Shown: positions 1-52,353 of the stretch, piece after piece
How positions within the stretch are numbered: position 1 is the first letter of the stretch
How the letters are laid out: each line of letters opens with the position of its first letter
NCBI GenBank assembly: GCA_016191165.1
Contig: JACPPF010000105.1
Location: 1-52,353 of the forward strand
Source of the DNA: Planctomycetota bacterium
GTDB taxonomy: Bacteria > Planctomycetota > Planctomycetia > Gemmatales > Gemmataceae
DNA length: 52,353 nt
Direction of reading: 5' to 3'
Notes under the pieces: generated by a model
What the model was told of the DNA's origin: nothing
Databases searched by the model: none
Seen by the model: the letters and a program-made list of their open reading frames with translations, nothing else
Translations under genes and position numbers: made by a program

Positions 1-186
1 GGTTCCAGCCAGCCAAAAGGAAGTGATCCACCGCCGCAAGGTGATGCGAGCTGCACGCTCGACAAAGAAACGCCCGGGGTTATTGCGAAAACTCGAAAAA
101 CGGTACGCAGCGTCACCCCATCAATAAAGCGGGTGGTTGTCTTTTTTCGCTGGCTATGCCCTCCTGACCTCGGATCCCTCACCCCT
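1..186. other. left-edge leader, possible tail of an upstream gene
   Basis: No complete gene is visible here. One plus-strand frame is open from position 2 to a TAA at 125-127, giving about 41 basic residues, and could be the C-terminus of a gene cut by the window edge. A second plus-strand frame is open from position 1 straight into the RND gene, but its residues do not resemble an RND or membrane fusion protein. RND permeases usually follow a periplasmic adaptor gene, so an adaptor could lie just upstream; that is inference only. Confidence 0.25.
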
Positions 187-3100
187 ATGTTCTCGCGTTT
201 CTTCATTGACAGGCCGATCTTCGCGACGGTGATCTCCGTGGTCATCACGCTGGCGGGATTCGTCGCCATGTGGACGTTGCCCGTCGCGCAGTACCCGGAG
301 GTGACGCCGCCCACGGTGCAGGTGACGGCGCTTTACCCCGGCGCCAACGCTCAGACCATTCGCGACACGGTGGCGGCGCCCATCGAGGCCCAGGTTTCCG
401 GCGTCGAGGGCATGATGTACATGTCGTCGCGCTGCACCAACGACGGCGCCTACAACTTGACCGTCACCTTCAAGCTCGGCACCGACGCGAACATGGCCCA
501 GGTACTGGTGCAGAACCGGGTCTCGCTGGCGCTGCCGGTGATTCCGCCCCTGGTGCAGAACGAAGGCATCAGCGTCAAGAAGATGTCGCCCAACACGCTG
601 ATGATCGTCAATCTGGTCTCATCCGATCCGAGCAAGGACAGCATTTTTCTGAGCAATTATGCGACGATCTTCGTCAAGGACGAGCTGGGCCGACTGCCAG
701 GCGTGGCGGGAATCACGTACCTGGGTCAGCGCGACTACAGCCTGCGCGCCTGGCTCGATCCGGACAAGATGGCGGCGCGAAACTTGAGCGGGATGGACGT
801 GGTGGCGGCCATCGCCCAGCAGAACGTGCAGGTCGCCGCCGGGCAGATCGGCCAGCCACCGACCTTGCGAGCGCAACAATTCCAGTTGACGATCAACACC
901 CAGGGCCGGCTGACCGATCCGAAGCAGTTCGCGGACATCATCATCAAGGCGGGCCAAAATGTCGCCGGGCAGACAGGACCGCTTCCGGCGGCGCCGACTC
1001 AGGCATTCGGGAGCGACCCGCGCACAACTCGGCCTGGGCAGGCGACCGGCATCGTCTACCTGAAGGACGTGGTGCGCGACAACAAGTATCACGTGTGCAT
1101 CCGCCTCGATCCGGCCAGGCTGGCGGCGCGCGGGCTGGAGGTGGGCGAAGTCGTCACGGCTCTCAAGCCCGCGCCGTTTTCCATCATCGCCGACCCCGAT
1201 GCTGACTCGACCAACGGCGTCACGCTGAGCTGGGTGGCCGTTTACGGCGGCACCGAGCCGCCGCACCCCGACGCCGTTGCCGAGACGCGCGTCGCCCTGG
1301 GCGCCGACCCGAAAAGGTGGCCGCGCCTGGCCGACCTGGTCCTTTCCCGAAATGGTCTGGAAAGCCTGTCCGCCCGCGATGAGGAGGGCGTTCAGCTCGG
1401 TTCGCAGCAATACGATCAATCCTGTAGTTTGAACGGCCGACCCTCGGTCGCGCTGTCGATCTATCAACTCCCCGGGTCGAACGCCCTCGAAACCGCCCGC
1501 GGCGTCTATGCCAAGATGAAGGAACTCAAGGCGCGCTTTCCAGACGGTCTTGATTACAAGATCGCCTACGATACGACGCCGTTCATCGAGGAATCCGTCA
1601 ACGAGGTTTACAAGACTCTCTTCGACGCCGTCATCCTGGTCGCCATTGTCGTGTTGCTCTTTTTGCAAGACTGGCGCGCGATGATCCTGCCGATGATCGA
1701 TGTCCCGGTCTCGCTGATCGGCACATTCGCCGTCATGGCGGCCATGGGCTTCACGCTCAATAACCTCACGCTCTTTGGACTGGTGCTGGCGATTGGAATC
1801 GTGGTCGATGACGCGATCGTGGTTCTTGAGAACATCGAGAGGCAAATCGCGACTGGCCTGGATCCGCGCAGCGCGACGATCAAGGCGATGGACGAGATCA
1901 CCGGCCCCGTGCTGGCGATCACCCTGGTGCTGAGCGCGGTGTTTATTCCGTGCTGCTTCCTGGGTGGCATCACCGGGCAGTTTTTTCGGCAGTTCGCGGT
2001 GACCATCGCGGTCTCGACGATCATCTCCGCGGTCAACGCCTTGACGATGACGCCATCACGCGCCGTGATGATTTTCACCTCCGGCGAGCCCGCGGCCGGC
2101 AAGCCGGGAGCGTCAGCGACAAGACCCGTCCACAAGCGTGAAGCCCTGCCATGGTGGATTTTCGGGCTGCTGGGCTTTGCCACGCTCTGGGGTTCCGGGC
2201 ATGTTGTCGCCGACTGGTCCCCTGATTGGGCGTTGACGCCGGACGCCATCGCGGAGATGCCGGCGTGGAAAACGTGGAGCATCCGAAGTGCGCTGTTCGC
2301 GCCTGGCCTGGCTATCGGGCTTGCCATCGGGTGGTTTGCAATCGGACCGGTCAACGCCGTGCTGGGCTGGGTGTTCCGTGCTTTCAATCGCGCCTTCGAT
2401 CGCGTGACCGAAGTGTACGGACGGGTGGTCGCGTGGGTGCTTCGGCTGAGCGTAATCGTTTGCGTTGCGTATGGCGGGCTTCTGGTCGTGACCGGCGTCC
2501 AGTTCGCTGCCGCGCCGACCGGCTTCATCCCCCAGCAAGACAAGGGTTATCTGATCCTCAACGTGCAACTGCCCGATGCCGCCTCGGTGGACCGCACGGA
2601 AAGGGCGATGGCCCAGATCGAAAAGATCGTTCGCGGCGACGAGAACGACCGCGCGCGCTATCCCGGCATCCCCGGCGTCGCGCACACGGTCGGCGTCTCC
2701 GGGCAGTCGCTCATCCTTAACGCCAACGCGCCGAATTTCGGTTCCATGTATGTGATGCTCGAAACCTTCGACAAGCGCCGCGACCCGGACCGGAGTGCCG
2801 ACGCCATCGCCGCCAAGGCGCTGGAGCGCTGTCAACACGACGTGCAAGAAGCGATCGTCTCCGCCTACGGCGGGCCGCCCGTCGATGGGCTAGGTACCAC
2901 CGGCGGGTTCAAGTTGATTGTCGAAGATCGCGGCAACCTCGGCGAGGTCGAGTTACAGCGCATTTGCGACCGCATCGTCAAGCGCGGCAATCGGACGGCC
3001 GGACTCGAGGCGCTCAGCCATAGCTCCAGTGCGCGAACTCCCTGGCTTTACCTCGAAATTGACCGCGTCAAGTGCATGGCCCTGGGGGTTGCCGTCAGCG

Positions 3101-4044
3101 ATGTCTTCAACACGCTCCAGGTTTACCTCGGCTCCTACTATGTCAACAACTTCAACCAGTTCGGCCGAACCTGGCAGGTCAATATTCAGGCCGATCAAAA
3201 ATTCCGCAACAAGACCGCCGACATTCGGCAACTTCAGGTGCGAAACAACCAGGGGCAGATGGTGCAGCTGGGTACGTTCGTGGATGTGCGCGAAACCTTC
3301 GGCCCGGTGATGCTGATGCGCCACAACATGTACGCCGCCGCGGCGGTGACCGGGCGCGCTGGCCCGGGAACCAGTTCGGGACAGGCGATCGAGATGGTGC
3401 AGGAAATCGCCGATCGCGAGTTGCCGCACTCGATGGCCGCCGAATGGACCGAGCTAACGTTCCTTCAATTACAGGCGGGCAATGTTGCCCTGTTCTTTTT
3501 CGCGCTGGCGGTGCTGTTCGTCTTTTTGGTGCTGGCGGCTCAATACGAAAGCTGGTCGCTTCCTCTGGCCGTGATCCTGGTCGTGCCGATGTGTCTGTTG
3601 TTTTCGGTGACGGGCGTCATCCTTGCCGGCCTCGAAGTGAACATCTTTACCCAGATCGGGTTCGTGGTCCTCGTCGGCCTGGCGAGCAAGAACGCGATCT
3701 TGATTGTCGAGTTCGCCAAGCAACGCCGCGACGAGGGCCTGCCGATCCGGGAAGCGACCATCGACGCCTGCCGGTTGCGATTGCGGCCCATCCTCATGAC
3801 GTCGTTCGCGTTCATCCTCGGCGTGGTGCCGCTGGTGGTCGCACATGGGGCAGGGCACGAGATGCGGCGTTCGCTCGGCCTGGCGGTCTTCGCGGGCATG
3901 TGCGGGGTGACGGTGTTTGGCGTCTTCTTGACGCCCGTGTTTTACTATGTCATTCAATGGATCGCCCCGACGGCCTCGGTCGTGCGGCGCGCCGATGCCG
4001 TGGATTTAGAGGGGAATGCCAATGTTGCGACCGAGCCGAATTGA
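187..4044 (+). CDS. RND efflux transporter permease, HAE1/AcrB type
   Basis: Inner-membrane proton-driven drug/solute exporter that normally works with a periplasmic adaptor and an outer-membrane channel. The start at 187 (MFSRFFIDRPIFATV) matches the conserved RND N-terminus; an upstream ATG at 133 would add 18 unrelated residues. The TM4 motif GIVVDDAIVVLENIER is present with the Asp pair at residues 541-542, and the TM10 lysine lies in LASKNAILIVEFAKQ at residue 1168. These correspond to D407/D408 and K940 of AcrB, so the proton relay is intact. At 1285 residues it is over 200 longer than AcrB: about 130 extra residues precede TM4 and about 95 lie between TM4 and TM10. The second excess includes hydrophobic stretches near residues 656-675 and 701-730. 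The next gene overlaps its 3' end. Confidence 0.95.
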   Translation: MFSRFFIDRPIFATVISVVITLAGFVAMWTLPVAQYPEVTPPTVQVTALYPGANAQTIRDTVAAPIEAQVSGVEGMMYMSSRCTNDGAYNLTVTFKLGTDANMAQVLVQNRVSLALPVIPPLVQNEGISVKKMSPNTLMIVNLVSSDPSKDSIFLSNYATIFVKDELGRLPGVAGITYLGQRDYSLRAWLDPDKMAARNLSGMDVVAAIAQQNVQVAAGQIGQPPTLRAQQFQLTINTQGRLTDPKQFADIIIKAGQNVAGQTGPLPAAPTQAFGSDPRTTRPGQATGIVYLKDVVRDNKYHVCIRLDPARLAARGLEVGEVVTALKPAPFSIIADPDADSTNGVTLSWVAVYGGTEPPHPDAVAETRVALGADPKRWPRLADLVLSRNGLESLSARDEEGVQLGSQQYDQSCSLNGRPSVALSIYQLPGSNALETARGVYAKMKELKARFPDGLDYKIAYDTTPFIEESVNEVYKTLFDAVILVAIVVLLFLQDWRAMILPMIDVPVSLIGTFAVMAAMGFTLNNLTLFGLVLAIGIVVDDAIVVLENIERQIATGLDPRSATIKAMDEITGPVLAITLVLSAVFIPCCFLGGITGQFFRQFAVTIAVSTIISAVNALTMTPSRAVMIFTSGEPAAGKPGASATRPVHKREALPWWIFGLLGFATLWGSGHVVADWSPDWALTPDAIAEMPAWKTWSIRSALFAPGLAIGLAIGWFAIGPVNAVLGWVFRAFNRAFDRVTEVYGRVVAWVLRLSVIVCVAYGGLLVVTGVQFAAAPTGFIPQQDKGYLILNVQLPDAASVDRTERAMAQIEKIVRGDENDRARYPGIPGVAHTVGVSGQSLILNANAPNFGSMYVMLETFDKRRDPDRSADAIAAKALERCQHDVQEAIVSAYGGPPVDGLGTTGGFKLIVEDRGNLGEVELQRICDRIVKRGNRTAGLEALSHSSSARTPWLYLEIDRVKCMALGVAVSDVFNTLQVYLGSYYVNNFNQFGRTWQVNIQADQKFRNKTADIRQLQVRNNQGQMVQLGTFVDVRETFGPVMLMRHNMYAAAAVTGRAGPGTSSGQAIEMVQEIADRELPHSMAAEWTELTFLQLQAGNVALFFFALAVLFVFLVLAAQYESWSLPLAVILVVPMCLLFSVTGVILAGLEVNIFTQIGFVVLVGLASKNAILIVEFAKQRRDEGLPIREATIDACRLRLRPILMTSFAFILGVVPLVVAHGAGHEMRRSLGLAVFAGMCGVTVFGVFLTPVFYYVIQWIAPTASVVRRADAVDLEGNANVATEPN

Positions 4045-5140
4045 CGCCCTCATCCTCTTCGTGGTTATCACGACGCTGACCTGCCCGGTCGGCGCCGGCG
4101 AAACGCCAGCGAAGCGCCGCACCGAGAATGTCATCGTCGTCACGCTTGATGGTTTTCGTTTTCAAGAATTCTTCGGAGGCGCCGACGAAACGCTACTCAA
4201 CAAGCAATTCGGCGGCATCAAGGACCTTGCCGGCACCAAGAAAAATTATTGGCGCGAAAAGCCCACGGAGCGCCGCGAGGTACTGTTGCCCTTCTTCTGG
4301 AGAACGATTGCCAGGTCGGGCCAAATCTTCGGCGACCGTTCGCGCAAGGCCCACACCCGGCTCACCAATGGCCTCAAGTTTTCGTATCCGGGCTACAGCG
4401 AGATCTTTTGTGGATTTGCCGATCCGGGCATCAACTCGAACGCCAAGAAGGTGAACCCGAACCTGTCCGTGCTCGAATTCCTGCACCAGCGCCCCGGTTA
4501 TCAAAAGCGCGTGGCCGCGTTCTGCACCTGGGATGTATTCCCCTACATCCTGCGCGCCGAGCGCAGCGGCATCAAGGTTCACGAGGCCTGGAAGCCGATC
4601 CAGGATGCGCCGCTCACGCCGCGGCAGAGCGCGATGAACGGGATACTCCCAACTTTGCCCCGCTACTGGCCTGACAACTGTTTCGACGCCGTCACGATGG
4701 AGTACGCCCGGGAGCACCTGCTGCGGCACAAGCCGCGCGTCTTCTTCATCGGCCTGGGCGAGACGGACGAATGGGGCCACGGACGCCGCTACGATTTGTA
4801 TCTGGATGCCGCCCACAAGGCAGATAGATTTCTCGCGGAGTTGTGGCAAACCTTGCAGAAGATGCCCGCCTACAAGGACAAGACCTCGCTTGTCATCACC
4901 ACCGATCATGGGCGCGGGGACACGCGGGTGAACTGGACCGACCACGGCAAAAAAGTGCCCCTGGCGGAATTGATCTGGATCGCCGTACTCGGCCCCGACA
5001 CGCCGGCGCTGGGGGTGCGCGAAAACGTCGAGACGACGCAAAGCCAGGTGGCGGCTACGATCGCGCATCTTCTGGGCGAGAACTTCGCGACGGCCAGCCC
5101 CAGGGCGGCGCCGCCCTTGCCTGGGGTGACGCGGAGGTAG
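4016..5140 (+). CDS. exported phosphoesterase, alkaline phosphatase superfamily
   Basis: A 374-residue protein with an N-terminal signal peptide (hydrophobic residues 10-27). It belongs to the alkaline phosphatase/sulfatase/nucleotide pyrophosphatase superfamily. The first metal-binding Asp is in VVTLDGFRFQE (Asp45), the middle site is GETDEWGHG, and the C-terminal ligands are in ITTDHGRGD and WTDHGKK. These are the expected two-metal ligands in the expected order. The substrate (phosphodiester, nucleotide or sulfate ester) cannot be told from the sequence. The start lies 29 bases inside the RND gene with a GAGGGG ribosome site just upstream, so the two are probably translationally coupled. 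ATG 4022 is an alternative start. Confidence 0.82.
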   Translation: MPMLRPSRIDALILFVVITTLTCPVGAGETPAKRRTENVIVVTLDGFRFQEFFGGADETLLNKQFGGIKDLAGTKKNYWREKPTERREVLLPFFWRTIARSGQIFGDRSRKAHTRLTNGLKFSYPGYSEIFCGFADPGINSNAKKVNPNLSVLEFLHQRPGYQKRVAAFCTWDVFPYILRAERSGIKVHEAWKPIQDAPLTPRQSAMNGILPTLPRYWPDNCFDAVTMEYAREHLLRHKPRVFFIGLGETDEWGHGRRYDLYLDAAHKADRFLAELWQTLQKMPAYKDKTSLVITTDHGRGDTRVNWTDHGKKVPLAELIWIAVLGPDTPALGVRENVETTQSQVAATIAHLLGENFATASPRAAPPLPGVTRR

Positions 5141-5146
5141 CCAACC

Positions 5147-5207
5147 GCGAGCCGCCGAGCTTGCCTCGGCGATTGTACTTGCGAGCCGCCGAGCTTGTCT
5201 CGGCGGT
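5147..5207. repeat. pair of REP-like hairpins next to the RAYT gene
   Basis: Two near-identical copies of a GAGCCGCCGAGCTTG-(C/T)-CTCGGCG unit lie in tandem. Each folds as CGCCGAG / CTTG(C/T) / CTCGGCG, a 7-bp stem with a 5-base loop. They sit just beyond the 3' end of the transposase gene. The loop sequence CTTG(T/C) is shared with the repeats on the other side of that gene. Confidence 0.75.
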
Positions 5208-5238
5208 CAGTGTCCAAACCGTCGCGCCGAATTCCGCG

Positions 5239-5787
5239 TCACGCGCAAACCGCCGGTTTCATGTCCACGACCTCGGCAAGTTTGCGTTCCTGATCCGCAA
5301 CATACTTGATGGCGGCATCGATTGCCGCCTGGCCGTGTTTGTATCGATCGCTGCCGCCTTGAGTCCACCAGCGCTGCGGCTTGCCGCGATGCCGCGTCAG
5401 AGCGGCCTGGGTGGTCCCCTTGAGAACGCGACGAACCTTGGAACCGTCGTCCGGGCAATCCATGACGACGACATGGACGTGATTGGCCATGATTGCCGCG
5501 CGCGGAATGCTCCATTCTCGTGCCCGCGCAGCTTCCACCAAGGTTTGGGCCACCACGAGCACTTGATTGACATCCAGGTAAACGGGAGCATGCTTGAGCA
5601 AGCGGCGCGCGTTCTGTTGCATGGAAACATCACCGGAACGATACGGAGTGCGGGGCGTATTTTCCTTGTCGAGAAAGCCGCCCTCCGGAAGGAGAATATT
5701 CGACACATGTCCGCGGGGATCGCCGGGCAGCCAGGTTCCGTAACACGTCCAGGTAATGAGCAACGCGAAGTTTTCGTCGAATTCCAT
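5239..5787 (-). CDS. REP-associated tyrosine transposase (RAYT), Y1 HUH family
   Basis: A 182-residue IS200-like Y1 transposase. The HUH motif is ANHVHVVV (His103, His105) and the likely catalytic tyrosine is Tyr162 in AAIKYVADQE, the usual order for a single-tyrosine HUH nuclease. RAYTs are single-copy domesticated relatives of IS200/IS605 enzymes that cut single-stranded REP hairpins and are thought to spread them. Here REP hairpins lie directly on both sides, which supports this role. It has no second transposon gene and looks full length and intact. An IS200-type transposase within a larger element is less likely because no left or right element ends are evident. Confidence 0.88.
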   Translation of the reverse strand: MEFDENFALLITWTCYGTWLPGDPRGHVSNILLPEGGFLDKENTPRTPYRSGDVSMQQNARRLLKHAPVYLDVNQVLVVAQTLVEAARAREWSIPRAAIMANHVHVVVMDCPDDGSKVRRVLKGTTQAALTRHRGKPQRWWTQGGSDRYKHGQAAIDAAIKYVADQERKLAEVVDMKPAVCA

Positions 5788-5821
5788 CGATTTTACCTCG
5801 CAAGGGCGGGATGTTTCGGGG

Positions 5822-5947
5822 TTTCACGGCGGGGACAAGCCCCGCCGCTCGCCACATTCGGTTTTGGAGGTTTCACGGCGGGGACAAGCCCCGCCGCTCG
5901 CCACATTCGGTTTTGGAGGTTTCACGGCGGGGACAAGCCCCGCCGCT
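5822..5947. repeat. 49-bp tandem repeat with REP hairpin, about 2.6 copies
   Basis: Copies begin at 5822, 5871 and 5920, exactly 49 bp apart. The third is cut short next to the stop codon of the isomerase gene. Each contains the palindrome GGCGGGG-ACAAG-CCCCGCC, which reads with a CTTGT loop on the other strand, like the hairpins beyond the other end of the RAYT gene. The start of the RAYT gene is only about 35 bp away. Confidence 0.9.
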
Positions 5948-5950
5948 CGC

Positions 5951-6844
5951 TCACTTTGCGCCATAATATTCCGCGCGTTTTCGCTTCAAGAACTCCACGG
6001 AGCGGCGCAGTTCATCCAGGCCGTTCATGCCGTCTTCGACGGAGATCCACCCGGTGAAGCCGACGCCATGGAGGATGCGGAAGATGGCATCGTAATCGTT
6101 GAGCCCCTGGCCCGTTTCGCCATGAAGCAGCTTCGCGGAGTAGCCGATCGTGCCGTCGGACTGACGCAACTCTTCGAGCGTCGCGCCGGGAACAAGCGAG
6201 CGATCCGAGGCATGCATGGTCACGACGCGCGTCTTGATCTTTTCGAGAAACACGACCGGGTCAAACCCGCCGACCGTCGCGTTGGATGGGTCGTACTGGA
6301 CGCCAAAGAACGGCGACTCGATCCGTCCGAGAATCTCCAGAAAGATATCCTCGGGCTGGGCGAACTCCGGGTATTGCCAGGTCCCGTCCTTGTAGTGGTT
6401 TTCCATACATAAAATCACGTTGCGTTTTTCCGCGTACTCCAGCGAGCGCTGAATGCACGCCACGGTGCGCTCCACGCCGTCCTGGCGCGTCATGTCCGGA
6501 TAGCGCTGGCCCGACAGCGTGCGGCAATGGCGGATGCCCAGGCTCACGCACAGGTCGATGGCGGCGCGCTGCCGGTCGATCTGGCGCTCGCGTTCATCGG
6601 GGTCCGGATGCGTAAAGTCCGGCGAGAAGCAGAGCATCGACGAAACCTGTCCGGTCTCGCGCAGGACGCGCAGCACCGGCTCGACGCCGGCCTTGATGAA
6701 GCCGTCGTAATGCTCAACGCCTTCCGCGCCGAGCGTCGCCGCCTGACGCAGCCAATCAAGGTAGTCCATCGACCCGCCATAAAGCTCGTCGAAGTAACAC
6801 TTCGGAAACACACTGATGCGGGGAAACGGGTTGGCCTGGCTCAT
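5951..6844 (-). CDS. sugar phosphate isomerase/epimerase, xylose-isomerase-like TIM barrel
   Basis: A 297-residue cytoplasmic protein of the AP_endonuc_2 / xylose isomerase-like family, which uses a divalent metal to isomerise or epimerise sugars or inositols. Metal and catalytic positions are visible as CMENHYKDG, QYDPSN, THMHASDR-like VVTMHASDR and ISVEDGMNG, matching the Glu-Asp-His-Glu ligand order of the family. A strong GAGGAGG ribosome site precedes the start. The stop codon directly abuts the third copy of the 49-bp repeat. The substrate is unknown; planctomycete genomes carry many such paralogues. Confidence 0.85.
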   Translation of the reverse strand: MSQANPFPRISVFPKCYFDELYGGSMDYLDWLRQAATLGAEGVEHYDGFIKAGVEPVLRVLRETGQVSSMLCFSPDFTHPDPDERERQIDRQRAAIDLCVSLGIRHCRTLSGQRYPDMTRQDGVERTVACIQRSLEYAEKRNVILCMENHYKDGTWQYPEFAQPEDIFLEILGRIESPFFGVQYDPSNATVGGFDPVVFLEKIKTRVVTMHASDRSLVPGATLEELRQSDGTIGYSAKLLHGETGQGLNDYDAIFRILHGVGFTGWISVEDGMNGLDELRRSVEFLKRKRAEYYGAK

Positions 6845-6883
6845 GGGATTATGTCCTCCTCACCGTGAGTAACCGCGATTGGT

Positions 6884-6977
6884 TTAGAGTGCCTAAAACA
6901 ATGAAAGTAGGTCAGGCTTTCTAGCCTGACGGTCAGGCTGGAAAGCCTGACCTACGTCATTTCTTTGGACGCTCTTA
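6884..6977. mobile_element. MITE-like palindromic element, copy 1
   Basis: An element of about 95 bp that is almost one imperfect inverted repeat. The outer ends are AGAGTGCC and the matching GGAC-GCTCT, the inner core is GTAGGTCAGGCTTTC...GAAAGCCTGACCTAC (6907-6955). A second copy, similar also in the flanks outside the core, is at 23755-23850. It has no coding capacity, so it would have to be mobilised in trans. Confidence 0.75.
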
Positions 6978-7030
6978 GCCGCTGTACGTGCAGTTTATCG
7001 TACGGAACGCCTCGCACCGCCCCTTGCCCC

Positions 7031-7058
7031 TTGACATCGCCCCGGACCGCGCTACGAT
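7031..7058 (+). promoter_or_regulatory. sigma-70-like promoter for the lipase gene
   Basis: TTGACA at 7031-7036 and TACGAT at 7053-7058 with a 16-base spacer, 55 bases upstream of the chosen ATG at 7114. Its position argues against the longer reading frame that would start at 6988. Confidence 0.55.
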
Positions 7059-7113
7059 GAATGAACGGCGGGCTCTCCACCTTGCTTCACCTCCTCCGCG
7101 GCAGGAGCCTAAC

Positions 7114-8379
7114 ATGCGACGCACCTTGATCCTGGCTTGTCTTGGGTTTTTCGCGTTTGGCGGCATCACCTGGGCTGATTCCTACATCCTCGTCGTCAAA
7201 TCGGCGACCATCGCGGCGACCAAGGCCAACGGCAGCTGCTGGGACTGCGGCTTCACGCCCACGCAATGCCGACCTGATCCGTACGTCCTCGTCAAGGTGT
7301 ACGATGCGGAAAACGGGCTGGCGGATTCGGGGCAAACCTTTGTCGCCTGGAATACGTTCACGCCCGTCTGGAGCCAGGAGAAAGGGACCGTCAAGGCCGG
7401 CTGGTGGGTCAGCCTTCAGGTCTGGGACAAGGACATCAAGTACGACGACGAGATCGGCACCCATAGCTTCTACATCACCGAGGCCATGCTCAAGGCCGGC
7501 GAAGTCTCGTTGACGTTTGGACAGGTCGAACGCATCACGCTGGCGTTTCGCGCAACCCAAAAGCCGGCGAGCGCGGCACGCGTCATTTTGAATCAGCCTT
7601 ACCCCGGCCCATTCAGCGCCAAGAACGTCCGCCGCACGAAAGGCCGCGACCTCGCCGTGATCCTGCTGCACGGGCTCGACCTGCGCGACGATGGCACCTC
7701 GCCCGCGGAACCTCGCCTGCACGACTGGCAGGGCAGCACCAGCCCGCTGGTGCGGACCCTTTCCAAACACGGCGATGTCTTTGCCGTCTGTTACACCCAG
7801 ACCGCCGCGATTGAAGAGATCGCGACCTACACCGAACTGCGGGAATCGATCAAGAAGGTCAAGGATCTTGGCTACAAACAAATCGTGCTGCTGGGGCACA
7901 GCGCGGGCGGTTTGCTCGCCCGGCACTTCGTCGAGGATCATCCGAGCGCCGGTGTGACGCGCGTCATCCAGGTGGCGACTCCCAACGGCGGCGCCGGCCT
8001 GGCCGAATGGGGCGTCCGGCTCGGTCAGGTTCCCAAGGGTCAAGCGTCGTTCGTGAAATCGTTGAGCAAGTCCCACCGTGCCGCGTTGCTCAAGAGCCGC
8101 GGCGGGCGCGCGATTCCGAGCCACATCGATTTCGTCACCGTTCTGTCATGCACGGTGGATGGCGCGCGCGGCGACAACATCGTGAGCCGCCGGAGCCAGT
8201 GGTCGCCCGATCTCCAGCAGCAATGCGTGCCGTGCGTCTGCGTGAAGGCAGGCCACCTGGAAGTGATGGTCCACGACGATTGCCTCGACAAGTTGAGCGC
8301 TCTGGTCAGTCAAAAACAGGTCCGCTGGTCGTCAGCGCGCGTCGGCGAGGTGAGCACCCAACTCGGTCTCGCGCGCTAG
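7114..8379 (+). CDS. exported C2-domain plus alpha/beta-hydrolase (lipase/esterase-like)
   Basis: A 421-residue protein with a signal peptide (MRRTLILACLGFFAFGGITWA). The start at 7114 has a CAGGAG ribosome site. Residues about 25-150 resemble a C2 domain (VLVKVYDAENG, TPVWSQEKGTVKAGWW, VWDKDIKYDDEIG), a fold that often binds calcium and lipid. Residues about 180-400 are an alpha/beta hydrolase: ILLHGLD, then the nucleophile elbow GHSAGG with Ser263, then a PNGG loop of the PGAP1/lipase type. A calcium-dependent membrane or lipid hydrolase is a reasonable inference, but the substrate is not known. The TAG stop lies within the palindrome at 8377-8436. Confidence 0.78.
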   Translation: MRRTLILACLGFFAFGGITWADSYILVVKSATIAATKANGSCWDCGFTPTQCRPDPYVLVKVYDAENGLADSGQTFVAWNTFTPVWSQEKGTVKAGWWVSLQVWDKDIKYDDEIGTHSFYITEAMLKAGEVSLTFGQVERITLAFRATQKPASAARVILNQPYPGPFSAKNVRRTKGRDLAVILLHGLDLRDDGTSPAEPRLHDWQGSTSPLVRTLSKHGDVFAVCYTQTAAIEEIATYTELRESIKKVKDLGYKQIVLLGHSAGGLLARHFVEDHPSAGVTRVIQVATPNGGAGLAEWGVRLGQVPKGQASFVKSLSKSHRAALLKSRGGRAIPSHIDFVTVLSCTVDGARGDNIVSRRSQWSPDLQQQCVPCVCVKAGHLEVMVHDDCLDKLSALVSQKQVRWSSARVGEVSTQLGLAR

Positions 8380-8436
8380 CCGCTCGCGGCTTGGCGTTCG
8401 CGCGGCGCCGTGCGAACGCCAAGCCACGAGCGGCTA
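8377..8436. terminator. palindrome covering both convergent stop codons
   Basis: AGCCGCTCGCGGCTTGGCGTTCGC and GCGAACGCCAAGCCACGAGCGGCT form long inverted arms of 24 bases with one or two mismatches. The TAG of the lipase gene (8377-8379) and the TAG of the MFS gene (8434-8436, other strand) are inside or at the edge of the arms. It probably acts as a bidirectional terminator and is also a REP-like repeat. Confidence 0.7.
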
Positions 8437-9690
8437 CGATTCCGCCTTGAGCTCATGCAACGGCTCAAGCCGCCGCAGCCGCGGCCACCACAGCGCCGCC
8501 GCCACGACGACAACGAGCGTCCCGGCCCCGCCCGCGACAACGGCGGGAACCAATCCCAGCCACGCCGCCGTGATTCCCGACTCAAACGCGCCAAGCTGAT
8601 TCGTCGAGCTGATGAAGACCGAGTTGACCGCGGCAACCCGGCCGCGCATCGAATCAGGCGTCAACATTTGCATGAGCGTCCCGCGAATGACGACGCTGAT
8701 GTTGTCGAAGGCGCCGATCAAGAACAGCATCGCAAACGAGAGATAGACATTTTCCGAAAGCCCGAAACCGATGGTCGCGAATCCGAATAGCGCGACCGAC
8801 CCGAGCAGCGCGAGGCCGGGCCGGGCGAGCGGTCGGCGATGCGCCATGGCCATCGCCATCACGAACGCTCCGATCGCCGGGGCCGCCCGCAGGATGCCGA
8901 AGCCGACTTCATCCACATCCAGAATCTTCTTCGCAAACGCGGGCAACAGCGCGACCGACCCGCCCAGGAAAACCGCGAACAGATCGAGCGTGATTGCCGC
9001 CAGCAACAGGTCGGTCCGCCACACAAATCGAATGCCCGCGAGCAGCGCGCGCGCGGAGCGCGCTTCCACCGGGGACCCACCTCCCTCTGCGGGAGAGGAG
9101 TTGGCGGTTTCGCGCGGGTAAATAAACGCGACCATGCCGATGCAGATCAAAAGCCCGGCGATCGTTCCACAGAAGGCCATGCCAGGCGTGCCGGCCAGGA
9201 GGCCGCCGACCGCCGGTCCCGAGACGGCTGCAACCTGCCAGCCACTCACCGACCAGGTCACCGCGTTGCCCAGCATCCCCGGCCCCACCACGAGCGGGAT
9301 CAGCGACGATCGCGCCGGCATCCCCAGCGCCCGGCTCACGCCCGCGAGAGCCAGGAAAACAAAGATCAGCCAGACCGGACCATCGTAGAGCGACACCAGC
9401 GCCAGCCCGAACGATGCCGACGCCATCGTGAAATGAGCCAGCATCAATAGGTACTTTCTGCTAAACCAGTCCGCCGCCTGCCCCGCCGGCAGAGCAAGCA
9501 AGAGCAGCGGCAGAAACTGCGCCAGGCCGCCATAGCCGAGCATCGCCTCAGAATTCGTCCGGCGAAAGATCTCCCACTCCGCAACGGTGAACTGTACCTC
9601 CGCACTCGTGGCCGCCAAAACGTTCGACGCCAGCAGCAACGCGAAGTCGCGCCGACGCAACGCGGCATAGGGATCATGGGCGTCTGGCAT
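8434..9690 (-). CDS. MFS transporter, EntS/MFS_3-like
   Basis: A 418-residue major facilitator with about 12 hydrophobic segments. The start is placed at 9690 (MPDAHDPYAALRRRDFALLL), because the extra 23 residues from the ATG at 9759 are not family-like and would overlap the divergent promoter region. The RRRDFALLLASNVLA opening and the WFSRKYLLM loop between TM2 and TM3 fit the MFS_3/enterobactin-exporter type. The substrate is unknown. The stretch ANSSPAEGGGSPVEARS, in the centre of the protein between TM6 and TM7, is encoded by a GGGAGAGG-type repeat half (about 9070-9102), so a repeat seems to have entered a tolerant loop. Confidence 0.88.
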   Translation of the reverse strand: MPDAHDPYAALRRRDFALLLASNVLAATSAEVQFTVAEWEIFRRTNSEAMLGYGGLAQFLPLLLLALPAGQAADWFSRKYLLMLAHFTMASASFGLALVSLYDGPVWLIFVFLALAGVSRALGMPARSSLIPLVVGPGMLGNAVTWSVSGWQVAAVSGPAVGGLLAGTPGMAFCGTIAGLLICIGMVAFIYPRETANSSPAEGGGSPVEARSARALLAGIRFVWRTDLLLAAITLDLFAVFLGGSVALLPAFAKKILDVDEVGFGILRAAPAIGAFVMAMAMAHRRPLARPGLALLGSVALFGFATIGFGLSENVYLSFAMLFLIGAFDNISVVIRGTLMQMLTPDSMRGRVAAVNSVFISSTNQLGAFESGITAAWLGLVPAVVAGGAGTLVVVVAAALWWPRLRRLEPLHELKAES

Positions 9691-9750
9691 GGTCGGATCT
9701 CGAAGGCGGCGAAAAAGCGTTTCACTTACTTTAGGACGCCAGCCATTTTC

Positions 9751-9780
9751 TTGCTGCAAAATCGGACCCGTTGGTATAGA
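9751..9780 (+). promoter_or_regulatory. candidate promoter for the giant dehydrogenase gene
   Basis: TTGCTG at 9751-9756 and TATAGA (within TATAGAAT) at 9775-9780, spacer 18 bases, 43 bases before the ATG at 9824. It lies in the divergent gap with the MFS gene. Confidence 0.4.
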
Positions 9781-9823
9781 ATCCTCTCAACCTTCCTTTT
9801 CCCCCCCCGCCGCGTGGTGTTTC

Positions 9824-12800
9824 ATGAAGAAGCTTCTCCTCCTCTGCCTTGCCCTCATCATCGCTGTCACTTCCTGGACACTCGCCCAGTCGGGTTCGCC
9901 GAATACCTGGGCCGCCGCTCAGTGGGTCTGGGATGAAGCCGACGCCAACAAGAATCCGCAGAACAACGAGCCGCGTTTCTTCCGAATGACGTTCACCCTC
10001 GACGCCAAACCAGCCAAGGCGGAGTTGTGGATCACGGCCGACAACCACTATGTCGCCTACGTCAACGGTCAAAAGGTCGGCTCGGACGCCGAGTGGAACA
10101 CGGTTGAACGCTACAATGTCGCGAAACATTTGATCGTCGGCAAAAACGTGCTCGCCATCAAGGCGACCAACCAGGGCGGCCCCGCGGGCCTTATCGCTCG
10201 CCTGCACGTCAAGTCCGCGGGCAAGAAAGATCACTTCATCGTCACGAATGAGAAGACGAAGGTTCGCCGCGGCGAAGCGAGGGTGGGGGACCCGGAATCC
10301 TGGACCAGGGCTGATTTCGATGACAGCACATGGTTCAACGCCATCGTCCTCGGCGACCCGACCATCGGCCCCTGGAACCTCGCGGGAAGCCCAGGACCGA
10401 AAGGCCCTGGGATCGCAGCCAAGGGCTACAACACCACCGAAGTGGTCAAGGTCAAGGGCCGCCTCTCGGCGCAGGAACAGATGAAGCACTTCGTCGTGCC
10501 GAAGGATTTCGTGATCGAACTCGTCGCCGCCGACCCGGTCATCATCAACCCCATCACGATGGTCATGGACGATCGTGGCCGCATCATCGTCAGCGAAAGC
10601 CACACCTATCGCTACGGCCCGCCTGGCTCCCCGATCAAGCCGTACGCGAACCCGGTGGTTCGCCTCGACCCCGACGGCAAAGGCGGCTTCAAGCGCACCC
10701 TGATTGCCGACGGCTTTGCGGACCCCGTCATGGGCATTGCTGTGAAGCGGGACAAATTGTGGTTGACGGCGAATAATTACCTATACACGTATGATCTGCC
10801 ACCGGGTGCTGACGCACCCGGCTCGGGGAAACCGCTTGCTACCAACAAGAAAACCATCGTCACCGACCTCAACAAGGCCTGGAACCCCTTCGGCATGTTC
10901 GTCCTCGAATGGGGGCCCGATGGCAAGCTCTACATGAGCGTCGGCAATCACAACATCAAGCTTACGAGCCCCGACCGTCAGGGAGGGGAGGCCGTCACCG
11001 GCCGCGGCGGCTCGGGCATCATCGTGCGCATGAACCCCGACGGCACCAAGATGGAGCGGCTCGTCCACGGCCTGCGCGTGCCGTACTCCTTCGAGATGGA
11101 TCCGTTCGGTCAGCTGTGGCTGCTGTCCAACGGCGAAGGCAACCCGAACCGCTTCGTGCGCGTCATCGAAGGCGTCGATTATCACTGCTACAGTCGCGGC
11201 GGCGTCGGCAACGACTGGCTGGCGGGCAACCATCCGCTCGCCCCGCCCTGTGAGGAACTCCACCGCGGCGCCAACACCCAGCTCATGCGCTATTACGGCG
11301 CCGCCTACCCGAAGGAATATCAGGGCAACCTGTTCCTGTGCAACTGGGGCGCGCATGGCTTCGCGGGCAACAACCGCGGCATCTTTCGCTTCGTCCCCGA
11401 CGAACGCAACAACATCAGCAAGCGCGAGCCGCTCGTCTGGTGCAAGGACCCCCACTTCCGCCCGAGCCACATCATGTACGACACCGACGGCAGCCTGTTA
11501 ATAGCCGACTGGTACGGCCGCGACGACGAAAGCGACATGACCGGCCGCATCTGGCGGCTGAAGTACGTCGGCAAGAACGCGCCGGTAGTGCATGAAAAAT
11601 TCGATTCGGAGTTGTGGAAGCTCGACGATTATGCAGTCGAGTGCTTGAGGTCGCCACATCATCTGATCCGCGAGATGGCGATGAAAGTTCTGACCAAACG
11701 TGGCGACAAGGTCGTTTCAAAGTTGGGTGAATTTGCAGAAAAATCGCCGGAGCCGCTCGGGGCGGCGTATGCTTTGTGGACGCTGCTACGGATCGACACC
11801 AAGGAGGCAAAGGTTGAACTTGGTAAACGATGCAAACATCGCGATTGGAAAGTGCGTCGCCTTGCCGCGAACTTCTTGCGAAACCATCCGGTTCCGAACC
11901 ACCCCGATACACTCGTTGACCTGCTCCGCGACAAGGATGCTGCGGTGTTGCTTGAGGCTGGCCTCGCCGCCATGAACGTGCTAGGGTCTCCGCGCGTAAC
12001 CATTCCTGCCACGATAGAATCCCTCAAGCTCGGCGGCGCCGCTGATCCGCATCTTCGTTACGAAGCCGCGTGGCATCTTGCCAAGCACGCCGACGAAAAA
12101 ACGATCACTACCCTACTAACCTCCGACGATGCCAACGTGCGTCTCGCGGGTCTGATCGCCATCGATGTCGCCTGTTACGAGAATTTCCCGACCAAGAAGG
12201 CCGCCCTCGCAGCGCTCGCCAAGGCGTTAGAAAACCCCGGCAAGCTCGATCACCAACTACTTCTTGAGGTGGCCAGGCTTGACGGCGACAAATCGATCGT
12301 GCCGGCCTTGGAGAAGCTGATCGCGCGCGATGATCTGCCGACCGCGACCATTGCGAAGGCGGTGCTCGTGCTCAAGGCGAAGGCGGGTGGGCTAAACAAA
12401 CTAAGCGCCGCGGCTGGCAAACGACTCATCGAAGCGGTCGAGAAGGGTTCGCTGCGCATCGCGTCCCCGGCGGATCAACTTGTCATGTTCGAGTTCCTCC
12501 AGAGCGAAGGGCCAACGCCGTTCGCGCTTAAACAGATCGCGGGGCAGTTGCGTTCGAACAACAAGGAACTGCGGCTCGCCGCGCATACCTTGGCCCGGCG
12601 GTTCGGGCCGAAGGCCTCATCCATGGCCGACGGGCTGTGGCCGAGCGTGCTCAATCCAAAGACGTCATTTGCGGATGCGATCGAATCCCTATCGACGATC
12701 GCCCGCGTCGAAAAGACATCGAAAAAGACCCAATGGGAGGAGCTCCTGAAACACAAGGACCCGTTGCTTCGCATGGAAGCTGTCCGCTGGTGGCGCAGAT

Positions 12801-13402
12801 TTGACAACGAACCGGAGTTCATTGCATTGTTGAATCAGCGTGCCGTCGATCTCTCGCAGAAGGATGCAAGGATGTTCGAGGAGTTGAACACGGTCGGGCG
12901 CCAGCTTTCTGGAAAAACGATTGGGAAGGAAATAAGCAAGGACGACCTGGCGACCCACGCCGTCAAGGAAATCGTCGCCATGCCGAAGTCCGACCGCTCC
13001 AAACGCGCCGCGATGGGCCTGCAAATTTTCGAGCGTAGCGCCTGCACCAAATGCCACACCACCGCGACGACGACCACGCTGCTCGCGCCGTCGCTCAAGG
13101 GCGTCGCCGCGCAGAAGGTCGAATACCTGATCGAATCGATCCTCTATCCGTCCCGGATCATCAAGACTGGCTGGGAAGTCGAGCTGATCGAACTGAAGAG
13201 CGGCAGAACGCTGACCGGCCTGGTGAAGGACGATGGAAAACACTTGCGTGTGCTCAATCTCGACAAGGACGAGCGCATCCTGAAGACCGACATCGACAGT
13301 CGGCGCCTGTCGAAAATCTCGGTGATGCCCGAAGGCCAACACGCAACGCTCAGCCGGCGCGAGTTTGTCGATTTGATCGCGTATTTGCAGACGTTGAAAT
13401 AA
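9824..13402 (+). CDS. PVC-type membrane-bound dehydrogenase with HEAT repeats and haem-binding CxxCH
   Basis: A 1192-residue exported protein starting with a clear signal peptide (MKKLLLLCLALIIAVTSWTLA). Domains in order: a jelly-roll, sugar-binding-like region (about 30-130); the PVC membrane-bound dehydrogenase beta-propeller (about 220-590, opening VPKDFVIELVAADP); an alpha-helical HEAT-like region (about 620-1000); and a C-terminal haem domain with CTKCH at residues 1074-1078 followed by the LIESILYPS signature. Such proteins are numerous in planctomycetes and are thought to oxidise sugars or alcohols in the periplasm and pass electrons to the attached cytochrome. The substrate is unknown. 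A small palindrome lies within its coding sequence at 10802. Confidence 0.92.
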   Translation: MKKLLLLCLALIIAVTSWTLAQSGSPNTWAAAQWVWDEADANKNPQNNEPRFFRMTFTLDAKPAKAELWITADNHYVAYVNGQKVGSDAEWNTVERYNVAKHLIVGKNVLAIKATNQGGPAGLIARLHVKSAGKKDHFIVTNEKTKVRRGEARVGDPESWTRADFDDSTWFNAIVLGDPTIGPWNLAGSPGPKGPGIAAKGYNTTEVVKVKGRLSAQEQMKHFVVPKDFVIELVAADPVIINPITMVMDDRGRIIVSESHTYRYGPPGSPIKPYANPVVRLDPDGKGGFKRTLIADGFADPVMGIAVKRDKLWLTANNYLYTYDLPPGADAPGSGKPLATNKKTIVTDLNKAWNPFGMFVLEWGPDGKLYMSVGNHNIKLTSPDRQGGEAVTGRGGSGIIVRMNPDGTKMERLVHGLRVPYSFEMDPFGQLWLLSNGEGNPNRFVRVIEGVDYHCYSRGGVGNDWLAGNHPLAPPCEELHRGANTQLMRYYGAAYPKEYQGNLFLCNWGAHGFAGNNRGIFRFVPDERNNISKREPLVWCKDPHFRPSHIMYDTDGSLLIADWYGRDDESDMTGRIWRLKYVGKNAPVVHEKFDSELWKLDDYAVECLRSPHHLIREMAMKVLTKRGDKVVSKLGEFAEKSPEPLGAAYALWTLLRIDTKEAKVELGKRCKHRDWKVRRLAANFLRNHPVPNHPDTLVDLLRDKDAAVLLEAGLAAMNVLGSPRVTIPATIESLKLGGAADPHLRYEAAWHLAKHADEKTITTLLTSDDANVRLAGLIAIDVACYENFPTKKAALAALAKALENPGKLDHQLLLEVARLDGDKSIVPALEKLIARDDLPTATIAKAVLVLKAKAGGLNKLSAAAGKRLIEAVEKGSLRIASPADQLVMFEFLQSEGPTPFALKQIAGQLRSNNKELRLAAHTLARRFGPKASSMADGLWPSVLNPKTSFADAIESLSTIARVEKTSKKTQWEELLKHKDPLLRMEAVRWWRRFDNEPEFIALLNQRAVDLSQKDARMFEELNTVGRQLSGKTIGKEISKDDLATHAVKEIVAMPKSDRSKRAAMGLQIFERSACTKCHTTATTTTLLAPSLKGVAAQKVEYLIESILYPSRIIKTGWEVELIELKSGRTLTGLVKDDGKHLRVLNLDKDERILKTDIDSRRLSKISVMPEGQHATLSRREFVDLIAYLQTLK
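10802..10821. repeat. REP-like palindrome inside the dehydrogenase coding sequence
   Basis: CCGGGTGC-TGAC-GCACCCGG is a perfect 8-bp stem with a 4-base loop. It encodes the Pro/Gly/Ala-rich loop PPGADAPGSGKPL between two propeller strands, a site that would tolerate an insertion. Confidence 0.6.
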
Positions 13403-13407
13403 TCCCC

Positions 13408-13453
13408 TCTTCGTTTAGCGCCCGCGTGGCGCCGTGCGGGCGCTAAACGAAGA
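13408..13453. terminator. palindromic repeat after the dehydrogenase gene
   Basis: A perfect 18-bp inverted repeat (TCTTCGTTTAGCGCCCGC and its complement) around a 10-base loop, 5 bases after the TAA of the dehydrogenase gene. It could terminate that transcript and separate it from the uxaB-like gene that starts 19 bases later. Confidence 0.6.
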
Positions 13454-13471
13454 CAAGAAACCCCACATGCC

Positions 13472-14587
13472 ATGAATCCTCTCCCCGAAACCATCCTGCA
13501 ATTTGGCGCTGGCCGCTTCTTGCGCGCCTTCTTCGATCGCTTCGTGCAACACGCCAACGAGGCTGGCCAGAACGTGGGCTGCATCGTCGTCGTGCAGCGC
13601 TCGGCCGACGAACGTTCCGATTTGCTCAATTCTCAGCCCGAAGGCTATCAGGTTCTCGTACGCGGCTATCAGGACGGCGAATTGATCCAGCGCCGCGAGA
13701 ACGTGCGGTCGATCAGCCGGGTGCTGCTGGCCGACAAGCAATGGCAGGACGTGCTGGCACTGGCGAAATCGCCCGAGCTGCGCGTCATCGTCACCAACGC
13801 GACGGAGTCGGGCTACGTGCTCGACGCGCGCGATCAATCCGATTCCGCGCCGCCCGAGACGCTGCCGGCCAAGTTGACGCAGGTGCTGTGGAGCCGATTC
13901 CAAGCCGGGGCGGCGCCATTGACGCTGTTGCCCTGCGAGCTGATCGAATGCAACGCGGATAAGCTGGCCGAATTGATCGTGATGCAAAGCCGGGCGTGGG
14001 GTCTGCCTGACGATTTTCGCGCCTGGGTGCGCGGCGACTGCGTCTGGCTCAATAGCCTGGTCGATTGCATCGTCACGATGCCCGAGCCGGCGCTGGCCAA
14101 GGCCGAGCCGCTGCTCATCTGCGCGGAGCCGTATCATCTGTGGGCGCTCGAGAGACCCGGCGAAAAGAAGGCGACGCTGTTTGAACATCCGGCCATGCGC
14201 CTCGCGGACGACATCTCGCCGTTCTTCTTGCGCAAGGTTCGCATTCTCAACGGCACGCACACGGCGATGGTCGGCAAGTTTCACGGGAAGTTCGAGACCG
14301 TGCAGAAGTTGCTCGCGGATCGCGTGGCCGCACGCTGGATTCGCGATCTGATGTACGGCGAGATCGTGCCGACGCTGGCCCATCGCATCGACCTGGTGCC
14401 GCAATTCGCGGATGAAACGTTTGAACGTTTTCGCAATCCGTTCACCAATCACAAGTTGGCCGACATCGCCAAGGGGCAGGCCGTCAAGGTGAAGATGCGT
14501 CTGGAGCCGACGCGCGAGGAGTACGAAAAATTGTTCGGCAAACCGCCGGCGCGCATCGTCGAGGCGATGAAGCCGCTTGCGGCTTAG
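13472..14587 (+). CDS. uxaB: tagaturonate reductase-like mannitol dehydrogenase family protein
   Basis: A 371-residue NAD-dependent oxidoreductase of the UxaB/mannitol dehydrogenase family; UxaB interconverts tagaturonate and altronate in galacturonate breakdown. The N-terminus ILQFGAGRFLRAFF is the family dinucleotide-binding loop, and the catalytic stretch KVRILNGTHTAMVG is well conserved. It is about 110 residues shorter than the E. coli enzyme, mostly by lacking the C-terminal part. No other hexuronate genes are adjacent, so the exact substrate is inferred. No clear ribosome site precedes the ATG. The TAG stop is encoded by the palindrome at 14570-14630. Confidence 0.78.
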   Translation: MNPLPETILQFGAGRFLRAFFDRFVQHANEAGQNVGCIVVVQRSADERSDLLNSQPEGYQVLVRGYQDGELIQRRENVRSISRVLLADKQWQDVLALAKSPELRVIVTNATESGYVLDARDQSDSAPPETLPAKLTQVLWSRFQAGAAPLTLLPCELIECNADKLAELIVMQSRAWGLPDDFRAWVRGDCVWLNSLVDCIVTMPEPALAKAEPLLICAEPYHLWALERPGEKKATLFEHPAMRLADDISPFFLRKVRILNGTHTAMVGKFHGKFETVQKLLADRVAARWIRDLMYGEIVPTLAHRIDLVPQFADETFERFRNPFTNHKLADIAKGQAVKVKMRLEPTREEYEKLFGKPPARIVEAMKPLAA

Positions 14588-14630
14588 CGTTCGCTTGGCG
14601 ACGCGCGAGCGCTAAGCCGCCAAGCGGCTT
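14570..14630. terminator. palindrome covering convergent stop codons
   Basis: AAGCCGCTTGCGGCTTAGCG and its near complement CGCTAAGCCGCCAAGCGGCTT form the arms. They carry the TAG of the uxaB-like gene (14585-14587) and reach the TAA of the ComEA-like gene (14629-14631, other strand). A likely bidirectional terminator and REP-like element. Confidence 0.7.
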
Positions 14631-15276
14631 ACTCGAAGCGCACATACGGCCGCAGGTTTTCGATCGTTTTGGGCCCGATGCCAGGCACCCGGCGCATGTC
14701 GGCCACGGTTGTAAATGCGCCCTTTTCCCGCACATCGAGAATGCGTTGCGAGAGCTTGGGGCCAATGCCGGGCAGTTTCTGCAATTCTTTTTGGCTGGCC
14801 TGATTGACGTTGATCGGCTCCGTGAGCAAAAGGGCTTTCTTGCTGAGCCGGGCCGTGCGCGGCTTGCTCTCGCGCGGCATGGGTTCGTCGTCGTCAAAGG
14901 CCGTGTAGGATTCATGCTGCGATACAAACAGGCGGGGGCGCAGTCGTTCGAGCGTCTTGGGGCCAATGCCGGGAACCTGGCGCAGATCATCGACGCTTCG
15001 GAACGGCCGATGGTCGATGACGCGCTGGGCCAGGGCGTCGCCGAGGCCGGGAAGCAGACGCAGTTCGCCCCGCGTCGCGCGATTGAGATCGAGTGCCGGC
15101 GCTGGCTGTTCGCGCGCGCTGACAGGTGAAGCATCCGGTTGCGACGTCTCGCGCGACCAGCGCCCCAGGAGGAAAAACAGGCACGCGGTCACCATCAGCC
15201 CCAGCGCGAACTGCACACCGACCGGCCAGGAAGCCGGCGGCTTGGCGATCTCGCGAGTGCGCTGGGCCAGGTCCAT
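14629..15276 (-). CDS. membrane-anchored ComEA-like helix-hairpin-helix protein
   Basis: A 215-residue protein with one N-terminal transmembrane segment (about 20-42, VQFALGLMVTACLFFLLG) and two copies of the ComEA-type double helix-hairpin-helix. The first is at about 63-115 (LNRATRGELRLLPGLGDAL, VPGIGPKTLERLRP), the second at about 153-213 (VNQASQKELQKLPGIGPKL, VPGIGPKTIENLRP). A charged linker separates them. ComEA binds double-stranded DNA at the outer face of the membrane during competence; a similar role is inferred. Two HhH pairs instead of one is unusual for ComEA. It converges on the uxaB-like gene with a shared palindrome. Confidence 0.85.
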   Translation of the reverse strand: MDLAQRTREIAKPPASWPVGVQFALGLMVTACLFFLLGRWSRETSQPDASPVSAREQPAPALDLNRATRGELRLLPGLGDALAQRVIDHRPFRSVDDLRQVPGIGPKTLERLRPRLFVSQHESYTAFDDDEPMPRESKPRTARLSKKALLLTEPINVNQASQKELQKLPGIGPKLSQRILDVREKGAFTTVADMRRVPGIGPKTIENLRPYVRFE

Positions 15277-15591
15277 ACGGGAACCCCGCGAAGTGGCGGA
15301 AACGATGATTAGAGTCTAGTGGGGCGAATCGCCAGCGCCTACGAAAAAAAGGCTTTTCTTGCGATTCACGGTTTCCGCCCAGAAGTTGCGTAACCTCGGG
15401 TGCGGCGAAGCGGAGCTTCGCGGACGTGCGTTCCCAAACGGAGTTTGGGAACGAGTGGAACGAGTGGAGGAGGTTTCGGTGGACAACCGGCGGCCTGCGC
15501 TTATGATGAATGAGAATTGACCCCGCCATCGTGCCTCTCCGCATGCCGCACGTTCTTGGTTTATCCGTCCTGCCTCGAGGGAGTTTTCATC
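15277..15591. other. 315-bp divergent intergenic region with hairpins
   Basis: No gene was seen. It holds two perfect hairpins, CGAAGC-GGA-GCTTCG at 15406-15420 and GTTCCCAAAC-GGA-GTTTGGGAAC at 15430-15452. They share the GGA loop and so look like members of one repeat family. A promoter for the next gene lies at 15480-15507. Confidence 0.6.
15480..15507 (+). promoter_or_regulatory. candidate promoter for the exported protein gene
   Basis: TGGACA at 15480-15485 and TATGAT at 15502-15507 with a 16-base spacer, 84 bases upstream of the ATG at 15592. Confidence 0.42.
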
Positions 15592-16497
15592 ATGCGCCGG
15601 CTTTCGATTTCGCTGCTGCTTCTGGCCTTGTCCCCGCTCGCCAATCCGTGTGAGGCCGGCGGCAAGGACAAGAAGACGCCCGCCAAGGAGGATAAGAAAG
15701 ACTACCTATTCGTCGTGCCCCCCGCCGGCGGGAAGGAAGTCAAACTGGTCGATTGGCGTTTCACCCTGGGCACGCGGAAGTTTTCGCTTTCCGAGACGCC
15801 CGGGCCGGAATACCTCGAGATCCGCGAGGAAAAATCGACGACCTACCGCAACGGCATCCTCACGCTCATCCCGCTGAATAGTGTCAAGAAAATCACCTAT
15901 GATCGCGCGAAAAAAGGCATCGCCGTGATCGCGCTGCAAGCCAACGGCGACGAGACAACGCTGGTGGGCCACACGAAATTCACCAGCAACAAGATCACCA
16001 TCGAGGCCGACGCGATCCTGGATGGCCTCGGCTCCGCCACCGTGAAGTTCAACGGCGGCACCGACAAGGGCTTGCACAGCGTGATCTTCCCCGCGCCGAA
16101 ACCAGCCGCCAAGGTCGAAGGCGCGCAGGCGACCGTCATCGCCGATGATAAGGAAAAATCCCAGCATCCCGCCTACGATATTCAGGCCCTTTACCTGACC
16201 AACGGGCAGTACCGCGTGCTGCCCTACATCATGTTCAAGAAGACGGTCAAGGTCGATCTCGCCAAGCTGGCAGGCCTGCGCTACGTGCCACCGGTGGACA
16301 AGAAAAAGGCGTCGAGCGATTATGAGATCACATTGAAAGACGGCGCCAAACATACGCTCAGTCTTTTGACCACGATCGCGGTGGACAAGAAAAAGATGAC
16401 GTTTGTCGGCCTGGTCGGCCGCGTGCCGGTCGGGTATCGGTTGTTCATGCTGGATGCGATTTACGAATATCGCGCGGCCGAGGAAAAGAAGGAATGA
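15592..16497 (+). CDS. exported protein of unknown function
   Basis: A 301-residue protein with a signal peptide (MRRLSISLLLLALSPLANPCEA) followed by a lysine-rich stretch. The start at 15592 has a GAGGGAG ribosome site; an ATG at 15517 would put unrelated residues before the signal. The mature part seems mainly beta-strand (KEVKLVDWRFTLG, GILTLIPLNSVKKITYD, HTLSLLTTIAVDKKKMTFVG). I recognise no domain. Two similar KKI/KKM hydrophobic strands suggest a repeated beta unit, but this is weak. It is followed by a perfect 25-bp palindrome. Confidence 0.7.
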   Translation: MRRLSISLLLLALSPLANPCEAGGKDKKTPAKEDKKDYLFVVPPAGGKEVKLVDWRFTLGTRKFSLSETPGPEYLEIREEKSTTYRNGILTLIPLNSVKKITYDRAKKGIAVIALQANGDETTLVGHTKFTSNKITIEADAILDGLGSATVKFNGGTDKGLHSVIFPAPKPAAKVEGAQATVIADDKEKSQHPAYDIQALYLTNGQYRVLPYIMFKKTVKVDLAKLAGLRYVPPVDKKKASSDYEITLKDGAKHTLSLLTTIAVDKKKMTFVGLVGRVPVGYRLFMLDAIYEYRAAEEKKE

Positions 16498-16500
16498 CCC

Positions 16501-16560
16501 ACCAGCCCGGAGCGCAAGCGACGGGTAGGCAACGCCCCGTCGCTTGCGCTCCGGGCTGGT
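16501..16560. terminator. perfect 25-bp inverted repeat between convergent genes
   Basis: ACCAGCCCGGAGCGCAAGCG plus ACGGG and its exact complement flank a 10-base loop. It lies 3 bases after the TGA of the upstream gene and 15 bases before the end of the convergent amidohydrolase gene. A related, decayed copy is at 35076-35141. Likely bidirectional terminator and dispersed repeat. Confidence 0.75.
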
Positions 16561-16575
16561 AAACGAAGGCGGCGA

Positions 16576-19287
16576 TCACCATTCCCCCAGGCAACAGCCA
16601 TAATCACCGCCGCCGCTCCCGAGGGCGAGCGCGCGCCGTTCAAACGGCATCTTCAAATATTCCGCGCGATCATGGACAACTCGTCCCGCGATAATCGTGT
16701 AGGTCACGTGCGTGGCATGTTCAAACGGATCGCCGTCGTAGAGCACCAGGTCCGCCGCCTTGCCCGGCTCGATGCTGCCGAACTGATCGTCAATTCCCAA
16801 AATCCTGGCGGCGTCGAGCGTGATGGCGCGCAGGGCTCGCTCGTGGCCCAGTCCGTTCACCATCGCCATGGCGGCCTCGTAGCGCAGCACGCGGGTTTTC
16901 GGAACGTAGCCTTCAAACGCCGTGCAGATCGCGGTTGGGATTTTTTGGTCCACCAGGAACATCGCGTTGCCCAGGTGGGCGTTGAACGTCTCCGGCGACG
17001 ATGGCCTTTGCATCGTCGGGTGAACGATGACCGGAACCTGGGCGGCCCGCAGCGCGTCGGCGATCAGGTAGCCCTCGGTCGCCAGCGTCACCATGGTTTG
17101 CAGCTTGTATTCCTTCGCGATGCGCAGACCCGTCATCAAGTCGTCGGCGCGATGGCCGCTGAAGATGATCGGCATTTTCTTTCGCAGCACCAATTCCAGC
17201 GCCTCGTGCTTGAGGTTCGGCGCCGGCGGTTCCTTCGCGGTTTCCTTCTTGCGTGCATACCCTTGCGCGGCATTGAGAGCGTTGCGAATGAGATTGGCCG
17301 TGCCCATGCGCGTGTTGGGCAATTTCCCGGGGTACGAAGATTTCGGTACCTCGCCCAGATTCACCAGCAAACCGGCGGGGAAGCGGATCTTCATCTGCTC
17401 GGCGGTTCGGCCCTGCGTGCGGAAGATGCCGGTCTGCCCGGCGATGACGTTGCCCCGCCCCGGCATCGCATGGATGACCGTCACGCCCTGCTCGCGAATG
17501 AACTGCAAGAGCGGCTCCCGCGGATTGAAGCTATCCATCACCCGCAAGTCAGCCTGATTCGGATCGCTCATCTCGTCCTGATCCTGATCCCCCTTCTTGA
17601 AATTGAGCGCACCGGAAAGCCCGACCACGGAATGCGCGTCGATCAATCCGGGGGTCACTGCCGCGGCGTATACAACCGGAAAGCCCTTCGGCACCGCGAC
17701 GGCCTTGCGTGTGCCGACTTTCGTGATCTTGCCGTTTTCGACCAGGACCACGCCATGATCGATAACCGCGCCGGAGATCGTGTAAACGCGCCCGGCGATC
17801 ACGGCCAGTTTCTTCGGGACCTCGTTGTAGCTCGGCCCGCGGATCGTTATCGCCGGCACGGGAAGCAGCAACGATTTCAATGGAATGACCTTCTTCGGCA
17901 ACAGGTTCTTGTTCCTGGCAAGCGCGAACCCGCCGGCCTGATAGGTCCAATCCTCGTGAACGTCGCGGTCGAACATCTTCTCGCCTTCGATGTACGTCTG
18001 GAGCACCTGCGTGTAGACGCTGAACGGGCGACCCGAGAGGACGACGAAATCAGCGTCCTTGCCCTTTTGCAATGAGCCGATGCGATCGTCGAGGTGCATC
18101 ATCTGCGCGCCGTGGAGCGTGAGGGCCTTGAGGGCGTCGTCTTCGGAAAGGCCGCCGCGCACGGCGATCGCGCCGGTGCGCAGGAAGAAGCGCGACTCGG
18201 TGACGAAGTCATCCGTGTTGATGGCGACCTTGACGCCGGCTTTGGTCAGGATCGCCGCGTTTTCCTCGAGCAGGCCCATGACCTCGGGCTTGCCGCCGGG
18301 GCTATCGACCAGCGTGAGCGACACGCTGATGCCGCGCTTGGCGAGCTCCTGCGCGACGAGGTAGCCCTCGGTGCAATGCTGGAGGACGAGCTCGAAGCCG
18401 AATTCCTCGGACAGGCGCACGGCAGTCATGATGTCGTCCGAGCGATGGCAGTGGAAGTGAACGGTGCGCTTGCGTTCGAGCACCTCGACGAGCGGATCGA
18501 GATTGATGTCGCGTTCAGGCGGCGTGACCTTTTCGCCGGCGGCCTTGGCTTTGTTGTAACGATCCCATTGCTGCTTGTAGGTTTTGGCCTTGGTGAGCAT
18601 TTCGCGCTGGAGGGCGGCGATTTTCATGCGCGTGTGCGGCGCCTGGCCTTTTTTGCCATAGACGCCTTTGGGGTTTTCGCCATTGGCGAACTTGATGCCG
18701 CCGAGGACCCGGTTGGCCATGATGCGCATGGCTTCGACAACGGTTCCCTTGAGTCGCACGTAGAGGGTCTGCCCGCCGATGGCGTTGCCTGAGCCTGGCA
18801 TGATGTTGGCGGTGGTGACGCCGCCGGCGAGGGCCATGCGGATGCCGGGGTCGTTGGGATTGATGGCGTCGATGGCGCGGAGGCCGGGCTGAACGGGTCC
18901 GGTCATCTCGTTGCCGTCGGCGCTGGCTGAGCCGGCGGGTCGCCCGAAAATGCCGATGTGCGAGTGCGTATCGACGAGCCCCGGGATGATGACCTTGCCG
19001 GTCAGATCGTGGACCGTTGCGCCGGCGGGGATTTTCACGTCATCCTCTTTACCGACGTCGAGGATCTTGCCCTTGAGAACGATCAGGACGCCGCGCTCGA
19101 TGACCGGGCCGGACGCCGTGTGAATGCGAGCGCCCTTGTAAACGATCGGAGCGTCAGCCGCCTGCTTTTGCGCTGCCTCGACGAAGGCGTCGGCGACGAA
19201 CCAGGTCAGGCCGGCCAGCGCGCCGGCGACGAACATGAAAATGAACCAGGCGGTCGGCGATAATTTCGACAAGCGTAAACGAGGCAT
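16576..19287 (-). CDS. tandem amidohydrolase, imidazolonepropionase-like, second domain degenerate
   Basis: A 903-residue protein with an N-terminal membrane anchor or uncleaved signal (about 12-33) and two amidohydrolase domains. Domain 1 (about 47-455) keeps the metal-binding motif DTHSHIG (His108, His110), then VHFHCHRSDD, LQHCTEGY and INTDDF. It is a plausible active hydrolase. Domain 2 (about 495-890) is clearly homologous (PGLIDAHSVVG, FSGHRADDLMTGLRI, LATEGYLIAD, CTAFEGY) but HxH has become HxV, QHC has become TLA and the NTDD site is lost. Domain 2 is therefore probably structural or regulatory. The substrate is unknown; the family hydrolyses cyclic amides, dipeptides and related compounds. 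A GGAG ribosome site precedes the start. Confidence 0.87.
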   Translation of the reverse strand: MPRLRLSKLSPTAWFIFMFVAGALAGLTWFVADAFVEAAQKQAADAPIVYKGARIHTASGPVIERGVLIVLKGKILDVGKEDDVKIPAGATVHDLTGKVIIPGLVDTHSHIGIFGRPAGSASADGNEMTGPVQPGLRAIDAINPNDPGIRMALAGGVTTANIMPGSGNAIGGQTLYVRLKGTVVEAMRIMANRVLGGIKFANGENPKGVYGKKGQAPHTRMKIAALQREMLTKAKTYKQQWDRYNKAKAAGEKVTPPERDINLDPLVEVLERKRTVHFHCHRSDDIMTAVRLSEEFGFELVLQHCTEGYLVAQELAKRGISVSLTLVDSPGGKPEVMGLLEENAAILTKAGVKVAINTDDFVTESRFFLRTGAIAVRGGLSEDDALKALTLHGAQMMHLDDRIGSLQKGKDADFVVLSGRPFSVYTQVLQTYIEGEKMFDRDVHEDWTYQAGGFALARNKNLLPKKVIPLKSLLLPVPAITIRGPSYNEVPKKLAVIAGRVYTISGAVIDHGVVLVENGKITKVGTRKAVAVPKGFPVVYAAAVTPGLIDAHSVVGLSGALNFKKGDQDQDEMSDPNQADLRVMDSFNPREPLLQFIREQGVTVIHAMPGRGNVIAGQTGIFRTQGRTAEQMKIRFPAGLLVNLGEVPKSSYPGKLPNTRMGTANLIRNALNAAQGYARKKETAKEPPAPNLKHEALELVLRKKMPIIFSGHRADDLMTGLRIAKEYKLQTMVTLATEGYLIADALRAAQVPVIVHPTMQRPSSPETFNAHLGNAMFLVDQKIPTAICTAFEGYVPKTRVLRYEAAMAMVNGLGHERALRAITLDAARILGIDDQFGSIEPGKAADLVLYDGDPFEHATHVTYTIIAGRVVHDRAEYLKMPFERRALALGSGGGDYGCCLGEW

Positions 19288-19562
19288 GGCAGGGTCTCCG
19301 GGAATCGCATTTCAATGAGTGACTATTGTAGCGATGTTGTTTGCACGAAGCGAAAATGCATAGTACACTTTTCAGGACTTGTAGAAACGGAACCGGCAGA
19401 GGCCAAGCATTGCCAGGGAATTGGACCCCGTCATGCTTCCAGGCTGCTCCCGTCAGCTTCTACCCTCAGACGCCCCGTATGATTTTACGTCGCTGCGCGC
19501 GACGCCGATCGCGATGCGCGCCGCGCATTTTCCTGGTCCTTTTTTAATTCTGGAGGAATGAC

Positions 19563-20660
19563 GTGTTCTCAACTCTTTCTTGGAAATCCTGGTTCGCCCG
19601 ATTCAGGAACGCTTCGTCGCGGACAGCTGGCGGCAAGGCGTTCGCCCGCCCGCGGCTGGAACAACTTGAAGATCGCGTGACGCCTTCGACGCTCGATCTG
19701 ACGTCGCACGGGGCCATCGGATCCATCAACGGCGCCATCTTTCGGCAGTTCGACGCGCAGCCGACCGGCACTGGCGTCATCGACTCCTTCTTGCGAATTC
19801 AGTCGAACAAGAGCATGGTGCAACAAGGATTCAACTCCGACCATCGCGGTGTGCAATTCAATGAAAACACCAGCCCGCAATTCACGCGGTCCCTGTTGTT
19901 GGACGACGTGCCCGTCGTGAATGTCGGCGGCGTGAATTACCGCGAGTTCTTGCTCGATATCAACCAAAAAGCATCCCAGCCGCTCCTGTCGCTGGACGAA
20001 TTGCGAATCTACCTCGGCGGCGCGGGTAATCTTTCGGGGTACGTCGCATCCACGCAGCAGCTCGCCGGTTTGAACGCGGTCTACGATCTCGATGCCAACG
20101 GCGACAACTGGATCAAACTCGACGCTCGCCTGAACCAGGGGAGCGGCAAGGGCGACATGCTGGCGTACATCCCTGACAGCCTGTTCACGGGCGGGTCTTA
20201 TGTTTACCTCTACTCCAAGTTTGGGGTGAACCACACGCCCAACGCGGGGTTTGAGGAATGGGCCGCCGGCTCCACGACTTTGACCGACGCCACCGGAAGC
20301 ATTTCGGGCCACGTTTTCAACGAGACGACGCTTGCCCCCATTCCCGGCGAACTGATCTACATCGACGCCAACCAGAACGGCGCGCTCGACAACAACGAAG
20401 TGTTCACCTTTACCGACGCCGACGGTTATTACCAGTTCGGTTTCCTGGCGACCGGCCTTGGGAGCTACTCGACCTACCAGGTGCGCATTGAATTGATCGT
20501 ACCAAACTCGAACGGCGACGTCGGCACCCTGAGCAAGGAAACCGTCGGCGGCGAGGAGGTCGCCTATCCGTACGACGTGGTCCTGCAAACCAGCGGCCAG
20601 GCCGTGACGGACGTGGATTTCTACGTCTTCTTCGGCGAACCCGAGCCGCCGAACAGCTGA
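19563..20660 (+). CDS. surface/exported protein with LE-x-LE-x-R N-terminal motif and SdrD/Cna-B-like domain
   Basis: A 365-residue protein starting at GTG 19563, chosen because a perfect GGAGG lies 6 bases upstream and a nearby ATG at 19558 is in another frame. Residues 30-43 (PRLEQLEDRVTPST) match the short sorting motif found at the N-terminus of many large planctomycete exported proteins; there is no classical hydrophobic signal. Residues about 45-220 are beta-rich and unassigned. Residues about 240-355 look like an SdrD B/carboxypeptidase-regulatory-like domain with a calcium-loop-like DANQNGALDNNEVFTFTDADGYY. A cell-surface role is inferred. Confidence 0.75.
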   Translation: MFSTLSWKSWFARFRNASSRTAGGKAFARPRLEQLEDRVTPSTLDLTSHGAIGSINGAIFRQFDAQPTGTGVIDSFLRIQSNKSMVQQGFNSDHRGVQFNENTSPQFTRSLLLDDVPVVNVGGVNYREFLLDINQKASQPLLSLDELRIYLGGAGNLSGYVASTQQLAGLNAVYDLDANGDNWIKLDARLNQGSGKGDMLAYIPDSLFTGGSYVYLYSKFGVNHTPNAGFEEWAAGSTTLTDATGSISGHVFNETTLAPIPGELIYIDANQNGALDNNEVFTFTDADGYYQFGFLATGLGSYSTYQVRIELIVPNSNGDVGTLSKETVGGEEVAYPYDVVLQTSGQAVTDVDFYVFFGEPEPPNS

Positions 20661-20802
20661 GCAATCTGGCGACGAACAGGCAAAGACGTTCGTCCCTGGT
20701 TTTTCACGCAGGCCCCGTAGCACTCTCGGCTTGCCTTCACGACCTTGAACGTGTTGGCGAATCGTCGGTGTTGCGGGGATTGCCTTTTGCTACGCGTCGG
20801 CG

Positions 20803-20823
20803 CGCGATAGGATGCCTATCGCG
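20803..20823. promoter_or_regulatory. perfect palindrome upstream of mmuM, possible operator
   Basis: CGCGATAGG-ATG-CCTATCGCG is a 9-bp perfect inverted repeat with a 3-base centre, 42 bases before the mmuM start. It includes a TAGGAT hexamer identical to the -10 element of the next operon, with a TTGCTA 15 bases upstream. A repressor operator over the promoter is one explanation; a small REP-type hairpin is another. Confidence 0.4.
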
Positions 20824-20865
20824 TAGGAGAGCGAAAGAACCGCCCCTTGAGTTGACGCTGGTTTG

Positions 20866-21930
20866 ATGAATCCCCTCATTCCCTTCCTTCAAGCCTCCGG
20901 GGTCGTGATCCTCGATGGCGGCCTCGCCACCGAGTTGGAGCGGCGCGGCGCCGATCTGCGCGACCCGCTCTGGTCGGCGAAACTCCTTCTCGAAAATCCC
21001 GATCTGATTCGACAAGTCCATCACGATTACCTCGCCGCCGGCGCCGAGGTGATCACCAGCGCGAGCTATCAAGCGACGATTCCCGGTTTGAACCAGCGCG
21101 GGCTGAATCACGCGCAGGCGGCGGATGTTCTACGGCTCAGCGTGCAGCTGGCGCAACAGGCGCGCGATGACTTCTTGCTCCGCTCAACCCCTGGGAGAGG
21201 GGCCGAGGGTGAGGGTGGGACGCGGCCGGATTCCGACTCCCATCTCCAGCCAGAGGTTGACGAGGTATCGGTTTCGGACACACCGCACCCTCACCCCCAA
21301 CCCCTCTCCCAGAGGGAGAGGGGAGCACGGCGCCCGGCGCTCGTCGCGGCGTCGATCGGGTGCTATGGCGCCTTCCTTCACGACGGCTCGGAATATCGCG
21401 GCGACTATGGCCTGTCGCTGCAACAACTCATCGACTGGCATCGCCCTCGCCTGGAAATCCTGGCCGCCAGCGGCGCTGACTTGCTCGCCTGCGAAACGAT
21501 TCCCTGTCTTCGTGAGGCCGAAGCGCTCGTCAAACTCCTGGCCGATTATCCATCCACACCCGCCTGGTTGAGTTTCAGCTGTCAAGACGAAGCGCGACTT
21601 TGTCATGGTGACCAATTTTCCGAGGCGGTGCAACTCGCCAATGACTCCGCCAACATCATCGCGGTTGGCGTGAATTGCACGGCGCCGCGTTTTATCGAGG
21701 GTCTCCTTGAATCGACCGCCGACGTTGCGAAGAAGCCGCTCCTTGTCTATCCAAACAGCGGGGAAACGTGGGATGCTTCACGGCAGTGCTGGCAGGGCAC
21801 GACCGGCGCGGTCGATTGGAGCGATGCGGTGAAACGTTGGCATCGCGCCGGCGCCCGGTTGCTCGGGGGATGTTGCCGCACGACGCCCGCTACGATTCGT
21901 ACCCTGGCGAACGTGCTGCGCCCCACGTGA
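20866..21930 (+). CDS. mmuM: homocysteine S-methyltransferase, with an in-frame repeat insertion
   Basis: A 354-residue cytoplasmic enzyme that transfers a methyl group from S-methylmethionine (or a related donor) to homocysteine to make methionine. The N-terminus [19 protein letters not shown] is typical, and the zinc cysteines are in VGVNCTAP and LGGCCRTTP. MmuM enzymes are usually near 310 residues. Here residues about 108-153 are a low-complexity stretch ([11 protein letters not shown] ... [13 protein letters not shown]) encoded entirely by the repeat element at 21188-21323, which falls between two helices and leaves both halves intact and in frame. Activity may be kept if the insert forms an external loop. 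The start is ATG 20866; a TTG lies one codon upstream. Confidence 0.88.
21188..21323. mobile_element. MITE-like inverted-repeat element inside mmuM
   Basis: Terminal arms CTGGGAGAGGGG-CC-GAGGGTGAGGGTG and the complementary CACCCTCACCCCC-AA-CCCCTCTCCCAG enclose about 70 bp of unrelated sequence. The right arm carries an extra CTCCC/GGGAG hairpin. An element of the same design and similar arms lies between genes at 49335-49460. It adds about 46 codons without a stop. Confidence 0.8.
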
Positions 21931-21956
21931 TCGCGAAAAACGTCTCGCCACCGACT

Positions 21957-21985
21957 TTGACAAGAACCCGCCCCTTCGGTAGGAT
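21957..21985 (+). promoter_or_regulatory. strong sigma-70-like promoter of the JAB-E2-E1 operon
   Basis: A perfect TTGACA at 21957-21962 and TAGGAT at 21980-21985 with the ideal 17-base spacer. The start site would be near 21992, giving a leader of about 20 bases that contains the AAAGGA ribosome site of the JAB gene at 22013. This suggests constitutive transcription and an operon separate from mmuM. Confidence 0.65.
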
Positions 21986-22012
21986 GCGGAGACGGAAGAG
22001 AAAGGATGCCTT

Positions 22013-22945
22013 ATGATCGCCTGGCTGTGCCGATTGTTGTTCTGGTGGAAACGCCCCGCCGCGCTGGCGCCCCAGCCGGTCGCTTCACTGACGCGACTGG
22101 AGCGAATCATTCTGACCGACGGCGTTGCCCGCACGTTGTTCGAGGATTACGCCGAGCATCGCCGCTCGGCACGCGGGCACGAGGAGATCGGCTGGGTGCT
22201 TCTGGGCCTGCGGCAAGGCGATGAGGCCATCGCGCTGGCTGCTCTTCCCGCCGGCACAAGCCGCGACGCGGGCGCCGCCCATGTTCAATTCGACGCCGAG
22301 GCGCAAGGGCTGGCGAGCCGGATCGTGCGGCAACGGGACAAGCGTTTGCAGATTCTGGGCGTGGTGCATACTCACCCGGGCGATTTGCGCGAGCCAAGCG
22401 ATGGCGATTTGCACGGCGATAGCCGATGGGTCGGCGCCCTACGCGGCGGCGAGGGCGTTTTCGCGATCGGCACGGCGGACGCTCATTCGAATGAAGCCGC
22501 TGGCGCCCACGTGCAGCGTTTGGGCGACCTCTGTTTTTGCTGGTACGCGCTTGGGGTGGGCGAGCGCCGCTATCGCACCTTGCCCGTGCAGGTGACGCTT
22601 GGGCCCGACCTCGCCCAGCGCATTCGCACAGTCTGGGCCGTGATCGAGTCGAACACCAAAGCCCTGGAATACCTGTGCCGACTGTTCGCCAAGGTCGAGT
22701 TCGACATTCTCAACGATGACCCGGACAATCTCCTGGCCGTCAAAATTTCGCTCGCCGAGTCCGGTCAGCAAATTCGCCTCTTGCTAAGCACGGCGGAGGC
22801 GCGGTATTATTGGGAGAGGGATGGCGAGGTAATCGCCATCGACCCACGCGAGGAAGATTTGGTCCGCGCCGTTTTCTTGATTCTCGCGGAACTCGCCAAG
22901 GAAGACGCCCAGATAACTGAGACGCCCACGTTTGTCGAATCGTAA
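22013..22945 (+). CDS. JAMM/JAB-family metalloprotease (deubiquitinase-like)
   Basis: A 310-residue protein with the full JAMM zinc-protease signature: a glutamate in GHEEIGWVLLG (Glu57/58), then HTHP (His119, His121), seven residues, Ser129, two residues and Asp132. This E...HxH(x7)S(x2)D set is what active JAB isopeptidases need. Residues 1-20 are hydrophobic/aromatic and could touch the membrane. A C-terminal region (about 195-300) with an LLLSTAEARYYWERDG stretch is extra to the core and unassigned. It is followed closely by a small gene, an E2-like gene and an E1-like gene, so the likely job is to process or remove a conjugated modifier or substrate of that system. Confidence 0.88.
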   Translation: MIAWLCRLLFWWKRPAALAPQPVASLTRLERIILTDGVARTLFEDYAEHRRSARGHEEIGWVLLGLRQGDEAIALAALPAGTSRDAGAAHVQFDAEAQGLASRIVRQRDKRLQILGVVHTHPGDLREPSDGDLHGDSRWVGALRGGEGVFAIGTADAHSNEAAGAHVQRLGDLCFCWYALGVGERRYRTLPVQVTLGPDLAQRIRTVWAVIESNTKALEYLCRLFAKVEFDILNDDPDNLLAVKISLAESGQQIRLLLSTAEARYYWERDGEVIAIDPREEDLVRAVFLILAELAKEDAQITETPTFVES

Positions 22946-22970
22946 TCACCAGATCGAAGGGAGAAGACAG

Positions 22971-23153
22971 ATGGACTTTCGACCCCTGCAAACCGAAGAA
23001 CGCAAAAAGCTGATCGACGCCTTGCGCGGCAACGCCGAGGACAACCTCGCCATCCTGATGGATCGCCGCGACACGTCATTTTTGGGCGCCAGCGAAGAGG
23101 TGAGCGACGAGGAAGTTATCTCCGCGATCCAGTCGGTGCCGTGTCATTATTGA
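22971..23153 (+). CDS. 60-residue orphan protein of the JAB-E2-E1 operon
   Basis: A 60-residue acidic protein (starts MDFRPLQTEERKKLID, ends SAIQSVPCHY) with a GAAGGGAGAAG ribosome site, 25 bases after the JAB gene. I do not recognise it. Predicted by eye: two amphipathic helices (about 8-32 and 43-55) joined by a loop, with one cysteine at 58. It lacks a Gly-Gly end and does not look like a beta-grasp ubiquitin fold. Its position between the protease and the E2 makes it the best candidate for the modifier, the substrate or a precursor peptide of the operon. A role as a small partner of the E2 or E1 is the alternative. Confidence 0.75.
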   Translation: MDFRPLQTEERKKLIDALRGNAEDNLAILMDRRDTSFLGASEEVSDEEVISAIQSVPCHY

Positions 23154-23165
23154 GTATTTCTCCAT

Positions 23166-23180
23166 TCTCCCCTGGGGAGA
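23166..23180. repeat. small palindrome upstream of the E2 gene
   Basis: TCTCCCC-T-GGGGAGA lies directly upstream of the GAGGAAG ribosome site for the E2-like gene. It resembles half of the GGGAGAGG-type element seen in mmuM and at 49335. A hairpin here could affect translation of the E2 relative to the genes before it. Confidence 0.55.
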
Positions 23181-23193
23181 GGCGAGGAAGCGT

Positions 23194-23619
23194 ATGCCCC
23201 TTCTCGACACCGAAGCCGGCAAACGGCGGTTGCTCACCGTCGAGATCCCGGTTCTGGAACGCTACAACCAGGATCGCGCGGACGATTTCAAGATCAAGGT
23301 CGTCAAGCACGCCGGAACGCTGCTTTTGCGCTATCGCCTCAAGCCAATGCACAACGTGTACGAACTCGAAACGCGCCTGCCGGCGGACTACCCGACGATC
23401 CCGCCGGAAACGCGCGTGATCACGTTGCTGGATTTCTGCCCCCACTTGCTCGATGGCCAGGTCCTTTGCATGTGGAAGCAAGGGAGCACGCGTGAAACGA
23501 GCCGATGGGACCCCGCGAAGTTCACCTGCGTGTTCGCTGTGCAGGCCGCCTGGCGCTGGCTGGCGTGTTACGAGGTGTGGCGCGACACGGGCGATTGGCC
23601 GCTGCCCGACGCCAAATGA
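23194..23619 (+). CDS. E2-like ubiquitin-conjugating (UBC-fold) protein
   Basis: A 141-residue protein with the hallmarks of bacterial E2-like proteins: a beta-meander ending in YELETRLPADYPTIPPETR, a His in CPHLLDGQ (His84), the candidate catalytic cysteine in GQVLCMW (Cys92), a downstream Trp (SRWDPA) and a helical C-terminus AAWRWLACYEVWRDTGDWP. The LPxxYPxxPP proline stretch followed by H...G..LC is the E2 arrangement. It would accept an activated protein from the E1 as a thioester and pass it on. Predicted cytoplasmic. It begins 40 bases after the 60-residue gene, and 284 bases of repeats separate it from the E1 gene. Confidence 0.85.
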   Translation: MPLLDTEAGKRRLLTVEIPVLERYNQDRADDFKIKVVKHAGTLLLRYRLKPMHNVYELETRLPADYPTIPPETRVITLLDFCPHLLDGQVLCMWKQGSTRETSRWDPAKFTCVFAVQAAWRWLACYEVWRDTGDWPLPDAK

Positions 23620-23660
23620 TTTTTGGCCACATTACCGCGCGTCGATGAGTCTTTGACCAA

Positions 23661-23720
23661 CCCACAAGCGCAAGCTGGGGGGCTTTAGGGGCGGGCCAAA
23701 CCCCCACGCTTGCGCGTGGG
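23661..23720. repeat. REP-like palindrome in the E2-E1 gap
   Basis: CCCACAAGCGCAAGCTGGGGG and CCCCCACGCTTGCGCGTGGG are near-complementary arms around a G-rich loop of about 20 bases. It could act as a partial terminator inside the operon. Confidence 0.65.
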
Positions 23721-23754
23721 CCTGGCGTTCCTCCGCTTGACGAATGGTATTGCG

Positions 23755-23850
23755 TTTGGAGTGCCAGGAACAATGAATGTAGGTCAGGCTTTCCAGCCTG
23801 ACGGTCAGGCTTTCCAGCCTGACCTACTTCATTTCTTTGGACCGTCTTGG
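23755..23850. mobile_element. MITE-like palindromic element, copy 2
   Basis: The core GTAGGTCAGGCTTTCCAGCC...CAGCCTGACCTAC (23779-23827) and the flanks GGAGTGCC-AACAATGAA and TTCATTTCTTTGGAC match the element at 6884-6977. It lies in the gap between the E2 and E1 genes. Confidence 0.75.
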
Positions 23851-23902
23851 CAACGCGGCTTGCTCCGCGCGGGCCAAGGCCTGCGGCTAAAATAAAGGGG
23901 AA

Positions 23903-24712
23903 GTGCCATTGTCCCACCTCTTTCAGGTTGGCGCCGGCTCCGGCGGCATGACGGTGCTGGATGTCGTTTGCCGCGATCCTCGTATCTCGCGCGTCACGCT
24001 CATCGAACCGGATGAGTACAAACCGCACAATGTTGTGAGGCATCTTTTTCCGCCGTCCGCGGTCGGTTCCAAGAAGTCCAACCTTGCGGCCAAGTGGCTG
24101 GAGGAACGCCGCCCGGATTTGAAACTGCAACTTCTCCATTGTAGCTTGATGAGCCCGTTGCACGCGGCGAAGATCGAAGCCGCGGCCCAGGCGTGCGACC
24201 TCGGGGTTTGCGCCGCGGACAACGAGGCGGCGAAGTTTCATTTCGATTTGCTCATGCGTCGTTTTCTCAAGCCGTGGACGCTCGGCGAGGTGCTCGCGGG
24301 GGGCATTGGCGGGTTTGTTCACTGGTTCGCGCCGGGTGGCCCGTGTTATGGGTGCGTGGCCAGCTTCCTGCGCCGGACGGTGCAGGCCGACACCAGCAAA
24401 CCGCCCGATTACGCCGCGCCGGGCGGCCCGGCTCCGGAGACGACGATTCCCGCGAGCCGGGCGTCCATCGAGGTCATCGCGTCGCTTCACGCCCAGATCA
24501 CGCTGCAACTCCTGACGCACGGCGCCGGCTACGACCCGGGATTCACGAGCTTGTTGTTCACACTGGAAAAAGTCCCCGGCATCTTCGACGAGGCGTTCCG
24601 GGCCCACCGCTTTCGGATCCCCCGAGCGCCCGATTGCCTGATCTGCAAGGATTGTGGAGCGCCAGCCGATCTGGATGACGCACTCAAGAACGCGCTGAAG
24701 CGACTACAATAG
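23903..24712 (+). CDS. E1-like ThiF-family adenylating enzyme
   Basis: A 269-residue E1/ThiF/MoeB-like protein. The ATP-binding loop VGAGSGG (10-15) opens the Rossmann fold, followed by the acidic LIEPDEY, the arginine-finger stretch HNVVRHLF (Asn43, Arg46), GSKKSN (Lys57/58) and CAADNEAAK (Asp106), so the adenylation site is complete. Two CxxC pairs (CYGC at 148-151, CLICKDC at 245-251) probably bind zinc. No cysteine is found between 152 and 244, the usual region of the E1 thioester cysteine. The N-terminus begins right at the first strand, without the helical arm common in E1s. The start is GTG 23903; TTG 23909 has better spacing from the AAAGGGG ribosome site. Confidence 0.83.
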   Translation: MPLSHLFQVGAGSGGMTVLDVVCRDPRISRVTLIEPDEYKPHNVVRHLFPPSAVGSKKSNLAAKWLEERRPDLKLQLLHCSLMSPLHAAKIEAAAQACDLGVCAADNEAAKFHFDLLMRRFLKPWTLGEVLAGGIGGFVHWFAPGGPCYGCVASFLRRTVQADTSKPPDYAAPGGPAPETTIPASRASIEVIASLHAQITLQLLTHGAGYDPGFTSLLFTLEKVPGIFDEAFRAHRFRIPRAPDCLICKDCGAPADLDDALKNALKRLQ

Positions 24713-24913
24713 GCGGCGGTTCGCTCACGAGCATCCCGGTTCGAGCCAGGCTGCAAGGTCAGTTGAGGCGCCACCCCCGCGCCGTGAGAAGTCCTCAAGA
24801 ATAACTCGGCAACCGATGATCCTGAAAGGAGTTGCGGCGCGACTAGGATTTTTCACTTATTATGCGGACACGGCAGGCGGACCCAGGCGTGTCCAAACCA
24901 GGCCCTTTTCCCA

Positions 24914-26278
24914 TCAACTCCTTGGCCGATCCCACAGCGGCTGGAAGTCCTCGTTCTTGCCGCGGTAGCGATGGACGGCTTCCATCAACACCAGCATCGC
25001 GCGGCACTGGGCGCGGAAGGCGTCGCGGAAACTTCCTTGCTTGAAAAGCTGGGCGGCCTGTTTCATCCGCTCCTGGTAGGTCTTCACGTCGTAGTCCCAG
25101 GCTTTGCCGCGGATCGATTCCTCCAGCGTCGTGCTCGATAGATGGAGGCGCTCATAGATGGCGGCGTCGAGCGGGCAGGCCGTCTTGCGATAGACTTGCA
25201 AGGTGCGTTCCTCCGCGGGTTCGCCGATAATCTGGCGCGATTCGCGAAAGTTCTGAATCAACAGCGTGACGATCCCGCCCAACAACGACAGAGCCGCGAT
25301 GATGAAGGCATACAGAGCCTGCTCCTTGAGGAGCGCGCTCTCGGCAGTGGTCAGGACGATGGCGACCACGGCGAGCAGGATTCCCGCCGCGAGCAGGATG
25401 AACCCCCACGGGAGCTTGCTGGCGTGATACAGCATGAGGGCGATGCGCGGGACGATCGGCTGGGCGTTTTCGACCTCGGGAAAGACGACGTCCATCTGGC
25501 TATCCAGGTTGCCCGGCTTCGGCTCGCCGCCGACGCGCATGACCAGGACGGTGGTGTTGTCCGGTCCACCCTGCAGATTGGCGAGGTGAACGAGGAATTG
25601 CACCGCTTCATCGGGCGGCAAGGCGGCCGCGACGGAGCCGATGACGCGGTCGTTCACCTGCCCGCTGAGTCCATCGCTGCACAGCAAAAAGATGTCGCCG
25701 CGCTCCAGAGGGTGCGGGCCCTCGACATCAACCTGCACCGATTCCATGGAGCCGAGCGATCGGCTGATGATGTTGGATTGAATGCCGGTGAGTTCTTCGG
25801 GGCTTTTACGTTGCTTGCGGGCAATTTCCCAGAGGAGACTGTGGTCGAAACTGAGCTGTTCGATGGTGCCGCCGCGGATGCGATAGGCGCGGCTATCGCC
25901 GACGTGGCCGACCCAGGCGCCTTCGGGGCGCAGCACGATGGCCGTGCCGGTCGTGCCCATGCCCTTGAATTCGCGGTTTTGCAGGCCGCGAGTATGGATG
26001 ATGAGGTTCGCTTCGCCAAAGGCGCGGCGCAGGGCGGCGAGGGGTCCTTCGTGAGCGTACTTGGAGAAGATGTGCGGGATGTTATCCACGGCGATCTTGG
26101 CGGCGAGTTCGCCGACGGCGTGCCCGCCCATGCCGTCAGCGACCAGGAAGACGTGGCCCACCTCGCGCCAGTGCTCGTCGTCCGCGGCGGGCATGACGAC
26201 ATGGTTGTCTTGGTTGTGGCTGCGCCGAATCCCCACGTCGGTGTGGCTTGCGTACTCAATTTCGTTGAATCCAATCAC
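24914..26278 (-). CDS. PP2C-family protein phosphatase with two transmembrane segments
   Basis: A 454-residue Ser/Thr phosphatase. All metal-binding aspartates are in place: RRSHNQDNH (Asp24), VADGMGGHA (Asp48), LLCSDGLSG (Asp202) and GGPDNTTVL (Asp240). After the catalytic domain (about 5-250) come two hydrophobic segments (about 291-311 and 321-341) and a charged cytoplasmic tail (to 454), so the phosphatase is held at the inner membrane with both ends in the cytoplasm. It would reverse Ser/Thr kinase signalling; no kinase is in this window. It converges on the E1 gene across 200 bases with no clear terminator. Confidence 0.92.
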   Translation of the reverse strand: MIGFNEIEYASHTDVGIRRSHNQDNHVVMPAADDEHWREVGHVFLVADGMGGHAVGELAAKIAVDNIPHIFSKYAHEGPLAALRRAFGEANLIIHTRGLQNREFKGMGTTGTAIVLRPEGAWVGHVGDSRAYRIRGGTIEQLSFDHSLLWEIARKQRKSPEELTGIQSNIISRSLGSMESVQVDVEGPHPLERGDIFLLCSDGLSGQVNDRVIGSVAAALPPDEAVQFLVHLANLQGGPDNTTVLVMRVGGEPKPGNLDSQMDVVFPEVENAQPIVPRIALMLYHASKLPWGFILLAAGILLAVVAIVLTTAESALLKEQALYAFIIAALSLLGGIVTLLIQNFRESRQIIGEPAEERTLQVYRKTACPLDAAIYERLHLSSTTLEESIRGKAWDYDVKTYQERMKQAAQLFKQGSFRDAFRAQCRAMLVLMEAVHRYRGKNEDFQPLWDRPRS

Positions 26279-26364
26279 CCAGATTTCCTGCTTTCGTCGA
26301 TGCTCTGAAATGTCGGGGCGTTCACCGCGAGTAAGCTCGCCGGCTAGATGTTTGCCAACCCGGC

Positions 26365-26393
26365 TTGACGCCTTTCCTTCCCTTCGTTATATC
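26365..26393 (+). promoter_or_regulatory. promoter for the lipoprotein gene
   Basis: TTGACG at 26365-26370 and TATATC at 26388-26393 with a 17-base spacer, in the divergent gap between the PP2C gene and the lipoprotein gene. Confidence 0.5.
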
Positions 26394-26415
26394 GCTTCAC
26401 CTTTGATCCATACAG

Positions 26416-26940
26416 ATGAAAATCACGAGGCTCTCTTGCGAATGGATGGATGCCATGGCGCATCGGATCGGCTCAGGAATTGGCTGGGGAATCGCCTTGA
26501 TGCTCGTGGCCGGCGCGGCCGGTTGCGTCGAGCGGCGCATGGTCATCGTCCCGGAGCCGCACGGCGCCATCGTTTATGACGAGAAGGACCAGCCGATCGG
26601 GGCCGGGCCGGTGGTTAAGCCATTCACTTATTACGGCAAGTACCGCTTCCGCATCGCCAAGGACGGCTACGAGACCCTGGTCTTCGAACAGCGTGTGCGG
26701 GCGCCGTGGTACGAGTTGCCGGGCCTGGATTTCATTAGCGAGAACCTGATCCCCTGGACGATCCGCGACGTGCGCTATTTCTATCCCGTTCTGAACCCGA
26801 TCAAGGTCATGCCGTTCGAGCAGGTCTACGGTCAGGGACAGCTTTTGCGCAACTATGGCAAAACGATTGGGACGCCGAGCCCCGATCTGAATCCGCCCCT
26901 GGGCGCTCCGCCCGGCGTGCTGATGCCGCCAGTAAAATAA
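26416..26940 (+). CDS. PEGA-like lipoprotein
   Basis: A 174-residue protein with a lipobox (LVAGAAGC, Cys37 from the first ATG) after a hydrophobic stretch. The mature part starts with a PEGA-like surface domain (about 40-95: VPEPHGAIVYDEKDQPIG, YYGKYRFRIAKDGYETL), which is common in planctomycete and myxobacterial envelope proteins. It ends in a proline-rich tail (PPLGAPPGVLMPPVK). Likely anchored in the periplasmic or outer membrane face. The start is uncertain: ATG 26446 and 26455 would give shorter, more usual lipoprotein leaders. Confidence 0.75.
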   Translation: MKITRLSCEWMDAMAHRIGSGIGWGIALMLVAGAAGCVERRMVIVPEPHGAIVYDEKDQPIGAGPVVKPFTYYGKYRFRIAKDGYETLVFEQRVRAPWYELPGLDFISENLIPWTIRDVRYFYPVLNPIKVMPFEQVYGQGQLLRNYGKTIGTPSPDLNPPLGAPPGVLMPPVK

Positions 26941-26983
26941 CGCACCTTGTTTGCGGAAGCGCGAAACCGCGCGCGGGGCGATT

Positions 26984-28528
26984 CTAATCCTCGCTCTTGC
27001 GCACGCGAAACGACGCGATCAGGTCGAGGAAGTCTTGCCGCCAGATCTGGCGCGCGTCCCAGTTGCACTCGCACAAGATTCCGTAACACACGTCGGGTTC
27101 GTTCACGGCGCCGAGCAGGTAGTATCGCATGGGTTTGGTCTGATCGGGCGAGGTCAATTTCAAGTCGAGGATGCGTCCGGGGCGATTGCCGATGTTGGTG
27201 ACCTCGCCAAGCTCCGGCTGTTTGGGCGTAACTTCGGTGGCTGGCAGGATCTTGTTCGTCTGGTTCACGTTTCCTTCGCGGGTGGTCACGTAGGCTTGAA
27301 TCGCCTTCATGGCGGTTTTCAGATCGGGCTTTTTCCCCTGCGTGAAAACGAGGAGCTGAGCGTTCTTGAGGTTGTCCTTTTGGCCGCGGTGGGTCTTGTA
27401 GGTCCCGGCCAGAAGCAGGACGCCGTTGTCGTCCACGTCCTTGGGCGGGTATTTTTCCCAGACTCCTTTGAGCGTGGTCAGGTCGAACTTGCCGGTCTGG
27501 GCAACGAATACCTCGGTCGGCCAGGGCTGGGCGACCCAGTTTTTGCGCTCGCTCAGGACGAACACGTTATCCTTGGGCAGGGTCTCCGCGAACGATTCGA
27601 GCGTGGAATCATCGGAGCTGGCCATCATGAACCAGTAGGCGATGCCGTTGTTGAAAAACATCAGACAATACCCGGGCCAAAAATCGCCCATCAGCTTGCC
27701 CCGGAACGGCAGGCTCAGCGCGGGCAGGTCGCCGAACTTGGTTGGCTCGGCGTTTTTCTCCAGCTCAAGCGTGTCCCCGAAATGGCTTTCGAGATTGTCC
27801 ACGGCATGGCGAAACAACTCGGCGTTGCGAGGCTTGTGCATGCCGTAGTCCTTGACGGCGATGGCGAACCAGAACGGGTATTCGTTGTGCTTGAAAGCAG
27901 CATGGGCGTTGAGACCGACGCGGAGGTTCTCGTCGCTGGTCCATTCGGTGCGTGGCAGGATGAGCTTGTAGACCTTTTCGGATTCGTTCTTCGACCCGCG
28001 CAGGATACCCGTGTGTTCGTCGCCCTTGATTCCCGCGCCGCCGCCGCCTGGGCCGACGAAGTAGAGAACCAGAAAACTGATCCCGGCGATCACCACACAG
28101 GCGGCCAGTCCCACCGAAAAGAAGGTGACGAGCACCCTGGTCCAGTTGGTTTTCCTGGTGAACTGACCCGTGCGCACCAGCGGCCCGGCTCCCCCAGCCA
28201 TGAACGCAGTTGGATTCGGACCATCGGCCTGAGCAGAACCAGCATCGCTCTTGGCGATCGGCACGGCCAGGGGCGGCGACGCGGCAACCGGCGGCGCGGT
28301 TGTAATCGGTGTCGCCAAGGGAGGCGCTGACGCCGGCTTCTTCGATGCTGCCGGCGGTGGCTTGGGCTTGGGTTTGACGACAGGCTTCGCGGCGGCAACC
28401 GGCGCCGGGCCTCGACCCTGCATGCGAAAGCCGCACTTCGGGCATGCAATCTGCGTCGCCGCCTGCAACTCAGCCTGGCTGAATTGATGCACACACACCG
28501 GATTCGGGCACGGGATCGTGTTGCTCAT
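26984..28528 (-). CDS. zinc-ribbon, proline-rich, single-pass membrane protein of unknown function
   Basis: A 514-residue protein in three parts. An N-terminal zinc ribbon has four cysteines (CPNPVC at 7-12, CPKC at 29-32). A Pro/Ala/Lys-rich linker (about 40-115) follows, then one transmembrane segment (about 132-158), then a large domain of about 350 residues that would face the periplasm. The layout (zinc ribbon, linker, TM, exported domain) resembles many planctomycete proteins of unknown role. The C-terminal domain has no motif I recognise. A cytoplasmic zinc ribbon tied to an external sensor-like domain suggests signalling or assembly, but that is speculation. Confidence 0.75.
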   Translation of the reverse strand: MSNTIPCPNPVCVHQFSQAELQAATQIACPKCGFRMQGRGPAPVAAAKPVVKPKPKPPPAASKKPASAPPLATPITTAPPVAASPPLAVPIAKSDAGSAQADGPNPTAFMAGGAGPLVRTGQFTRKTNWTRVLVTFFSVGLAACVVIAGISFLVLYFVGPGGGGAGIKGDEHTGILRGSKNESEKVYKLILPRTEWTSDENLRVGLNAHAAFKHNEYPFWFAIAVKDYGMHKPRNAELFRHAVDNLESHFGDTLELEKNAEPTKFGDLPALSLPFRGKLMGDFWPGYCLMFFNNGIAYWFMMASSDDSTLESFAETLPKDNVFVLSERKNWVAQPWPTEVFVAQTGKFDLTTLKGVWEKYPPKDVDDNGVLLLAGTYKTHRGQKDNLKNAQLLVFTQGKKPDLKTAMKAIQAYVTTREGNVNQTNKILPATEVTPKQPELGEVTNIGNRPGRILDLKLTSPDQTKPMRYYLLGAVNEPDVCYGILCECNWDARQIWRQDFLDLIASFRVRKSED

Positions 28529-28664
28529 GCGTCTTATTATCGTGCCGATTTTTCATTACGCAAGTGGTTGCTACTCGGTTCCGCGCAACCGCGAACCCCA
28601 CCCGGTCCGTGGGCGTCGTCAAAATGCCGGGCGGAACGTAAAATGCGCGTGCCTCATTCATTCC

Positions 28665-28705
28665 CGCTCGCCAAAGGCGAGCGGCTAAACGGCAGCGGCT
28701 AAACG
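28665..28705. repeat. REP-like unit upstream of glyQS
   Basis: CGCTCGCC-AAA-GGCGAGCG followed by two copies of GCGGCTAAACGG. It is the same unit that forms the arms of the palindromes at 30390 and 32169, but with only one hairpin. It lies just before the glycyl-tRNA synthetase gene, so it belongs to the transcript leader. Confidence 0.65.
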
Positions 28706-28720
28706 GAAGCGGGGATTGCC

Positions 28721-30394
28721 ATGGACATGTCCAAAATGGAAAAACTGGTCTCGCTGTGCAAACGGCGCGGCTTCATCTTTCAATCGAGCGAAATCTACGG
28801 CGGCCTCAACGGCTTCTGGGACTACGGGCCCCTCGGCGTCGAGTTGAAACGCAACATCAAGGAGGCGTGGTGGCAGGATATGGTCCGCAACCCGCCGCCC
28901 GGCCCCGATGGCCAGGAGATTTCGATGGTCGGCGTCGATTGCTCGATCATCATGAATCCCAAAGTGTGGATTGCGAGCGGGCATGTGGGAACGTTCGCCG
29001 ACCCGACCCGAAAATGTACCAAGTGCGGGCGTTTCGTTCGCGCCGATCAGCTTTGGCCCATACTCGCTGAATGCGCCTGGATGAATTCCTTGATTCAGGA
29101 ATTCACTCCAATTACGGGACATATTGACACGCCCCGCTTGATGAAGTGGGCAAAGGGAAAAGGACAACGGCTTGCCCCCAACCTGGCCCTTGTGCGCAAT
29201 CCAGAGGTTACGCTAAGCTTCCTGGCGACGCGCGTCAACGGGCAGCCCGATGCTCCCCCCGATCTGATGGAAATGACCCGGTACTTCGCGACGGAACAAC
29301 TTCACGCGACAGGCCTTCAGGAACCCTGTCCGGTTTGTGGCGCGCCTCTGGGCGACGCCAAGCCTTTCTCGTTGATGTTCGAATCCCACACCGGCGTGGA
29401 AAAAACAGACGACGCAAAGGTGTATCTGCGCCCCGAAACGGCGCAGGGCATCTTCGTCAACTTCCCGAACGTGCTCGACAGTTCCCGGCTGAAACTGCCA
29501 TTCGGCATCGCGCAGGTCGGCAAGGCCTTTCGAAACGAGGTCACGCCCCGCAACTACATCTTCCGCAGCCGCGAATTCGAGCAGATGGAGATCGAATTCT
29601 TCTGCCACCCGGCCGAGTCGATGAAGTGGTATGAATACTGGCGCGATCTACGTAAAAACTGGTATACCCGCCTTGGCATCAAGTCGGGCAACCTGCGGCC
29701 GCGCGAACAGGGCAAAGAAGAACTCGCGCATTACTCCATCGGCACCACGGATATCGAATACCTGTTCCCGTTTAGCGAGGAACCGCAGGAGCTGGAAGGC
29801 GTTGCCCACCGCGGGGCGTATGACCTCACACAACACGCCACCCACAGCGGCAAGGACATGAGCTATTTCGACGAGGAGGCCTGGGAACGCGACAAGGCCT
29901 CGCGCGGCACCAATTCGTTCAAGGAGTGGCTGAAATCAAACCCGGCCAAAGAAGAGGTCGCAAAGTATTCGTTCGTTCCACACGTTATCGAACCGTCGGC
30001 CGGCGCAGACCGGTTCACGCTCGCGGTGCTGTGCGAAGCCTTCGACGAAGAAGAAATCAAGGGTGATGTACGAACGGTGATGCGCTTTCACCCGCGTCTG
30101 GCGCCGATCAAAGCGGCCATCCTGCCGCTCGTCAACAAAGAGGGCATGCCGGAAATCGCCCAGAAAATCTATCGTGACCTGAAGAAGACCTTCAACGTCT
30201 TCTACGACGACAAGGGCGCCGTGGGCCGGCGCTATCGCCGCATGGACGAAGCGGGCACGCCTTACTGCTTGACGATCGACGGGCAAACATTGCAGGATCA
30301 AACGGTGACGATCCGCGACCGCGATACACTTGTGCAGGAACGGGTGGCGATTGCGGAGTTGGAGGCGGTGATTCGCAAACGTATCGATGTTTAG
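28721..30394 (+). CDS. glyQS: glycyl-tRNA synthetase, homodimeric type
   Basis: A 557-residue class II aminoacyl-tRNA synthetase that charges tRNA-Gly. It shows the eukaryote/archaea-like alpha2 N-terminus (SLCKRRGFIFQSSEIYGGLNG), motif 2 (KAFRNEVTPRNYIFRSREFE, EFEQMEIEFFCHP), a CTKCG...CPVCG cysteine pair, and the C-terminal anticodon-binding domain (HPRLAPIKAAILPL). The stretch between the two cysteine pairs (about 100-190) is not one I can match to other GlyRS enzymes. The TAG stop is encoded by the repeat at 30390-30450. ATG 28727 is an alternative start. Confidence 0.95.
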   Translation: MDMSKMEKLVSLCKRRGFIFQSSEIYGGLNGFWDYGPLGVELKRNIKEAWWQDMVRNPPPGPDGQEISMVGVDCSIIMNPKVWIASGHVGTFADPTRKCTKCGRFVRADQLWPILAECAWMNSLIQEFTPITGHIDTPRLMKWAKGKGQRLAPNLALVRNPEVTLSFLATRVNGQPDAPPDLMEMTRYFATEQLHATGLQEPCPVCGAPLGDAKPFSLMFESHTGVEKTDDAKVYLRPETAQGIFVNFPNVLDSSRLKLPFGIAQVGKAFRNEVTPRNYIFRSREFEQMEIEFFCHPAESMKWYEYWRDLRKNWYTRLGIKSGNLRPREQGKEELAHYSIGTTDIEYLFPFSEEPQELEGVAHRGAYDLTQHATHSGKDMSYFDEEAWERDKASRGTNSFKEWLKSNPAKEEVAKYSFVPHVIEPSAGADRFTLAVLCEAFDEEEIKGDVRTVMRFHPRLAPIKAAILPLVNKEGMPEIAQKIYRDLKKTFNVFYDDKGAVGRRYRRMDEAGTPYCLTIDGQTLQDQTVTIRDRDTLVQERVAIAELEAVIRKRIDV

Positions 30395-30450
30395 CCGCTC
30401 GCCTGTGGCGAGCGGGATCCCAGCGCGCTCGCCACAGGCGACCGGCTAAA
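30390..30450. terminator. palindrome covering convergent stop codons of glyQS and aroC
   Basis: Arms TTTAGCCGCTCGCCTGTGGC and the near complement GCCACAGGCGACCGGCTAAA. The TAG of glyQS is at 30392-30394, and the TAG of aroC (other strand) is at 30446-30448, both inside the TTTAG/CTAAA ends of the arms. A likely two-way terminator. Confidence 0.75.
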
Positions 30451-31552
30451 CATTGCCACATTGGGCCTTGAACCGCAACCAGTGATCCACCAGCACCAAC
30501 GCCATCATCGCCTCGCCCATCGGCACGAACCTCGGCAAAAGACACGGATCGTGCCGGCCCTTGGTCGCAATGGTCGTCTCTTCGCCGCTGGTTGTAACGG
30601 TTCGTTGCGCCTGTGGCAGGCTGCTGGTCGGTTTCAGCGCGACGCGGCAGATGATCGGTTCACCGCTGGAAATGCCGCCGAGCATGCCGCCGTGGCGGTT
30701 GGTCGCGGTGCCGATGGTACACCCCCCGCTCACGCGGGGGGCTCGGTTCACAAATACGTCATTGTTCTGGCTGCCGCGCATCGTGGCGACGCCGAAGCCG
30801 GCGCCGTACTCGAATCCCATCACGGCCGGCAAAGACAGCAATGCTTTTGCCAGGTCGGCCTTGAGCTTGTCGAAGATCGGTTCGCCCAATCCCGCAGGCA
30901 CGCCGACGGCGACCAGCTCGCAGATCCCGCCGATCGAATCGCAGTCCTTGCGCATCTCCTCGATCAACGTTTTCATCTCGGCTGCCTTGGCCGCATCCGG
31001 ACAGCGGACCTCGTTCGCTTCGATTTGCTCCAGGGTGATTGCCGTCGGATCGGGAATGTCGGCAACGATCGAACCGACCTGCTTGACGTAGCCCAGGACG
31101 CGCATGCCATGCTGGGCGAGAATTTTCTTGGCAATCGCCCCGGCCGCCACGCGGCAGATCGTCTCGCGGGCGCTCGACCGCCCGCCGCCGCGGTAGTCGC
31201 GGAAACCGTACTTGGCGTCGAACGTGAAGTCGGCATGGCCCGGGCGATACTTGTCCTTGATGTCGCCGTAGTCGCGGCTGCGCTGGTCGTTGTTGTGAAA
31301 GAGGATGCCGATCGACGTGCCGTCGGTCTTGCCCTCGAAGACGCCGGACCAGATTTCGGGCACGTCGTCCTCCTTGCGTTGCGTGACGATGCTCGATTGC
31401 CCGGGCGCCCGGCGGCGCAGATCGGGCATCAGGTCGTCCACGCCGAGCGGTAGCCCCGGCGGGCAACCGTCAATGATGACGAGATACCCCGGCCCGTGGC
31501 TGACGCCGGCCGTCGTGACGCAAAACAGTTGTCCGAACGTGTTGCCTGCCAT
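30446..31552 (-). CDS. aroC: chorismate synthase
   Basis: A 368-residue FMN-dependent enzyme making chorismate from EPSP, the last shared step of aromatic biosynthesis. The start is placed at 31552 (MAGNTFGQLFCVTTAGVSHG), which matches the family; an ATG at 31588 would add 12 residues. Conserved signatures include SHGPGYL, FEGKTDGTSI, RPGHADFTF, YGFRDYRGGGRSSARET and GGMLGGISSGEPI. A short in-frame palindrome at 30722-30741 encodes the residues RAPRVSGG before TNRHGG, where other enzymes have a variable loop. Chorismate made here feeds mqnA, found about 20 kb away. Confidence 0.95.
   Translation of the reverse strand: MAGNTFGQLFCVTTAGVSHGPGYLVIIDGCPPGLPLGVDDLMPDLRRRAPGQSSIVTQRKEDDVPEIWSGVFEGKTDGTSIGILFHNNDQRSRDYGDIKDKYRPGHADFTFDAKYGFRDYRGGGRSSARETICRVAAGAIAKKILAQHGMRVLGYVKQVGSIVADIPDPTAITLEQIEANEVRCPDAAKAAEMKTLIEEMRKDCDSIGGICELVAVGVPAGLGEPIFDKLKADLAKALLSLPAVMGFEYGAGFGVATMRGSQNNDVFVNRAPRVSGGCTIGTATNRHGGMLGGISSGEPIICRVALKPTSSLPQAQRTVTTSGEETTIATKGRHDPCLLPRFVPMGEAMMALVLVDHWLRFKAQCGNV
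30722..30741. repeat. REP-like palindrome inside aroC
   Basis: CCCCCCGC-TCAC-GCGGGGGG, a perfect 8-bp stem with a 4-base loop. It encodes about seven residues near 271-277 in a variable loop of chorismate synthase. Confidence 0.65.
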
Positions 31553-31665
31553 GACCCCTGGCGCTCGCATCGCGGTTTGATAACGCACCTGTCAATAGGA
31601 CCTACGTCATGCTATTCTATCCAAAATGGAATGACGCACGACGCGTTTTCCGCGGAGGACTCTTC

Positions 31666-32166
31666 ATGCAATCCCTCACCCATTCCGCGCCGCTCATCGC
31701 ACTCCTGCTGGCGTGCGTGGTCTGTGCCGCGCAGGACGCCGGGAAGAAAAAGGAACCGATGCGCTTCGGCATGGAGGTCGATCAAACGACCTTCCCCCAG
31801 CAAACGCCCAAGGACGCCATGAAGTCGATCGCCAAGGCCCTCGACCGCAACAAGATCGACTACCTTCTCGCGCACCTGGCCGACCCGGCCCATGTCGATT
31901 ACTGGGTCGATCTCTACAAAAAGGATTTTCCCAAGGGCTCGGACGCCGGCAAACGCCTGCTCGCCTTCGACCGGCTCTCCCGCGAAACCAACGAATACTT
32001 CCTGAACGATCCGCTCATCGTCAAGGACCTGCGCGTCTTCGCCAAGCAGGCGGAATGGAAGGAAGACGAGAAAGTAGCCATCGGCAGCGTCGAATCGATT
32101 CCCGCCCGCAAAGTCTATTTCAAAAAGATCGGCGACCGCTGGTTCCTGGAGAATCGGCAACAATAA
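31666..32166 (+). CDS. small exported protein of unknown function
   Basis: A 166-residue protein with a signal peptide (MQSLTHSAPLIALLLACVVCAAQD) and a lysine-rich start to the mature part. The start at 31666 has an exact GGAGGA ribosome site 6 bases upstream. The mature part seems a helical then alpha+beta domain (KDAMKSIAKALDRNKIDYLL, ending VESIPARKVYFKKIGDRWFLEN), similar in outline to NTF2-like folds; that is only an impression. It diverges from aroC over about 110 bases. Confidence 0.72.
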   Translation: MQSLTHSAPLIALLLACVVCAAQDAGKKKEPMRFGMEVDQTTFPQQTPKDAMKSIAKALDRNKIDYLLAHLADPAHVDYWVDLYKKDFPKGSDAGKRLLAFDRLSRETNEYFLNDPLIVKDLRVFAKQAEWKEDEKVAIGSVESIPARKVYFKKIGDRWFLENRQQ

Positions 32167-32168
32167 CC

Positions 32169-32238
32169 GTTTAGCCGCTCGCCTTTGGCGAGCGCGCACC
32201 GCCACAACGAACCGCTCGCCAAAGGCGAGCGGCTAAAC
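32169..32238. repeat. double-hairpin palindrome before ltaE
   Basis: Two copies of the CGCTCGCC-TTT/AAA-GGCGAGCG hairpin in opposite orientation (32169-32194 and 32213-32238), each ending in TTTAG or CTAAA. Together they form a 26-bp perfect inverted repeat around an 18-base spacer. It is the intact form of the repeat seen at 28665 and 30390. Confidence 0.75.
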
Positions 32239-32250
32239 AAGGGCATTACC

Positions 32251-33303
32251 ATGACGACCATCGATTTACGCAGCGACACCGTCACCCGCCCCACGCCCGC
32301 GATGCGCGCTGTCATGAACGATGCCCCGGTCGGCGACGACGTTTTCGGCGACGATCCCACCGTGAACAAGCTTGAAGAGCGCGTCGCCCACCTGCTCGGC
32401 AAGGAGGCGGCCCTTTTCGTCCCCTCCGGCACGATGTCCAACCAGATCGCCGTCAACATTCACACGCATCCGGGCGACGAGTTGCTCTGCGATCTCAATT
32501 GCCACATCTACAACTACGAGGCCGGTGGCCCCGCTGTCCTCTCGGGCGTGACCTGCCGAACGCTCGACGGCGATCATGGCATTCTCGATTTAAGCCAGCT
32601 TGAGGATCAAATCCGCAATCCGGATGATCCGCATCTGGTGAAGACACGCATGGTCGCCCTGGAGAACACGCACAACCGCGGCGGCGGACGCATCTACCCG
32701 ATCGAAAAGATCGAGGCGATCAGCCGGTGGGCGCGCAAACACGGGCTCATCATGCACCTCGACGGCGCGCGACTATGGAACGCCATCGTCGCCACGGGCA
32801 TTGCCGCGCGGGAGTGGGCGAAACACTTCGATACCGTGTCCGTCTGCTTCAGCAAGGGCCTTGGCGCCCCCGCCGGCTCGGCCCTCGCTGGCCCGAAGGC
32901 GACGATCGCCAAGGCTCGCCGGGTGCGCAAGCTTTTCGGCGGCGGTATGCGCCAGGTCGGCATCCTGGCGGCGGCCTGCATTTATGCGATGGATCACCAC
33001 GTCGAACGCCTCGCGGACGATCATCGCAACGCCCAGATCATCGCCCGGGCGATTGCCGACATCCCCGGCTTGCACCTGGAGCCACCCGAGGTGGATACCA
33101 ATCTCATCTGGTTCCGCGTTGATCGAGAAGTTGGCAACGCGAAGGACATCACGGCGCGTCTGAAGGAAGCGGGCATCCTGGTTCACGCAGCCGGCTCGCA
33201 AAAAATGCGGGCATGCACGCATCTGGATGTGTCGAAGGCCCAGGCGGAACAGACGGCGGAGATGTTGCGCAAGGTCGTCGCAACGCCGGCGCGAGTATCG
33301 TAG
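32251..33303 (+). CDS. ltaE: low-specificity L-threonine aldolase
   Basis: A 350-residue PLP enzyme that splits threonine or allo-threonine into glycine and acetaldehyde. The N-terminus ([18 protein letters not shown]) and [15 protein letters not shown] are signatures of the family. The PLP lysine is Lys202 in [16 protein letters not shown], and LDGARLWNA holds the PLP-binding Asp. Start ATG 32251 follows directly after the repeat at 32169; an upstream ATG at 32185 would run through the repeat and is rejected. The TAG stop falls in the palindrome at 33298. Confidence 0.95.
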
Positions 33304-33355
33304 ACATCACGCTCCGCGTGATGAAATGGCATCACGCGGAGCGTGATGTCTACGA
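33298..33355. terminator. perfect 25-bp inverted repeat after ltaE
   Basis: TCGTAGACATCACGCTCCGC plus GTGAT and its exact complement around an 8-base loop. The first arm holds the TAG stop of ltaE (33301-33303). It probably ends the ltaE transcript. Confidence 0.75.
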
Positions 33356-33402
33356 TCCAAAACGCTGAATGTTCTCGTGTGCAAATCCCCAGGAGTCCGC
33401 CA

Positions 33403-35103
33403 ATGTCGCTGCCTTCTGCAAAACGTTGCATTTGCTGGACGGCTTTCCTCGCGATGCTCGTCGCCGTCGGCGTCGCGATCTACATCGGGCAGGCCCCGGA
33501 GCCGCGGTGGAGTGTGGTGTGGAAGGGCGCCCACATTCGGCCAAGCTTCTACTCGCCCGATGGGGCTCATGTCTGCCTCATGGAAGCCTGGCGTTTGAAA
33601 GGCGAACGTTCGGAAGAATTCCCACTTTGGGTCGGAAGGTTGCATGTCTGGGACACATTCGCCGGCCGCGAGATTGCCACTTATCCGAAAATGGGAAACC
33701 TCAGAGAATCAGAAGTCGTATCCGAAAACCGCCGATTCTTCGCGGCCCAATTCGTCAACGGGACCGCGCAGGGCGTTTGTCTGGTCGATCTTGAAGCGAA
33801 GCGGGAATATACGCTTCCGTGTCCTATCGGAATGGGGACCAAGATGCCTGATTTCACTAAATCAGGCCGATTTCTGGTATCGCGGTATTTATCGGATGAC
33901 GAAAAAATAGTGCCCGTGCGCGTACACGACACAGCAACGGGAAACCTTTTTTTCACACCACCTTCGGCGGGTCGGTTCCAGGGGTTGTGGGTCGTTGGCG
34001 AGAGACTCCTTGTGCAAACGGCTTCAGGCCCCAACAAATCCCAAATCGAAATCTGGAATCTTCCGGACGGCAAGCGCCATGCCGTGTTGAAAGACATTCG
34101 AGGCCCCGTCCTGGTCTTCGCGGAGAGTGAATTACTGCTGGTCCAGCAAGACGGTGTCGCCGCGGGAATCTGCTCATGGTACGTTTGGGACTTGAAGACG
34201 GGAAGGCTCCAGTCGCGGATTGCTTCGGCACTCAAGCACGGGCCAGAACAGGTCGTCGTGGTTTCACCCCGAGGGGACTGGCTCGCCATTCGCGGCGAGA
34301 AGGACTCCGAACATTGGATAGAATGCTGGAACCCTTCAAATGGAAAAAAGCTCGGCGAAGTTCAAAACACTCACCTGACCATGGTGGCGTCCACCGACGG
34401 TCGGTACTTGGCAGTGGGGGACGAGCAGGCGATCGGTATGAGGGATCATAGGGCGGATAGCCCAGGTAGCGTCATAGAGATGCCATCCATGAACGAAGTT
34501 TGGCGCGGACGCGGCATCGCCCCTGGGGCCCCTGATTATGACGAGATGTTTTTTGTTCGCGAAAAGAATTGGATCGTCATAGCGCCAACTGCTGGGAATC
34601 TTCGCATTCATGAACTGGCCACGGGGAAGACACGAGCCGTAATTTCGGTCCCTGCAAGTTCAAGGTCTTTCGACCGCTTTTCTAATGTCGGACGACACCT
34701 GCTAATTTTTCAACGCGACCGCAACGCCATACCGACGGAATCCGTCTGGCAGAAGGCATTCGCCTGGTTTCCCTGGCTCGCGGATCGAATGCGGCCAAAG
34801 TATCACGATTGCACCATCGTCTTCGACCTCGAAACCAATCGCGAACGTTTTCGCTTGCAAGGATGGAATACGGAGCAAGCGCTGCTTTCCGATGACGGCA
34901 GCACGTTGATCACAATCCACGACGAAGATATGGCCATCACAATCGGCTGCTGGGACGTGACGGTACTCAAGCCGCTGCGCTGGGCGCTCGGAATTCCGGT
35001 GGGCCTGGGTTTACTGCTGTTCGGATTGGCCAAAGTTTTCGCGCGCCGGCGCAAACGGTCGATTGTTCAGCCCGTACCAGCCCGAAGCGCAAGCAACGGG
35101 TAA
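33403..35103 (+). CDS. membrane-anchored beta-propeller-like protein of unknown function
   Basis: A 566-residue protein. The start is placed at 33403, with AGGAG 7 bases upstream; an ATG at 33343 lies inside the palindrome at 33298. An N-terminal hydrophobic segment (about 10-28) and a C-terminal one (about 527-545, followed by RRRKR) flank a region of WD40/YVTN-like repeats with Asp-rich turns (SPDGAHVCLMEAW, VSPRGDWLAIRG, STDGRYLAVGDE, FDLETNRERFRLQG). Both ends would be cytoplasmic with the propeller outside. Its function is unknown. The last residues (VPARSASNG) and the stop come from the repeat at 35076. Confidence 0.75.
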   Translation: MSLPSAKRCICWTAFLAMLVAVGVAIYIGQAPEPRWSVVWKGAHIRPSFYSPDGAHVCLMEAWRLKGERSEEFPLWVGRLHVWDTFAGREIATYPKMGNLRESEVVSENRRFFAAQFVNGTAQGVCLVDLEAKREYTLPCPIGMGTKMPDFTKSGRFLVSRYLSDDEKIVPVRVHDTATGNLFFTPPSAGRFQGLWVVGERLLVQTASGPNKSQIEIWNLPDGKRHAVLKDIRGPVLVFAESELLLVQQDGVAAGICSWYVWDLKTGRLQSRIASALKHGPEQVVVVSPRGDWLAIRGEKDSEHWIECWNPSNGKKLGEVQNTHLTMVASTDGRYLAVGDEQAIGMRDHRADSPGSVIEMPSMNEVWRGRGIAPGAPDYDEMFFVREKNWIVIAPTAGNLRIHELATGKTRAVISVPASSRSFDRFSNVGRHLLIFQRDRNAIPTESVWQKAFAWFPWLADRMRPKYHDCTIVFDLETNRERFRLQGWNTEQALLSDDGSTLITIHDEDMAITIGCWDVTVLKPLRWALGIPVGLGLLLFGLAKVFARRRKRSIVQPVPARSASNG

Positions 35104-35141
35104 GACGCTTGTGTGATCCGTCGCTTGCGCTCCGGGCTGGT
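35076..35141. repeat. decayed copy of the 25-bp palindrome, encoding a C-terminus
   Basis: ACCAGCCCGAAGCGCAAGCAACG and CGTCGCTTGCGCTCCGGGCTGGT are the arms, related to 16501-16560. The left arm codes for the last residues of the propeller protein and its TAA is in the loop. Confidence 0.7.
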
Positions 35142-35163
35142 AGGCTAAAATCCGCCGCTCGCC

Positions 35164-36540
35164 TTACGCATTCCACTCCCACCCCTTGCGATACGGCGGC
35201 CGGATGTACTGGGCGGCCCCGCGCACGTTCGTCACTTGCAGCTTCGCGGAATCCCAGACGATCCGCTCGCCGGCGCGCATGGCGACGTTGCCCAGCAGCA
35301 CCATTTCCGTCAAGGGGCCGGCATAGTCGGTGAAGTTCGACATGGCCGCCGCTCCGCCCTTACAGGCGCGGATCCACTCGGCGTGATGGCCGGGCGAACG
35401 CGGGATGGTGCGCTGCGGTGGCCGGTAGTCGGCGAAATCACGAGCGGGCAGCAGCGTGTAGCTGGAGCCGTAATCGGAGCCGGAGTACATCTTGCCGCGG
35501 CTGCCGACGATCATGCACCCGCTGCCGGAGACGTTGTTGATGCCTTGCAGGACGTTGGCGGGCGGTCGGCGGTAGACGCGTTTTTCGCGTGGGACGCCGG
35601 GCTGATAGGGGCTTTCATACCAGTAGAGGCGCAGCGCCGGTAGGCCCTGGCCTCGCGCGGGGAATTCGTACGTTACGGTCACGCCGCGCGCGGGAGCGGA
35701 TTCCGGGTTGACGCCGCCGACCACTTCAGCGGAGACCGCGCTGGGGGCGCTTAGGCGCAGGGCCATGAACGGCATGTTCATGGTGTGGCAAGCCATATCG
35801 CCCAGGGCCCCGGTGCCGAAGTCCCACCAGCCGCGCCAGGCGAAGGGCACGTAGGCGCTGTTGTAGGGGCGTTCCGGGGCCGGGCCGAGCCAGAGGTCCC
35901 AGGTGAGGGTCTTGGGTACTTCCTGTCGCCCCTTGGGCCGATTGATGCCCTGGGGCCAAATGGGCCGATCGGTCCAGACGTGGACTTCGCGAACCTCGCC
36001 GATGGCGCCGGAGCGGATGATCTCGGCCGCGGTGCGCAAGCCGTCATGCGCGGTTCCCTGATTGCCCATGCTGGTGGCGACGCGATGCTTCGCTGCCAAC
36101 AGGCCGAGCTGGCGCGCTTCCCAGACGCTATGGGTGAGCGGCTTTTCGCAGTAGACGTGCTTGCCGCGCTGGAGCGCCATGGCACTGGCGTGGAAGTGCG
36201 TGTGATCGGGCGTGCTGACGACGACCGCCTGGATGTCTTTTTGCTTGTCGAGCATGACGCGGAAGTCGGTGTACTTGGTCACGCGCGGATAGCGGTTGTA
36301 GACATTGCGCGCGCGGCTTTGATCGACATCGCACAGGGCGACGATGTTCTCGCCGCGCACGCCCTGTTCGTTGCCTTCCGCCCGCCCGCCGGCGCCGATG
36401 AGGGCGACGTTGAGCCGCGCGTTGGCGCCGGGCTGAGCGGCGAAGGATTCGGTGACCCCGCCAGTCAACCAGTAGCCCGCGGCCGCCGCGGATACGCCGC
36501 TGGCTTGCATAAATCGTCGGCGAGAGATTCTTCGACTCAT
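35164..36540 (-). CDS. Gfo/Idh/MocA-family oxidoreductase with Tat signal
   Basis: A 458-residue NAD(P)-binding oxidoreductase. The N-terminus MSRRISRRRFMQASG is a twin-arginine signal, so the folded enzyme is exported with its cofactor. The Rossmann loop VALIGAGGRAEGN, the acidic IVALCDVDQSR and the EKP motif (YCEKPLTHSVWEA) are in place. Such enzymes act on glycosides or sugar alcohols, and planctomycetes carry many paralogues; the substrate is unknown. The start at 36540 has AAGGAG 7 bases upstream; the longer frame from 36648 is rejected. Confidence 0.92.
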   Translation of the reverse strand: MSRRISRRRFMQASGVSAAAAGYWLTGGVTESFAAQPGANARLNVALIGAGGRAEGNEQGVRGENIVALCDVDQSRARNVYNRYPRVTKYTDFRVMLDKQKDIQAVVVSTPDHTHFHASAMALQRGKHVYCEKPLTHSVWEARQLGLLAAKHRVATSMGNQGTAHDGLRTAAEIIRSGAIGEVREVHVWTDRPIWPQGINRPKGRQEVPKTLTWDLWLGPAPERPYNSAYVPFAWRGWWDFGTGALGDMACHTMNMPFMALRLSAPSAVSAEVVGGVNPESAPARGVTVTYEFPARGQGLPALRLYWYESPYQPGVPREKRVYRRPPANVLQGINNVSGSGCMIVGSRGKMYSGSDYGSSYTLLPARDFADYRPPQRTIPRSPGHHAEWIRACKGGAAAMSNFTDYAGPLTEMVLLGNVAMRAGERIVWDSAKLQVTNVRGAAQYIRPPYRKGWEWNA

Positions 36541-37044
36541 GGAGAGACTCCTTGTGAATTCTGCATTAACCCATACCCATGACTCTAACCCACCTCGCCG
36601 GCCGTGCAACAAAAAACCAGAAAAAAAACGCGCCGCCGACTTCACCAAGCCCTGGTGCTAGTGGTCCCAATTCCGCAGTCCGCTCCATCAACAAGGACAA
36701 CGCCTTCCCAAATCACGAAAAATCGCGGCTTCCGCCCCGCCCCCTGCGGTTTTGGAACGGCAGAGGTGAACGCCCCTCCTAAATCCGGTCTCGGACCGGA
36801 ATGAACCCGAGTTCAAACCGATAGCCAGAAACAGGCCCAGAAACTCGGATAAGATTTACTTCGCACAGCAAAATATTGCATTAACGCTCTCGCCCCCGTT
36901 ACTCCGCGGCTATCCTGCCCGTCGCGATAATTCCATTCTCGGCCTGATGGCTTTGTGATAGACTCAATGGCGGATCAAGTTTCGATGAGATGGAAAATAT
37001 CTCCAGTTTTCACTTGAAAAAAAAAAAAAAACGGAGGGTATGAT
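36541..37044. other. 504-bp intergenic region with a poly-A run
   Basis: No convincing gene. It has A-rich stretches, a CCGGTC-TCG-GACCGG hairpin at about 36787-36801 and, at its right end, 15 consecutive A at 37017-37031 followed at once by the GGAGGG ribosome site of the next gene. It is less GC-rich than the surroundings. No promoter stood out clearly. Confidence 0.6.
37017..37031 (+). repeat. run of 15 A directly before a ribosome site
   Basis: Fifteen A residues precede CGGAGGG and the ATG at 37045. Such runs slip during replication and transcription; here a length change would alter the leader but not the reading frame. Confidence 0.8.
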
Positions 37045-37968
37045 ATGACTCGTCAATTCAACTCAGGCCAAAAGTGGAATGCCATGCGAAAGTACCTCAT
37101 CACAACGGCTGGCATCCTCGGCCTGGCCCTCGCGTGCGATGTGGTCAGCAACAGCGCGGCGGCGGGCGCGAAGGACAAGAAGGCGGGGACAGGGCTCCTG
37201 AAAACCCAACGAGATACCATCAAACTCCCAGAGGGTGTGATTCACGTGGAGCTTCCGCGTGGCGAGCTTCATATGGAGCATCTAGCGAGGGCGGATCGGC
37301 CGTTGGTGCGCCTCAGCGTCGGCAAGACGATAATCGAGGGGCGCACGTTTTTTCTCGGCGACGCCAAGGGCGCTACCAAGTTTCACGCAGAGAAAGACGG
37401 AATCCACTGGGAGCCAGCACGCGGCGGGAAGGACTTCACGTTCGGGCTTGGATCGGTCTCGACCAGGCAGCCCGGCTCAACGATCAGTGACCCGGATTTC
37501 TTCGCGCTGGACAAGCTCAAGGCGGGGAGCGTTTTCCTCACCACACCGAGCATTCGCTTCAAATTCGGGAAAAAAGCTGTGCCAAGGCCGACGGGCCGTG
37601 AAGGGCCAAAAGACGCGAAGCCAAGAGCCCACGATGGACTGAATCTTCCAGAGGGCGTCTTTCACCTGCGCCTTCCCCCAGGATCGCTTCAGATCGAGAA
37701 TGTTATGAGAGATGGTAAAGGTACTTATCGTGTAAGCGCCATCGAGACAGTCGTTGAGAGCCGGGTCTTCTACTTCGGCGATGGTAAAGGTGCTGCAAAA
37801 AAAGACATTGTTGATGAAGGAGTAGGAAATATTTATACATTCTCGCCAGGCTCTACCATTATCTACAGTACCTTCTTTCGTCCCGAGATGTTGAAATCCG
37901 GAAGTATCTACATCACGACGCCGAGCATTATTTTCGGCTGGGGCCCCGGGGCGCTACCAAAGAAATAG
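37045..37968 (+). CDS. exported protein with an internal duplication, unknown function
   Basis: A 307-residue protein with a signal-like N-terminus (LITTAGILGLALACDV), GGAGGG 6 bases before the ATG. The mature part is two homologous halves. The first (about 58-170) has LPEGVIHVELPRGELHMEH, GRTFFLGDAKGATK, PGSTI and LKAGSVFLTTPSIRF. The second (about 200-303) has LPEGVFHLRLPPGSLQIEN, SRVFYFGDGKGAAK, PGSTI and LKSGSIYITTPSIIF. I know no family with this repeat. It lies 39 bases before the giant surface protein, so the two may be co-transcribed and act at the same site. Confidence 0.78.
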   Translation: MTRQFNSGQKWNAMRKYLITTAGILGLALACDVVSNSAAAGAKDKKAGTGLLKTQRDTIKLPEGVIHVELPRGELHMEHLARADRPLVRLSVGKTIIEGRTFFLGDAKGATKFHAEKDGIHWEPARGGKDFTFGLGSVSTRQPGSTISDPDFFALDKLKAGSVFLTTPSIRFKFGKKAVPRPTGREGPKDAKPRAHDGLNLPEGVFHLRLPPGSLQIENVMRDGKGTYRVSAIETVVESRVFYFGDGKGAAKKDIVDEGVGNIYTFSPGSTIIYSTFFRPEMLKSGSIYITTPSIIFGWGPGALPKK

Positions 37969-38007
37969 GTTGTTCATGATTGCTCGTTTTCGCACGAGGT
38001 GTGAATC

Positions 38008-41000
38008 ATGTTCCTCAGCCAGTTGAAGCATTTGTTTCGTCGCACACCACGCAAGCCTGCCGCGCGTACCAGCCGCCGGCTTGAAATCGAGATCCTGGGT
38101 GAGCGCATCATGCCCGCTACACGACTTTGGATCGGAAATGGCGTCGGGGCGGGAGCACTGTGGAGCGTCGCGGCCAATTGGTCCGGCAGTGCCGTGCCAA
38201 CGGCTGCGGACACCGCCCTTTTTGACCAAACGGTAGCTGGTGGTACCAACACCAATTCCACCGTGGATGTGGCCAGAGTTGGACGAGTTTCTATTCAGGA
38301 TTACCAAGGAACGATCACTCTGGCTCGACGTCTTCGGGTCGATGTTCTGAAAATGCAAGGCGCGGCCACGATCGCAGGTAGCCCTGAACTCTTTATCTCA
38401 CAGCGCGCCGGAGCCGGGGTTTTTGGCGGCGCCACGATGTTCGAGACTTCATTTTGGCGACTGGGCACAATTCGCACCGGTGGGTTTTCGATACGTGGCG
38501 ACAGTGACCATATGGCCACGTTGCAAATTGGCCAGGCGAACGCCACCGTTACACTTGAAACGCGTTTTCGGCTCGTCAACGAATTCAGCACCGTAAATTG
38601 GTCTGCTGGCAATATACTGGTGCCCCCAGGGGGGCCTCCAGGGCTCGGCGCAATCAGGAACGGGATCGACAATCGCGGATTCTTCAACGCTTCGAGTACT
38701 GGGGTGATCGGAAACGCCGGTGGTCCTGGCAGCTGGTTTTTTGACAACCAAGTTGGCGGGACGCTCTTGCGGCGGGCAGCCAATCAGTTCTCAAACGTCG
38801 GCTTCAATGATCAAGGTGGATTCCTCGCTGAGGGGCCTTTGGCCCTTGCACCCGGCTCCATTCAATTGGATGGACTATTGCGTCACGATACAACCACTTC
38901 GGGGGATCTCGTGCAGTACCTTGCAAGCGTCCTTGAGAATGAATGCGGTCTGAACATGGAGAACCTTGCCGTCGTCGCCGTCAACGAGGACGACGAAAAT
39001 GTGGGTGTCGCCATCAACACCGCGCAGGGCGGCAGCGTAACGGTCAATGAGGACGGTACCTTTGATTACACCGCGCCGTACGATTACATCGGCCAAGACT
39101 CGTTCACCGTGTCCTTTTCCGACGGCGAAGACACGGTGCTGGCGAGCATCGAGATCGACTTGATCAACGTCTATGCTTCGGATCACTCATATTACACCCT
39201 GAACAACCAGAACCTTTTCGTATCATCCACTGACGGTCTCCTTTCTCTCGCTGGCGACGTTGACGATGAATCAATCTCGATCACCAAAATCAACGGCTCG
39301 TCGGGAAATGTCGCCACAAGCGTGTCCCTCGATCACGGCACTCTCTACGTCTACTCGGATGGCGCCTTCTCGTTCGATCCGACCACCGACTTCACGGGCG
39401 TGCAATCGTTCGAGTTCACGGTTTCCGACGGAAACTCCGAGGCGACGGCGACGGCTACGATCAATGTCGTCAAGTTGCTCGCTTCCAACGCCAACTTTGA
39501 AGAGCTGCACGACGATGAGCTGATCATCACCGACTACGAAGGGCTGCTGACCTTTGCCGAGGACGCGGCTTCCGACCCGCTCACCATTGTCGCCGTCAAT
39601 GACGACGATGAAGCGGTTAGCCAAGCGGTTACGACCCGGATGGGCGGAACAGTCACCGTCGAATCCGACGGCAGTTTCGACTACACGCCCCCTGGGGCCA
39701 GTTTCGGCCTCGACTGGTTCAGCTACACCGTCAGCGATGGCACTCTTACCAGCACCGCCTTCGCGTTCATCGACGTGTACCGCGTCAACCAGGCCCCCGC
39801 CGGCAGCAGCAATAACGTCAACGCCATCGAGGACACGCCTTATGTGTTTGACGAAGAGGATTTCGGCTTCACCGATCCGAACGACCCGTTTGCCGACGCC
39901 GTCGCCGGGGTCAAGATCACCTCACTGCCCACCAACGGCACGTTGAATCGGGACGGCGTCGCGGTCAGTGCGGACGATTTCATCAGCATCGAGGACATCT
40001 GGGCCGACCTCTTGGCATTCACGCCCGCAGCCAACGCCAGCGGTTCGGCCTACGATTCGTTCGGCTTCAAGGTGCAAGACACCGGCGGGACCGAACATGG
40101 CGGCACCAACCTTGACACAACCGAACGCACCATGGCGATCGATGTCACGGCCGTCAACGACGCGCCAGCGAACATTGTGTTCCCTGAGAAAGGCACGCTC
40201 AAAAACAACAACTTCGTCTTTTCCACAGCAAATAACACCGCAATAGAAATCGCCGATGTCGATGCAGCAGCCTCAAGCACAGTGCAACTGGCGCTAATTG
40301 GCACCCAAGGCACACTCACGCTCGCAACAACGACGGGCCTCAGCTTCAGCTTCTCCGACGGCAACGGGGCTGGTTCGGGCGACGGCACCGCTGATGCCAC
40401 GATGACATTTCGCGGCACTGTCAGCGCCATCAACGCAGCGTTAAACGGACTCACCTTTATCCCCACGTCGAATTACGTCGGTGACGCGACCGTAGAACTT
40501 GTTTCCAATGACCTTGGAAATAGCGGCTCAGGCGGAGCATTGGCGGACGACGACACGGTCACCATCCACGTCGTCAACTTCCTCGCCAACGACGCGAGCT
40601 ATTCCACCAAGCATGACGTGACGCTGACCGCCCCCAACATGATGCAGATGACGAATGGCCTGCTCTACTACGTCAGCAATCCGCAAATGCTCTCGCTCGA
40701 TGTGGTCGCGATCGACGGCGACGACACGATCATCGGCGACCCCGTCACCACCGCGATGGGCGGGACGCTGACCGTCGAAGCGGATGGCAGCTTCGTCTAC
40801 GATCCACCCGCGAGCTGGGCGGGGGATGATTGGTTCAGCTACACCGTGTCCGACGGGACCGATTTCAGCACGGCGACCATCATCCTGCACGTCACCAACA
40901 GCGCTCCGACGTTCGATGAAGGGTTAATGGGTTACCGTTACTCGACGACAATGAACCAGAGCATCACCGCGCCGAATGAGCCGTGGACGTTTGGCTTGCT

Positions 41001-41238
41001 GCATTACGCAGACGATGACGATGGCGACACGCTGACGATCACCGCGGTCAACGGCGACCCCGATAACCTCGATCAGGCGATCAGCACCTCCGAGGGCGGC
41101 ACCATCACCGTCAGCGCCGACGGCAGCTTCGATTACACGCCACCCACCGACTGGACCGGTGATGACGAATTCGACATCACGATCTCGGACGGCATCACGT
41201 CGATCACGGTGACGATTGTCATTCGCATCACGAGTTGA
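38008..41238 (+). CDS. large cadherin/VCBS-like surface protein
   Basis: A 1076-residue acidic protein. Residues 23-37 (RRLEIEILGERIMPA) resemble the LE-x-LE-x-R-x-x-P motif of planctomycete exported proteins; no classical signal is seen. Residues about 38-310 look like an autotransporter-type beta-helix passenger. From about 320 to the end it consists of cadherin-like/VCBS domains of about 90-100 residues with the signature GGTVTVESDGSFDYTPP...D.F.YTVSDG. At least five copies are visible, plus one more diverged (AVNDAPANIVFPE). The repeats are Asp-rich and probably calcium-binding. It ends without an anchor. Role inferred: adhesion or extracellular matrix. Confidence 0.85.
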   Translation: MFLSQLKHLFRRTPRKPAARTSRRLEIEILGERIMPATRLWIGNGVGAGALWSVAANWSGSAVPTAADTALFDQTVAGGTNTNSTVDVARVGRVSIQDYQGTITLARRLRVDVLKMQGAATIAGSPELFISQRAGAGVFGGATMFETSFWRLGTIRTGGFSIRGDSDHMATLQIGQANATVTLETRFRLVNEFSTVNWSAGNILVPPGGPPGLGAIRNGIDNRGFFNASSTGVIGNAGGPGSWFFDNQVGGTLLRRAANQFSNVGFNDQGGFLAEGPLALAPGSIQLDGLLRHDTTTSGDLVQYLASVLENECGLNMENLAVVAVNEDDENVGVAINTAQGGSVTVNEDGTFDYTAPYDYIGQDSFTVSFSDGEDTVLASIEIDLINVYASDHSYYTLNNQNLFVSSTDGLLSLAGDVDDESISITKINGSSGNVATSVSLDHGTLYVYSDGAFSFDPTTDFTGVQSFEFTVSDGNSEATATATINVVKLLASNANFEELHDDELIITDYEGLLTFAEDAASDPLTIVAVNDDDEAVSQAVTTRMGGTVTVESDGSFDYTPPGASFGLDWFSYTVSDGTLTSTAFAFIDVYRVNQAPAGSSNNVNAIEDTPYVFDEEDFGFTDPNDPFADAVAGVKITSLPTNGTLNRDGVAVSADDFISIEDIWADLLAFTPAANASGSAYDSFGFKVQDTGGTEHGGTNLDTTERTMAIDVTAVNDAPANIVFPEKGTLKNNNFVFSTANNTAIEIADVDAAASSTVQLALIGTQGTLTLATTTGLSFSFSDGNGAGSGDGTADATMTFRGTVSAINAALNGLTFIPTSNYVGDATVELVSNDLGNSGSGGALADDDTVTIHVVNFLANDASYSTKHDVTLTAPNMMQMTNGLLYYVSNPQMLSLDVVAIDGDDTIIGDPVTTAMGGTLTVEADGSFVYDPPASWAGDDWFSYTVSDGTDFSTATIILHVTNSAPTFDEGLMGYRYSTTMNQSITAPNEPWTFGLLHYADDDDGDTLTITAVNGDPDNLDQAISTSEGGTITVSADGSFDYTPPTDWTGDDEFDITISDGITSITVTIVIRITS

Positions 41239-41259
41239 ACCGCAGGATTGCACGTTGGA

Positions 41260-43671
41260 TTACTTGTGCATGAACAATCGACTTTGCACAACCTCATGGA
41301 TCAGAGTCCGCATGCCGAGGTTATTGGTCCCGATGCGCTCGACGATCGCGTTGACCTCGGCCTGATCGCCGGCCTGTGGCGCTGCGCCGGTGGCGTAGGT
41401 CACTAGCCGCGTGGTCAGGTTGCGGGCGATCTGGTCGCGATCCTTTAGCAGGAGTTGCTTGAATTCGTCGATGTCGCGGAACTTGCTGCCGTCGGGCATC
41501 ACGTCGGCGGGGTCCACCTTGGGGCCATGCAGGTAGTGCATGCGTCTCCCGTCAAGGATGACCGGCTTACCGTTGCCGCTCGTGCGATAGAAATCGCGCC
41601 AGCCGCCGATCACATCGAAGCTCTCCAGGGCGAAGCCGGGCGGGTCAATCTTGGCGTGGCAGCTTGCGCAGGAAGCGACCTGCCGATGCTTGGCAAGTTG
41701 CTGACGAATCGTCTTGGCGCCACGGATGTCCGGCTCGATGGCGGTAATGCCCTCGGGCGGCCGCGGCGGCGGGGTGCCGAGAATGCGCTCGAGGACAAAG
41801 GTGCCGCGCAGGATCGGTGAGGTGTAGGTTCCGTTGGCCGTCACCTTGAGCACGCTCGCCATCGTCAGCACGCCGCCGCGATGGCTGTCCCTGGGCAGCT
41901 TGACCTTCTTGAATTCCCAGCCGCCCACCACGGGGATGCCGTAGTGCCTGGCCAATCGGCCATTAAGCATCGCGAAATCGGAATGCACGATGTTGGTCAA
42001 ACTCAGATCGCCCTTGAGCAGTTCCTCGAAGAACAGATACGTTTCCTTGAGCATCGACTCCTTGAGCATCTCGTCGTATTCGGGATAGAGGATATGGCTC
42101 GGCGTGGTGGCGTCGATCTCGCGCAGGTTGAGCCATTGGCCGACGAAGTTCTCGGTGAACGATGCCGCCCGCGGATCCTTGAGCATGCGCTCGACCTGCG
42201 CTCGCAGCGTCTTGGGCTCGGTCAGCTTCTTTTGCTCGGCAAGCGCGAGGAGCGGTTCGTCGGGCATGGTGCTCCACAGGAAGTACGAGAGGCGACTGGC
42301 GAGCGCGAAATCGTCGAGCTTGCCCACTTTTTCGCGCAGGAAGAGGAACTCCGGCGACACCATCACGCCCATCAGGCCGACACGCACGGCTTGCTCGAAC
42401 GAATATTTCTTGGCGAGCCGGCCCTTGACCAGGTTCAGGAACGGTTTGACATCGTCGTCCGTCACCGCCCGGCGAAAGGCCCGCCGCGCGAACGAGCGCA
42501 CGATCTTTTCCGCGTCCGCCTCCGGGTTCTTCGACGACACTTCAACGCGATTGCTGAAGTTGTAAATCGGCGCGGGCGTGCGCGGCAAATCGCCGAAGAT
42601 GCGGCGATGGCTGGCTGGCGGCCAGGAATCGTGCAGCGGGCCTTCCACGTCCACCCATTGCACCGCCAGACCTTTCCCGTCGTACTTGTCGGCGCCGATC
42701 TTGTGAACGTGATTGGCGTGAGCTAGACCATAGGGATGAATTCGCATCGTGGCGCGCGGCTCCAGCGTGGCGATGAACTCGACGACGCTTGGCTTGTCGG
42801 CCGGCGCATCGAAATAGCCGATCAGGCCGGTTTTGCCCGCCATGCCCATGCGCCCGGCGTCCACGCGATAGGTGACCGCCTTGCGGGCGCTCTGATACCC
42901 CGACGCGGAGATACGAAAGCGATACTGGCCGCGATCGGGCGGATAGAACTGGTACAGGTGAACCGCCTGCCATGGGGACGAACTGAACAGCACGACGGTG
43001 TCGTCGAGCTTGCGGAAGACGCGCTCCGTGGTCACCTTGACCTGGTGCTGATCCTTGAGGCTGTAGCGTTTCTTGATGAGCTTGGGACGCGGGCCGTTGG
43101 CGATGGCGATGTTGAGCGCCTTCTCGGCCGCCTCCAGATACTTGTCCATCAAAAAGGAGGAAACGTGCAGCGCCTCGGCGACGTTGTCGAAGCCGCTGGC
43201 GGAGCCGTCGAGCGGCAACATTTCGCGCAGCTCGACATGGATGCCCAGCAGGTCGCGCACGGTGTTTTCGTATTCGGCGCGGTTGAGCCGGCGCAGGACG
43301 ACGCGCCCCTCCGCGGCCCGGCGCGCCGCCGCGGCCTTCAGCCCGGCTGCGATCCAGTCCAGCACGGCGCGCGTTTCCTTCGCGCCTGGCCGTGGCTTGC
43401 CCTTGGGCGGCATCTCCCCCGACCGCATGCGCTTGAGCACCTCCAGCCAGGCCTCCCGGCTCGACGCGTCCGCAAATTCGGGTGACAACTTGTCGAGATG
43501 AAAGTTCCCCTTCACCTTCGCGGCTTTCTTGGAATGGCAGCCGTAACAATGCGCCACCAGCACGGGCCGAATGGCGCTCTCGAACGTGGAATTAACGGGC
43601 GCATCCTGGGCCACGGCTGGCACGACAAGCAAAAGAAGGAAGCCCCCAGACAACCAAAATCGTGTGCGCAT
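41260..43671 (-). CDS. DUF1592-type exported cytochrome-like protein
   Basis: An 803-residue protein with signal peptide (about 1-21). Domains follow the planctomycete DUF1587/1595/1592/1588/1585 order: an N-terminal cytochrome site CYGCH (42-46), LRRLNRAEYENTVRDLLGI (DUF1587), VEFIATLEPRATMRIHPYG (carbohydrate-binding-like), then RAFRRAVTDDDVKPFLNL and LRGTFVLERILGTPPPRPPE (DUF1588). A second haem site CASCH is at 668-672, before KIDPPGFALESFDVIGGWR. It probably carries electrons for an oxidase or a dehydrogenase in the periplasm; its partner is not in the window. The convergent gene ends 21 bases away. Confidence 0.92.
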   Translation of the reverse strand: MRTRFWLSGGFLLLLVVPAVAQDAPVNSTFESAIRPVLVAHCYGCHSKKAAKVKGNFHLDKLSPEFADASSREAWLEVLKRMRSGEMPPKGKPRPGAKETRAVLDWIAAGLKAAAARRAAEGRVVLRRLNRAEYENTVRDLLGIHVELREMLPLDGSASGFDNVAEALHVSSFLMDKYLEAAEKALNIAIANGPRPKLIKKRYSLKDQHQVKVTTERVFRKLDDTVVLFSSSPWQAVHLYQFYPPDRGQYRFRISASGYQSARKAVTYRVDAGRMGMAGKTGLIGYFDAPADKPSVVEFIATLEPRATMRIHPYGLAHANHVHKIGADKYDGKGLAVQWVDVEGPLHDSWPPASHRRIFGDLPRTPAPIYNFSNRVEVSSKNPEADAEKIVRSFARRAFRRAVTDDDVKPFLNLVKGRLAKKYSFEQAVRVGLMGVMVSPEFLFLREKVGKLDDFALASRLSYFLWSTMPDEPLLALAEQKKLTEPKTLRAQVERMLKDPRAASFTENFVGQWLNLREIDATTPSHILYPEYDEMLKESMLKETYLFFEELLKGDLSLTNIVHSDFAMLNGRLARHYGIPVVGGWEFKKVKLPRDSHRGGVLTMASVLKVTANGTYTSPILRGTFVLERILGTPPPRPPEGITAIEPDIRGAKTIRQQLAKHRQVASCASCHAKIDPPGFALESFDVIGGWRDFYRTSGNGKPVILDGRRMHYLHGPKVDPADVMPDGSKFRDIDEFKQLLLKDRDQIARNLTTRLVTYATGAAPQAGDQAEVNAIVERIGTNNLGMRTLIHEVVQSRLFMHK

Positions 43672-43829
43672 CGGTCATTCCTCGGAAAAGCGGGCTCGAG
43701 CAAGCCCTCGTTATCATACGCGAAATGTCTGAGCTGTCCGGCAAGCGGGTGGGGAACCTACGCCGTGCCTGACGGCCAGCGTAAGCTGGCTGGTGCAGGA
43801 TGCCCAGCCGACGCGCCGCCTCGGTCTTT

Positions 43830-43867
43830 CTCCCCTCTCCCCCCGGGTGAGGGGCCGGGGGTGAGGG
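43830..43867. repeat. GGGTGAGG-type repeat remnant
   Basis: CTCCCCTCTCCCCCCGGGTG-AGGGGCCGGGGGTGAGGG, the same type as the arms of the elements in mmuM and at 49335, but only one arm is present. It lies in the 268-bp gap between the DUF1592 gene and the methyltransferase gene. Confidence 0.6.
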
Positions 43868-43939
43868 CCGGAACGCCGTAGCAGGAATCATCCCGGTGCG
43901 GACCTTGACGACTTCCGAACGTGCGAAACAAAACCGATG

Positions 43940-45454
43940 CTAAAGATTACGACGTGACAAGAGGGGTTGTTGGCTGGCCTTAAGCGATCGGGAGGAGAGG
44001 TAGTCGATGGCCGCGCACTTCTGTCCCGCCCGTTCTGCTAGCTTCTTGAGATCAATTCGCTTGAGGATGTCGACAGTGACGGGTCGTTTCGCGTCCGTGA
44101 ATACAAGAGAAGATACGAATCGCCGGGCCGTTTCGGAGTTCAGTAAGTCAGTGAAGAATTCGGCCTCTTGCTTGGAGTCGCAGGGAATGAAGTAGCACGT
44201 GTCGTCGACCACGATCGGTTTGCCGCCAGCACTACCAAACGCCTGGAATTGAAGATTCTTGTAAAGCCCCGAAATGGCGACCTTCGCGGATGAGAACGAG
44301 TAGTCACCAACGCCGAAGATCGAAAATCGCGCGCGATTCGTGTAGACGGAACTGCCTCTCCTACCTAGTTGGTCGGCGTGTTCAAGCAGATAGCGCCATG
44401 TCTTTGGGGCAATACTCCTGATCTGCTCTGTCGGGTCCCCAGTCCGACGCTGTGTCAACAAGACGAACCGCGTAGGCCGCAGCCGGCCGTTCGCCAGATC
44501 GGAGGATTTCAGCAAAGGGAAGATATAGTCGTCTTCGAGTTCGCACCGCTCCCCGAGGCCGTTGATGAAATAGCCATTGGCCTGCGTGAACTCCATCACC
44601 TGTGCTGCGTCATGTTTCACCCCGGATCGCCACTTCCTGTGCTCCTGGCCGTCAAGATCACGCAGTTCACGATAGGCGTCTAGGTCTGATACCAACTCCC
44701 CGGCGGAGAGGCCAAAGGTCCGCAACGGTTGATCAGCGGATAGGGAGCCATAGACCGTTGCCGTGGATCCGGTGGCTCCGAATCCGATATGGGTGTAGAG
44801 CAGGCAGGCGTCCACTGACACGCCGAACTCTACGGCAGCGTCGATCAGGTGAAGTGAGGACGGCCCCACATCGAGTCCATTGAGCCATGCGTGCCGCAGG
44901 ACCTTGCGAGCCGTCGCCGTTTTGCAGAGCATCGCGATGACACCCCGGCTTCCCTGGAGTGCTTGCAACAACCTGATAAGCATCCATTCAGAGATGTCGA
45001 AATTGGCCTTGCCGGTCATCGCATCCAACCCACTATGCCCCTGAAAATTGGATTTCTTGGGGAGGTTTTCCCCCTTTAGGACCCCCATTCCGGCATTCGT
45101 GATCCAGGGTGGGTTGCCGATGATGAGTAAGGGGCCAGCCTGATCGGAAAGGAACTGCTTCCAGTTGGTAGTGTAGAAGTCGCGTTGCTGAACAGTTCCT
45201 TTTGCCGGTCCGATCCGCGCAAGGGCAGCTCTGGCCGCTTCCACATAGTCGGGGTTGATATCAAACCCCAAATACCTTGGCGAGGTGCCGAAAAGTTCGG
45301 CGGCAGCTTCCAAAAAGGCACCGACTCCGCACGTTGGCTCAATGATCGCGCCAAAGTACATCTCTTTTTGTGCAACGAGCGCCGCGACCCGTCGCGCCAG
45401 CGACAGTGGAGTCTGGAAGTCTCCGTATTCTTTCTTCGGGCTCATCGCGTTCAC
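43940..45454 (-). CDS. N6-adenine DNA methyltransferase of a putative restriction-modification system
   Basis: A 504-residue class I SAM methyltransferase. Motif I is IIEPTCGVGAFLEAA (about 38-51), the acidic ribose site is LGFDINPDY (about 62-70), and the catalytic motif IV is IIGNPPWIT (NPPW at 114-117), which marks N6-adenine enzymes. A long C-terminal region (about 200-504) probably recognises DNA. It starts 13 bases after the end of the upstream putative nuclease gene, so the two form one unit. Codon and base use look lower in GC than the neighbours. ATG 45445 is an alternative start. Confidence 0.88.
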   Translation of the reverse strand: MNAMSPKKEYGDFQTPLSLARRVAALVAQKEMYFGAIIEPTCGVGAFLEAAAELFGTSPRYLGFDINPDYVEAARAALARIGPAKGTVQQRDFYTTNWKQFLSDQAGPLLIIGNPPWITNAGMGVLKGENLPKKSNFQGHSGLDAMTGKANFDISEWMLIRLLQALQGSRGVIAMLCKTATARKVLRHAWLNGLDVGPSSLHLIDAAVEFGVSVDACLLYTHIGFGATGSTATVYGSLSADQPLRTFGLSAGELVSDLDAYRELRDLDGQEHRKWRSGVKHDAAQVMEFTQANGYFINGLGERCELEDDYIFPLLKSSDLANGRLRPTRFVLLTQRRTGDPTEQIRSIAPKTWRYLLEHADQLGRRGSSVYTNRARFSIFGVGDYSFSSAKVAISGLYKNLQFQAFGSAGGKPIVVDDTCYFIPCDSKQEAEFFTDLLNSETARRFVSSLVFTDAKRPVTVDILKRIDLKKLAERAGQKCAAIDYLSSRSLKASQQPLLSRRNL

Positions 45455-45466
45455 GCTCCTGTCACG

Positions 45467-46174
45467 TCACCAGTCAATACTTTCTGGGTTGATGAACCTC
45501 TTGGCGAAGTTCTCGTGCTTTTTCTTCTCTTTCTGTAAGTATTTCGCGTACGCCGTGAGAAATCCTCTGTAGAATTCGCTCTTGGTCTGATCAGGAACAA
45601 CTTTCAGATCGCGACACATTTGGATCACTCCGTATCCCTGCGCTTCGATTGACAAGCAGTCCCAGCTCAATTGCTCGATCGGAATGAGTTCACTTTGCTT
45701 GAGAATTTTGAGTTTACCGTCTTGGTGCTTGTAATCAACGAAAACGAAACTGAGGTCGTGGCGCTCCTCGAATACCCACTCGTGCATCTTCTTGATCGAG
45801 ATCATGTTGGGCGAGTAATTCTGTTTGTCGACGTTGTTGCTCTTGACGTTCACGGCGTGCGAATTAGTGAGCATGAAATCACCGATCGCCTTTCTCGTGC
45901 CAAACTCTTTCCCATATTGGTCGGCGATCAGCTTCTCAATGCTGTTATATACATCCATGGTGCGGTTTTCCGTCTGGTGTGCATTCCATCGAACGTTAAG
46001 AATTCTATCCTCCCTGCTCCGCGTGCGAAAACTCACGCGCGTGCTTTCGCGTCCTGGCGGAGCACGCAGGACAAAATCCATAAAGTTCAACCGAACCGCG
46101 GCTTCCCACAACTTTCGAGCGTGAACGCCGGGCACGTCCTCGATTATCCGGCTCCAACGCATTGTGTCAATCAA
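45467..46174 (-). CDS. putative restriction endonuclease partner of the methyltransferase
   Basis: A 235-residue protein. The stretch AIGDFMLTN...HAVNVKSNN (Asp99, Lys111), followed by YSPNMISIKKMHEW, has the spacing of a PD-(D/E)xK nuclease core (D-x11-xVxVK) and resembles several type II restriction enzymes in outline. I do not know which family. The base composition is lower in GC than the surroundings. Its gene order (nuclease then methyltransferase, 12 bases apart) fits a type II system. The start is ATG 46174 or 46162. Confidence 0.62.
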   Translation of the reverse strand: MIDTMRWSRIIEDVPGVHARKLWEAAVRLNFMDFVLRAPPGRESTRVSFRTRSREDRILNVRWNAHQTENRTMDVYNSIEKLIADQYGKEFGTRKAIGDFMLTNSHAVNVKSNNVDKQNYSPNMISIKKMHEWVFEERHDLSFVFVDYKHQDGKLKILKQSELIPIEQLSWDCLSIEAQGYGVIQMCRDLKVVPDQTKSEFYRGFLTAYAKYLQKEKKKHENFAKRFINPESIDW

Positions 46175-46272
46175 TCTCCACCCTCACCTGCTCGGTTTGG
46201 CGCGCGCTCGGCTCGCGGTGACCGTTGCGGCGGTTTATCCTTCGACATTCGCGCGACTGGGAGCGGAATCGT

Positions 46273-46294
46273 CCCGCAGCCTTTCGGCTGCGGG
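46273..46294. terminator. small perfect hairpin between two genes
   Basis: CCCGCAGCC-TTTC-GGCTGCGGG, a 9-bp perfect stem with 4-base loop. It lies after the PQQ-like gene (minus strand) and before the nuclease gene, so it may terminate the former. Confidence 0.5.
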
Positions 46295-46317
46295 CTTGCT
46301 ATACCTCCCCCCGAACC

Positions 46318-47634
46318 TTACGGCAACTGAAAACAGACGATCGTGCCATCGCGGTCGCGGCAGTAGAGGCGGGCGTGGGCGAGGACGACGTGGGGCCAGG
46401 GCGTGGCGGGGAGGACGTTGCCGCGGCGGGCCAGCTCGGTGAATTGGCTCGGTGAGCGAGCCGCGGTTTCCGCGAGGAGCAGGTCCCCGCGATTGCCCCA
46501 GACGACGAGGCGCTGGTCGCGGGTCAGCAGGCACGACCCGGCCGACCCGATGTTACCCCCGGCCCACTTGAGTTTTCCCGTTTCGAAATCGACACAGTAC
46601 ACGCGTCGCCAGGCCCAGTAGATGTGGCCATCGTGAATGATGGGGCTGCAAACCCCGGACGCGAGCTTGGGCGTCTCCCACACTTTGACGGCGCCCTTGA
46701 GGGTGATGCGCAGCTTGCAAAGAGCGACATGGTTGTAGGCCGAGGTGATGACGACGAAGTTGTTGTGAACCGCCGGCGTGGGGATGTTGTTGGCGAAATC
46801 GGTCGTCCACTTGTACTGTGCAATGGTGGCGCCTTCGCTGCCGGCATCGAGGCGCGTGACCAGGAGATTTCGCAAGGTGAGCACGGCGACGCAGGGCACG
46901 CCTTCCACCGTAATCGGCACGAGCCCGCCGGTATGCCCGGCTTCCTCGCGGCTTTGCGATTTCCACAGTTCCCTGCCCGTGCGCTTGTCGAAGCCGACGA
47001 GGGCGCCTTGCGGGGAGCCGACCTCGACAATCAGCGTGTCGCCTTGCACCAGCGGCGCGGTGGTGTAGCCATAGTCACGGCGCGTGCCGCCGCGCTCGCC
47101 GACCTCGGGCCGTTGTTTTGCCGCGTACTTGGCGTACAGGTTGAGTTTCCAGACCTTGCGGCCCTTGGCCCGGGAATCCCAGCAGTTGAGATCGCCATCG
47201 ATGCCGAGCGTGTAGAGCAATCCGGTGGCGCGGTCGAATTCGGGCGTGGCGGTGACGCCGGAGTATTGGCCCTGATCGCCGAGGCTGACGCGGCCGAAGC
47301 GAGGGCTGGCGTAGGAGACGGTCCAGATGTCCTTGCCCGTGGCCGCATCGACACAGTAAAGATGATCGCGCTGGTTTTTCCAGCCCATCGTGTAGAGCCG
47401 ATCCGCGACGACGATGGGCGAGGTCGAGCCTTCGCCGAAGTTGCGGCGCCAGGCCTGCTTGAGTTTCCATGCGCCGGATCGCCAGCCGGAGTCTTCCGTG
47501 ATGATGCCGTTGCGTTCCAGACCGCGCCAGGTGGGCCAATCGTCAGCGCGGGCGCTTGGGATTGCCAGGGCGAAAAAGCAGGCCAGGGCGAGCCTGGCGA
47601 GACATGGTTGATTTGGCATTAGAGGTCCAAACAT
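46318..47634 (-). CDS. exported PQQ-type beta-propeller repeat protein
   Basis: A 438-residue protein with a signal peptide (ALACFFALAIPSARA). The body has PQQ/BamB-like repeats: DWPTWRGLERNGII at the start, then YCVDAATGKDIWTVSY, LNCWDSRAKGRKVWKLNL, GFDKRTGRELWKSQSREE and YCVDFETGKLKWAGGN. The family scaffold binds quinone cofactors or partner proteins; no catalytic residues can be assigned. A periplasmic or outer-surface location is likely. ATG 47619 would give a tighter signal peptide. It is common in planctomycete genomes. Confidence 0.85.
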   Translation of the reverse strand: MFGPLMPNQPCLARLALACFFALAIPSARADDWPTWRGLERNGIITEDSGWRSGAWKLKQAWRRNFGEGSTSPIVVADRLYTMGWKNQRDHLYCVDAATGKDIWTVSYASPRFGRVSLGDQGQYSGVTATPEFDRATGLLYTLGIDGDLNCWDSRAKGRKVWKLNLYAKYAAKQRPEVGERGGTRRDYGYTTAPLVQGDTLIVEVGSPQGALVGFDKRTGRELWKSQSREEAGHTGGLVPITVEGVPCVAVLTLRNLLVTRLDAGSEGATIAQYKWTTDFANNIPTPAVHNNFVVITSAYNHVALCKLRITLKGAVKVWETPKLASGVCSPIIHDGHIYWAWRRVYCVDFETGKLKWAGGNIGSAGSCLLTRDQRLVVWGNRGDLLLAETAARSPSQFTELARRGNVLPATPWPHVVLAHARLYCRDRDGTIVCFQLP

Positions 47635-47694
47635 GGCGAGGGAATCTAGCTGTTGCGCAGCAACGCGCCTACGCCAAGCCGCAAGCGGCGGAGC

Positions 47695-49281
47695 CTAACC
47701 GAGACCGATGTGCGCCTGCTCCATCTCTTCGGCCAGCCGTTCGGAGGCCTCGCGGGCATGGAGGGCGACGTCGGGGTTGCCGCAATCGATGAGGCGATCG
47801 AGTTCAGGCCAAAGCAGGGTCAGGCCTTCGTTGGCGATGACGTGGGCCGCCTCGGCGACCTGGTGGGGGTCGTCGGCGAGCAGGGCCTGGCGGAACCAGT
47901 GCAACGATCCGCGTTCGCCCAGCCGGGCCAGGGCCGCCCGCGCGGTCTGGCGGACCTCGGGAGACGGATCGCGTTTGCACCGGGCCAAGCAATCACGCAC
48001 CTCGGCGAATTCCATCGGCTCCACCCAGCCCAGGCTGGAGAGTGCGGCCATGCGAATGGTTGGGTCCCAGTCCTGGCAGGCGAGCAGTAGAAACCTCTCG
48101 GTTTCAGGCGACGGGTGTCCACGCAGGCTTGTCAGGATGTTGGCGTAAGGCACGGCGCCGGAGAACGAAGGTTGCCGCGGCGCTTCGCCGGCGGGTCGGT
48201 TGTTGGCCCGTTTTTCCATGGGCACGTGTTCGCGGGCGAATTCGCGCAGCCAGGGGCCGACGCGCGGATCGCGCGACCAGCGCAGCACGTCGATCATCAA
48301 GGCGCGCTCGGCCCCATCGCCTCGTAGCACAAGCGGCCACAATTCCCCGGCGGCCTCCACGCGCAGGTCGCGGAGCGCTCGACATATCTCCGCCCGTTCC
48401 GCGCCGCTGGCGACGCCGACCCGCGCCAGCAAGGCCGCCGGCGCCTGGCGCAAGAACTCGCGCCATGTGGATTCCAGGGCGCCCAGGCGCAGGAGCTGCC
48501 AGTCGAGTGTTTCCTGGGCGGCCAGATCGTCGCTGAGCGCCGCCTTCAGATGCGGCGCCCGGCGCAGCACGCGCAGAGTTTCATGCACAATGCGGACATG
48601 CACGGCCATCGCGCCGGTTGGGCGATGATCCCAGGCCTTTTCGATCAGCTCCCCGAGCCGGGCCTCCGTGATGACGTGCGGCGGCAGGCCGAACCGCAGG
48701 CCTTCCATCACGCGATGCACCAGGCGTAACGCGCTCTGACCGTCGGGCGTCTCCGGATCATGCAAATAACCGGCAAAGCCGAGGATGCATACGGTCTCCG
48801 CCGCGAAATAGTGCCCGAGCGGCGATTCGCGCGCCGGCTCCGAACAGCGCAGCAGGCTAGGCAGGCTTTCCTGGCGATTGAGCAAGCGCAGGCACGCTGC
48901 CAGGTCGATCGTGTACCAGGTTTGCTCGAGGTGATTGTCGCTGAGTCGGCGTTGCAGCTGGCGCTCCAGGATTCGGCCCGCCGCGTCGGTACCGATCTCG
49001 GCCAGGGCGCGCACCTGATAAATGAACTGCGGCCCCGCCTGGATGCTTGCCTCGACGGCGCGTTCACCGCCGCGCTCGAAGAGCAGGTGAAAACGCCGCT
49101 TGGCGGTCTCGACGGCGGCTTCGTTGAATTCGCCGCTCTGGAAAATCTCAAAATGCTGCCGCGTGACATCGGTGATGGCGTCCTGCGCGGACCGCCAGCG
49201 CTGCCAGCAGCGCCCCAGCAAAAAGAACGCCAGGAACAGCAGCGGCAACAGCGTCGCCAGCGCGATCGAAAGTGCCATCAT
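47695..49281 (-). CDS. membrane-anchored HEAT-repeat protein
   Basis: A 528-residue protein with one N-terminal transmembrane segment (about 3-23) and then alpha-helical, HEAT-like repeats over most of its length. The clearest are near the C-terminus: DWDPTIRMAALSSLGWV, DPSPEVRQTARAALARLG and DPHQVAEAAHVIANEG. Such repeats serve as protein-protein scaffolds. I cannot assign a partner or pathway. The stop codon lies at the edge of a repeat (GCCGCAAGCGGCGGAGCCTA). Confidence 0.8.
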   Translation of the reverse strand: MMALSIALATLLPLLFLAFFLLGRCWQRWRSAQDAITDVTRQHFEIFQSGEFNEAAVETAKRRFHLLFERGGERAVEASIQAGPQFIYQVRALAEIGTDAAGRILERQLQRRLSDNHLEQTWYTIDLAACLRLLNRQESLPSLLRCSEPARESPLGHYFAAETVCILGFAGYLHDPETPDGQSALRLVHRVMEGLRFGLPPHVITEARLGELIEKAWDHRPTGAMAVHVRIVHETLRVLRRAPHLKAALSDDLAAQETLDWQLLRLGALESTWREFLRQAPAALLARVGVASGAERAEICRALRDLRVEAAGELWPLVLRGDGAERALMIDVLRWSRDPRVGPWLREFAREHVPMEKRANNRPAGEAPRQPSFSGAVPYANILTSLRGHPSPETERFLLLACQDWDPTIRMAALSSLGWVEPMEFAEVRDCLARCKRDPSPEVRQTARAALARLGERGSLHWFRQALLADDPHQVAEAAHVIANEGLTLLWPELDRLIDCGNPDVALHAREASERLAEEMEQAHIGLG

Positions 49282-49334
49282 TACCGAAACCAGCCCACGT
49301 TTAGTCGCTCAGCTTCGGCGAGCGCGGTTAAACT

Positions 49335-49460
49335 CCCCTCTCCCCTTGTGCGAGAGGGGGCGGGGGTGAGGGGGTGCGCCGTGCCGGCACGCGATTTCAT
49401 TGCCAAGTATCGTGCCCAAATACCCCTCACCCCTTCCCCTCTCCCACAAGGGGAGAGGGG
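49335..49460. mobile_element. MITE-like inverted-repeat element, intergenic copy
   Basis: Arms CCCCTCTCCCCTTGTGCGAG plus AGGGGGCGGGGGTGAGGGGGT and the matching right arm of about 40 bases surround about 45 bp of unique sequence. The same design is seen in mmuM at 21188-21323. It lies in the divergent gap between the HEAT gene and proA. Confidence 0.8.
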
Positions 49461-49475
49461 TGGACCGTTACCATT

Positions 49476-50726
49476 TTACTCCCGCACCTGCCCATTGCCA
49501 TGCACAACATATTTGTAGCTGCACAATTCTTGCAGTCCACAGGGCCCCCGGGCATGGAACTTGTCCGTCGAGATACCGATCTCGGCGCCCAGGCCAAACT
49601 CGAATCCGTCGTTGAAGCGCGTACTGGCATTGACCAGCACCGCCGATGCATCCACCCGCGCCGTGAATCGCCCGGCCGCGTCTTCGTCGTTTGTCACAAT
49701 CGTCTCGGTATGCTTTGAGCCGTACTGCGTGATGTGCGCAATCGCCTCGTCGAGGCTGGCCACCACCTTGACCGAAAGAATGAGGTCGAGGAACTCGGCC
49801 GCGAAATCGGCCTCGGTCGCGGGCATCGCCTGCGGCGCCAGAGCGCACGTCACCAGGCAGCCGCGCAGCTCGACTCCTTTCGCTTGCAGCGCCTGCGCCG
49901 CCCGGGGCAAAAACTCCGCGGCAACCTCGGCGTGAACGAGCAAGCTTTCCGCTGCGTTGCACACGCCGGGCCTTTGGCACTTGGCGTTAATGAGAATGCG
50001 CTCCGCCATCGCCAGATCGGCGGCGCGATCCACGTAGACGTGACAGTTCCCCATGTAGTGCTTCAGCACCGGCATGGTCGCTTCCTCGGCCACGCGGCGA
50101 ATTAGCCCCTCGCCGCCGCGCGGGATGGCTAGATCGATGTACTGGTTCAGCTTCAATAACTCACCGACAACCGCGCGGTCGGGCGTTGTCACCAGTTGTA
50201 CCGCGTCGATCGGCAACTCGGCGGCGCGCAGCGAATCTTGCAAGATCGCATGCAAGATCGTGTTCGAGGCGAGCGCCTCCTTGCCGCCACGCAAAATCAC
50301 CGCGTTCCCGCTCTTGACGCACAAACCCGCGGCATCGAGGGTGACATTGGGCCGCGATTCGTAAATGAAAAAGATCACGCCCAGCGGCACGCTCAACTTT
50401 TGAATCCTCAATCCATTCGGTCTCTCGCGGCGGTCAAGCACGCGACCCACCGGATCGGGCAGCGCGGCAATCGCGCGCAGGCCGGCGGCGGCATCGCTAA
50501 TGCGCCGCGGCGTCAATCGGAGCCGGTCGATGTTGGCGGCAGATAGACCGGCTTGTGCCGCGCTTGCAACGTCCTTTGCGTTTTCGGCCAGGACCTCCGC
50601 GGCGCGTTTTTCGAGCGCGCCGGCCGCGTGAAGCAGCCAGCGATCCTTGCGTTCGGTGTCGGCATTCGCCAGCAAACGCGCGGCATCGCGGGCTCGCAGG
50701 GCCAGGTCGTCGGAATAGGAAGTCAT
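49476..50726 (-). CDS. proA: glutamate-5-semialdehyde dehydrogenase
   Basis: A 416-residue enzyme of proline biosynthesis that reduces gamma-glutamyl phosphate to glutamate-5-semialdehyde with NADPH. The start is placed at 50726 ([19 protein letters not shown]); the ATG at 50795 would add 23 residues that lack family similarity. The signatures [20 protein letters not shown] and [14 protein letters not shown] (catalytic Cys256) and the C-terminal [21 protein letters not shown] are all present. proB is not in the window, so the two proline genes are apart in this genome. Confidence 0.95.
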
Positions 50727-50772
50727 TTTCTTTTTTTCGTTTATCCTGCACGCGCCACGAAATGCCACATCC

Positions 50773-50844
50773 TTATTACCGATCCGCGACCGCAACGGAG
50801 CGCTGGGATTGTTCCCGCTCCCTTACGGTCGCGGCTCGTAATAA
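50773..50844. repeat. palindromic repeat between proA and mqnA
   Basis: TTATTAC-CGATCCGCGACCGCAACGGAGCG and CGCTCCCTTACGGTCGCGGCTCGTAATAA are near-complementary outer arms. It lies in the 223-bp gap upstream of proA and downstream of mqnA (both minus strand), so it may end the mqnA transcript. Confidence 0.6.
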
Positions 50845-50949
50845 TCGTGCTAATCTCGAGCGCGCGCATTTTCGCCGCGACCCGAAAGGGAGCGCGGAGG
50901 GAATGGCGCGTTCCACCGGGCCCATTGCAGGTCATCCTATCATCAAAAC

Positions 50950-51759
50950 TCACACCAGGGCCGGCGCGTCGTAAAGTTGCACGTTGACGCCGCGCGGCGC
51001 GAGGCCCAGGTCGCTGGCGAGCATGTAATAGTGGTGCAGCCCCGCGAGTTCGCGCTGGCCCAGATCGAATCGAATGATATTCGCGAGGTAGCGTCGGCAA
51101 AACCCCGCGTCCAGCCCCAAACGCGGCGCCTCCCGCGCGGCGATTGGCCCAACATTCTCGATGCCGCGCCGCTTCGCCTCGTAAAACGCATCCAGCACGG
51201 GACCCAGATCGACTCCTTCACGCACCGCCCAGGCCGCATAGACAAACGGCAACCCGGTCCAATCATGCCATTCCTGGCCCAGATCGAACGCATGACGAAA
51301 CCCCGGCAAACAGGCGTGCATCGCGCGATCTCCGATCAATAGCGCCGCGTCGGCGTCCACGTCCTCCGCCGCGCCATCCACCGGCAACGGGCACACCTCC
51401 GCCTTGACGCCGTATTTCTTTCGCAACAGCACCTGCGTCAACGCCGCACTTGTTCGCGAACCCTCGTCCAGCGCCACACGGCGAATTTCCGGCCACGGCT
51501 TTCGGCTAAACAGCGTCACGCTCAGCACCGGCCCGTGGCTGGCAATCGCGATATTGGGAATCAGGCGATACGTCCCCGCGCGAAAGTATTCGATCACCGG
51601 GATCAAGGCGACGTCCAGTTCCGCGCGCGCCAGCTGATCCGCCAGCCGGCTCGGGTGGTCGAGAATCACCTCCGCCTGCGGCGCCAGGGCTTGCAGGTCG
51701 AACACAAGCGGCTTGGTGTTGAGATAGCTGACCGCGCCAATACGAATTCGTTCATTCAT
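50950..51759 (-). CDS. mqnA: chorismate dehydratase, menaquinone biosynthesis
   Basis: A 269-residue protein of the MqnA family, which dehydrates chorismate to 3-[(1-carboxyvinyl)oxy]benzoate as the first step of the futalosine route to menaquinone. The start at 51759 gives the typical MNERIRIGAVSYLNTKPLV. Family features are the DVALIPVIEYFR stretch, DEGSRTSAALTQVLLRKKYG and ALLIGDRAMHA; the fold resembles periplasmic binding proteins. The 22 residues from the ATG at 51825 are not family-like. The other mqn genes are not in the window. It shares chorismate with the aroC product. Confidence 0.93.
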   Translation of the reverse strand: MNERIRIGAVSYLNTKPLVFDLQALAPQAEVILDHPSRLADQLARAELDVALIPVIEYFRAGTYRLIPNIAIASHGPVLSVTLFSRKPWPEIRRVALDEGSRTSAALTQVLLRKKYGVKAEVCPLPVDGAAEDVDADAALLIGDRAMHACLPGFRHAFDLGQEWHDWTGLPFVYAAWAVREGVDLGPVLDAFYEAKRRGIENVGPIAAREAPRLGLDAGFCRRYLANIIRFDLGQRELAGLHHYYMLASDLGLAPRGVNVQLYDAPALV

Positions 51760-52321
51760 GATGGTGGGGCACGCATTCAACGTGCCGTTCCTGTTGCCGT
51801 TTGGCACGTTGCAATCGTGCCGCACGTAGGCATTTTAGTCCGACACCGCCAACCCACCAACCGCAAACCGGCGCCCCCATTAACGAAAATGGCCCGCTTC
51901 CAGGAAACCCGGAAGCGGGCACAGATGAAAAAGAACGGGAGGTTGCCGGATAATGTCGGTTGCCCTCCCCAATCATCAACCGCGAGATTATCCGAGGCCT
52001 TTGCGGTTTGCAAACACAATTTTCAAGATTTTTTCAAAAAGCTTTTCGCCGCCCAGAAAGGGAACGAAAAGGAACGCGGAAGCAGAGACGGCCCTAAGTT
52101 TCCACATTCGGAAACACGTCCGGGCGGGAAGGCGGGAAAGGCTGCCCAGCTGGAGTTGGGATTTTTGCAAAAAACGTCCGGCGAATCGGTGTAACCGTCC
52201 GTCCGTGGGCAGTTTTGGCTCTGCACCAAGTTTGCTGATTTGGTCGGTGTCGCGTTAACTTGCTAAAGTAGCAGCTGGCCGCCCATCGTCAAGGATCACG
52301 CATCGTCAAGGGGGATTTGTC
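51760..52321. other. 562-bp intergenic region
   Basis: No convincing gene; short reading frames present here have no recognisable features. It contains a perfect hairpin GCCCGCTTCC-(9)-GGAAGCGGGC at 51892-51920, a likely terminator or REP unit. No strong promoter motif was found for mqnA or for the gene at 52322. Confidence 0.5.
51892..51920. terminator. perfect 10-bp hairpin
   Basis: GCCCGCTTCC and GGAAGCGGGC around a 9-base loop, without a following T run in either direction. Could be a terminator for an upstream transcript or a single REP unit. Confidence 0.45.
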
Positions 52322-52353
52322 ATGTGCGAGCAGGACCAACTGGCTTTCTGGAC
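52322..52353 (+). CDS. start of an unknown gene, cut by the window edge
   Basis: ATG at 52322 with AAGGGGGA 6 bases upstream opens a frame MCEQDQLAFW that runs off the end. The ribosome site is strong, so this is probably a real gene start. Nothing can be said about the product. Confidence 0.45.
   Translation, partial: MCEQDQLAFW

Follow-up and report, generated by a model that had tools for sequence, protein, structure and literature searches.

Which protein takes the place of ubiquitin in a bacterial gene set that encodes a JAMM protease, an E2-like and an E1-like protein and a 60-residue protein, ORF60, and what is such a set for? The question is raised by a locus in the window, the whole 52,353-nucleotide stretch of DNA analysed here, which comes from a planctomycete of the order Gemmatales. 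Its genes lie in the order JAMM, ORF60, E2-like, E1-like, at the positions and in the single direction assigned by an earlier sequence-only reading, and their catalytic residues are intact. None of the four encodes a Gly-Gly modifier, as that reading had also stated. The locus comprises the following features:

21957..21985, + strand: promoter TTGACA-17-TAGGAT, 5' of the JAMM gene, agreeing with the consensus at 10/12 positions
22013..22945, + strand: JAMM/Prok-JAB isopeptidase-like protein, 310 aa, the C-terminal part (about residues 155–310) having no domain assignment
22971..23153, + strand: ORF60, 60 aa, predicted alpha-beta-beta-alpha followed by SVPCHY as an extended C-terminal tail; candidate modifier, proposed to be conjugated
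23194..23619, + strand: E2-like protein, 141 aa, catalytic Cys92 in CPHLLDGQVLCMW
23779..23827, unstranded: palindromic repeat separating the E2 and E1 genes, a 21-mer in two copies, terminator-like on the + strand
23909..24712, + strand: E1-like ThiF-fold adenylyltransferase, 267 aa from TTG, with GTG at 23903 as an alternative start

Three congeners (L072, L073 and L074) share the promoter motif, as TTGACA...TATGAT, and three others (L076, L077 and L078) do not. A single promoter had been proposed for all four genes; E1 lies 289 bases 3' of E2, across a palindrome (23803–23824) scored as terminator-like, and the proposal is therefore sure for JAMM, ORF60 and E2 only.

The JAMM protein matches Pfam Prok-JAB (E=7.5e-10), and its E–HxH–x7–S–x2–D site is complete as predicted: E57/E58, H119-x-H121 and D132 are invariant in 47/47 relatives and S129 in 46/47. 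For the E2-like protein, profile searches gave a divided answer, with sub-threshold scores only in Pfam (Prok-E2_B 0.066, UQ_con 0.1) and a clear match to the PADLOC E2 model (1.2e-9); PADLOC E2 models match 49/49 aligned relatives, the best at 7e-12. The cysteine noted from the sequence holds throughout these 49 relatives, in which Cys92 and Pro83-His84, a PH motif upstream of the cysteine, are invariant; no conserved His was found after Cys92 in their alignment. The best PDB match of the E2 profile is UFC1, at a weak E=0.08. An AlphaFold2 model (pLDDT 59, poor around the active site) gave weak matches, the first Foldseek row being a bacterial CdnG-E2 and the first row of another search Ube2w; taken together, these weak fold signals lean towards the UBC family. 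E2s of Planctomycetes were the subject of a 2013 study (Arcas et al., cited in PMC8567305), in which this E2 may already be mentioned.

The E1-like protein contains one ThiF domain (PF00899, E=4.5e-13). Since its homologues share the start M[AS]H[LV]xQVGAGSGG, we place its own start at TTG 23909, and the Asn43/Arg46 of the sequence-only reading thereby become N41/R44. A truncated E1, suggested by a ThiF profile that begins at residue 22, was rejected: all relatives begin M[AS]HxxQVGAGSGG. With this shift in numbering, the complete adenylation site and two CxxC pairs of that reading are borne out in 66 relatives, among which G8/G10, D35, N41, R44, K56 and D104 are invariant, as are the pairs 146/149 and 243/246, bar one C-terminally short row. 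By analogy with MoeB/ThiF, the pairs may form a zinc site. Beyond them, the only invariant cysteine is Cys101, beside the adenylation Asp; apart from this residue, there is no invariant candidate for the catalytic cysteine of thioester-forming E1 enzymes.

The closest PDB profiles for E1 are UBA5 and MccB, with MccB best at 4.6e-8. This match and the lack of an extra invariant cysteine would suit a peptide-modification or sulfur-carrier pair of E1 and ORF60, MccB- or ThiF-like and yielding a C-terminal adenylate, thiocarboxylate or phosphoramidate, for which E2 would have been recruited as the transferase; the peptide substrate of MccB has a C-terminal residue other than Gly. However, an E2 with an invariant Cys92 is co-inherited, the JAMM protein is catalytically complete, and no constant cysteine desulfurase or rhodanese lies nearby, the class V aminotransferase-like gene being confined to a sub-clade. 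We give such a pair very little credence.

ORF60 (ATG 22971, stop 23151–23153) has no match in Pfam, NCBIfam or PADLOC, and a Pfam search with 55 members returned nothing above chance. Its exact length, the evidence from codons and its 73/73 co-occurrence with the enzymes ruled out a spurious reading frame; the gene is under purifying selection, with dN of 0.05–0.23 and dS of 0.55–1.1. Its invariant residues lie at both ends of the protein, M1, D2 and R4 at one and S55, V56, P57, H59 and Y60 at the other, the latter forming a motif SVP[CVST]HY that is almost always at the very end. In 58 of 68 genomes checked, ORF60 stops exactly at Y60, and in none of the 68 does it carry a C-terminal Gly-Gly. 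Invariant C-terminal residues that mostly end exactly at Y60 are what one would expect if a protein is activated at its C-terminus. Some members carry 1–6 further residues after HY (A, G, AG, AGV, AGI, GR, KL or AVVSGQ), and these variable tails also fit an internal SVPxHY binding motif. The AlphaFold2 model (pLDDT 84, pTM 0.56) is alpha-beta-beta-alpha with an extended C-terminal tail, not a beta-grasp; a fold search with it found no PDB match at E<0.7 and a best VIA-align Z of 3.3, from which a new fold does not follow.

The distribution of the set bears directly on its function. Of 102 Gemmatales genomes, 73 have E1, E2 and ORF60, nearly always as single copies, and the others have none of the three; this holds also where E1 is unlinked; JAMM is present in 52 of these 73 genomes and in 0/29 of the others, leaving 21 that keep ORF60, E2 and E1 without it. 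Homologous operons do contain these genes together, so that the refutation envisaged by the sequence-only reading, a lack of co-occurrence, did not come about; the constancy of the orphan gene, the most informative guess of that reading, proved right and stronger than stated there. ORF60 is absent from about 390 genomes sampled across the phylum, bar the window's own. At all loci inspected, the ORF60 gene immediately precedes E2 (gap 6–438 bases) and E1 and E2 are separate genes; in genome G055, this adjacency is kept with E1 megabases off (4.99 versus 9.38 Mb). Constant around E2 are only E2, E1, JAMM and ORF60, with no conserved extra neighbour such as an E3, effector or protease gene. A class V aminotransferase-like gene is found near loci of a sub-clade only. 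Cultured carriers include Limnoglobus roseus and Zavarzinella formosa, both with JAMM, and Gemmata, without it. In a tree of E2 and ORF60, the set follows genus lines; it is inherited vertically, like a household function, and is not scattered like phage defence.

An anti-phage role of the Bil, Bub or CBASS type could draw on the resemblance of E2 and E1 to PADLOC E2 and E1-E2 defence models, on a related Mesorhizobium plasmid locus with a patatin-like and an MBL-fold gene, and on plasmid E2 relatives that include nucleotidyltransferase-E2-SAVED loci. Yet the set is single-copy within one order, its genera hold together in the tree, and E1, E2 and ORF60 are retained jointly even when unlinked. 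No constant effector gene is nearby, the window's nine neighbouring proteins have no PADLOC match and include no defence genes, as had been noted from the sequence, and the set was found in none of 50,697 phage and 72,556 plasmid records. The Bil-like immune role first suggested for the locus is therefore not supported, and we regard defence as improbable.

Outgroups, among them other planctomycetes and a Mesorhizobium plasmid, likewise have a small gene 5' of E2, in loci of E2-E1 or E2-E1-JAMM make-up, and in some of the small gene products Gly-Gly is C-terminal or nearly so. One of 65 aa, ending HYAGR (G176), is homologous to ORF60 by profile (0/1000 shuffles; hhalign E=1.8e-4). For those of G226 (74 aa, ending RHGG), G158 (ending LGGEYYIEG) and the Mesorhizobium plasmid (ending LGGEY), the ORF60 profile detected no homology; position, size and predicted make-up link them to ORF60.

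Together, these observations support the earlier proposal of an E1-E2-JAMM conjugation-type set, of a distinct subtype, in which the slot of a ubiquitin-like gene is taken by a small gene that is constant. We narrowly favour a lineage-specific, vertically inherited Gemmatales protein-conjugation system in which ORF60 would be the C-terminally activated and conjugated protein; conjugation itself we infer. E1 would adenylate the C-terminal carboxylate of ORF60 (His-Tyr-COOH), which would then pass to Cys92 of E2 and be joined to target proteins. As E1 has no invariant cysteine beyond the CxxC pairs and Cys101, ORF60 may be transferred straight from the acyl-adenylate to E2. JAMM would remove ORF60 from its targets, and may trim precursors in which 1–6 residues follow HY. 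Tails confined to JAMM-bearing genomes were considered as a sign of trimming and dropped, since clade structure explains their absence from JAMM-less genomes and the pattern is no test of it. In the Gemmata-like clade, the modification would have lost its local eraser. The role is probably cellular and not anti-phage.

The same data could describe ORF60 as an obligate partner of E2 or E1, an adaptor or E1-E2 bridge, with the true modifier a Gly-ending beta-grasp protein encoded elsewhere, such as a ThiS/MoaD paralogue. ORF60 is most tightly tied to E2, its tails after HY vary, and among PDB profiles E1 comes nearest to UBA5/MccB and E2 to UFC1; the UBA5 C-terminal segment that recruits and binds UFC1 (PMC12355090), a model for such a bridge, is missing from this E1. 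However, an invariant motif at the extreme C-terminus would be odd for an adaptor, sister loci encode, in the same slot, small proteins whose Gly-Gly is C-terminal or nearly so, and the surroundings of the loci show no second conserved gene. We consider a partner role unlikely, though a serious competitor to conjugation of ORF60.

The bacterial E1-E2-JAB sets described to date occur sporadically, and those that have been characterised defend against phages, working with either a ubiquitin-like protein or a cyclase. In Gemmatales, planctomycetes noted for their complex membranes, the set described here is a near-core property (about three quarters of sampled genomes), and a small protein that, by its model, is unlike ubiquitin fills the tag slot. 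Should ORF60 prove to be conjugated, ubiquitin-type chemistry would extend to a tag that ends in Tyr and lacks a beta-grasp, and the targets of this tag would reveal a role of protein tagging in normal bacterial life. Possibly, although we would not wager on it, ORF60 is the founder of a modifier class without a beta-grasp, attached via its C-terminal Tyr by a minimal E1 lacking a transfer cysteine and a stand-alone E2, as a household modification throughout the order.

Among known systems, Pup/UBact likewise uses a modifier of about 60 aa without a beta-grasp fold, but its C-terminal Gly-Gly-Gln/Glu is handled by the PafA ligase, with no E1, E2 or JAMM. The terminal Tyr of ORF60 counts against conjugation, known E1 substrates mostly ending in Gly, or Ala in CBASS; so do the variable tails after HY and the 21 genomes in which the other three genes persist without JAMM. 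The UFM1 system shares a minimal single-domain E1 (UBA5) and a non-canonical E2 (UFC1), which are or are among the best profile matches of the Gemmatales enzymes; it differs in that no beta-grasp modifier was found at the Gemmatales loci, and their E1 has neither a UBA5-like C-terminal extension nor a separate invariant cysteine.

The plasmid locus of Mesorhizobium sp. AR10 (L161) and that of planctomycete G158 (L053) share the order small gene–E2–E1–JAMM and have enzymes clearly related to the window families (hhalign 99% for E1, 95% for E2). They differ in that a second gene of Phd/E2-like type lies between E2 and E1, and in a small protein with LGGEY at its end, for which homology to ORF60 could not be detected; MBL-fold and patatin-like genes are a further addition of the plasmid locus. 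Operons 6a–6e of Iyer et al. 2006 combine JAB, E1-like and E2-like genes too; these predicted operons are described there as sporadic, mostly with E1 fused to JAB or E2, and 6d and 6e as including beta-grasp Ubls (PMC1779556). Neither Planctomycetes nor a 60-aa non-Ubl gene was found in the text of that paper.

BilABCD (PMC11354881) also consists of four genes, for a small partner, an E2, a JAB and an E1. BilA has two ubiquitin-like domains and a C-terminal Gly, unlike the 60 aa of ORF60 ending CHY; BilD is a two-domain E1, with an inactive and an active adenylation domain and a Cys domain, whereas the Gemmatales E1 has 267 aa, one ThiF domain and no separate invariant cysteine; and the CEHH (Cys-Glu-His-His) motif of BilB is absent from the Gemmatales E2, which has no conserved His after Cys92.

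CBASS type II, with Cap2/Cap3 or in its short form (cyclase-E2-effector), is mobile and carries a cyclase (CD-NTase) and an effector in the operon, whereas the Gemmatales set is vertical, order-wide and has neither; the E2 and E1 of CBASS are fused in Cap2, in contrast to separate genes here, and the partner joined by its C-terminus is the CD-NTase in place of a 60-aa protein. CBASS is alike in the PADLOC E2 models that match all the aligned Gemmatales E2s, and in an E1-E2-JAB logic that joins a non-beta-grasp protein by its C-terminus: Cap2 conjugates the C-terminus of a CD-NTase, which lacks a beta-grasp fold (PMC12355090), in Bacillus cereus at an Ala (PMC11153139). Cap2 is the closest precedent for conjugating a protein other than ubiquitin.

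The segment 22013–24712 carries four co-directional genes, all of them real, as the sequence-only reading had claimed; ORF60 encodes a 60-residue protein.

22013–22945, plus strand: JAMM gene (Pfam Prok-JAB, 7.5e-10)
22971–23153, plus strand: ORF60, no match in profile searches of Pfam, NCBIfam and PADLOC
23194–23619, plus strand: E2-like gene (PADLOC E2, 1.2e-9; Pfam Prok-E2_B, 0.066, below threshold)
23909–24712, plus strand: E1-like gene (Pfam ThiF, 4.5e-13)

All 49 relatives of the E2-like protein match PADLOC E2 models. A TTGACA promoter 5' of the JAMM gene is conserved in three of six aligned congeners, and the E1 gene may have its own transcript, since a 289-base gap containing a palindromic repeat separates it from the E2 gene. 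Within this gap (23779–23827), GGTCAGGCTTTCCAGCCTGAC occurs twice in tandem, and a reverse third copy of most of it begins at 6932; it is a dispersed palindromic repeat and possibly a terminator. The homocysteine S-methyltransferase gene just upstream of the set carries about 42 additional in-frame codons (21199–21325), an insert that includes a palindromic CCCCTCTCCCAGAGGGAGAGGGG repeat and is absent from three orthologues.

ORF60, E2 and E1 are present in the same 73 of 102 Gemmatales genomes and jointly absent from the same 29, nearly always with one match per genome (double counts for E1 come from matches broken in two and from one weak additional match in genome G032). The best-matching named genomes belong to Gemmatales (Planctomycetota), including Limnoglobus roseus, Zavarzinella formosa, Gemmata and many Gemmataceae MAGs, a naming that rests on 61 loci, with a few MAG titles giving other taxa. 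Across 138 copies of the locus ORF60 and E2 were never separated, lying a median of 106 bases apart, and co-occurrence is retained where E1 or JAMM lies at a distant chromosomal site (G055, G029, G016 and G015). JAMM accompanies the set in 52 of the 73 genomes and in none of the 29; it is missing from the entire Gemmata-like genus g16, from g8 and from G015, G039 and G492, corresponding to about three losses on the ORF60+E2 tree. Two g16 genomes listed as 100% complete, G476 and G480, lack all four genes, while 17 congeners carry ORF60, E2 and E1; this is a whole-set loss within the genus, and the set is thus non-essential to the order. Apart from the window's own genome, ORF60 was not found in approximately 390 genomes sampled across the phylum, and the window's E2 had no match in phage or plasmid records of the collections searched. 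An IMG/VR contig (IMGVR_UViG_3300047160_030190) carries all four genes at 56–72% identity and may be a bacterial contig mislabelled as viral.

The 36 Gemmatales ORF60 sequences compared agree fully at 15 of the 60 columns, mostly at the two ends (M1 D2 F3 R4; S55 V56 P57 H59 Y60). Y60 is the exact end in 58 of 68 genomes checked; the remainder extend past it by AVVSGQ, KL, AGI, A, GR, AGV or AG, and a further locus, L117, adds G. These tails are restricted to JAMM-bearing genomes, an association that provides no test because the JAMM-less clades nest within a larger tail-free clade. The AlphaFold2 model (55 sequences; pLDDT 84, pTM 0.56) comprises a helix (8–24), two strands (27–30 and 37–41), a second helix (46–54) and an extended tail; its element order differs from beta-grasp, and Foldseek and VIA-align returned no convincing fold match. 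The catalytic residues are intact and the set is inherited strictly jointly. The main rival to ORF60 as the tag makes it a partner of E2 or E1, with another gene supplying the tag; we consider this the less likely reading.

In the E1 protein, G8, G10, D35, N41, R44, K56 and D104 of the adenylation site are invariant across 66 sequences. The protein opens directly with the initial strand of its nucleotide fold; truncation was rejected because relatives begin likewise. Conserved cysteines are C101, three residues N-terminal to the adenylation Asp, and the pairs 146/149 and 243/246, which resemble the MoeB/ThiF zinc site. By profile, the nearest solved relatives are MccB and UBA5 for E1 and UFC1 (E=0.08) for E2. 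Around its active site the E2 model is poor. The top Foldseek match of the model is a bacterial CdnG-E2 (E=0.37), UFC1 is among the later Foldseek matches, and Ube2w is the top VIA-align match; all of these matches are weak.

A phylum scan recovered distant E2s beyond the order with a small gene immediately 5'.

G176: JAMM – 65 aa – E2 – E1; 65-aa protein ends HYAGR
G226: 74 aa – E2 – E1; 74-aa protein ends RHGG
G158: 60 aa – E2 – Phd/E2-like – E1 – JAB; 60-aa protein ends LGGEYYIEG
Mesorhizobium sp. AR10 plasmid (NZ_CP080523.1, L161:3819-8378): small gene – E2 – Phd/E2-like – E1 – JAB – MBL-fold – patatin-like phospholipase; 57-aa small protein ends LGGEY

The G176 protein is homologous to ORF60 (0 of 1000 shuffles reach the score; hhalign E 1.8e-4). 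Those of G158 and the plasmid share 52% identity and have no detectable relation to ORF60. The plasmid locus, mostly annotated as hypothetical, has an IS30 transposase upstream and is possibly a mobile defence version of the gene set. Gene order and size suggest a wider subtype, small gene–E2–E1 and usually JAMM as well, whose small gene would occupy the modifier slot; beyond Gemmatales it can apparently retain Gly-Gly and may occur in mobile, possibly defensive settings, and in Gemmatales it would have turned into a resident function. Separately, two other planctomycete genomes encode ubiquitin-type enzymes within CRISPR-Cas loci: an E2-like gene and a JAB-ThiF fusion gene immediately follow cas2 (L054:6304-8850, plus strand; L055:2115-4643, minus strand). 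L055 also has an NYN-domain nuclease gene close by and a RAMP-superfamily gene (Pfam), and L054 has a gene similar to that for the nuclease.

We propose putative conjugation by the Gemmatales set, in which ORF60 would be adenylated at Tyr60, loaded onto the predicted catalytic Cys92 of E2, joined to target proteins and removed from them by JAMM. UBA5 (Cys250; PMC12355090), BilD (Cys417; PMC11354881) and Cap2 have a further cysteine, whereas the Gemmatales E1 has no invariant one besides C101 and the two pairs (66 sequences); transfer to Cys92 may therefore proceed straight from the acyl-adenylate. E1-E2-JAB operons are already known as sporadic types 6a–6e (PMC1779556), related operons in Planctomycetes are mentioned as sporadic and often absent from close relatives (PMC4197634), and Planctomycetes E2s were reported in 2013 by Arcas et al., a title that PMC8567305 cites; the present E2 may already figure there. 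In the literature searched, neither ORF60 nor an order-wide system was found described. With the Gemmatales set, whether bacteria use ubiquitin-type tagging beyond immunity becomes open to direct test. Among tested cases, CD-NTase comes closest as a non-ubiquitin protein used as a substrate through its C-terminus: Cap2 conjugates it and Cap3 releases it (PMC11153139, PMC12355090).

Follow-up and report, generated by a model that had tools for sequence, protein, structure and literature searches.

A conserved 60-residue protein encoded with E1-, E2- and JAMM-like enzymes in Gemmatales: a candidate modifier outside the beta-grasp fold

Introduction

Bacterial operons in which E1-like, E2-like and JAB genes stand together, as they do here, include BilABCD, the Bub operons and groups 6a-6e of Iyer et al. 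(2006), and in group 6d a gene for a small ubiquitin-like protein is present as well (available text of PMC1779556). In the systems covered by that text the small protein is a beta-grasp protein with a C-terminal Gly, whereas that of the Gemmatales operon is a predicted alpha-beta-beta-alpha protein with a Tyr tail; furthermore, the Gemmatales gene set is absent from groups 6a-6e as the same text describes them.

Type II CBASS (Cap2 E1-E2, Cap3 JAMM and a cGAS/CD-NTase) may provide an analogy for what is proposed here, namely a co-encoded protein without the beta-grasp fold that is handled via its C-terminus. Cap2 conjugates the non-beta-grasp cGAS by this end, and no conjugation was left when Ser, Val, Arg or Trp took the place of the terminal Gly, Gly or Ala being needed (PMC10097602). 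The likeness extends to the E2, as CdnG-E2 is the nearest Foldseek structure to the Gemmatales E2, and to gene order, as several CBASS-like planctomycete loci have a CD-NTase-like gene just upstream of E2, in the place of the small gene. However, the Gemmatales operon has no CD-NTase or effector, its conserved neighbours being only JAMM, E2, E1 and a fifth gene; its E1 and E2 are separate, its E1 lacks the thioester cysteine and its JAMM is optional; and its tail ends in HY rather than in the Gly or Ala of CBASS. CBASS is also patchy in distribution, whereas the Gemmatales system is near order-wide and in single copy.

Similarly, MccA/MccB of microcin C7 may be compared by analogy, as it has an E1-like enzyme without E1 thioester chemistry and a specific C-terminal tail (putative in the Gemmatales case). 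There, however, the substrate is a heptapeptide ending in Asn, neither E2 nor JAMM is involved and the product is an AMP peptide; the Gemmatales small protein has 60 residues, is predicted to be folded and ends in Tyr. Pup/UBact is a bacterial protein tag of about 60 residues without the ubiquitin fold, and the small protein resembles it in both respects, but Pup/UBact has a PafA-type ligase, a GGQ or GGE end and no E1 or E2, whereas the protein described here ends in SVPxHY. In the UFM1 cascade the likeness lies with the enzymes: searched against the PDB, the E1 profile matches UBA5 best, and UFC1 is tied among the best E2 folds; UFM1 itself is a beta-grasp protein ending in Gly, and UBA5 has a catalytic Cys.

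Our search of the open literature found no description of the planctomycete operon; subscription papers and preprints lay outside its scope, so a prior description is possible. The operon was analysed in the window, the whole stretch of 52,353 nucleotides of planctomycete DNA.

Results and discussion

The small gene and its product

The operon lies on the forward strand of the window, with these features:

22013-22945, forward strand: JAMM/JAB metalloprotease, 310 aa (E58, H119-T-H121-P, S129, D132; Pfam Prok-JAB, 7.5e-10)
22957-22963, forward strand: ribosome-binding site AAGGGAG, by reading of the sequence, 7 nt before ATG 22971
22971-23153, forward strand: small protein, 60 aa (orthologues in 73 of 102 Gemmatales genomes; alignments; AlphaFold model, pLDDT 84.7)
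23133-23150, forward strand: codons for the tail residues S55-V-P-C-H-Y60 (all residues but C58 are the same in each of 64 loci)
23194-23619, forward strand: E2/UBC-fold protein, 141 aa, invariant Cys92 in CPHLLxGQxLC (alignments; AlphaFold, Foldseek, VIA)
23903-24712, forward strand: E1-like ThiF-fold adenylating enzyme, 269 aa (Pfam ThiF, 4.7e-13; start GTG 23903 or TTG 23909)

The product of ORF 22971-23153 is MDFRPLQTEERKKLIDALRGNAEDNLAILMDRRDTSFLGASEEVSDEEVISAIQSVPCHY, and its gene occurs once in its own genome. The sequence-only reading had given this gene its own ribosome site, a place between the protease and the E2, and a product ending in PCHY; all of this holds, the full end being SVPCHY. 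Purine-rich sites likewise precede the orthologous genes. A longer start, TTG 22932, is not used, as every orthologue begins at the Met of ATG 22971. Matches were found in 67 of the 95 genomes of the family and in 73 of the 102 genomes of the order (one orthologue each), nearly all of them covering residues 1-60 in both searches, and the orthologues that were read start with MDFR and all contain SVPxHY, where x is C, S, V or T. Fifteen columns are invariant in an alignment of 31 sequences (M1, D2, F3, R4, R11, R19, T35, F37, V49, A52, S55, V56, P57, H59 and Y60), with no Lys among them; M1, R11, T35, F37, V49, A52, S55, V56, P57, H59 and Y60 are still invariant in 51 sequences, an alignment that takes in a more divergent copy starting MTFQP. 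Thus R11 and R19 of the first helix are invariant or nearly so in both. Judged by this conservation, the ORF is a genuine gene, far beyond chance. Pfam, NCBIfam and PADLOC hold no family for its product, and a sequence search of the PDB returned chance short matches only.

An AlphaFold model built on 51 natural sequences (mean pLDDT 84.7, pTM 0.58) has helices at residues 8-24 and 46-54, strands at 27-30 and 37-41 and a tail at 55-60. The small protein is therefore predicted to be a compact alpha-beta-beta-alpha mini-domain with a six-residue terminal tail. An earlier description of it as two short helices with no beta-grasp look was right on the second point and incomplete on the first, as the model adds two strands; a helix-strand-strand-helix order with two strands only is not a beta-grasp, and neither Pfam nor NCBIfam places the protein in a ubiquitin-like family. 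No solved structure compared by fold gave E <0.7, and Z was <=3.0, which is not proof of a new fold.

Co-inheritance with E1 and E2

Profile searches found the small gene, E2 and E1 in the same 73 of the 102 Gemmatales genomes (73/73/73). The trio is present in 32 of 44 genera and jointly absent elsewhere, and the genomes that carry none of it include some estimated to be 100% complete (G013, G017 and G068). A check for orthologous operons without the small gene, proposed with the sequence-only reading, found none: each genome with E2 or E1 has it. In some genomes (G001, G032, G052, G053, G094 and others) the E1 or the JAMM is on another contig, and the small gene stays just upstream of E2. 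Thus, in the Gemmatales, the small gene is always inherited with E1 and E2. The JAMM was found in a subset, 52 of the 73; the 21 trio genomes that lack it include every positive genome of one group, g7, and Gemmata records are among the matches of this group in the named contig collection. Over the 24 loci that hold all four genes, mean pairwise identity was 68.8% for E2, 65.5% for the small protein, 57.8% for E1 and 44.7% for JAMM.

Profile searches of 392 Planctomycetota gave no convincing homologue beyond the Gemmatales, weak matches being taken as chance, and a contig scan of 84,980 GTDB species gave no clear one outside the order. The matches in that scan include Zavarzinella formosa DSM 19928 and Limnoglobus roseus PX52; some of its record titles give other organisms, and these are probably mis-binned. 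A search of plasmids found no E2. One contig filed as viral (IMGVR_UViG_3300047160_030190) carries an E2 with 72% identity to the window-family E2 and is probably a chromosomal fragment.

Strict co-inheritance, and constant adjacency to E2 even where E1 has moved, count in favour of a modifier, and they also favour the main rival to that reading. According to this rival, the small protein is an obligate non-covalent subunit of E2 (or of E1-E2) that orients or activates it, with the tail docked in E2 or E1, and the true modifier is encoded elsewhere. The invariant residues at both ends (D2 F3 R4 and S55 V56 P57 H59 Y60) fit a binding surface, tails running beyond HY are tolerated, and a terminal Tyr is unlike known conjugated C-termini. 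However, a partner role would leave the cascade without a modifier, as none of the operon's conserved genes has a recognisable beta-grasp product, and the four ThiS/MoaD-like matches in the source genome are all on other contigs, one of them beside another ThiF-family gene. On balance we consider a non-covalent partner possible, if rather unlikely.

The neighbouring enzymes

For the E2, a genuine UBC fold is predicted. Its AlphaFold model shows UBC topology with the invariant Cys92 as active-site cysteine, and nearly all of the structures matched by Foldseek and VIA are E2 or UEV proteins. The top Foldseek match was CBASS CdnG-E2 (8hsb); VIA gave Z 10.7 to UFC1, which was tied among the best, with CdnG-E2 and BubCD among the matches listed.

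In the E1, the ATP-site residues G10, G12, D37, N43, R46, K58 and D106 are invariant across the orthologue alignment, as are the Zn CxxC pairs (C148, C151, C245 and C248). The thioester Cys of ThiF, MoeB and UBA5 would lie between the two CxxC pairs, yet 36 orthologues share no conserved Cys between C151 and C245, and C103 is the only further conserved Cys in the protein. The E1 profile matched MccB over 4-250 (E 2.6e-8), UBA5 over 5-150 and MoeB over 3-151 in the PDB; UBA5 is the best match, scoring slightly above MccB over the N-terminal half. The suggested likeness to MccB-type peptide modification gains some ground from the near full-length match and from the missing canonical cysteine.

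The E1 is also short at its N-terminus, beginning about 7 residues ahead of GxGSGG, and its Pfam ThiF match starts at profile position 23, so that positions 1-22 are missing. This, together with the invariant or nearly invariant R11 and R19, would fit a reading of the small protein as a split-off piece of E1 whose N-terminal helix replaces the missing segment in trans. We think this highly improbable: the L093 locus (below) has the small gene as well as an E1 with an N-terminal extension, the small gene keeps company with E2 rather than E1, and the invariant tail would be left unexplained.

In the JAMM, the motif E...HxHx(7)Sx2D is conserved over 22 orthologues, E58, H119, H121 and D132 being invariant and S129 nearly so. 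One JAMM orthologue (G100:C145:12563-13429) contains a single in-frame TGA.

The enzymes bear on a further alternative, that the small protein is a dedicated target of another ubiquitin-like protein or of a small molecule, or a peptide modified at its C-terminus by MccB-like amidation or AMPylation. The E1 profile does match MccB almost end to end, the C-terminus is conserved, and ThiF-like enzymes are known to build RiPPs (PMC12250964). However, there is always an E2 with its Cys invariant, and in most genomes a JAMM; the 60-residue domain is conserved as a whole and predicted to be folded, which a leader-core precursor would not be; the conserved neighbours include no exporter or tailoring gene; and a small protein without an invariant Lys is a poor fit as a lysine acceptor. 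This alternative therefore seems unlikely to us.

The C-terminal tail

That the small protein has no Gly-Gly end, as had been read from the one sequence, is true throughout the order: no orthologue has one, and most end in HY. The call to look for conservation at the C-terminus also found its answer, as the tail holds some of the most conserved residues of the protein. S, V, P, H and Y are constant in 64 of 64 loci although the synonymous codons vary, which indicates that selection acts on the protein and most strongly at its C-terminus. The residue preceding HY is C, V, S or T.

In 12 of the 64 loci residues follow HY (A, G, AG, AGI, AGV, GR, KL in five related copies, and AVVSGQ), so the gene product does not always have an exact free C-terminus. 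Such extensions are seen in 12 of 52 JAMM-bearing genomes against none of the 19 JAMM-less genomes checked (Fisher p 0.016, although the clades are not independent). On the tree they fall in about five groups, and JAMM loss is concentrated elsewhere. A link between extensions and trimming by JAMM is thus only suggestive: the association is weak, and shared ancestry confounds it. The root of the tree lies on a very long branch, so the tree does not tell which tail is ancestral. If such trimming were true, it would parallel the precursor processing of ubiquitin-like proteins.

A proposed role

We judge the chances to be even that the small protein is the substrate that E1 activates and E2 transfers, that is, a modifier without the beta-grasp fold. 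Several observations speak for it: the identical set of 73 genomes for small gene, E2 and E1, with the small gene kept beside E2; the invariant tail after a compact domain; and conservation of the small protein at about the level of E2 and above that of E1 or JAMM. A four-gene set of the same order in a distant planctomycete, G182, where the small protein ends in HYAGR, also counts in favour. By analogy, Cap2-cGAS and MccB adenylate capture may serve as precedents. The weakest point of the modifier reading is the terminal Tyr of most orthologues; the tail extensions and the missing N-terminal ThiF segment of the E1 also count against it.

The more specific scheme, to which we give somewhat less than an even chance, is a Gemmatales E1-E2-JAMM cascade with a 60-residue alpha-beta-beta-alpha modifier, in which an E1 that lacks the canonical thioester cysteine activates SVPxHY, and the adenylate passes straight to E2. 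The E1 would adenylate the C-terminal carboxylate of the small protein in the manner of MccB, and, because this E1 has no canonical thioester cysteine, Cys92 of E2 would take the activated tail directly. With a substrate ending in Gly, the adenylate made by MccB can be trapped by free thiols (PMC13255007), and on this precedent Cys92 would be the thiol. The E2 would then pass the small protein to an amine of its target, which may be a protein or something else. Finally, where a JAMM is present, it would strip the tag, and it may trim orthologues with residues past HY. That JAMM is dispensable (52 of 73 genomes) is what would be expected if modifier, E1 and E2 form the core.

If the small protein is a modifier, E1/E2 chemistry can, even outside CBASS, do without both the beta-grasp fold and a glycine at the C-terminus, and a whole bacterial order would carry such chemistry nearly as a core system. 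Furthermore, through an E1 without the usual cysteine, adenylation of the MccB type would feed straight into E2 chemistry. The idea is testable, because the set comprises four small genes and there are cultured hosts (Zavarzinella formosa, Limnoglobus roseus and Gemmata).

Distant loci

The G182 locus (L093/L162), found by a search of 392 Planctomycetota with the E2 profile, has JAMM, small gene, E2 and E1 in the same order. Its small protein is MGLRTLTPEEATDIRQALERSDAGGEPLRLDPAAGKLVPTGPATADRLPAVANEVGKFARHYAGR. In L093 the comparison supports homology with the Gemmatales small protein, the profile score (8.7 bits) being reached by 0 of 2000 shuffles and the global alignment (Z 4.4) by 0 of 1000. 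The E1 of L093 likewise has no Cys between its CxxC pairs.

Other candidates were rejected. An ORF just upstream of E2 in L166/L097 (G235), ending RRHGG, has marginal similarity only (Z 1.9), and for the small ORFs upstream of E2 in L094 (ending LGGEYYIEG) and L175 (ending WVFG), as for the N-terminal part of E2 in L164/L165, a similarity to the small protein could not be supported; each is a positional analogue at most. The E2 N-terminal extension in L164 (4542-5252) and L165 (3704-4354) contains DPLDV..LLT..T.KAVIT..GEL.V.G and is followed by a fused JAB-E1 protein; the extension is possibly a small module fused to E2. Four further E2 matches (L176, L180, L181 and L182) adjoin genes named CD-NTase-like by reading their sequence, and so resemble E2-containing CBASS; a patatin-like protein is encoded downstream in one or two of these loci.

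The fifth gene and the surroundings

A fifth gene, for a protein of about 390-420 aa, is the next one after E1 in 33 of 41 loci of the Gemmatales; in L031-L070 its place relative to the small gene is about +1450 to +3100. In the source genome it is displaced to another contig (G000:C86:19377-20561). Two representatives of its product were searched against Pfam with no match, and it is a candidate target or adaptor. The PP2C gene of the window (24914-26278) was rejected as a member of the system, as no homologue was detectable beside any other locus.

Two repeats were seen near the operon. E2 and E1 are 283 bp apart (23620-23902), and this gap holds two tandem near-palindromic copies of GTCAGGCTTTCCAGCCTGAC; E1 sits closer behind E2 in many relatives, so the copies may stem from the entry of a mobile repeat. 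Upstream, the homocysteine S-methyltransferase gene (20863-21930) has an in-frame low-complexity stretch at 21190-21330 with an inverted repeat of the CCCCTCTCCCAGAGGGAGAGGGG type; this looks like a dispersed repeat that has gone into the coding sequence.
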